Below, in pieces: positions 1-34,307 of a stretch of 34,307 nt of DNA (its first letter is position 1; each line of letters starts with the position of its first letter). Under the pieces are notes generated by a model. It was not told where the DNA came from and did no database searches. It saw only the letters and a program-made list of their open reading frames with translations. Position numbers and translations under genes: made by a program. Origin of the DNA: Dechloromonas sp. (GTDB lineage: Bacteria > Pseudomonadota > Gammaproteobacteria > Burkholderiales > Rhodocyclaceae); assembly GCA_028689015.1 (NCBI GenBank), contig JAQTXC010000026.1, positions 1-34,307 of the forward strand, read 5' to 3'.

Positions 1-1
1 T

Positions 2-76
2 TCGTTGAAAGTGATCGAAGATGCCCCAGGTAGCTACGTCAAGTTCCGTCTGGATGCGCAGAAAAAAGTCGCCTGA
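2..76 (+). CDS. 3' end of an unidentified gene (partial)
   Basis: Frame 2 is open from the window edge and reads 24 codons ending ...VKFRLDAQKKVA before TGA at 74-76. A strong intrinsic terminator follows 20 bases later, which supports a real gene end. The visible tail has alternating charged and hydrophobic residues and no motif that I recognise. The upstream part is outside the window, so no function is assigned. An annotator with the flanking sequence should be able to name it at once. Confidence 0.6.
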   Translation, partial: SLKVIEDAPGSYVKFRLDAQKKVA

Positions 77-94
77 TTTTATTGAGGCGTGACG

Positions 95-120
95 GCAAAG
101 GGGGCGCAAGCCCCCTTTTT
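95..120 (+). terminator. Intrinsic terminator after the left-edge gene
   Basis: A six-base-pair GC stem (GGGGGC at 100-105, GCCCCC at 110-115) encloses a GCAA loop, is extended by an AAA/TTT pairing, and is followed directly by a T tract. This is a textbook Rho-independent terminator for the plus-strand gene ending at 76. Confidence 0.9.
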
Positions 121-360
121 TATGCTTTGCCGCGGTCGACCGTGAGCATTTGACCAATATGCTGGCGGCTGAGGTGGTGGGGCGCGCCATCACTGGCAGG
201 CCTTCTGAGTGGCGCCGCGTCCTTGCCAGGCGTCGTTTGCATTGCAGCCGGGGGATCGGGCGATCCGCTGTCGGTGCTCAGTGCAGCCCTGCTGCGCCAT
301 ACGGCCGGTGAACCGGCGCATGACGATATGTCCATTCTGTGCCTGGGGTGGCTGGCTTAG
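121..360 (+). pseudogene. Probable remnant of a PP2C/SpoIIE-type phosphatase
   Basis: No intact ORF fills this stretch between the terminator at 120 and the convergent ubiT. Frame 1 is open from 154 to the TAG at 358-360 and ends with AHDDMSILCLGWLA. That resembles the closing 'DDMT(V/I)L.L' strand of SpoIIE/PP2C serine phosphatases, preceded by a plausible helix reading PLSVLSAALLRHTAGEP. The stretch just upstream looks more protein-like in frame 3 (VDREHLTNMLAAEVVGRAITG, from about 135), so a frameshift or deletion is likely. The ~200 residues a phosphatase domain needs are absent. Its last three bases overlap the ubiT stop region. The assignment rests on the short C-terminal motif only. 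Confidence 0.35.
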
Positions 361-809
361 TGAGCGCCTGGTAGCAGGCCGCTCGGCAGGCGTGGCCAGT
401 CCACCGCGTCGAGCATGTTCTTGACCATTAACCCGAGTTCGGTGTCGCCGGTGATGTCCAGTTCGCGGTTGAAGAACAGGGTGTCTGGGTCTTCCTGGCG
501 GGTCAGTAGTTGCAGATAGGCCGAAAGATTGGCGGCAAACTGCAGGTCGGCTGCGCCCGTGTTGCTAAACAGCGGGCGGAAACGGCCTTGACTGAAGCAG
601 AATCGCGCTTCGCCACCGGTATCCAGAACGCGAATCAGGAAGTGCCGCCCTTCGAGCGCGGTCAACTCGCTTTCCGGCAGTAATTTGAAGCGGAGTGCGG
701 TATTCAGCGCACTGACCAGCGCCAGGGCATGCGGCCATTGCGGCAGGTGGCGGCCGAGTTGGGCGACGATGCCGGGCAAGCGAAATTTTGGGATGAGCAG
801 CGTAGTCAT
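357..809 (-). CDS. ubiT: UbiT, SCP2-domain accessory factor of anaerobic ubiquinone synthesis
   Basis: This 150-residue soluble protein consists of one SCP2 sterol-carrier-like domain. The C-terminal segment (LFFNRELDITGDTELGLMVK, then NMLDAVDW) is the conserved block of the UbiT/YhbT family. UbiT is thought to bind the hydrophobic ubiquinone precursors for the oxygen-independent hydroxylases UbiU/UbiV. ATG at 809 is preceded by GGAG about 8 bases upstream. The gene begins 3 bases after the ubiV stop and is the last gene of the ubiU-ubiV-ubiT operon. Length matches the bacterial family (about 150-175 aa). Confidence 0.88.
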   Translation of the reverse strand: MTTLLIPKFRLPGIVAQLGRHLPQWPHALALVSALNTALRFKLLPESELTALEGRHFLIRVLDTGGEARFCFSQGRFRPLFSNTGAADLQFAANLSAYLQLLTRQEDPDTLFFNRELDITGDTELGLMVKNMLDAVDWPRLPSGLLPGAH

Positions 810-812
810 AAG

Positions 813-1727
813 TCAATCTCCACGGCGGGGTGAGGTGGCCGGATGCTGTTGAGTCATGCCGGCTTGCCCGAACCAGTAGCCATCAACCAGACCAGATTCT
901 GCCCAGGAGGTGCGGTCGACCGTGAGCGCCGCGCCCTGCCGGGCAGCATCGAAGGCGGCAATGATCGCCGGCATGGCGTGAGCTTGTGGGCTCAGGCGGA
1001 CGATGTCGATGCCTAGGGTGCGCAAGGTCGGCATTTCATCGAGCAGGCAATAGTTTTGCGCTGACATGGTCTGGATGCCGTTCAGGGTCAGAAAGTGCTG
1101 ACCTTCACGGGTTTTCAGGGTCAGGCCGTCCGGGTGATCGAGGCATTTGAACTGGCAGTCATCCTTGTTCAAGTCGTAATGACGGGCGGTGAAACAGCGG
1201 GCCGAAAAAGCCAGCGGCAGCTTGCCGAAGGCGAAGACTTCCGTTTCAACGCCGGGCGGACGGCTGGCATGCAAGGTTTCGATCAGCCGGCGGTCGGCTT
1301 CCAAAGGTGGCAGCCAGCGGCACATTCCGTAACGAACATAGGTGGCCAGCGTCTGCTCGTTGTAGATGTTGAGGTGAGTGCCGGCAACGAATTTTCGGCC
1401 CTGCAGCAGGTTGACCGCGCCGAGGTCGTTGGCCTCGACCTTGCACCCCGGGTTCTCGCTCAGCGCATCGATCAGTCGGCGCAGATTCTTCAGATCGCTT
1501 TCCGATTCAAGCAGGGCCTGGGCTGAGAGGACGATTTCCTTGCCGCTGTCGGCCAGATCGCGGGCCAGGCCGATCCAGTCGGCGCTGCGCATCTGCTGAC
1601 GGCGTGCGCAGACGACTTCGCCGAGGTAAATGATGTCGAGGGCTGGCAGTTCGGACATCTGAGCGTAGAAGTCCAGAACTTCAGCTTTGGTCCAGAAATA
1701 GAGCAGCGGTCCGAGGGCTAGTTTCAT
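813..1727 (-). CDS. ubiV: UbiV, U32-family protein for O2-independent ubiquinone hydroxylation
   Basis: This 304-residue member of the U32 peptidase-like family forms a heterodimer with UbiU in the known system. It carries a 4Fe-4S cluster and takes part in ring hydroxylation of ubiquinone without oxygen. Cysteines at about 40, 178, 191 and 195 keep the C-x12-C-x3-C spacing of the E. coli cluster ligands (C39, C180, C193, C197). I chose ATG at 1727 ([12 protein letters not shown]), which has an AGGTG-like site just upstream. An in-frame GTG at 1736 would add three residues. The start lies about 10 bases after the ubiU stop, so the genes are probably cotranslated. Confidence 0.9.
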
Positions 1728-1736
1728 GGGCAACAC

Positions 1737-2741
1737 CTAGCGCCAGGGGCGGCTGTAGGCGCCGAGCGTCGCCTGGCTGCCTTCGGATAACTTGGCCAGA
1801 TCAGCCTGCCAGGCCGGTGTGACCGTAAATGGCCGGTCTTCGCTCAGTGCGTCAAGCGCCGCCCGTAAGGTGCGGGTGACTTGGGCGACATAGGCCGGGC
1901 TGCGCTGGCGGCCTTCGATTTTGATCGCCCGCACGCCGATTTTTTGAATTTCGGGCAGGATGGGTAGCACGTTGAGGCTCGTCGGCTCTTCCAAGGCGTA
2001 ATAGGTTTCCCCTCGGACCTCGAAGCGGCCTTTGCACAGGGTTGGGTAACCTGCGGCCTCGTCGTTGTTGAAACGGTCAATCAGGACGCCGTTCAGGCGT
2101 GTTTCCATACTGTTTGGTTGCTTGTCCCACTGGACGTACTTGGCTGGCGAGCAGGCGCCGACGGTGTTGGGTGATTCGCCGCAGGCATAGGATGACAGCC
2201 AGCAACGTCCCTCGTTCATCACACATAGGCTGCCAAAGCCGAAGACTTCGATTTCCACGCTGGTATTTTTGATGACATGCTCGACCTGGGCCAGGGTCAG
2301 GACGCGTGGCAGCACGGCGCGCTGGATGCCGAATTCGCGCTGGCAAAAATTGATTGCTTCGTAGCTGGTTGCCGAACCCTGGACCGACAGATGCAGGCGC
2401 TGTTGTAGATGGCGTTGGCGGGCGTAATCGAGTAGCCCAATATCAGCCAGGATAATCGCATCAACGCCGAGGTCGACCGCGTGATCGATGGATTGCTGCC
2501 ATTCTTTGGCCCGGCCGGGCTGGGCGAAGGTGTTGATCGCCATCAGCACTTGCCGACCCCGGCCGTGTGCATAACGGATGCCGTCGGCCATGCTGCGCGG
2601 GTCGAAATTCAGGCCAGCAAAATTGCGGGCATTGGTCGCATTCTTGAAACCGAGATAAACCGCGTCGGCGCCGTGGTCGATGGCGGTTTTCAGCGCCGGC
2701 AGACTGCCGGCCGGACAGACGAGATCGGGCAGGGGACGCAT
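1737..2741 (-). CDS. ubiU: UbiU, U32-family Fe-S protein for O2-independent ubiquinone hydroxylation
   Basis: This 334-residue U32-family protein is the partner of UbiV. Cysteines at 173, 180, 197 and 236 reproduce exactly the spacing (7, 17, 39) of the E. coli UbiU 4Fe-4S ligands C169/C176/C193/C232. That makes UbiU a better call than a generic U32 peptidase or RlhA. It is the first gene of the ubiU-ubiV-ubiT operon and starts at ATG 2741 with GGAA upstream. A predicted -10 (TATACT) and an FNR-type box lie upstream, which fits expression under oxygen limitation. Confidence 0.92.
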   Translation of the reverse strand: MRPLPDLVCPAGSLPALKTAIDHGADAVYLGFKNATNARNFAGLNFDPRSMADGIRYAHGRGRQVLMAINTFAQPGRAKEWQQSIDHAVDLGVDAIILADIGLLDYARQRHLQQRLHLSVQGSATSYEAINFCQREFGIQRAVLPRVLTLAQVEHVIKNTSVEIEVFGFGSLCVMNEGRCWLSSYACGESPNTVGACSPAKYVQWDKQPNSMETRLNGVLIDRFNNDEAAGYPTLCKGRFEVRGETYYALEEPTSLNVLPILPEIQKIGVRAIKIEGRQRSPAYVAQVTRTLRAALDALSEDRPFTVTPAWQADLAKLSEGSQATLGAYSRPWR

Positions 2742-2768
2742 CGCATGCTTCCGCGGGGAAAGCGGGCG

Positions 2769-2774
2769 AGTATA
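2769..2774 (-). promoter_or_regulatory. Predicted -10 element of the ubiU promoter
   Basis: Read on the minus strand this is TATACT, five of six matches to the sigma-70 -10 consensus, with a start site expected near 2761-2762. No good -35 is visible. The FNR-like box sits where the -35 would be, as in class II activated promoters. Confidence 0.55.
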
Positions 2775-2795
2775 GCCTTGGCAGTTTGAGGGTCA

Positions 2796-2809
2796 TTGAT
2801 CCTGGTCAA
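2796..2809. promoter_or_regulatory. FNR/Anr-type binding site in the ubiU / response-regulator divergent region
   Basis: The plus strand reads TTGATCCTGGTCAA, one base away from the FNR consensus TTGAT-N4-ATCAA. Its centre (2802.5) is 40.5-41.5 bases upstream of the ubiU start site predicted from the -10 at 2769-2774. That is the standard class II FNR activator position. It also lies about 35 bases upstream of a possible extended -10 for the divergent response-regulator gene. UbiUV are known to be FNR-controlled in E. coli, so the biological fit is good. Confidence 0.72.
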
Positions 2810-2821
2810 AGTTACCTTTCA

Positions 2822-2830
2822 TGCTAGGAT
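2822..2830 (+). promoter_or_regulatory. Possible extended -10 of the response-regulator gene
   Basis: TGCTAGGAT reads as TG-n-TAGGAT, an extended -10 with four of six hexamer matches, 32 bases before the ATG at 2862. The FNR-type box lies upstream at a non-canonical distance. This is a weak prediction. Confidence 0.3.
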
Positions 2831-2861
2831 CGACCTCTCTTTGTTTCTCCCGGTAACAGCC

Positions 2862-3758
2862 ATGGCGATTCAACGTGTGCTCATCGTTGATGATGAATCA
2901 CTCAATTTGCTGATCATTGAGAATTATCTTGAGCAGGAAAACCTGCAACTGGAACTGTTTTCCGATCCGCTGGCTGCCTGGGCTCGACTGCAACAAGCGG
3001 ATGCCCATTTCGATCTGGTAGTGCTTGACCGGATGATGCCGGCACTGGACGGCATGGAATTCCTGCGCCGCATGAAGCAGGAAATACGCTTTGCCGATAT
3101 CCCGGTCATCATGCAGACGGCGGCGTCGGCGCCTGAACAGGTGCGCGAGGGTCTGGAGGCCGGGGCTTATTACTACCTGACCAAACCCTACGCCCCGGAA
3201 GCGCTGATTTCCATTGTCCGCGCGGCCGTTGATGCCGGCCGTAGCCGTGCCGAACTGCGTCACCGGGCGGCGCATCTCGAAGATGCACAGCGCCTGTTGC
3301 ATTGTGCCGAATACCAGTTTTCGACCCTGGAGCACGTGGCTACGCTGGTCCCTGTGCTGGCAGCCTTTGGGCCCGAACCGGATCGCGCTGCGCCCGGCTT
3401 GTCCGATCTGATGGTCAATGCCATCGAGCACGGCAATCTCGGGATTACCTACCAGGAAAAATCATTGCTGCGCTGGGAGGGCGATTGGGAGGCTGAAATT
3501 CGCCGGCGCTACCGGTTGCCGCAATTCTGTGATCGGGTGGCCAGCGTTCGTGTTGAACGGGATGCGACGACCGTGGTATTCACCATCACTGACCAGGGCA
3601 AGGGCTTTGACTGGCAGCAATACCTTGATTTCGATCCCGCGCGCGCGTTCGATCCCAACGGGCGAGGCATCGCCATGGCTCGCTTGACCAGTTTTTCCTC
3701 GTTGACTTACCAAGGTGCGGGGAATGTGGTCGTTGCGCGCATCGACCTCACGCCCTGA
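2862..3758 (+). CDS. Response regulator with C-terminal HATPase (anti-sigma-like) domain
   Basis: This 298-residue cytosolic protein has an N-terminal receiver domain (residues about 4-125) with acidic pair D10-D11, phospho-acceptor D56 in VVLDRMMP, T86 and K108 in YLTKPY. After a linker, the C-terminal ~120 residues form an RsbW/HATPase_c_2-like ATP-binding domain, with LSDLMVNAIEHGNLG as the N box and ITDQGKGFDW as a G box. There is no DNA-binding domain and no DHp helix with a phospho-accepting histidine. It is therefore more likely a phosphorylation-controlled anti-sigma-type kinase or partner-binding switch than a histidine kinase. The start is ATG 2862 (MAIQRVLIVDDE); the frame continues upstream to 2796 without a better start. 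It diverges from ubiU and is an orphan here. Confidence 0.82.
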   Translation: MAIQRVLIVDDESLNLLIIENYLEQENLQLELFSDPLAAWARLQQADAHFDLVVLDRMMPALDGMEFLRRMKQEIRFADIPVIMQTAASAPEQVREGLEAGAYYYLTKPYAPEALISIVRAAVDAGRSRAELRHRAAHLEDAQRLLHCAEYQFSTLEHVATLVPVLAAFGPEPDRAAPGLSDLMVNAIEHGNLGITYQEKSLLRWEGDWEAEIRRRYRLPQFCDRVASVRVERDATTVVFTITDQGKGFDWQQYLDFDPARAFDPNGRGIAMARLTSFSSLTYQGAGNVVVARIDLTP

Positions 3759-3761
3759 GGG

Positions 3762-4709
3762 TTAGCGGCTGACGATGGTCGGCCGGTAACCCAGTTGTTC
3801 ATTGATCTTGTGGGCTGCGGCCTCTGCCTCGCTACGACTGGCAAAGGGCCCCATTTGCAGGCGGTGCCAGGGTTCGTTGCTGAAGACATGCAAGGGCTGG
3901 TTGAGGCTGTCGAGTTCGCGGGCTAGATGATTTTTCAAGCTGTCGGCATTGTCGACGTTGCTGAAAGCACCCAGTTGCAGATAGACCCCGGCTTGTGGCC
4001 GTTCGCTGCGCGTTACCGCTGGGGTGCTTACCGCGCTCGGGCGGTTGGCCGGGACTTGCACCTCGGCGTAACGGGTGTTGCCGGTTTCGCCCGGTAACAT
4101 GGCCTCGACGTCGACTTCGCCGCTACCGCCGTCGATCAGGCCCAGCTTGTAAGCGGCGGTGTAAGACAAGTCAATGACCCGCCCAGCGTGAAAGGGACCG
4201 CGGTCGATGACGCGGACGATCACCGAGCGGCCGCTTTGCTGGTGGGTGACGCGAACATAGGACGGCAGTGCCAGGGTCGGGTGGGCGGCCGTCATCGCGA
4301 ACATGTCGTAGGGTTCGCCGATCGAAGTTTTCTGGCCGTGGAATTTCTTGCCATACCAACTGGCGATGCCCCGTTCGCGATGGGGTTTGAGTCGATCGTT
4401 GGGGACGTAACGCTTGCCCAGCACTTCGTAAGGCTTGAGGGCGGGTTTGTGCAGCGGCTCCCAGCGCGGTACGGCATCGGGAATCTCGTCGAGATTGTCG
4501 GGGATGTCATCGGCCGGGCCGTCGTCCTTGTAATAACCGCCGCCCTTCTTGCCGCGTAGTTTGCCTGGTGTACTGCGTGCTGCAGCGCTGCCTGCGGGCT
4601 GGATCTGCGTTTCTTCGCTGGGGCGCTGTGGCGTGCCACCGCAGGCGGCGAGCAGGCTCAGCAGGCTGAGACAAAGCAGTGGGCGACCGGGTAAGCGCGA
4701 CAGTTTCAT
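3762..4709 (-). CDS. rlpA: RlpA, septal-ring lytic transglycosylase lipoprotein
   Basis: This 315-residue exported lipoprotein has a signal peptide with lipobox LLAAC (cysteine near residue 23) and a low-complexity, charged linker. A double-psi beta-barrel RlpA domain follows (GIASWYGKKFHGQKTSIGE ... VIVRVIDRGPF ... RVIDLSYTAAYKLGL), then a C-terminal SPOR domain (YLQLGAFSN ... GPFASRSEAEAAA). RlpA proteins cleave glycan strands lacking stem peptides, and SPOR binds such denuded glycan at septa. The ATG at 4709 overlaps the rodA stop (ATGA), showing translational coupling. A longer in-frame reading to 5000 lies entirely inside rodA and was not used. Confidence 0.93.
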   Translation of the reverse strand: MKLSRLPGRPLLCLSLLSLLAACGGTPQRPSEETQIQPAGSAAARSTPGKLRGKKGGGYYKDDGPADDIPDNLDEIPDAVPRWEPLHKPALKPYEVLGKRYVPNDRLKPHRERGIASWYGKKFHGQKTSIGEPYDMFAMTAAHPTLALPSYVRVTHQQSGRSVIVRVIDRGPFHAGRVIDLSYTAAYKLGLIDGGSGEVDVEAMLPGETGNTRYAEVQVPANRPSAVSTPAVTRSERPQAGVYLQLGAFSNVDNADSLKNHLARELDSLNQPLHVFSNEPWHRLQMGPFASRSEAEAAAHKINEQLGYRPTIVSR

Positions 4710-5809
4710 TTTTGTACCAGCATGCGGTGGGTGTGGATGCTCATCAGAATGCCGATTCCCAGCATCAGCATGACCAGGGCGGTGCCGCCGTAGCTGATGA
4801 AGGGCAGTGGTACGCCAACCACCGGCAGGATGCCGGACACCATTCCCATGTTCACGAAGGCATAAATGAACAGGACCAGGGTGATTGAGCCAGCGAGCAG
4901 GCGGGCAAACAAGGTGCCAGCCGCGGCGGCAATCATCAAACCCCGGGCGATTAGCAGGGTGAACAGCAAGAGCAGGATGCCGTTGCCGAGCAGACCCCAT
5001 TCTTCGGAAAAAACGGCAAAAATAAAGTCGGTGTGCTTTTCCGGGATGAATTCGAGGTGGGTTTGGCTGCCGTTCAGCCAGCCTTTGCCGAATAGGCCAC
5101 CGGAGCCGATGGCGATAGTCGATTGGATGATGTGGTAGCCCGCACCCAGGGGGTCGGATGAGGGATCGAGCAGGGTCAGGACGCGACGTCGCTGATAGTC
5201 GTGCAGCAGGGTCCAGGCGAAGGGCAGGGCAGCACCGGCGGCAGCGCTCAGGCCAAAAATGACTTTCCAGGGCAGACCGGCGAAAAAAATGACGAAAAAC
5301 CCGGCCGCGCCGACCAAAAGGGAGGTGCCGAGGTCGGGTTGCTTGAGAATGAGCAGAATGGGAACGGCCAGGATCAGGGCGGCAGTGGCAAAATGGCGCG
5401 CTTTGAGCAGGGCCTCGTGTTTGTGAAAATACCAGGCCAGCATCAGGGGCATGGCAATTTTCATGATCTCTGACGGTTGGATGCGAACGAAACCGAGTGA
5501 CAGCCAGCGGCGCGAACCGTTGACCACGATGCCGAACAAGGTGACTCCAAGCAGCAGCACGACGCCGATCAGGTAGAGCGGCACGGCGTAGCGCATCAGG
5601 GTTTGCGGTGGGGTGCGGGCAACGAGCAGCATCAGAACCATCGAAACCGCCATGTTGATCAATTGGTTATCGAGTTTGCCAAAGCCGTCGCTGGAGGTTG
5701 CCGAGTACACGGTCAGCAGGCCCAGTCCCATCAAGGCGCTTACGATCAGTAGCAGCGGCAGGTCGATGTGACTGAAGGTGGCTACACACAGGCGCTTAAT
5801 GTGATTCAT
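4706..5809 (-). CDS. rodA: RodA (MrdB), SEDS peptidoglycan glycosyltransferase
   Basis: This 367-residue polytopic membrane protein of the SEDS family is the glycosyltransferase that polymerises lipid II in the Rod (elongation) complex together with PBP2. About ten hydrophobic segments are visible. Family blocks include SRRWLSLGFVRIQPSEIMKI, KQPDLGTSLL, HTDFIFAVFSEEWGLLG and PLPFISYGGTALV. The ATG at 5809 (MNHIKRL) has a near-perfect GGAGGT site 5-6 bases upstream. In-frame ATGs at 5839 and 5830 would lie further inside mrdA and have no better ribosome-binding site. The gene overlaps the mrdA 3' end by 14 bases. Confidence 0.95.
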   Translation of the reverse strand: MNHIKRLCVATFSHIDLPLLLIVSALMGLGLLTVYSATSSDGFGKLDNQLINMAVSMVLMLLVARTPPQTLMRYAVPLYLIGVVLLLGVTLFGIVVNGSRRWLSLGFVRIQPSEIMKIAMPLMLAWYFHKHEALLKARHFATAALILAVPILLILKQPDLGTSLLVGAAGFFVIFFAGLPWKVIFGLSAAAGAALPFAWTLLHDYQRRRVLTLLDPSSDPLGAGYHIIQSTIAIGSGGLFGKGWLNGSQTHLEFIPEKHTDFIFAVFSEEWGLLGNGILLLLFTLLIARGLMIAAAAGTLFARLLAGSITLVLFIYAFVNMGMVSGILPVVGVPLPFISYGGTALVMLMLGIGILMSIHTHRMLVQK

Positions 5810-7706
5810 CGCTGACCTCCTCGGCGTCATCGGGGGCATCGCTTTCCGGGGCCGGACCGCCCGGCAGTTTGCCAGTCAGGTAATAATCGAACACCTGACG
5901 GGCAATCGGCGCTGCCGACTGGGCACCAAAACCACCGTTCTCGACCATGACGGCGAGCACAATGCGCGGTTGGTCGACCGGGGCGAAGGCGACGTACCAC
6001 GAGTGGTCGCGCAGACGTTCCTTGACCTGCCCTTCGACATAGCGGCCTCCCTTGAGGCTGAAGACTTGGGCGGTGCCGGTCTTGCCGCCGGATTCGTAGG
6101 CGGCTCCGGCAAAGGCGCGGGCGCCGGTGCCTTCCTTGACGACGCCAGCCATGGCGCGTTTGATGAAATCAACGTGCTCGCGTTTGAGTTCGATCTGTCG
6201 GGCGGGTTCCGGCTCGATGGTGCGGATTTCACGACCACTGGGATCCTTGATGTTCTTGACCAGGTGGGGGCGGAAAACCTGCCCGTAGTTGACCACATTA
6301 CCTAGGGCGTGTGCCATGTGTAGCGTTGAATAGGCGTTGTAACCCTGGCCGATGCCGACCGAGATGGTTTCGCCGGCATACCATTTCTGGTGCTCGCGCT
6401 TCTTGAAGCGTTGTGCTTTCCATTCCGGAGAGGGCAGGATGCCGGTGGCCTCACCGGGGATGTCGATTTCGGTGCGTCGGCCGAGGCCCAGTTGGCTCAT
6501 GAAACGGGCAATGTTGTCGATGCCCATGTCGTTGGCCAGCGTGTAGTAATAGGTGTTGCAGGAGACCACGACGGATTTGTACATATCGACCGAACCATGG
6601 CCGCCCACCTTGTCATCCATGAAACGGCGGTTGCCGAAATTGAAATAACCGGGGTCGGCGATGGCCTGGTTCGGGGTGCGCTTGCCCTGTGACAGGGCGG
6701 CCAGGCTCATCAGGGGTTTGAAAGTTGATCCGGGGGGGTGGGTACTGTAGATGGCCCGGTTGAGCATCGGTTTGTCCGGGTTGTTGTTCAGTTCGTCCCA
6801 GTCGTCAAAGCGGATACCGTCGACGAACAAATTGGGGTCAAAAGCCGGCGATGAGACCAGGGCGAGGACCGCGCCATTGCTGGGGTCGATGGCGGCCAGC
6901 GAGCCCCGCCGTTTGCCGAACGCCTGTTCAGCCACTCCCTGCAGCGTGCTGTCCAGGGTCAATGTCAGGTTATTGCCGGGGACGGGCGGGGTTTGCGACA
7001 GGATGCGAACGGCGCGCCCGCCTGCATCCACCTCAACTTGCTCGTAACCGGTCTTGCCGTGCAGTTCGAACTCGTAATGTGCCTCGACCCCGGTCTTGCC
7101 GATTTGCTCGGTGCCTTTGTAATTGGCGGCCTGGTCGCTCTCTTCAATGAAGGCCTTGTCCTTGAGGTTGATCCGGCTGATATAACCGATGGCGTGTGAG
7201 GCCAGGCTAGCCGCCGGGTACTGGCGGAACAGACGGGCCTTGACCTCAACACCAGGGAAGCGATAGCGCTGGGCGGTGAAACGGGCAACTTCCTCGTCGC
7301 TCAAGCGGGTGCGGATGGGGATGGATTCGAAATTTTTTGATTCTTCGAGCAGGCGCTTGAAACGTCGCCGATCCTTGACTTCAATTTCAACAACTTGAGC
7401 CAGGTCATCAATAGTCTCCTCGAGTCCGCGAGTTTTGGCCGGGGTGATCTCGAGGGTGAAGGCTGAGTAATTGCGGGCCAGTACGATGCCGTTGCGGTCG
7501 ACGATGTTGCCGCGGTTGGGAACAACGGGCACCAGCGAGATGCGGTTGCTTTCGGCGCGGGTGCTGAAATACTCGTGCTGTACCACCTGCAGATAGACGA
7601 AGCGGCTGAGCAACAGGGCAAAAGCCAGCAGCACCGCGCCGCCGGCAATAAAAATGCGGTGGCGAAAGCGGTCGAGATCCTGCTCGTGGTGGTAAAAGTC
7701 GCTCAT
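5796..7706 (-). CDS. mrdA: Penicillin-binding protein 2 (MrdA), cell-elongation transpeptidase
   Basis: This 636-residue bitopic inner-membrane protein cross-links peptidoglycan during elongation, working with RodA and MreBCD. It has one N-terminal transmembrane helix (about 17-40) and a dimerisation/pedestal domain beginning near NRGNIVDRNGIVLA. The transpeptidase domain has nucleophile S327 in STFK, SCN at 382-384 and KTG at 542-544. The C-terminal tail is acidic. Length agrees with the family (about 620-650 aa). It starts 8 bases after mreD ends and overlaps rodA. Confidence 0.95.
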   Translation of the reverse strand: MSDFYHHEQDLDRFRHRIFIAGGAVLLAFALLLSRFVYLQVVQHEYFSTRAESNRISLVPVVPNRGNIVDRNGIVLARNYSAFTLEITPAKTRGLEETIDDLAQVVEIEVKDRRRFKRLLEESKNFESIPIRTRLSDEEVARFTAQRYRFPGVEVKARLFRQYPAASLASHAIGYISRINLKDKAFIEESDQAANYKGTEQIGKTGVEAHYEFELHGKTGYEQVEVDAGGRAVRILSQTPPVPGNNLTLTLDSTLQGVAEQAFGKRRGSLAAIDPSNGAVLALVSSPAFDPNLFVDGIRFDDWDELNNNPDKPMLNRAIYSTHPPGSTFKPLMSLAALSQGKRTPNQAIADPGYFNFGNRRFMDDKVGGHGSVDMYKSVVVSCNTYYYTLANDMGIDNIARFMSQLGLGRRTEIDIPGEATGILPSPEWKAQRFKKREHQKWYAGETISVGIGQGYNAYSTLHMAHALGNVVNYGQVFRPHLVKNIKDPSGREIRTIEPEPARQIELKREHVDFIKRAMAGVVKEGTGARAFAGAAYESGGKTGTAQVFSLKGGRYVEGQVKERLRDHSWYVAFAPVDQPRIVLAVMVENGGFGAQSAAPIARQVFDYYLTGKLPGGPAPESDAPDDAEEVSDESH

Positions 7707-7713
7707 CGGATCG

Positions 7714-8235
7714 TTAGAGCGGACGATTTTCGTCCCGGTCTACCGGCTGATATTGCGGCAGCAGCAACAGGAAAGTGGCTGGAATCCAGAGTAGGGTGGC
7801 AATCAGGGGGCCGACAAAATAACCCCAGCCGGGGAATTCGCCGCCAGTTGCCATTCGCAACAGCGCCTGGATGACCTGGCTGGCGAGCAACAGCGGCAAA
7901 ACTTGCAAAGCCTGCTGGGCGAGCGGGAACCACAGGATGCGGCGGGACAGCGAGGTCGCGGTATAGGCGAGCAGGATGTAGGCAAAGCCATGCTGGCCGA
8001 GGACGGCGCCGTCGGCCACATCCATGGCCAGGCCGAGAACGAAGGCCCAGCCCATACCGACCCGGCGCGATTCGCGGATGCTCCAGAAGCAGAGGACGAG
8101 GGCCAGCCAATCCGGCATGCCCGGCCAATGAGCGGTGGGCAGGAAGTTGGCCGCCAGGGCCAGCAACAGGCTCAAAACGACGAACCAAGGGCGAACCGGC
8201 AGCAGAATGCGTGACGAGGTGAAGGTCGGTTGCAT
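7714..8235 (-). CDS. mreD: MreD, rod-shape-determining membrane protein
   Basis: This 173-residue, very hydrophobic protein has five to six predicted membrane spans and is the usual partner of MreC and MreB in the elongasome. Conserved features of the family include DWLALVLCFWSI and GWAFVLGLAMDVADGAVLGQHG. The ATG at 8235 shares one base with the mreC stop (TAATG), so translation is coupled. Sequence conservation in MreD is low, so the call leans partly on gene order. Confidence 0.92.
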   Translation of the reverse strand: MQPTFTSSRILLPVRPWFVVLSLLLALAANFLPTAHWPGMPDWLALVLCFWSIRESRRVGMGWAFVLGLAMDVADGAVLGQHGFAYILLAYTATSLSRRILWFPLAQQALQVLPLLLASQVIQALLRMATGGEFPGWGYFVGPLIATLLWIPATFLLLLPQYQPVDRDENRPL

Positions 8236-9137
8236 TAGCGGCCCCGTTTCTTGGCTTTGCCCGCGACCGGCGTGGGTTCTGGCGGCGGCGCCGGCCGGGC
8301 CGGGCGGGGGTTGAGGACCATCACTTCGCCAAAGTTTTCGACCCCGGCCAGCGGCGCGCAGAGAATGCGGGCAAAAGCGTAGGCGTTATCGCGCTGTATG
8401 CTGAGAACCCGGGCGACCGGGAAGCCCGGCAGGTAAATGCCATCCAGCCCGGAGGTCACCAGGAGGTCGCCTTCCTGAACGTCGGCATTAGCCGGGATGT
8501 AGCGCAATTCGAGTTGGCCGTTGCCAAGACCGAATACAACCGAGCGTTGGCCGGTACGCACCAACTGGACCGGCACGGCCTGATCCTTGTCGGTGATGAG
8601 GGTGACTTCAGCCGAGAAGGGGAAAACTCGCGTTACCTGGCCGACCACGCCGGCTTCATCGATTGCTGGCTGCCCGGCAAGCAGGCCGGATTGCTGGCCT
8701 TTATCGACGACGATGCGCCGAGAAAAGGGGTCGCGCGCCGTGTACAGGATGCTGGCTACCTGCCCATCGACCTTTTCCCGCTCCTTGACCGCTAGCAACT
8801 GGCGCAAGCGGGTGTTTTCAGACACCAGATGTTCCAGTCGCAACAGGTTAGGTGCGGTGTCCAGTTGCTGGCGCTTGAGTTGGCTGTTTTCCTCGCGCAT
8901 CGCTTGCAGGCCTTCGAGATAGGCCACGGCGTGATCTACCAAGCTGCCCGGGGTCTGGGCAACACGTTGCACCGGGTCGACAACCAGCGCGATACTTTGC
9001 CGAAAGAGGTCGAGGCTACGGACGCGCAGATCCACCACGAACAGCGCTAGCGAGATCGCGAGATAAAAAGTCAGAAGGGCCAGCGGTGCTGGCCCTCGCT
9101 TGAAGAACGGTGGGGGGGCGTGGTCGATGCCGGCCAT
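8235..9137 (-). CDS. mreC: MreC, rod-shape-determining periplasmic scaffold protein
   Basis: This 300-residue bitopic protein has one transmembrane helix near residues 18-37, a periplasmic coiled coil (about 75-125, REENSQLKRQQL...) and the beta-rich MreC core. The core includes LITDKDQAVPVQLVRTGQRS and GDLLVTSGLDGIYLPGFPVA. MreC bridges MreB/MreD to PBP2 and switches the Rod complex on. A proline- and lysine-rich C-terminal tail (RPAPPPEPTPVAGKAKKRGR) extends past the core and is likely disordered. It starts 30 bases after mreB. Confidence 0.95.
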   Translation of the reverse strand: MAGIDHAPPPFFKRGPAPLALLTFYLAISLALFVVDLRVRSLDLFRQSIALVVDPVQRVAQTPGSLVDHAVAYLEGLQAMREENSQLKRQQLDTAPNLLRLEHLVSENTRLRQLLAVKEREKVDGQVASILYTARDPFSRRIVVDKGQQSGLLAGQPAIDEAGVVGQVTRVFPFSAEVTLITDKDQAVPVQLVRTGQRSVVFGLGNGQLELRYIPANADVQEGDLLVTSGLDGIYLPGFPVARVLSIQRDNAYAFARILCAPLAGVENFGEVMVLNPRPARPAPPPEPTPVAGKAKKRGR

Positions 9138-9167
9138 CGCTCAATCCTGCCTTGCTGCGGTCAACGC

Positions 9168-10317
<1,150 letters not shown>

Positions 10318-10605
10318 ATGTCACTCACGTTAGAACAGGTACAGCGGATCGCCCATCTGGCCCGCATCGAGGTCAGCGCTGCCGAGGCAATGTCCACCCA
10401 GGGTCACCTCAACGGTATCTTTCAGTTGATCGAACAGATGCAGGCGGTTGATACGCAAGGTGTCGCGCCGATGGCGCATGCTCAGGACGTCTGCCAGCGG
10501 CTGCGTCCCGATGCGGTCAGCGAAGGCGATCGGCGCGCAGCGTATCAGGCGGTCGCACCGGAAACAGAGGCCGGTCTTTATTTGGTGCCGAAGGTGATCG
10601 AATGA
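10318..10605 (+). CDS. gatC: GatC, Asp/Glu-tRNA amidotransferase subunit C
   Basis: This 95-residue small helical subunit wraps around GatA/GatB and stabilises the GatCAB amidotransferase. The N-terminal helix ([19 protein letters not shown]) and the proline/alanine-rich middle with VAPMAHAQD are typical. Length matches the family (about 95-100 aa). The stop overlaps the gatA start (ATGA), as in many bacteria. Confidence 0.95.
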
Positions 10606-12059
10606 TCCAGAAATCTCTCAAGCATCTGGCGCAGGCACTGGCCAGCAAGGCGATTTCCAGTGTCGAGCTGAGCACCCTCTTCCTTGATCGCATCGACCGC
10701 CTGAATCCTGAAATCAACGCTTTTGTTACGGTCGACCGCGAGAAAAGCCTGCAAATGGCGGTTGCCGCCGATGCCCGCATTGCTGCCGGCACGGCGGGGC
10801 CGCTGACGGGGATTCCGATTGCCCAGAAGGATATTTTTTGCGCCGAAGGCTGGCGGACGACCTGTGGCTCGAAGATGCTGGCCAATTTCGTCTCGCCCTA
10901 CGATGCGACGGTGATCGACAAGATGCACCGTCAGGCAGGCCTGGTGTCGTTGGGCAAGACCAATATGGACGAATTCGCCATGGGCTCGTCGAACGAAACT
11001 TCGTTCTTTGGGCCGGTGCGAAATCCCTGGGATCGCAGTCGCGTTCCCGGTGGTTCGTCGGGTGGCTCGGCGGCTGCGGTGGCGGCCCGTCTGGCGCCGG
11101 CGGCAACGGGCACGGATACCGGAGGATCCATCCGCCAGCCGGCGGCCCTGTGCAACCTCACTGGCTTGAAGCCGACGTATGGCGTGGTGTCGCGTTATGG
11201 CATGATTGCCTTTGCTTCGTCGCTCGATCAGGCCGGGCCGATGGCTGCGTCGGCCGAAGACTGTGCGCTGCTGCTCAATACCATGGTCGGATTTGACGAG
11301 CGTGACTCGACCTCGCTCGACCGTCCAGTCGAGGACTACACCGCGCATCTTGAGCAACCACTCGCGGGCTTGCGCATTGGCTTGCCGAAGGAATTTTTCG
11401 GCGAGGGCTGCGATCCGGCGGTGATGGCGGCGGTCCAGGAGGCTATTGCCGAATACCGTCGGCTGGGTGCGTCGACCGTGGATGTCTCGCTGCCCAATTC
11501 GCATTTGTCGGTGCCGGCCTATTACGTCATTGCACCGGCCGAGGCCAGTTCCAACCTGTCGCGTTTCGACGGGGTGCGCTACGGTTACCGGGCGCCGGAC
11601 TATGCCAATCTGGACGAGCTCTATGCCAAGAGCCGGGCGCAGGGGTTTGGCGCGGAAGTGAAGCGCCGCATTCTCATCGGCACCTATGTGCTGTCGCACG
11701 GCTACTACGACGCGTACTACCTGCAGGCGCAACGTATCCGCCGCCTGATCGCCAACGATTTTGTTGACGCTTTTAAGTCCTGTGACGTGATTTTGGGCCC
11801 GACTTCACCGTCGACCGCGTTCAAACTGGGCGAAAAGGCGGCCGATCCGGTACAGATGTACCTGTCCGATATTTACACCATTGCTGTCAATCTGGCCGGT
11901 TTGCCCGGGATGTCGATTCCCTGCGGTTTTGCCGAGGGCTTGCCAGTTGGTCTGCAGTTGGTTGGTAATTATTTTGCCGAGGCGCAGTTGCTCAATGTGG
12001 CCCATCGCTACCAGCAGGCCACTGACTGGCACGTGCGGCAGCCTGCCGATCTCGCCTGA
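10602..12059 (+). CDS. gatA: GatA, glutamyl/aspartyl-tRNA amidotransferase subunit A
   Basis: This 485-residue amidase-signature enzyme hydrolyses glutamine and supplies ammonia to GatB, so that mischarged Glu-tRNAGln or Asp-tRNAAsn becomes Gln- or Asn-tRNA. The Ser-cisSer-Lys triad is visible: K76 in IPIAQKDIF, the cis-serine in GGSSGGS (about 152) and the nucleophile in GTDTGGS (about 176). A full-length C-terminal domain is present ([20 protein letters not shown]). The first base of the next gene lies 3 bases after the stop. Confidence 0.97.
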
Positions 12060-12062
12060 GGC

Positions 12063-12596
12063 ATGTGGCGTGGCCTGGCTGCGACTCTCGTGCTGATTGG
12101 TGGCGTGGCCTGTTCGCCGCAGGCAACGCGGCCACCGCCGGTGCCGGTGGACATGACGCCGCAGACCTCGTCGACCGTGGGCGAGGCCCCGGCAATGAAG
12201 AGTTCAACCCTGAAGTATCTGGCCAAACGCCACCTGCAGCCCCAGCCGACCCGGCCGCTCAGCGTTCGCTCGCGCTGTTCGCAGCGCGATGCGGTGGGCA
12301 CGGAAACACAACTCGATCTGCAGGTCGAGGCGGCAGAGATCAAAGTGTTTGATGCCGCCATTCGCATCAAGGGCCAGGGCTGGTGCCGTTTCCGGCTGGC
12401 CGATTTCGAGCAGGTGGCGCGCTTGCCGCAAAGCCTGTTGCGCCATCGTCAGCAGGCCGACTGCACGGTGCGCCTGTGGGAACAGGGGCGGGAAGTTACC
12501 ATCGCTTTCAATAGTTGCCGACAGTCCTGCGAGGGCGAGGCATTTGATTATTTGTGGCCGGTCCTCGTCGATGCGAAGACCGGACGTTGTCACTGA
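12063..12596 (+). CDS. Unknown exported (possible lipo-) protein between gatA and gatB
   Basis: I do not recognise a family for this 177-residue protein. The N-terminus (MWRGLAATLVLIGGVAC) looks like a signal peptide, possibly a lipoprotein with cysteine at about 17, although the lipobox GVAC lacks the usual leucine at -3. A proline/threonine-rich linker follows, then a compact domain (about 80-177) with cysteines in RSRCSQRD, GWCRFR, ADCTVRLW, NSCRQSC and GRCH. Several of these could form disulfides in the periplasm. It sits 3 bases after gatA and 12 before gatB, so it must be cotranscribed with them, although nothing suggests a role in tRNA amidation. Confidence 0.78.
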   Translation: MWRGLAATLVLIGGVACSPQATRPPPVPVDMTPQTSSTVGEAPAMKSSTLKYLAKRHLQPQPTRPLSVRSRCSQRDAVGTETQLDLQVEAAEIKVFDAAIRIKGQGWCRFRLADFEQVARLPQSLLRHRQQADCTVRLWEQGREVTIAFNSCRQSCEGEAFDYLWPVLVDAKTGRCH

Positions 12597-12608
12597 ACGG
12601 ATGAAACC

Positions 12609-14063
12609 ATGAACCAGTGGGAAGTTGTCATCGGCATCGAGACGCACGCGCAACTGGCGACCGTCTCGAAAATCTTTTCCGGCGCCTCGACGGCCTTCGG
12701 CGCGGCGCCCAATACCCAGGCTTGCGCGGTCGACCTCGCTTTGCCGGGTGTTTTGCCGGTCCTGAACAAGAAGGCCGTCGACTGTGCGATCCGCTTCGGC
12801 CTGGCGATCGGCGCTGAAGTGGCGACGAAGTCCGTGTTCGCGCGCAAGAATTATTTTTACCCGGATCTACCCAAGGGCTACCAGATCAGCCAGATGGACC
12901 TGCCGGTTGTCGTCGGTGGTGCGTTGTTGCTGCAGATCGGTCAGGGGGACAAGGCCTACGAGAAGCGTGTGTGCCTGACCCGGGCCCATCTGGAAGAGGA
13001 TGCGGGTAAATCGCTGCACGAGGATTTTCACGGCAAGTCCGGCATTGACCTCAATCGCGCCGGCACCCCGCTGCTCGAGATCGTCTCCGAGCCGGACATG
13101 CGCTCGTCGGACGAGGCGGTGGCCTATGCCAAGGCGCTGCACGCCCTGGTGCGGTGGATCGGCATCTGCGACGGCAACATGCAGGAAGGCTCGTTCCGCT
13201 GCGATGCCAACGTCTCGGTGCGGCCCAAAGGCCAGGCCGAGTTCGGTACCCGGCGCGAGATCAAGAACCTCAATTCCTTCCGTTTCCTCAAGGAAGCCAT
13301 CGATTTTGAAGTGCAGTGGCAAATCAACGAAATCGAGGAAGGGCGCAAGATTCAGCAAGCGACCGTACTGTTCGATCCGGACAGCGGCGAAACGCGGATG
13401 ATGCGCAGCAAGGAAGACGCCCACGATTACCGCTACTTCCCTGATCCCGATTTGTTGCCATTGATCATCGATGCTGACTGGATCGCCCGCGTTCAGGATG
13501 ACTTGCCGGAATTGCCGCAGCAAATGCGCGAGCGCTTTATCCATGTCCTCGGCCTGTCAGCCTACGATGCGGCGACACTGACTGCCAGCCAGGAAATGGC
13601 GGCTTTTTATGAGTCGACCGTGGCTGTCGCCGGCCAGGCCAGTGCCAAGCCTTGTGCCAACTGGGTGATGGTCGATCTGGCTGCCCGACTGAACAAGGAA
13701 GGGCTGGAGATCGCCCAGTCGCCGGTGTCGCCGGCTCAATTGGGCGGCTTGATTCAGCGCATTGCTGACCGCACCATTTCCAACAACATTGCCAAGAAGG
13801 TCTTTGAAGCCCTGTGGCAGGGCGACGGCGCGACGGCTGACGAAGTCATTGAAAAGCAGGGGCTTAAGCAGATTACCGACAGCGGCGCCATCGAATCGCT
13901 GGTGGACGAAGTGCTTGCCGCGAATGCCACTAATGTCGCCGAATACAAGGCGGGCAAGGAAAAAGCCTTCAATGCGCTGGTCGGTCAGGTGATGAAGGCG
14001 GCCAAGGGCAAGGCCAATCCGCAGCAGGTTAACGATCTGCTGAAAAAGAAACTGGCCGAATAA
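12609..14063 (+). CDS. gatB: GatB, Asp/Glu-tRNA amidotransferase subunit B
   Basis: This 484-residue subunit phosphorylates the misacylated tRNA and transfers ammonia to it. Conserved blocks include [12 protein letters not shown] at the start, [49 protein letters not shown] and [13 protein letters not shown]. The C-terminal GatB/YqeY tRNA-binding helical domain begins near [12 protein letters not shown]. Presence of GatCAB implies that asparagine and/or glutamine tRNA is made indirectly. A long ORF overlaps on the other strand but is only a shadow. Confidence 0.97.
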
Positions 14064-14699
14064 TCAGCGCGGTCGTTGCGAACCGGCCGGGCGGCGCCCG
14101 GTCAGTTCCTGATAACGCTGGCGGTCGACGGTATATTTGTCGCGAATCTGGCGCAACTCGCCTTCCTTGACCGCAATCAGTTCCTGCTGCAATTGGATTT
14201 CGTGATTCAGCGCTTTCATGTCGCGCTCCAGTTCAGGCGGCAGACTGCGCTTCTTGTAAAACTCGACCTCGTTATCGAGCTTGCGCCGACGTTGCAGCGT
14301 GGCCTCGATCCGGCTCTGCGCCGCCTGGATGGCGAACTGAATGTCGTTTTCAGTTTTTTTCTGCGCCATGTCAATGTCGGCTGGCAGGGCGTAGGTGTCG
14401 AGCAAGGCCTGGTCGCGCCGACGTTGCTCGCGCTGGTTCTCCTCGTCGCGCTTTTGCTGCTGGGCCGCTTCGATCAACGCTTGTTTTTCCTCGGCGCTGG
14501 GTGGCGGGGCGACATCGCGGATCGGGTTGCCGGCGCGGTCGTATACCCGATAGGCTTGGGCGCGGCAGGCAGGGGGTAAGGTGTCGCCGCAGACCCGGCG
14601 GGTCGTTTGCGGCGACTGGCAGCAATAAAACTCGTTGGCCCCCTGTGCTGGCAAGGCCAGCACAGCCAGCAGGACGAGACTCAGGCGACTAGGCGTCAA
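14064..14699 (-). CDS. Exported cysteine-rich/coiled-coil protein (DUF4124-like)
   Basis: The frame runs on to an ATG at 14756 deep inside pyrE. The signal peptide ([20 protein letters not shown]) suggests a start near TTG 14699, giving about 211 residues and an 11-base overlap with pyrE. The start is uncertain and no clear ribosome-binding site is seen. After the signal come a short cysteine-rich segment ([17 protein letters not shown] ... PPAC), similar in style to DUF4124 proteins of betaproteobacteria, and a long charged helical region (about 75-200) likely to be coiled coil. The role is unknown. It is cotranscribed with pyrE and converges on gatB with no spacer. Confidence 0.72.
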
Positions 14700-15330
14700 T
14701 GCCGTATTGCTGGCGATAACGCGCCACCGCGTCGCGGTGCACGGCAAATTCGGCATGATTTTCCAGGTAGGCCATCAAATCGCGCAAGCCGGCGACGGCA
14801 ATCACCGGAATGCCGTAATCGCGCTGGACTTCCTGGACTGCCGACAAATCGCCCTGGCCGCGTTCCTGGCGGTCCAGTGCAATCAGCACACCGGCGGGCG
14901 TCGCGCCCGCCGCACGGATCATGTCGACCGATTCCCGCACCGAGGTGCCCGCTGAAATGACATCATCGACGATCAATACCCGACCTTGCAGGGGCGCGCC
15001 GACAATGGTGCCGCCTTCGCCATGGTCTTTGGCTTCCTTGCGGTTGAAGGCGAAAGGAAAATTGCTGCCTTCTTGGGCCAGGGCGATGGCAATCGCGGCA
15101 ACCAGGGGAATTCCCTTGTAGGCCGGGCCGAACAGCATGTCGAACTCGGCGCCGCCTGCCGTGGCGGCTTTGGCGTAGAATTCGGCCAGCCGGCCGAGCG
15201 AGGCACCGTCGTTGAACAGGCCAGCATTGAAAAAGTAGGGCGATAGCCGCCCGGCTTTGGTTTTGAATTCGCCAAAGCGCAGCACTTGGCAGTCGAGCGC
15301 GAATTCGATGAAATCCTGACGAAAATTCAT
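14689..15330 (-). CDS. pyrE: Orotate phosphoribosyltransferase (pyrimidine synthesis)
   Basis: This 213-residue cytosolic enzyme joins orotate to PRPP to give orotidine 5'-phosphate. The PRPP loop is [17 protein letters not shown], and [11 protein letters not shown] and [13 protein letters not shown] are the other active-site blocks. ATG at 15330 (MNFRQDF) follows a GGAG at 6-9 bases. The frame extends upstream to 15375 but that would run into the divergent xth start. Only 44 bases separate the two divergent starts. Confidence 0.97.
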
Positions 15331-15374
15331 AATTCTCCACTTGCGGACACGGGAAACCGTCCGAACATCGCACA

Positions 15375-16163
15375 ATGTTACGCATCATCTCCCTGAACCT
15401 CAATGGTATCCGCTCCGCCTGGAGTAAAAACGTTTTGCCCTGGATTGCAGGCCAGCAGGCCGATTTCGTCTGTTTGCAGGAGCTCAAGGCGCAGTTGCCG
15501 GACCTCAATGCCGAGATGCTGGCGCCGGACGGCATGCACGCGGTCTACCACTGTGCCGAGAAAAAAGGCTACAGCGGGGTCGGCATTTGGAGCCGTCAGG
15601 TGCCTGACCAGGTCATCGTCGGCTTTGATGGCGGCGAGTTCGACGCTGAGGGGCGTTATTTACGGGCGGATTTTGGCCAGTTGTCGGTCATTTCGCTGTA
15701 TTTGCCCTCCGGTTCATCGTCACCGGAGCGCCAGACCGCCAAATTCCGCTTTCTCGATAGCTTCCTGCCGCATCTCCAGAGCTTGCGGGATGAGGGGCGT
15801 GAGATTGTTCTGTGTGGCGACTGGAATATCGCCCATCAGGAAATCGATCTTAAAAACTGGAAATCCAACCAGAAAAACTCCGGCTTTCTGCCCGAGGAGC
15901 GCGCCTGGTTGGGGCGCTTGTTTGCCGAGCAAGGCTGGGTCGATGTCTATCGCCGCGTGCACCCGGCGACGACCGATGCTTGCTACACCTGGTGGAGCAA
16001 TCGCGGCCAGGCTTGGGCCAAGAATGTGGGGTGGCGGATTGACTACCAGATGGCTACACCGGGCATTGCGGCCACGGCGCTGGCGGCAGAGGTGTACAAG
16101 GCTGAACGTTTTTCCGACCATGCACCCTTGATCGTCGATTACGCAACAGAGACTTTTGCTTGA
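15375..16163 (+). CDS. xth: Exodeoxyribonuclease III / AP endonuclease
   Basis: This 262-residue exonuclease-endonuclease-phosphatase family enzyme acts in base excision repair at abasic sites. The N-terminus [10 protein letters not shown] and metal-binding glutamate in VCLQELKA are present. So are catalytic residues in [16 protein letters not shown] and the C-terminal [10 protein letters not shown]. Length and motifs match the XthA/ExoA type. It is divergent from pyrE. Confidence 0.95.
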
Positions 16164-16236
16164 TGCGAATTGATTTACCGGCGGGGAGGGGCTAACCTGT
16201 ATTCCCTGCTCAACTCTTTTCATGATGAGGTTAAAA

Positions 16237-16551
16237 ATGTCCGAACAAATGACAACTGCCAACAAGGACAAGCTGGTTTCCGATCTGAAAGTCGTGATTT
16301 CCGATACCGAAGAATTGCTGCGTGCCACGGCAGGTACTGCCGGCGAAAAAGTGGGTGAGTTGCGTGAACGTCTGGCCCTGCGCCTACGTGATGCCAAGGA
16401 ACGGCTGGTTGATCTCGAAGTGGCGGTCATTGACAAGACCAAGGCGGCGGCCCGGGCGACCGACGATTTCGTGCATGACGAACCGTGGAAGGCCGTGGGT
16501 GTCGCCGCAGCGCTGGGCCTGGCCCTGGGCGTGCTGATCGGCCGTCGTTAA
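16237..16551 (+). CDS. DUF883 (ElaB/YqjD-type) membrane-anchored protein
   Basis: This 104-residue protein is mostly helical and charged, with a C-terminal hydrophobic tail anchor ending in the family signature (DEPWKAVGVAAALGLALGVLIGRR). E. coli members YqjD and ElaB sit in the inner membrane and have been linked to ribosome binding and stress. The start is ATG 16237 with AGG 7 bases upstream, which fits better than the in-frame ATG at 16222. It is followed within 6 bases by a YqjE-like gene, mirroring the yqjD-yqjE-yqjK order. Confidence 0.88.
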   Translation: MSEQMTTANKDKLVSDLKVVISDTEELLRATAGTAGEKVGELRERLALRLRDAKERLVDLEVAVIDKTKAAARATDDFVHDEPWKAVGVAAALGLALGVLIGRR

Positions 16552-16556
16552 GCGGG

Positions 16557-16961
16557 ATGAGTGAGACACCCGCTGGCGGTGGGCGACCTGGCCTGTTTGC
16601 CAGCCTGAAGGGCATGTTGGCCACCCTGCTGGACATCGGCAGGACGCGGGCCGAGTTGCTGGTCACCGAAATCGAGGAAGAAAAGTACCGCATCATCGCC
16701 TTGTGGTCCAAGGCGATTGGTGCGGCTTTCATGCTGGGTATTGGTGTCATTCTGGGGGTCTTCAGCCTTGCTTTCGCTTTCTGGGAACAGCGGGTGCTGG
16801 TCTTCGGCCTGTTTGCGGCAATTTTTTTCGTGATGGCCTTGCTGCTGCTGGCTTCCCTCAAAAAGCAGGCGGCGCAGCCGAGCAAATTGTTTCGAGCCAG
16901 CCTGGCTGAGCTCGAAGCGGACATGGCGCAGTTGCGCCGGCGGGATGGGGGCAGCGAGTGA
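16557..16961 (+). CDS. YqjE / phage-holin-superfamily membrane protein
   Basis: This 134-residue protein has an N-terminal amphipathic segment (LKGMLATLLDIGRTRAELLVTE) and two adjacent transmembrane helices (about 45-100). A basic cytosolic tail follows. The pattern matches the YqjE (putative Actinobacterial/phage holin III) family, whose function is not known; there is no lysis context here. The ATG at 16557 was chosen because the longer reading overlaps the DUF883 gene. The stop overlaps the next start (GTGA). Confidence 0.82.
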   Translation: MSETPAGGGRPGLFASLKGMLATLLDIGRTRAELLVTEIEEEKYRIIALWSKAIGAAFMLGIGVILGVFSLAFAFWEQRVLVFGLFAAIFFVMALLLLASLKKQAAQPSKLFRASLAELEADMAQLRRRDGGSE

Positions 16962-17251
16962 ACGAACGCCTGCTGCAACTGGCCGAGCGGCACGGTGCGC
17001 TCAAAGTGCGCATTGCGACCCAGCGGCGCGCCCTGATTGCTCAGTCAGCCGGATTGGAGCAATTGCTTGACAGCGGTGACCGACTGGTTGAGGGCGTCGA
17101 TTGGCTGAAACAGCATCCGGCGGCTGTGGGGGCAGCGGTCACGGCCGTGGTCCTGGCTCGGCCCCGTCGCGCCTGGCGCTGGGCGCAGCGCGGATTTTTT
17201 GCCTGGCGGGGCTGGCAAGCTTTGCGGAAAAAGCTCTATGAGGCGGGTTGA
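16958..17251 (+). CDS. YqjK-like small protein
   Basis: This 97-residue protein starts at GTG overlapping the upstream stop. It is an arginine-rich helical protein with one weak hydrophobic stretch (HPAAVGAAVTAVVLARP) and a tryptophan/arginine-rich C-terminus. Position and composition match the YqjK family, which follows YqjE in many proteobacteria. The role is unknown; it is presumably a membrane-associated partner of the two upstream proteins. Confidence 0.75.
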   Translation: MNERLLQLAERHGALKVRIATQRRALIAQSAGLEQLLDSGDRLVEGVDWLKQHPAAVGAAVTAVVLARPRRAWRWAQRGFFAWRGWQALRKKLYEAG

Positions 17252-17253
17252 CC

Positions 17254-17565
17254 GTGCGTGACGAACCCGGTGCCGCTAGTCGGGCGCTCCCGGCATGGTG
17301 GCAGCAGATGATCTCCTCTCAGCGTCGGGAGGCGCAGCGCATTCTGGCCGAAATGGTCGCTATCCGCGGCATCATGCCGTTGTTGATGAAAGCGCGTAAT
17401 GGGCAACATTGGACGCCGGAAGAACGGGCGGAGCTGAATGTTCAGCTGCGGCGGATGGCGCATTTGTCGCCCTATCTGGTTGTGATGCTGTTGCCGGGCT
17501 CAATGCTTTTTTTGCCGGCCTATGCCTGGTGGCTGGATCGGCGGCGGCTCAATCGCCTGAAGTAG
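17254..17565 (+). CDS. Small membrane protein with LETM1-like segment
   Basis: This protein has about 103 residues. The GTG at 17254 is preferred because GAGGCGG lies about 8 bases upstream; a TTG at 17248 overlaps the previous stop. The segment ERAELNVQLRRMAHLSPYLV followed by VMLLPGSMLFLPAYAWWL resembles the 'L..LSPYL....PG...LP' core of LETM1-like domains and includes one membrane helix. I place this only as a family resemblance. It is the last gene of the DUF883-YqjE-YqjK run, and its 3' end overlaps the convergent ampG by 17 bases. Confidence 0.68.
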   Translation: MRDEPGAASRALPAWWQQMISSQRREAQRILAEMVAIRGIMPLLMKARNGQHWTPEERAELNVQLRRMAHLSPYLVVMLLPGSMLFLPAYAWWLDRRRLNRLK

Positions 17566-18820
17566 CGGCAGTCGTTGAGGGTGCCTGCCAGGGGGCGACC
17601 TTGAACAGTAGCAGCATGCCGGGAACAGCCAGTGCGACGCATAGCCAGTAAAAATTGACCCAGCCCAGTGTTTCCACCAGCCAGCCGGCCGAGGCATTGA
17701 TGAAAGTACGGGGTACGGCCGACAGGCTGGTGAATAACGCCATTTGTGTTGCGGTATAGGCCGGGTGCGTGCTTTTGGCAATGAAGGCGACGAAAGCCGC
17801 CGTGCCCAGGCCAACCCCCAGGGCCTCACCGGCGATGACGATGGCGAGCGAAATACGTTCGCTGGCCCCGATATCAATAAAGTGACCTAGGCTGGCCAGC
17901 CAGACAAAACCGAAAATGGTCACCAGTTGCACTGCGCCAAACAGCCACAGGGCGCGGTTGATACCCAGCTTGACCATCCACAAGCCACCGAGCAATGCGC
18001 CAAAGACGGCCGGCCAGAGACCGGCATGTTTGGCGATCAGCCCGATGTCAGTCTTGCTGAAGCCCATGTCGAGATAAAACGGGGTGGCCAGTGCGGTAGA
18101 CAGACTGTCACCCAGTTTGTAGAGGAAGATAAAGGCGAGGACCAGTGCGGCGCCGCGCCAGCCCTGGCGGCCAATGAATTCGCTGAAGGGTTCGGTCACG
18201 GCCTGGCGCAGGGTTTTAGGTACGCCGCGGATGGCTGGTTCTCTGACTAGCCAGGCCATGACCATGCCGGGCAGCATGAAGGCGCCAGTGAACCAGAAGA
18301 CCTGGTCCCAAGGCAGGCGATCGGCCAGGATCAAGGACAGCGAGCCAGGAACCAGGCCAGCGATCCGGTAGGCATTGACGTGCACGGCATTGCCAAGCCC
18401 GAGTTCTTCGTCGCTCAAAATTTCGCGCCGGAAAGCGTCGACCGCAACATCCTGCGTGGCCGATAGCAGGGCGAGCAAGGCAGCCAACCACAGTACCGGC
18501 CAGATGTTGTGGGCCGGGTCGAGGCCGCCGAGCAGGCCGATGGTCAATAACAGGCCCACTTGCGTCAGCAGCATCCAGCCGCGGCGCCGTCCGAAACCCG
18601 GCACGTTAAAGCGGTCGAGCAAGGGTGCCCAGAGAAATTTCCAGGTGTAGGGAAACTGGATCAGGGCAAAAAAGCCAATGGTCTTGAGGTCGACGCCTTC
18701 GCTGCGCAACCAGGCGGGCAGCAGATTGAGCAACAGATAGAGCGGCAGGCCCGATGAGAAGCCGGTGAAGATGCAGATCAGCATCTTTCGGCTGCGCAGT
18801 GGCGCCAGCCAGGCCGGCAT
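17549..18820 (-). CDS. ampG: AmpG-type muropeptide permease (MFS)
   Basis: This 423-residue major facilitator has about 12 membrane helices. The AmpG family features are clear: the N-terminal FTGFSSGLPLYLLLNLLPAW, LIQFPYTWKFLWAPLLDRF and DVAVDAFRREIL. AmpG imports anhydro-muropeptides for cell-wall recycling and can affect beta-lactamase induction. The ATG at 18820 overlaps the metW TGA by one base (TGATG), so it belongs to the metX-metW-ampG operon. A TTG at 18823 would add one residue only. Confidence 0.92.
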   Translation of the reverse strand: MPAWLAPLRSRKMLICIFTGFSSGLPLYLLLNLLPAWLRSEGVDLKTIGFFALIQFPYTWKFLWAPLLDRFNVPGFGRRRGWMLLTQVGLLLTIGLLGGLDPAHNIWPVLWLAALLALLSATQDVAVDAFRREILSDEELGLGNAVHVNAYRIAGLVPGSLSLILADRLPWDQVFWFTGAFMLPGMVMAWLVREPAIRGVPKTLRQAVTEPFSEFIGRQGWRGAALVLAFIFLYKLGDSLSTALATPFYLDMGFSKTDIGLIAKHAGLWPAVFGALLGGLWMVKLGINRALWLFGAVQLVTIFGFVWLASLGHFIDIGASERISLAIVIAGEALGVGLGTAAFVAFIAKSTHPAYTATQMALFTSLSAVPRTFINASAGWLVETLGWVNFYWLCVALAVPGMLLLFKVAPWQAPSTTAATSGD

Positions 18821-19431
18821 CAACGGGTCCGTGTCAGGCGGTAAACAGCGAGGCTGCCGAGGAAATTAATGTCCTCATCGCGGGTCGCTTCGACTGGCTG
18901 GCCGGCTTCGTCGAGCACCTGGCGTTCGCGGATGCTCAGGCCCATTTGCCGGCACAAGGCTTCAAAATCGAGCAGGGTAAAGAAGCGGGCATTCGGCGTG
19001 TCGTACCACTGGTAGGGCAGATCTTCGGAGACCGGCATGCGGCCGTCGAGCAAGGCGCGCAGATTTCGCCAGTAGGCGAAATTGGGAAAGGAAACCACGG
19101 CTGCGCGGCCGACGCGCAGCATTTCGTTGAGAATGCCCTCGGTGTGGCGGACCGTTTGCAGGGTACGCGACAGCACGACATGGTCGAAAGCCTGGTCGGC
19201 AAAATCGGCCAGGCCATTTTCCAGATTGCTCTGGATGACGTTAATGCCGTTCTGCAGCGCCGCCAGGATGTTGGCATCGTCAATTTCGACGCCCCAGCCC
19301 TGGACGTTGCGTTCATTGATCAGGCGCTTGAGCAGCGAGCCGTCGCCGCAGCCGAGGTCGAGCACGCGTTGCCCGGGTTCCACCCAACTGGCAATGAGGT
19401 CAAAGTCGGGACGGTCGGGCAGAGTCGTCAT
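18820..19431 (-). CDS. metW: MetW, partner of homoserine acyltransferase
   Basis: This 203-residue protein has a class I methyltransferase fold ([15 protein letters not shown] near residue 23) and ends with the MetW-specific block [12 protein letters not shown]. In bacteria with metXW, MetW is needed for or enhances MetX activity in methionine synthesis. Coupled to metX through an ATGA overlap and to ampG through TGATG. Confidence 0.94.
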
Positions 19432-20558
19432 AGCGTGATGTTCCGCAGATAGGCCGCGACCACGCCATGGTAGTGCGCGTCTTCCATCAGGAAGGAGTCG
19501 TGACCGAAATTGAGGTCGATTTCGGCGTAGGAGACGTTACGACCATTGGCCAGCAGGGCGGCGACGATTTCGCGTGAGCGGGCGGGCGAAAAGCGCCAGT
19601 CGGTGGTGAACGAAGCCACCAGGAAGCCGGTTCTCGGGTCGGTCCGGCCAAGAGCCTTGACCAGGTCGCCGTCATCGAGGCGGGCTGGGTCAAAATAGTC
19701 GAGCGCCTTGGTCATCAGCAGATAGGTGTTGGCGTCGAAATAGCCGGCGAACTTGTCACCCTGGTAACGTAAGTAGGACTCGACCTCAAACTCGACATCG
19801 AAATCGAAGGAGAAGGCGTTGTTGCGCAATTCCCGGCCGAATTTTTCGCCCATCTGGTCGTCGGATAGATACGTGATATGGCCAAGCATGCGGGCCAGGC
19901 GCAGGCCGCGTAGCGGGCGAGTGCCGTAGTCGTAGTAATGGCCGCCATGAAAATCAGGGTCGGTCAGGATGGCCTGGCGAGCAACGTCGTTGAAGGCAAT
20001 GTTCTGCGCCGACAGTTTGGGCGCAGAGGCAATGACGATGGCGTGGCGAACGCGTTCCGGAAAGGTGATACTCCAGCGCAGGGCCTGCATGCCGCCCAGG
20101 CTGCCGCCCATGACGGCGGCCCATTGGTCGATGCCAAAGCAGTCGGCCAGCCGGGCCTGGGCCGTTACCCAGTCGCTGACCGCGAGCATCGGAAAGTCGG
20201 CGCCCCAGGGCTTGCCGCTTGCTGGATTGATTGATGAGGGGCCGGTTGAGCCATGGCAACCCCCTAGATTGTTCAGGCCGACGACGAAAAATTTGTCGGT
20301 ATCGAGCGGTCGACCGGGACCGATGATGTTGTCCCACCAACCGATGTTGCCGGGCTGGTCCGTATAGTGGCCAGCGACATGATGATGGCCGGATAGGGCA
20401 TGGCAGATCAGGATGGCATTCGACTTGGCCGCATTGAGCGTGCCGTAGGTTTCGACCATCAGGTCATAGGACGGCAAAACGCCGCCGCTACGCAAATGCA
20501 GCGGTTCGCTGAAGTGGAGGCGTTGCGCTGCGACGACGCCGACGGATTGTCCGGCCAT
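19428..20558 (-). CDS. metX: Homoserine O-acyltransferase (MetX)
   Basis: This 376-residue alpha/beta hydrolase catalyses the committed step of methionine synthesis, acylating homoserine. The nucleophile is S153 in [10 protein letters not shown], and the catalytic histidine is in [10 protein letters not shown]. Other family blocks are [14 protein letters not shown] and [13 protein letters not shown]. In betaproteobacteria with MetW, the MetX acyl donor is often succinyl- rather than acetyl-CoA; the sequence alone does not settle this for me. ATG 20558 has AGGAG six bases upstream. It is controlled by the SAM-II riboswitch and terminator in its leader. Confidence 0.95.
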
Positions 20559-20567
20559 GCTGCTCCT

Positions 20568-20604
20568 GAAAACAAAAACCCAGTTGGCTGAAACGCGAAC
20601 TGGG
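20568..20604 (-). terminator. Intrinsic terminator between SAM-II aptamer and metX
   Basis: On the minus strand, CCCAGTT (20604-20598) pairs with AACTGGG (20585-20579) around a 12-base loop, followed directly by TTTTTGTTTT. The hairpin lies after the SAM-II aptamer and ends only a few bases before the metX ribosome-binding site. This is the arrangement expected of a transcription-attenuating expression platform. Confidence 0.85.
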
Positions 20605-20607
20605 TGG

Positions 20608-20668
20608 TTCCCGTTTTAGCTGCATTTTTAAAAGCGCCCGCAATCAGAGCTCAAATCGGCGCTGCCAT
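20608..20668 (-). ncRNA. SAM-II riboswitch aptamer upstream of metXW
   Basis: The minus-strand leader contains the SAM-II hallmarks in order. They are GCGCC followed by GATTTGA, then ATTGC, the P1 closing strand GGCGC, and AAAATGCAGCTAAAACGGG at the 3' end. P1 pairs plus 20658-20662 with 20634-20638. Compared with the classic metX SAM-II aptamer as I remember it, the GAUUU, UUGC..GCGC and AAAUGyAGCUAAAA.GGG elements all match. SAM-II binds S-adenosylmethionine in an H-type pseudoknot and is usually found before metX/metA. Gene context therefore fits exactly. Confidence 0.88.
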
Positions 20669-20688
20669 CGTTACTCGGCAAGCGCTGG

Positions 20689-20717
20689 ACGATACCGAGC
20701 GGCCTGGCAAAAGTCAA
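20689..20717 (-). promoter_or_regulatory. Predicted sigma-70 promoter of metXW-ampG
   Basis: On the minus strand, TTGACT (20717-20712) and TATCGT (20694-20689) are separated by exactly 17 bases, giving a start near 20682. The SAM-II aptamer begins about 15-20 bases downstream. This independently supports a ~125-base regulated leader rather than read-through from the GGDEF gene. Confidence 0.65.
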
Positions 20718-20736
20718 TTGGCGCCCGGTTGGTCCA

Positions 20737-22827
20737 CTAATTGGCACCGCGCAGGATGGCGCCTTCCAGCCAGGCATCAAAAGGTTCGCGCGGGGCGATG
20801 ACTTGCCCTTGAGCGTAGCTGACACCAAGCGTGGCCAGACTGTCGCGCTGGCTGAGATCATCGATGCCGTCGGCAATGGCATAAACATTCTGGGCGGCAG
20901 TGATTTCCAGGATGGCTTTCAATAACGCGGTCGACGTGCGGTTATCGACAATATCCCGCGTCAAACCGGGGCTGAGCTTGATGTAGGCCGGGCTCAGCGC
21001 CCGCAGGTGGTGGAAGGACGACAGGCCGCTGCCAAACTCGGTGAGGGCGATCTGGCAGCCCAGGCGCTGCATGTGGCGGCTGAATTCAACGATCTGGCCG
21101 GACTGGCGAACGGTGACGTCTTCAGGGAACATCAGGCACAGCCCCTTGCCGGCCACCCCTTCTTCGCGCAGGCGGCGGCCGATGTAATCGCTGGTAGCGC
21201 TGTTTTCCAGTGCGTTGCGTGAGAGCGGAACCAGGCATTTCATGGCTCGGCCAGCCCGGGTCGCCCGGGCCATGGCCCGGATGCCGGTGTCGACGAAGTG
21301 CTGATCGAACTGATTGGCCAGTTCGTAGCGTTCGGCGGCATCGATCAGGGCGCTCATCGCAATGGGTGGTTGACCTGGTTCATTAAGGCGGGCGCTGAGT
21401 TCGGCAATGTCACCATCCGGCACCTCCCGGTTGAGACGGCGGACGGGCAGGGCTTCGAGCATCAGGCGACCATCAAGCAGTGCCTCAGCCAAGCGGCTGG
21501 ACCAGTTCCCCTGATTTTGCCGGCGTTCGGGTGGGCTGCTGGCCTCGGCCTCGCATACCTGATTGCGGCCTTGTTCCTTGGCACGCTGGCAGGCGGCATC
21601 GCTGGCGCCGATGATCTCCTGGACGTTGTGCACCTGGCGCGTGATGGGGGTGAGGCCAATACTGGCGCCAATGCTGAAAATCTTGTCTTGCCAGATGAAG
21701 CGATAGTCGTTCGACAATTGGCAGAGATCATGGGCGACCTGACGGGCGCGATCATGATTGCAGTTGGCGAGCAGAATGCCGAATTCGTCGCCGCCCAGAC
21801 GGGCCAGCGTATCTGTTTCCCGGAGACGGCCGGCAAAAAATTGGCCGATCTGGCGCAGCAACTCATCGCCGGCCAGATGGCCGCAGGTGTCATTGACTGG
21901 TTTGAAGCGGTCAAGGTCGACGAACAGCATGGAGGCTTCTTCGCCACCAGCCTGGATGGTGTCGAGGACTTTTTCAAGGCGCAATTCGAATTCGCGGCGG
22001 TTCAGCAAGCCGGTCAGAGCATCGTGGCTGGCATGGAAGACGAGTTGGGCAGTTGCTGCCTCGATGCGGCTTTGCATCGAGTGCTGCATATCTTCGATGT
22101 GCTCGGCCATTTCGTTGAAACCGGCCTCTAGTTGGCGTAATTCGGCATGTGAGACCACGGGTACGCGCGTTGAAAACAGGCCCGATGACATGGCGTTCAC
22201 TGCCTGCGCCAGGCGAGTCAGGGGTTTGGCCAGATGGTCGGCCATGCGAATGGCGAGCAGTGCCATCAGGGTCAGGCCGATGCCGACCACGATTAGGCCG
22301 CGGGTCAAAAATTCACGTTTATGATTGGAGAGTTCGCTTTTGTCGAACTCGACGAAAATCATGCCGATTATTTCCGGAACGGGCTGGCCGGAACTCGCCA
22401 GGTCGAACAGCGGGTCGGTTTCGTTCTGGGTACGCAGGACGGGGGCGCCAAAAGCCAGCCAGCGCTCGCTTTCCCCAACCAGGCGGGGATGCTCAACGCG
22501 GTTGCGTAGACTGTCGGCAGCGAGTGATACCCGGCCGCTGACCGCCAGTGTTCGTCCCTTGCTATTGACAATGACCACCGCCTTGACGCCCGGCTCCTGG
22601 ATCGTGGCCTGGACCAGGGCGTGCAGACCGTCCTGCTGGCCGGCGATAATGGCGTATTCGCTGACCGGGGCCAGATGGCGGACGGTAGCCAGGCCCTTGA
22701 TGTGCATTTGTTCTTCAAGCGAACGGACGCCGCTGATCGTGAAGTACAGAACCAGGATCAGGGCGATCAGCGCGCTGGGGAGCAGGGTCAGCACCAGCAG
22801 GCGGTGACGTAGATCAAGATGTCTCAT
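20737..22827 (-). CDS. Membrane GGDEF protein with HAMP and degenerate EAL domain
   Basis: This 696-residue inner-membrane protein has TM1 (about 10-32), a periplasmic sensor (33-170), TM2 (174-194), HAMP (195-245), GGDEF (about 262-425) and an EAL-like domain (450-690). The GGDEF active site is intact at 345-349, and an inhibitory RxxD (RETD, 336-339) lies exactly five residues before it. It probably makes cyclic di-GMP. The EAL domain keeps EAL (458-460), but the metal and catalytic motifs are changed: DDFG is TEFG, K.D is KLS, and AEGVE is ADGID. It is probably not a phosphodiesterase. Its start overlaps the stop of the upstream periplasmic binding protein (ATGA), suggesting a sensory pair. 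Confidence 0.9.
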   Translation of the reverse strand: MRHLDLRHRLLVLTLLPSALIALILVLYFTISGVRSLEEQMHIKGLATVRHLAPVSEYAIIAGQQDGLHALVQATIQEPGVKAVVIVNSKGRTLAVSGRVSLAADSLRNRVEHPRLVGESERWLAFGAPVLRTQNETDPLFDLASSGQPVPEIIGMIFVEFDKSELSNHKREFLTRGLIVVGIGLTLMALLAIRMADHLAKPLTRLAQAVNAMSSGLFSTRVPVVSHAELRQLEAGFNEMAEHIEDMQHSMQSRIEAATAQLVFHASHDALTGLLNRREFELRLEKVLDTIQAGGEEASMLFVDLDRFKPVNDTCGHLAGDELLRQIGQFFAGRLRETDTLARLGGDEFGILLANCNHDRARQVAHDLCQLSNDYRFIWQDKIFSIGASIGLTPITRQVHNVQEIIGASDAACQRAKEQGRNQVCEAEASSPPERRQNQGNWSSRLAEALLDGRLMLEALPVRRLNREVPDGDIAELSARLNEPGQPPIAMSALIDAAERYELANQFDQHFVDTGIRAMARATRAGRAMKCLVPLSRNALENSATSDYIGRRLREEGVAGKGLCLMFPEDVTVRQSGQIVEFSRHMQRLGCQIALTEFGSGLSSFHHLRALSPAYIKLSPGLTRDIVDNRTSTALLKAILEITAAQNVYAIADGIDDLSQRDSLATLGVSYAQGQVIAPREPFDAWLEGAILRGAN

Positions 22828-23723
22828 TGGGCTGTCCGGTCGGCAAGGAGGGCACGGTAGATGGCGGATTCATCCCCCATGGCCAGATTGAAGGCGTCAG
22901 CGACACTTTGGTTGATGGTAATCGAGTAATAGGTGGGCGATTGCGGGGGCGGCAGGTTGTTGCCGCGATTCAAGATCAATTCACCGGTCTGGCGGCCGAT
23001 CTGGCCGGGACTGCTGTACAGCGCGGCTAAGGCCCCGGCCTTGACCAGGGCGGGCGAAAAGGCAATCAGCGGCCGGCGATAACGGTAGGTGGTGATCAGT
23101 AGGGGCTTGATCGTTTCGCGTCGGTATAACTGGCTGTCCGGGATGGCAACCAGGACATCGATGCGAGGCAACAGGGCGTCCAGTGCCGGCAGCAGGCTGA
23201 TGTCGCTGTCGACTGCTTCGCTATCCAGTGAATAGCCGGCCAGATTGAAAGTGCGACGTAGGACGGGGAGTTCGCTGCGCGTTTCGCTACTGTGCAGCAA
23301 GCCAAAGCGTTCCTTGCCGGGCAGCAGGTGACGCATCAGCGCAGTCAGGCGGTTGCTTGGCTGGTCGAGGACGATGGCCGAGACACGGTCGTTGCGGCGG
23401 TTGTCGGCCAGTGCCCGCGTGTAGCCGGCCCGGGGGAGGAGGCTGGCCAGCAGCGGGGTGCCGGGTACGCGGCGGGCTAGGCCGGCCGGCAGGGCTTCGC
23501 TACCGACAGTGATGATCAGGTCGGCGCTGAGCGGACTGTTGTCATTGCCCAAGAAGAAATGCCGGATCTGCCAGTCGCTGCCTTGCAGTACGCGCTGCAA
23601 TTCCTCGCTGAATTCCTGGTAGGGGGCACTGTTGTCGGCCATCAGCAGCGCGATACTGCTCGCCCGGGCCGGGGGCGCCAGTAACAGAAAGACGATGAGA
23701 AGGGCGCGCAGCAAGCCGGTCAT
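22824..23723 (-). CDS. Periplasmic substrate-binding protein (ABC_sub_bind family), putative sensor partner
   Basis: This 299-residue protein has a cleaved signal peptide (MTGLLRALLIVFLLLAPPARA) and a type I periplasmic-binding fold. The fold shows SADLIITVGSEAL, DVLVAIPDSQLY and RPLIAFSPALVKAGALAALYSSP. This is the ABC_sub_bind family seen with orphan sensors as well as transporters. No ABC permease or ATPase is nearby; instead it is coupled by ATGA to the GGDEF protein. It may therefore present a ligand to that protein's periplasmic domain. ATG 23723 is preferred over an in-frame TTG at 23759, which falls within the probable promoter. Confidence 0.8.
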   Translation of the reverse strand: MTGLLRALLIVFLLLAPPARASSIALLMADNSAPYQEFSEELQRVLQGSDWQIRHFFLGNDNSPLSADLIITVGSEALPAGLARRVPGTPLLASLLPRAGYTRALADNRRNDRVSAIVLDQPSNRLTALMRHLLPGKERFGLLHSSETRSELPVLRRTFNLAGYSLDSEAVDSDISLLPALDALLPRIDVLVAIPDSQLYRRETIKPLLITTYRYRRPLIAFSPALVKAGALAALYSSPGQIGRQTGELILNRGNNLPPPQSPTYYSITINQSVADAFNLAMGDESAIYRALLADRTAQ

Positions 23724-23759
23724 GGCTGCACTATAATTGCACGGGCTATGCAAGTGCAA
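23724..23759 (-). promoter_or_regulatory. Possible leaderless promoter with inverted-repeat operator
   Basis: On the minus strand, TATAGT (23735-23730) ends six bases before the ATG of the binding-protein gene, with TTGCAC (23759-23754) at -35 spacing 18. Transcription would start at or next to the ATG. An inverted repeat TTGCAC-N11-GTGCAA spans the -35 and spacer (plus 23737-23759), a likely operator. No ribosome-binding site precedes this ATG. Confidence 0.5.
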
Positions 23760-23866
23760 TATTTGTGACGATCAATGCACAGATAGCGCTGTTGGCGTGG
23801 GGGTGGGCATGGTCTGATGTGTGCTGTTCTGACCCTTGATATCACAGGGTAAACGGCAGGAAATGA
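23760..23866. other. Intergenic gap between btuF end and the binding-protein promoter
   Basis: These 107 bases hold no gene that I can support. They contain an imperfect hairpin with a self-complementary core (ACCCT-TGATATCA-AGGGT, 23832-23850) just past the btuF stop. There is no T tract, so it is not a clear terminator. A 12-base perfect palindrome, AAATGATCATTT (23861-23872), runs over the btuF stop codon. Confidence 0.5.
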
Positions 23867-24757
23867 TCATTTTTCGCGACGACGGCTTCGTGCGATGTCG
23901 AGAAATGCACAAAGTTTTGCCGCGCCGTCGAGAATGCGTGGCGTGTGACGTTGCATGATGTCGGGATTGATGTGAAACAGGTTGTCGCGGTCGACGGCAG
24001 TCATTTGCCGCCATTTGTCCCAGTCGTGCAGCCAGTCGGGGCGGGCGTCGCCCATGCCAGTGGCGATGATGGTTTCCGGGTTGGCGGCCAGCACGGCTTC
24101 GGTGCTGACCCGCGGGGCCATCTGCGGCAGGTGGCCGAAGACATTGTCGCCACCGCACAGCTTGATCGCATCGCTGATGATTTGTGGGCCACCCACGGTG
24201 ATCAACGGGGTTTGCCAGATCTGATAAAAGACGCGTACTGGCGGCCGTTGGCTATAACGCTGTTGCAGAGTGACCAGTCGCTGACGGAAGGCCTGGGCGG
24301 CCCGGCGGGCGCTGGCTTCGGTGCCGGCCAGCTCGCCGAGGCGCTCCAGTTGGTTGGCGATGTTGGCCATGGTGTTGGGTTGCGAGATGTAAACCGTCAA
24401 GCCCAATGCTTTGAGTTTGTCAGCCTGCACCATGCTGTTACCGCTTTCCCAGGCGATCACCAAGTCCGGCTTGAGGGCGACGACGGCTTCGAGATCGATG
24501 CGCGAATAACCGCCAACCCGGGTGATTTTTTTTGCCTCGGGTGGATAGTCGCTGTAATCGACGGTGCCAACCAGTCGTTCGCCCGCACCGATGGCGAACA
24601 GGCTTTCTGCAATGTGCGGCGCCAGGGCAATGATGCGTTTGGCCGGTCCGGCCAGTTTGACGGTATGGCCGGCATCGTCACGCAGGTTGAGTTCGGCGAG
24701 GGCCGCTGGGGGGCAGAGCAGGCTTGCGGTCAACGCCAGCCAGGGCAGGATTTTCAT
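23867..24757 (-). CDS. btuF: BtuF-like periplasmic cobalamin-binding protein
   Basis: This 296-residue exported class III periplasmic-binding protein starts with signal peptide [21 protein letters not shown]. It has the family's two lobes: AKRIIALAPHIAESLFAIGA ... VGGYSRIDLEAVVALKPDLV, and ISDAIKLCGGDNVFG ... VLAANPETIIATG. BtuF delivers corrinoids to BtuCD. Iron-siderophore binders look similar, so the call relies on its place at the end of the bluB-cbiB-cobC operon. The ATG at 24757 overlaps the cobC stop (ATGA). No btuC or btuD gene is in the window. Confidence 0.83.
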   Translation of the reverse strand: MKILPWLALTASLLCPPAALAELNLRDDAGHTVKLAGPAKRIIALAPHIAESLFAIGAGERLVGTVDYSDYPPEAKKITRVGGYSRIDLEAVVALKPDLVIAWESGNSMVQADKLKALGLTVYISQPNTMANIANQLERLGELAGTEASARRAAQAFRQRLVTLQQRYSQRPPVRVFYQIWQTPLITVGGPQIISDAIKLCGGDNVFGHLPQMAPRVSTEAVLAANPETIIATGMGDARPDWLHDWDKWRQMTAVDRDNLFHINPDIMQRHTPRILDGAAKLCAFLDIARSRRREK

Positions 24758-25738
24758 GGTGTGCTCCAGTCGGCCAGGGCGGCCGTCAGACGCGTCCACC
24801 CTTGTTCATCAGCCGGCAGGCCAAAACGGAGCAGGGTGGACTCGGCAAAGTGGCGGGTCAGGACGGCCCGGTGGGCGAGAAAATCGTGCAGTGCCGCGGC
24901 TTGCGGCAGCTTGAGCGTGGCAAAAAGTGCGGTCGACCGCGTTTCGCCGAGATTTTCCAGCAGGGCGTGCAGGCGGGCCGCTGCACCAGGCAGGGCCTGG
25001 CGCTGTGCGCTTTGCCAGCCGGTATCGGATAGCGCCAGCCGGGCGACAGCGCGGGCAGGGCCGGAAATCGGCCAGGGGCCCAGGGCATCGGCCAGGCGGT
25101 CGAGCAATTCCGGGGCAGCAAAGACGAAGCCGACGCGCGCCCCGGCCAGGCCGAAAAACTTGCCCAGCGAGCGCAGGACGATCAGGTTGGGAGCCTCGGC
25201 GGTGCCGGCTAGCGGCGCCAGGCTGTCATCGGGTGTGGCGTCGATAAAGGCTTCGTCGATGATCAGCCAGCCGCCGCGTTGCCGGAGCTGGGCCGCTGCG
25301 TCGACGACCGCTGCGTAGGGCTGGTGATGACCGCTCGGATTGTTCGGGTTGCAGAGCAGCACATAGGGCGTGGCTGCCGTCAGGGCGCGGCTTAAGGGGG
25401 CGTTGGCCAACTGTCGGACCTTGTGGCCGGCGCGTTGCCAGGCGGCCGGATGTTCGGCGTACAGGGGCGCCAGGCAGGCGACGGCGGCGCGTGGCAGCAA
25501 GCTGGGCAGCGTCTGGATGGCGGCTTGCGAGCCGGCTACCGGCAGCAGATGGGCATTGCCGTAGTAAGCCGCGGCTGCCGCCTCCAGGCCGTCGTGTGCT
25601 TCTGGCAGGCGCTGCCAGACCTCGGCCGGCAGCGCCGGCACCGGCCAGCCCTGCGGGTTGATGCCCGTCGATAAGTCCAGCCAGTCGGCAAGCGGGATGT
25701 TGTAATGGACCGCGGCGGCGCGCAGTCGACCGCCGTGG

Positions 25739-25746
<8 letters not shown>
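24754..25746 (-). CDS. cobC: Threonine-phosphate decarboxylase (CobC / CobD of Salmonella)
   Basis: This 330-residue class I/II PLP aminotransferase-fold enzyme makes (R)-1-amino-2-propanol phosphate for cobalamin. [14 protein letters not shown] near the N-terminus is characteristic of the family, [10 protein letters not shown] is the substrate/PLP loop, and the PLP lysine is in [18 protein letters not shown]. Named cobC in Pseudomonas usage and cobD in Salmonella. It overlaps cbiB by 8 bases and btuF by 4, so all are one operon. Confidence 0.9.
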
Positions 25747-28964
<3,218 letters not shown>

Positions 28965-28992
<28 letters not shown>

Positions 28993-30317
28993 TGGATACG
29001 CTGCAGGGCGGCCTGTTTTTGCAGTTCCCGGAAATCGACTTCACGGCCATGTAGGGCGTACAAGGCGCGCAGGTTGCCGAAAATCTTCTTCGCCTCGTCG
29101 CCGGCCATCAATTGGGCGGCGTGCTTGTCGGCCAGCTTGGGGTCATTGAGGCCGAGCGCGGCGCGGATGACATCAATGCGGGCAGGCGTGCTGAGTGCCG
29201 TGTCGAGTAGCGCTGGACGCAGGCCGCTAAAACGGGCGCGGCCCTTTTCCGGTACGCAGAGCGCGAGCAGGGCGGCGTAGCTGGCCTGGTCGTCGAGCGT
29301 GAAGTTCTGAACTTCGCTGTCGCGCAGGCCAAGCAAAAGTTGCTCGGTGGAGAGTTTGTCGCCAGCCTGCAGATGGCTGCGGGCCAGGGCTAGGCGGTCA
29401 GCCGGGGCAATGGCACCCGGCATGCTGTCGTTGCTGATGACATCGGCCATCATCGTCCGTGCCGTCGCGCTGTCGCCATTGAGGGTGGCCGCTTCGGCCA
29501 GCAGGCGTTTGCGCAGATAGTTGCGCGGGGTTTTGCGACTGACTTCGTCGAGCACGGCCTGGGCGGTGGCGTGTTCGCCCTGTGCCATGCAGATTTTGGC
29601 CTTGAGGTCGGCCGCGTCGAAAAAATGCGGCGTGTCGCGGACCACGTCATCGATCGCGGCGCGGGCTTCGCTTTGCCGGTTTTGGGCGTGCAAGCTGCGG
29701 GCGATGCCGGCCTTGGCCCAGGGAAAGGCATGTTGATCAAGAATTTGTCGGTAAGCCTGTTCGGCCTGCGTGGTCTCGCCACTGGCCAGCAGGACTTCGG
29801 CCTGTTGGCGGAGGATTTCAAAACGATAGGGTCGACCGGCTTCACTCTGCTTTTTCGTTTCGAGAATGGCCAGCGCCTGGGCGTAATTCTGCCGCCGTTT
29901 TTCGCGGTAATAACTGCCGAAGAAGGCTTTGCGCTGGGCGATGCGGTCAAGACGTAGCAGTAGTTTGTCGGGCGAGAAAGGCTTGATGATGTAATCGTCC
30001 GGGACGAGTTCGACGGCAGAAACGACCTGTTCATAAGACTGTTCGCCGGTCACCATCATGAAGACACTTTCATCCGGTAGCAGGTTGAAGCGGCGCAACT
30101 CTTCAAGCAATTGCTGGCCGGAGCGGCCTTCGCCGAGTAGGTAATCGCAGAGGATGACGTCCGGCGTGTTGTTGCGGATACGGTAAATGGCATCCTGGTA
30201 ATTGGCGGCGAACTCGACCGAGAAGGCGCCGATGGTCTGGGCGATGGCGCGCAGGGCATCGCGCGCCTGGGCCTGGTCGTCGATGACCAGAAAGCGTCGT
30301 TTGCTGTAGTCGATCAT
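28965..30317 (-). CDS. Response regulator with TPR output domain
   Basis: This 450-residue cytosolic protein has an N-terminal receiver domain (about 8-125) with D13-D14, phospho-acceptor D58 in VILCDYLLG, and K112 in YIIKPFSP. The remaining ~300 residues are helical repeats that look like tetratricopeptide repeats, for example [20 protein letters not shown] then AYRQIL, and [20 protein letters not shown]. It has no DNA-binding or enzymatic output, so it probably acts by phosphorylation-controlled protein contacts. It is coupled (ATGA) to the histidine kinase directly upstream. Targets are unknown. Confidence 0.88.
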
Positions 30318-30925
30318 GTGGGCAGCCGCAGTTCCAGCCAGGCGCCGCCGAGCGGGCTGTCGTTGCCCAGTAGTAGCTGCCCGCAACGCCCCTGGTGTTG
30401 GTGCAGGGAGGCGATGCGTTCGGCCAGCAACAGGCCGATGCCACTAGCGGGCGGCAGTTGTGCAAAACCGGGGCCGTCGTCATCGACGCGCAAAATCAGT
30501 ATCTCGTGGTCCAGGCGGGCGCTGAGGCGGATTTGCTGACGAGCGTAGCGGCAGGCGTTCTGGATGGCGTTGTTGAGAAGGTCGGCGATCAAGTCACGGT
30601 CGAGCGGCCAGGCGTCGACCACCGGACAATCCAGGGCAAGGCGTAGCCCTTGTTTGCTGAGGTGGGCGCGTTGGGCCAGGGCGACTTCGTCGACCAGGTC
30701 GGCGATGATGACCGGTACGATGGCCAGTTGGGCGCCATCGCGCAGCAGACGATAGGCGGCCAGGCTGCGGCTGAGGCGGCTGGCGGCATTTTCGATGGCG
30801 AAGCGAACTTCGCCCAGATCGGCCTGGTGCTGATTTTCGTAGGCGGCGACCAGCGATTCGGCAAGAAACAATTGGTTCTTGCTGTCGTGAATGCCTGAGG
30901 CGAGGACGTCGAGCAGTTTTTGCAT
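30314..30925 (-). CDS. Short cytosolic histidine kinase without sensor domain
   Basis: This 203-residue protein has a DHp-like helix with candidate phospho-histidine H13 in GIHDSKNQLF (H-D-x-K-N type). Its HATPase_c domain has LLNNAIQNACRYA (N box), VDDDGPGF (G1) and GIGLLLAERIASLHQ (G2). There are no membrane spans or PAS domain, so the signal must come through another protein or through the N-terminal helix pair. It begins 33 bases after cobU and overlaps the REC-TPR gene by ATGA. It forms an obvious pair with that gene. Confidence 0.88.
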   Translation of the reverse strand: MQKLLDVLASGIHDSKNQLFLAESLVAAYENQHQADLGEVRFAIENAASRLSRSLAAYRLLRDGAQLAIVPVIIADLVDEVALAQRAHLSKQGLRLALDCPVVDAWPLDRDLIADLLNNAIQNACRYARQQIRLSARLDHEILILRVDDDGPGFAQLPPASGIGLLLAERIASLHQHQGRCGQLLLGNDSPLGGAWLELRLPT

Positions 30926-30958
30926 GAGATTTACGGTCGACCGCGAATAAGCGCAGTT
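30926..30958. other. cobU / histidine-kinase gap holding a CGGTCGACCG palindrome
   Basis: The 33-base gap contains the perfect palindrome CGGTCGACCG (30934-30943) inside the 12-mer ACGGTCGACCGC. The same 12-mer occurs at 10728, and in reverse orientation at 133 and 913. It could be an operator for the kinase-regulator pair, or simply one copy of a dispersed genomic palindrome. No promoter is evident. Confidence 0.4.
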
Positions 30959-31510
30959 TTACTCCATTTTCAGTGTCAGTGGCAGTCCGGCAGCGACCAA
31001 GGTGACCCGTTGGCACAATGCGGCCACCCGCTGGTTGAGTCGGCCCTGCTCGTCGGCAAAGAGGCGCGACACCGGGTGCATGGGGACGATGCCCCAGCCC
31101 ACTTCGTTCGATACCAGGATGAGCTGGCCGGGCAGGGTGGGCAAGGTGCTGAGCAAGTCGTCGAGGTGTGCCGTCAACAGCGGACAGTCGATCGCTTCGC
31201 CGGCTTCTGCCTGGCGGGCGGCGCGGCCGGCAAACAACAGGTTGGATAGCCACAGGGTGAGGCAATCCACTAACAGGCAGGTCTCCGGGGTGGCCAGTTC
31301 GCGCAGGCGGCGGGCCAGGTGCAGGGGTTCTTCGACGCAGCCCCAGTCAGCCGGGCGGCGTTGGCGATGATGGGCGACGCGACGGGCCATCTCGCCGTCG
31401 CGGCTTTCGGCGGTGGCCAGGTAAATCACTGGCCGCCCGGATTCGTGGGCCCGTTGTTCGGCCAGCAGGCTCTTGCCCGAACGGGCGCCGCCAAGGATCA
31501 GTTCGTTCAT
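30959..31510 (-). CDS. cobU: Adenosylcobinamide kinase / guanylyltransferase (CobU / CobP)
   Basis: This 183-residue bifunctional enzyme phosphorylates adenosylcobinamide and transfers GMP to it, giving AdoCbi-GDP for CobS. The P-loop GGARSGKS lies at residues 7-14, the HH pair near 47-48 fits the guanylylated histidine region, and LILVSNEVGWGIVP is the family signature. ATG 31510 (MNELILGGARS) matches the family N-terminus; an in-frame ATG at 31519 is possible. It diverges from cobT. On the same strand it is followed after 33 bases by the two-component pair. Confidence 0.94.
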   Translation of the reverse strand: MNELILGGARSGKSLLAEQRAHESGRPVIYLATAESRDGEMARRVAHHRQRRPADWGCVEEPLHLARRLRELATPETCLLVDCLTLWLSNLLFAGRAARQAEAGEAIDCPLLTAHLDDLLSTLPTLPGQLILVSNEVGWGIVPMHPVSRLFADEQGRLNQRVAALCQRVTLVAAGLPLTLKME

Positions 31511-31550
31511 GCCCGGCATTGTGGGTGAATCGGGCGTTGGCCGGCAAGGG

Positions 31551-31556
31551 TATAAT
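31551..31556 (+). promoter_or_regulatory. Predicted -10 element of the cobTS transcript
   Basis: A perfect TATAAT lies just before the cobalamin riboswitch, placing the transcript start near 31563. The -35 region is poorly matched. The position fits a promoter that makes an RNA starting with the riboswitch. Confidence 0.6.
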
Positions 31557-31564
31557 CCGCCGCT

Positions 31565-31716
31565 TCGATAAAACGGAATCCGGTGCGCGGTCACGCAATT
31601 CCGGAGCGGGCCCGCCGCTGTAATCGGGGACGCCGGTTGCCATATGTCACTATGCGGGGAGACAAACCCGCCGGGAAGACGCAGCCGGGGGACGATCCGA
31701 AAGCCAGAAGACCTAT
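31565..31716 (+). ncRNA. Cobalamin (B12) riboswitch upstream of cobT
   Basis: The conserved cobalamin-riboswitch elements occur in order: GGAATCCGGTGCG, AATTCCGGAGCGGGCCCGCC, GCTGTAATCGGGGACG, a GTCACTATGCGGGGAGA core, CCGGGAAG, and the B12 box region AAGCCAGAAGACCT. It lies between a TATAAT and an intrinsic terminator, ahead of cobT. It is expected to lower cobTS transcription when cobalamin is plentiful. Exact ends are approximate. Confidence 0.93.
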
Positions 31717-31746
31717 CGAATTTCAGTCACAGGAAGCCTATGGACA

Positions 31747-31797
31747 GGGCTTCGCGGTCGCGTTTGGATAACGCCGCCGCGAGGCCCTTTTGCTTTT
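31747..31797 (+). terminator. Terminator of the cobalamin riboswitch expression platform
   Basis: GGGCTTCGCGG (31747-31757) pairs along its full length, with one G-U, with CCGCGAGGCCC (31777-31787), and the hairpin is followed by TTTTGCTTTT. It lies between the B12 box and the cobT ribosome-binding site, so this riboswitch probably works by transcription termination. Confidence 0.82.
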
Positions 31798-31807
31798 GGA
31801 GAATCGG

Positions 31808-32938
31808 ATGCATTCATTTGAAATTTCGCCTGTCGATCGGGCGTTGGAAAATTTGCTGCAGAACAAGGTCGACCGCAAGACCAAGCCGCTGGGCGCCCTC
31901 GGTGCGTTGGAGAAGCTGGCGATTCAGATCGGCCTGATCCAGCAGCGCCTTGACCCGCAGTTGTGTCAGCCGCAGCTGCTGGTTTTTGCCGGCGATCATG
32001 GTGCTGCCCAGGCCGGGGTGTCGGCTTATCCGCAGGACGTGACTTGGCAGATGGTCGAAAATTTTCTGGCCGGCGGGGCGGCGATTAACGTCTTTGCCCG
32101 CCAGAACGGCCTGGCCTTGACGGTGGTGGACGCCGGCGTGGCGCACGATTTCGGGCCGCGCGACGTAAAACGGACAGCCCCCGATTTTTTTGAAAACCGT
32201 GGTCTGTCCCCGCTTTTACTCGATGCCAAGATGGCGCCGGGGACCGCCAATTACCTTGAGCAGCCGGCGATGAGCGCCGCGCAATGCGCCGAGGCCATGG
32301 CGCGCGGCGCGGCCATCGTGGCCCAATTGGCGGCGACGGGCTGCAATGTGTTGGGTTTCGGTGAAATGGGCATCGGCAACACGGCGGCGGCGGCGCTGCT
32401 CACCCACTGCCTGACAGGTTTGCCGCTGGCTGAGTGTGTGGGGCGCGGCACCGGGTTGGACGATGCCGGCCTGAAGCGCAAGCAGGCTTTGCTGGCGACG
32501 GCGCTGGCGCGTTACCGGGCGGCGGGTGGCGATGATGCACCGCGCCAGGTGTTGGCCGAGTTCGGGGGATTCGAAATGGCCATGATGGTTGGTGCCATGC
32601 TGGCAGCGGCAGAAAGGCGCCTGGTCTTGCTGGTCGATGGCTTTATTGTCGGTGCGGCGGCGTTGACCGCGATTCGGCTGCAGCCGGCGCTACGCGATTA
32701 CTGCGTTTTTTGTCATCGTTCGGCCGAAGCGGGGCACCGGGTCCAGTTACAGGCCCTGCAGGCCGAGCCGCTGCTCGATCTCGGCCTGCGTCTCGGCGAA
32801 GGCACTGGTGCGGCGCTGGCATTTCCGCTGGTTCAGGCCGCGGTCAATTTCCTCAACGAGATGGCCAGTTTTGAGTCGGCCGGTGTGGCGGACAAGCGGG
32901 ACGATGTGGTGGCGCCCCGGGTGTCGTCTGCAGGTTGA
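31808..32938 (+). CDS. cobT: Nicotinate-nucleotide:dimethylbenzimidazole phosphoribosyltransferase
   Basis: This 376-residue cytosolic enzyme activates dimethylbenzimidazole to alpha-ribazole phosphate. Recognised blocks are [15 protein letters not shown]-like residues near 25-40, [38 protein letters not shown] and the C-terminal [16 protein letters not shown]. Length is typical (about 340-360 plus a short extension). ATG 31808 has GGAG 9 bases upstream. It is controlled by the cobalamin riboswitch; cobS follows after 6 bases. The substrate is the BluB product. Confidence 0.95.
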
Positions 32939-32944
32939 GTCGGC

Positions 32945-33730
32945 ATGCGCCCCCTATTGATTTGGCTGCGTGGCGAGGCTGCGTATTTTCTCGGCGCCGT
33001 CCGCTTCTTCACGCGTTTGCCCGTGCCGGCCTGGGTGGGCCATTCGGCTGAGGCGCTGAACCAGTCGGCGCGCTATTTTTCGGCGGTCGGCTGGCTGGTC
33101 GGGGGGATTGCGGCGCTGGTCTTCTGTCTGGCTGACATCTTCTGGCCGCAGCCGGTGGCGGTGTTGCTGAGCATGGCGGCGACGATTTACGTCACCGGGG
33201 CTTTTCACGAGGATGGCTTGTCCGATGCGGCCGATGGTTTGGGCGGTGGCTGGGACAAGCTGCGCATCCTCGACATCATGAAGGATTCCCGGGTCGGTAG
33301 TTACGGCGTTGTCGCGCTGTGGCTGGGCTTGACCAGCAAATTTCTGCTGCTGTCCAGCCTTGAGGTGGCGTTGGTGCCATGGGCCTTGGTCGCCGGCCAT
33401 GCGCTGTCCCGTTACTGCGCGACGCTGTTGCTGGCCACCATGGATTATGTCCGCGAGGATGCGCAGGCCAAGGCCAAACCGCTGGCGACCCGCCTATCGC
33501 CCGCCGCCTTGTTGGTGGCGACGGTCTGTGCGCTGGCCGCCTTGCCGGCGTTGCCATGGCCGCAGGGGCTGTGGGCCTGTCTGCTGGCTGGACTGGCGAC
33601 GCTCTGGTTGGCCCGAAAATTTCAGCGCTGGCTGGGCGGCTATACCGGTGATTGCCTGGGCGCGACGCAGCAAGTGGCGGAAGTCGCCTTTTATTTGGGC
33701 TTGTTGGCCAATGGGGCAGGCATCCCATAG
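32945..33730 (+). CDS. cobS: Adenosylcobinamide-GDP ribazoletransferase (cobalamin synthase)
   Basis: This 261-residue polytopic membrane enzyme joins AdoCbi-GDP (from CobU) to alpha-ribazole or its phosphate (from CobT). The diagnostic motif GAFHEDGLSDAADGLGGGWD and ILDIMKDSRVGSYGV are intact. About six hydrophobic segments are present. A cobC-type alpha-ribazole phosphatase is not seen beside it, so dephosphorylation must come from elsewhere. Confidence 0.95.
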   Translation: MRPLLIWLRGEAAYFLGAVRFFTRLPVPAWVGHSAEALNQSARYFSAVGWLVGGIAALVFCLADIFWPQPVAVLLSMAATIYVTGAFHEDGLSDAADGLGGGWDKLRILDIMKDSRVGSYGVVALWLGLTSKFLLLSSLEVALVPWALVAGHALSRYCATLLLATMDYVREDAQAKAKPLATRLSPAALLVATVCALAALPALPWPQGLWACLLAGLATLWLARKFQRWLGGYTGDCLGATQQVAEVAFYLGLLANGAGIP

Positions 33731-33806
33731 GTCTATGCAATAAGTTATAGTTCTGCGGGAACAAGTTGTCGTGATTACAGTCTGAGATCATCAGATCTGT
33801 AACGTT
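33731..33806. other. Gap between cobS and the hemerythrin-domain gene
   Basis: This AT-richer 76-base gap has no terminator with a T tract. It holds the perfect 8-base palindrome CAGATCTG (33792-33799) just before the next start. It probably contains the promoter of the hemerythrin gene, but I cannot place -35/-10 elements with confidence. Confidence 0.4.
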
Positions 33807-34307
33807 ATGGATACTTTCATGTCTGAACTCGCCATGCATGTTTTGATCGATCAAACCGGTCATCCGGGCATTGATGCCCAGCACCAGCAACTCTCGCTCT
33901 TGGTGGCTGATCTCAATGATATTTGTGCCGATGCCGAGCGCGCTGTGGGTGATTGCCCGCATTGCCCAGAGGCGTATCGCGAAATCTGCATTGACCGCCT
34001 AGCCGGATTGATTGGCGAGTTGCTCGGTTTCATGGTCGAACATTTCCGCTACGAAGAGAACCTGATGCGCCTGCTTCCGTCGACGCCGGAAGCCCTGCGC
34101 CATATTCGGGAGCACAAGCGGGCGCATGCCGAGGTGTCGACGCAGTTAAGCGCATTGACCTTCAGCCTCGACGAGGGCGATCCGCTCGCCTGCGCCCATC
34201 GTTTGCAAAAAGTCGTTGAACACTGGCTGGGTGCCCATGGCCAATCACACGACCAACGTCTGGTCGGTGCGCTGGAAGCGGCCTTTGGTCATGAGGTTGA
34301 TTATGAC
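33807..34307 (+). CDS. Hemerythrin-domain protein (3' end outside window)
   Basis: The frame is open to the window edge (167 codons). The di-iron ligand pattern of bacterial hemerythrins is present in order: DAQHQQ, HFRYEE, HKRAH, and HGQSHD close to the end. This domain binds oxygen and often serves as an oxygen sensor or store. An unusual insert after the first ligand contains CADAE...GDCPHCPEAYREIC, with four cysteines including a CPHC. Whether a further domain follows cannot be seen. The start could be ATG 33807 or 33819; neither has a strong ribosome-binding site. Confidence 0.82.
   Translation, partial: MDTFMSELAMHVLIDQTGHPGIDAQHQQLSLLVADLNDICADAERAVGDCPHCPEAYREICIDRLAGLIGELLGFMVEHFRYEENLMRLLPSTPEALRHIREHKRAHAEVSTQLSALTFSLDEGDPLACAHRLQKVVEHWLGAHGQSHDQRLVGALEAAFGHEVDYD

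Follow-up and report, generated by a model that had tools for sequence, protein, structure and literature searches.

The leader in front of metX in the 34,307-nucleotide stretch of Dechloromonas sp. DNA analysed here (the window) very probably carries a SAM-II riboswitch that works as a transcriptional OFF platform and controls metX-metW and possibly the ampG gene that follows. The elements computed from the minus strand are collected in Table 1. RNA polymerase is assumed to start near position 20682, so that the aptamer would be made first. At low SAM the 3' strand of the pseudoknot (GCUAAAACG and the next 5 nt) would be free and would pair with the emerging GUUCGCGUUUCAGC; this antiterminator would form ahead of the synthesis of the terminator 3' arm and would lead to read-through into metXW. 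With SAM bound, we infer that the strand would be locked in the P2 pseudoknot, which would block the antiterminator, let the terminator fold and stop transcription. The switch is ordinary in kind; it adds one mechanistic clarification and suggests how two published observations could be reconciled with it. The clarification is a concrete antiterminator, backed by comparison and testable by mutations outside the aptamer.

We also consider it fairly likely that a wider reading holds, in which one antiterminator design, with the aptamer strand GCUAAARCG doubling as antiterminator, extends from alpha- to gamma-proteobacteria, the published metXZ element is the same switch, and the SAM-II half of SAM-II/SAM-V tandems is read only during transcription. 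If so, terminators of differing sequence would each bear the complement of GCUAAARCG in the loop, and the same helix, with 9 of 9 pairs in the tandems, would stop the finished RNA from binding SAM at SAM-II.

Table 1. Elements of the leader and the genes behind it, with positions in the window.
Feature	Positions	Strand	Details
Sigma-70-type promoter	20689-20717	-	TTGACT 20717-20712, 17-nt spacer, TATCGT 20694-20689
Extra 5' stem-loop (P0)	20663-20685	-	Between start site and P1; genus feature
SAM-II aptamer	about 20607-20668	-	RF00521 match; genus model R1; pair counts
Aptamer P1	20662-20658 with 20638-20634	-	
Aptamer P2 pseudoknot, 3' strand	within 20620-20612	-	
Antiterminator 5' arm, GCUAAAACGGGAAC	20607-20620	-	Overlaps aptamer P2 3' strand
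Antiterminator 3' arm, GUUCGCGUUUCAGC	20587-20600	-	Overlaps top of terminator 5' arm and loop
Intrinsic terminator	20569-20605	-	Arms 20605-20598 and 20585-20578; U tract 20577-20569
metX RBS, AGGAG	20563-20567	-	Read from sequence; abuts end of U tract
metX	19428-20558	-	Homoserine O-succinyltransferase MetX (NF047916)
metW	18820-19431	-	4-nt overlap with metX
ampG	17549-18823	-	ampG-family muropeptide transporter (TIGR00901); start overlaps metW stop; order conserved

The SAM-II aptamer

The covariance model RF00521 (SAM_alpha, SAM-II family) matched positions 20599-20672 of the minus strand with 31.3 bits and an E value of 1.1e-5 in 201 bases. The sequence-only reading had proposed a SAM-II aptamer here and a covariance-model search as the check: the E value speaks for the assignment, while the score lies below the gathering threshold of 36. 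At that threshold Rfam gave no match to the leader; RF01726 scored 17.9 bits (gathering 44), and no SAM-V match was found in the window by Rfam. The same pattern is seen in relatives, with RF00521 matching 29 of 60 genomes of the genus (2 above gathering); in the family it matched 165 of 297 at E <= 0.005 (53 of the 297 above gathering). Annotation based on the cut-off would pass over the window and the majority of the beta-proteobacterial leaders given to Rfam.

A genus model (R1), built from an alignment (A3) of 19 leaders of the window's type, matched the window at 20607-20667 with 84.5 bits, the window itself being among the training sequences. R1 matched 55 of the 60 genus genomes, among them every one of the 41 with a completeness of 90% or more and a contamination of 5% or less. 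As 17 of the 19 training sequences were drawn from the 60 genomes, the independent matches number 38 in the other 43, one of them weak (G032, 28.9 bits). All 24 distinct leaders of the genus (30 loci) have a metX start within 150 nt of the core, and all 24 have a terminator behind the aptamer. We take the window's own genome to hold one SAM-II copy, with one R1 match and only weak further RF00521 hits. The next of these (L210, 22.1 bits) was rejected as a second copy; it sits within a dnaK-like reading frame.

Pair counts were made on alignment A2 with 20 leaders, obtained from the 26 of A1 by removing six rows with loop insertions (L011, L015, L018, L021, L022 and L062); A1 itself was not used for counting. 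P1 is paired in 100% of cells in all 20 leaders, with five of its six pairs invariant. Three of the four P2 pairs, as assigned from our alignment and not from a solved structure, are present and invariant in 20 of 20, and the fourth is C-G in 7 and nonstandard in 13. Since the aptamer helices are nearly invariant, P1 and P2 give no covariation support. The element shares with SAM-II the P1 stem, the P2 pseudoknot, the GATTT / TTGC / GCTAAA core, a promoter just upstream, a terminator downstream of the aptamer and methionine genes behind it. It differs in its score under gathering, in the extra 5' stem-loop of the genus and in the one P2 position that is mostly A opposite A in the genus.

A pattern scan of genome contigs gave at least 119 stretches, and together with the RF00521 loci the combined set comprises at least 179 loci, at least 197 motif hits and at least 143 hits with a terminator. 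By tblastn, metX follows 50 of 197 hits (among the matches listed), and metZ, metY, metK and metH lie behind the 9 other motif loci checked. SAM-II occurs ahead of metK in L097 and L138 and ahead of metH in L152. Five loci (L049, L075, L088, L098 and L110) have two SAM-II-like cores in series, about 110-140 nt apart.

Promoter, terminator and antiterminator

Both the 17-spaced promoter pair and the intrinsic terminator ahead of the metX RBS, which the sequence-only reading had described, were recovered. As a bare consensus match the promoter is at chance level (1 found against 1.3 expected), and it is its conservation that speaks for it: TTGAC[AT]-17-TAT[CT][GT]T recurs at the corresponding position in all 19 leaders of the window's type. 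When the best pair of each leader was picked by score, its spacer measured 17 nt in 30 of the 33 listed. The start site near 20682 was placed from the position of the -10 element. The P0 stem-loop that would follow it has a mean z of -2.3 over 19 genus leaders, the window's own copy being weak (z +0.33); by eye, its stem sequences vary among the leaders in a manner that keeps the pairs. P0 may shield the 5' end of the RNA or insulate P1.

The terminator has a folding energy of -14.7 kcal/mol (z -5.8, with 0 of 200 shuffles as stable) and a U4-G-U4 tail. It was not listed by the consensus scanner, probably because the loop limit of the scanner is 8 nt.

The pairing of GCTAAAACG (20620-20612) with CGTTTCAGC (20595-20587) at 8 of 9 positions, on which the sequence-only reading had based its antiterminator, is present and forms part of a longer helix in which GCUAAAACGGGAAC and GUUCGCGUUUCAGC pair at 12 of 14 positions. 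This helix has -13.3 kcal/mol (z -3.9, with 1 of 200 shuffles as stable). It absorbs part of the terminator 5' arm and places CCCA in its own loop. The GGG/CCC pairing that had been proposed as an addition was dropped, as it yields -4.6 kcal/mol compared with the -13.3 of the best helix.

The leader was then treated as a growing RNA from the assumed start, by a program that handles no pseudoknots, and the SAM-bound state was imposed by barring the aptamer bases from pairing. In the unconstrained RNA the computed antiterminator probability is 0.85-0.87 at lengths of 97-103 nt and 0.71-0.77 at 109-111 nt; at 105-107 nt antiterminator and terminator are about even (0.34 to 0.49, 0.41 to 0.42). 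With the aptamer bases barred, the terminator reaches 0.97 at 105-119 nt, so this comparison, which had been put forward as a check, came out in favour of the switch. At equilibrium the terminator wins from about 113 nt on, and the switch would thus have to be kinetic. As the most recently made bases are still inside the polymerase, the choice would be made at a stage when the antiterminator is ahead.

Once read-through RNA is complete, a further partner for the aptamer strand is the U tract together with some of the RBS (20563-20620, minus strand), a possible second effect on translation.

Paired changes within the genus

Within A2, 94.4% of the antiterminator cells and 100% of the terminator cells are paired. 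Two antiterminator pairs are changed on both sides, in 11 cells, and three terminator pairs in 12 cells, and in neither case did any of 500 shuffles reach as many cells. The number of double-changed pairs as such is at shuffle level (2 reached by 214 of 500 for the antiterminator, 3 by 89 of 500 for the terminator), and a one-column shift of the antiterminator partner leaves two double-changed pairs, in 7 cells. Alignment column 78 is shared by the two helices: with column 66 in the antiterminator it reads A-U in 10 leaders, G-C in 7 and G-U in 3, and with column 93 in the terminator U-A in 11, C-G in 7 and U-G in 2. In the aligned leaders the shared base thus changes along with both its partners. 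In a swap test, cognate strands paired better than exchanged ones (mean -12.66 versus -11.69 kcal/mol), and none of 5000 permutations gave so low a value; taken alone, the extension past the core showed no cognate preference (1100 of 5000 permutations).

These paired changes among relatives agree with the mutually exclusive antiterminator, made from the 3' strand of the aptamer, that had been predicted from the sequence, with a comparison for covariation among the checks put forward. The paired-change and swap statistics ignore the relatedness of the leaders, and the changes may stem from one or two events on the tree.

The antiterminator is absent from the best fold in 5 of the 24 distinct genus leaders, all of them among the 8 with a loop of 26-27 nt. 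When it is forced in these five, with a distal copy of the strand as partner, between 7 and 11 of the 14 positions pair, at energies of -6.8, -9.5, -1.0, -6.8 and +4.7 kcal/mol.

Comparison across Proteobacteria

For the wider comparison, 127 distinct leaders were tested of the 143 with terminators, after exclusion of duplicates, of leaders whose terminator is over 70 nt distant, of those with a different core and of those whose region was too short. The complement of GCTAAARCG was sought in the terminator 5' arm, the loop or the upper 3' arm. This region was the second definition tried; the first, clipped too short, gave little signal in the window's genus. With the second definition, a 9 of 9 complement was found in 24 of the 127 leaders (shuffle mean 0.06, maximum 1 in 300 rounds), at least 8 pairs in 42 (mean 1.5, maximum 7) and at least 7 pairs in 71 (mean 14.8, maximum 24), all counted among the matches listed. 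The 44 other terminators in the same loci, taken as control, gave 0, 3 and 12, respectively. The leaders with 9 of 9, among the matches listed, include Pelagibacteraceae (L031, L036), Methylotenera (L044), Halomonas (L049), Sedimenticola (L108) and a Rhodocyclaceae genome (L033). The seventh position of the core is A or G. At sites with at least 7 pairs, A faces T in 14 of 15; of the 56 sites with G, 36 have C opposite and 15 have T. When 125 distinct leaders (of 137) were folded to just before closure of the terminator, the core was paired at a mean of 0.67, compared with 0.40 for shuffled sequences; 46% of the 125 individually reached p <= 0.05 and 54% did not.

That aptamer strand and terminator loop are complementary by chance, or through shared descent without function, would be in line with the close relatedness of the genus leaders, with the missing cognate preference of the extension and with the more than half of the wider leaders that show no individual excess. 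We nevertheless regard it as very improbable, as neither the excess of complete complements over shuffles nor their absence from the control terminators is expected from it, and the 9 of 9 set includes named members of the alpha-, beta- and gamma-proteobacteria whose terminator stems are not alike.

The aptamer could instead act on translation, with the hairpin serving as a constitutive attenuator. Such an arrangement is reported, in the part of Scheuer 2022 (PMC9373788) that deals with it, behind the SAM-II element of S. meliloti metA, and the further pairing of the aptamer strand described above, which takes in the U tract and some of the RBS, could fit it. The RBS, however, is separated from the aptamer by about 40 nt and lies outside P2, and terminators behind SAM-II complement the aptamer strand far above chance, with changes that go together with those of the strand. 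We therefore find this explanation unlikely, and the transcriptional OFF switch is preferred.

Relation to published SAM-II work and the metXZ element

Transcriptional control by SAM-II had been thought unusual in the sequence-only reading, a view that does not hold against passages in three earlier papers. Corbino 2005 (PMC1273637) noted putative intrinsic terminators behind many SAM-II elements, and Barrick & Breaker 2007 describe SAM-II as mostly linked to terminators in alpha- and beta-proteobacteria, by a mechanism without experimental proof. The third, Leyn 2014 (PMC4239095), is treated below. For S. meliloti metZ SAM-II, the relevant section of Scheuer 2022 (PMC9373788) predicts SAM-dependent termination, with a terminator that forms upon SAM binding as proposed for the window, and an RNA of about 100 nt that fits termination was detected there; gene and taxon are different from ours.

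According to its text, Leyn 2014 (PMC4239095) describes metXZ as a terminator/antiterminator element of 35 beta-proteobacterial genomes that precedes metXW (in 30 of them) or metZ, and does not recognise it as SAM-II; by Rfam profiles, SAM_alpha is there confined to two alpha-proteobacterial orders. The likeness to the window, judged from that text and not from the alignment figures, lies in the place before metXW (for Methylophilales and Nitrosospira, before metZ), in a possible pseudoknot, in the terminator that follows and in a suspected antiterminator. The two accounts differ in the antiterminator itself, for which the GC-rich regions 3 and 4 are suggested in the text of Leyn 2014, whereas here it is the strand GCUAAARCG. 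The leader in the window has the placement of metXZ, upstream of metXW and with a terminator behind.

Before metZ, the SAM-II core was found by pattern in Methylotenera, Methylophilales HTCC2181, Nitrosospira and Novimethylophilus. The Novimethylophilus leader (L034) scored 36.9 bits with RF00521 and was the only one above gathering among 9 loci given to Rfam. Four of five genomes reached through such loci matched at E <= 0.01, none of them over gathering, with 29.4 bits for HTCC2181 (E 5.7e-5 per genome) and 32.1 bits for Nitrosospira (E 2.8e-5); the Methylotenera genome (L044) had no RF00521 match at E <= 0.01. Among metX leaders of the family, L151 (45.7 bits), L155 (44.0), L169 (42.3) and L175 (39.2) are above gathering.

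These comparisons of sequence suggest that metXZ and SAM-II are probably the same element, and the low RF00521 scores would explain why metXZ was taken for a new one. SAM would then be the probable ligand of a beta-proteobacterial element that was described without one. A separate RNA class with another ligand seems hardly plausible: it was published as a new element (in the portion of PMC4239095 considered here), and the window and most other beta-proteobacterial leaders tested do score under gathering, but the four metX leaders and L034 pass the threshold, the HTCC2181 and Nitrosospira metZ leaders match at low E values, and P1 and three of the four P2 pairs are retained throughout A2.

Among the papers brought up by the literature searches, judged by listings and main text, none was seen that identifies metXZ with SAM-II or reports the present antiterminator. 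Possibly new are thus metXZ as SAM-II, the identity of the antiterminator strand with the pseudoknot 3' strand, and the pairing behind the SAM-insensitivity of tandems.

SAM-II/SAM-V tandems

The original SAM-V paper is reportedly that of Poiata in 2009. In seven loci with a 9 of 9 complement and a Pelagibacter-type terminator (L031, L036, L113, L117, L124, L132 and L133), SAM-V (RF01826) lies behind SAM-II in 7 of 7; two of these loci are from Pelagibacteraceae, and three precede a homocysteine S-methyltransferase gene of the bhmT type. In the read-through RNA of all seven, the SAM-II strand pairs with the downstream linker (CGCUUUAGC) at a probability of 0.86-1.00. The order of SAM-II and terminator is that of the window, and the loop pairs with the aptamer strand at 9 of 9 positions; the window differs from the tandems in having no SAM-V match.

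According to a review of tandem riboswitches (PMC9481103), a terminator follows SAM-II in the 120 SAM-II/SAM-V tandems originally described. Feng 2024 (PMC11508383) reports, in the section relevant here, that the SAM-II half of the full tandem RNA is unresponsive to SAM, which is called somewhat puzzling, and that oligonucleotides to the linker largely restore the response. The antiterminator helix could account for this behaviour, as judged from the seven loci studied here, which do not include the exact leader used in that work.

Genes behind the leader

Of 20 genus genomes fetched, 19 have ampG 3' of metW and on its strand, directly adjoining it in 18 and separated by about 240 nt in L215; in L217 the ampG match reaches only 36% and is on the opposite strand. 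Judged by this synteny, co-transcription of metX, metW and ampG is plausible, and ampG would then come under SAM control, as the wider claim for the locus has it.

Immediately upstream of the leader lies a gene for a GGDEF/EAL-type protein (20737-22827, minus strand). The window also holds a cobalamin riboswitch (RF00174, 73.1 bits) at 31514-31734 on the plus strand.
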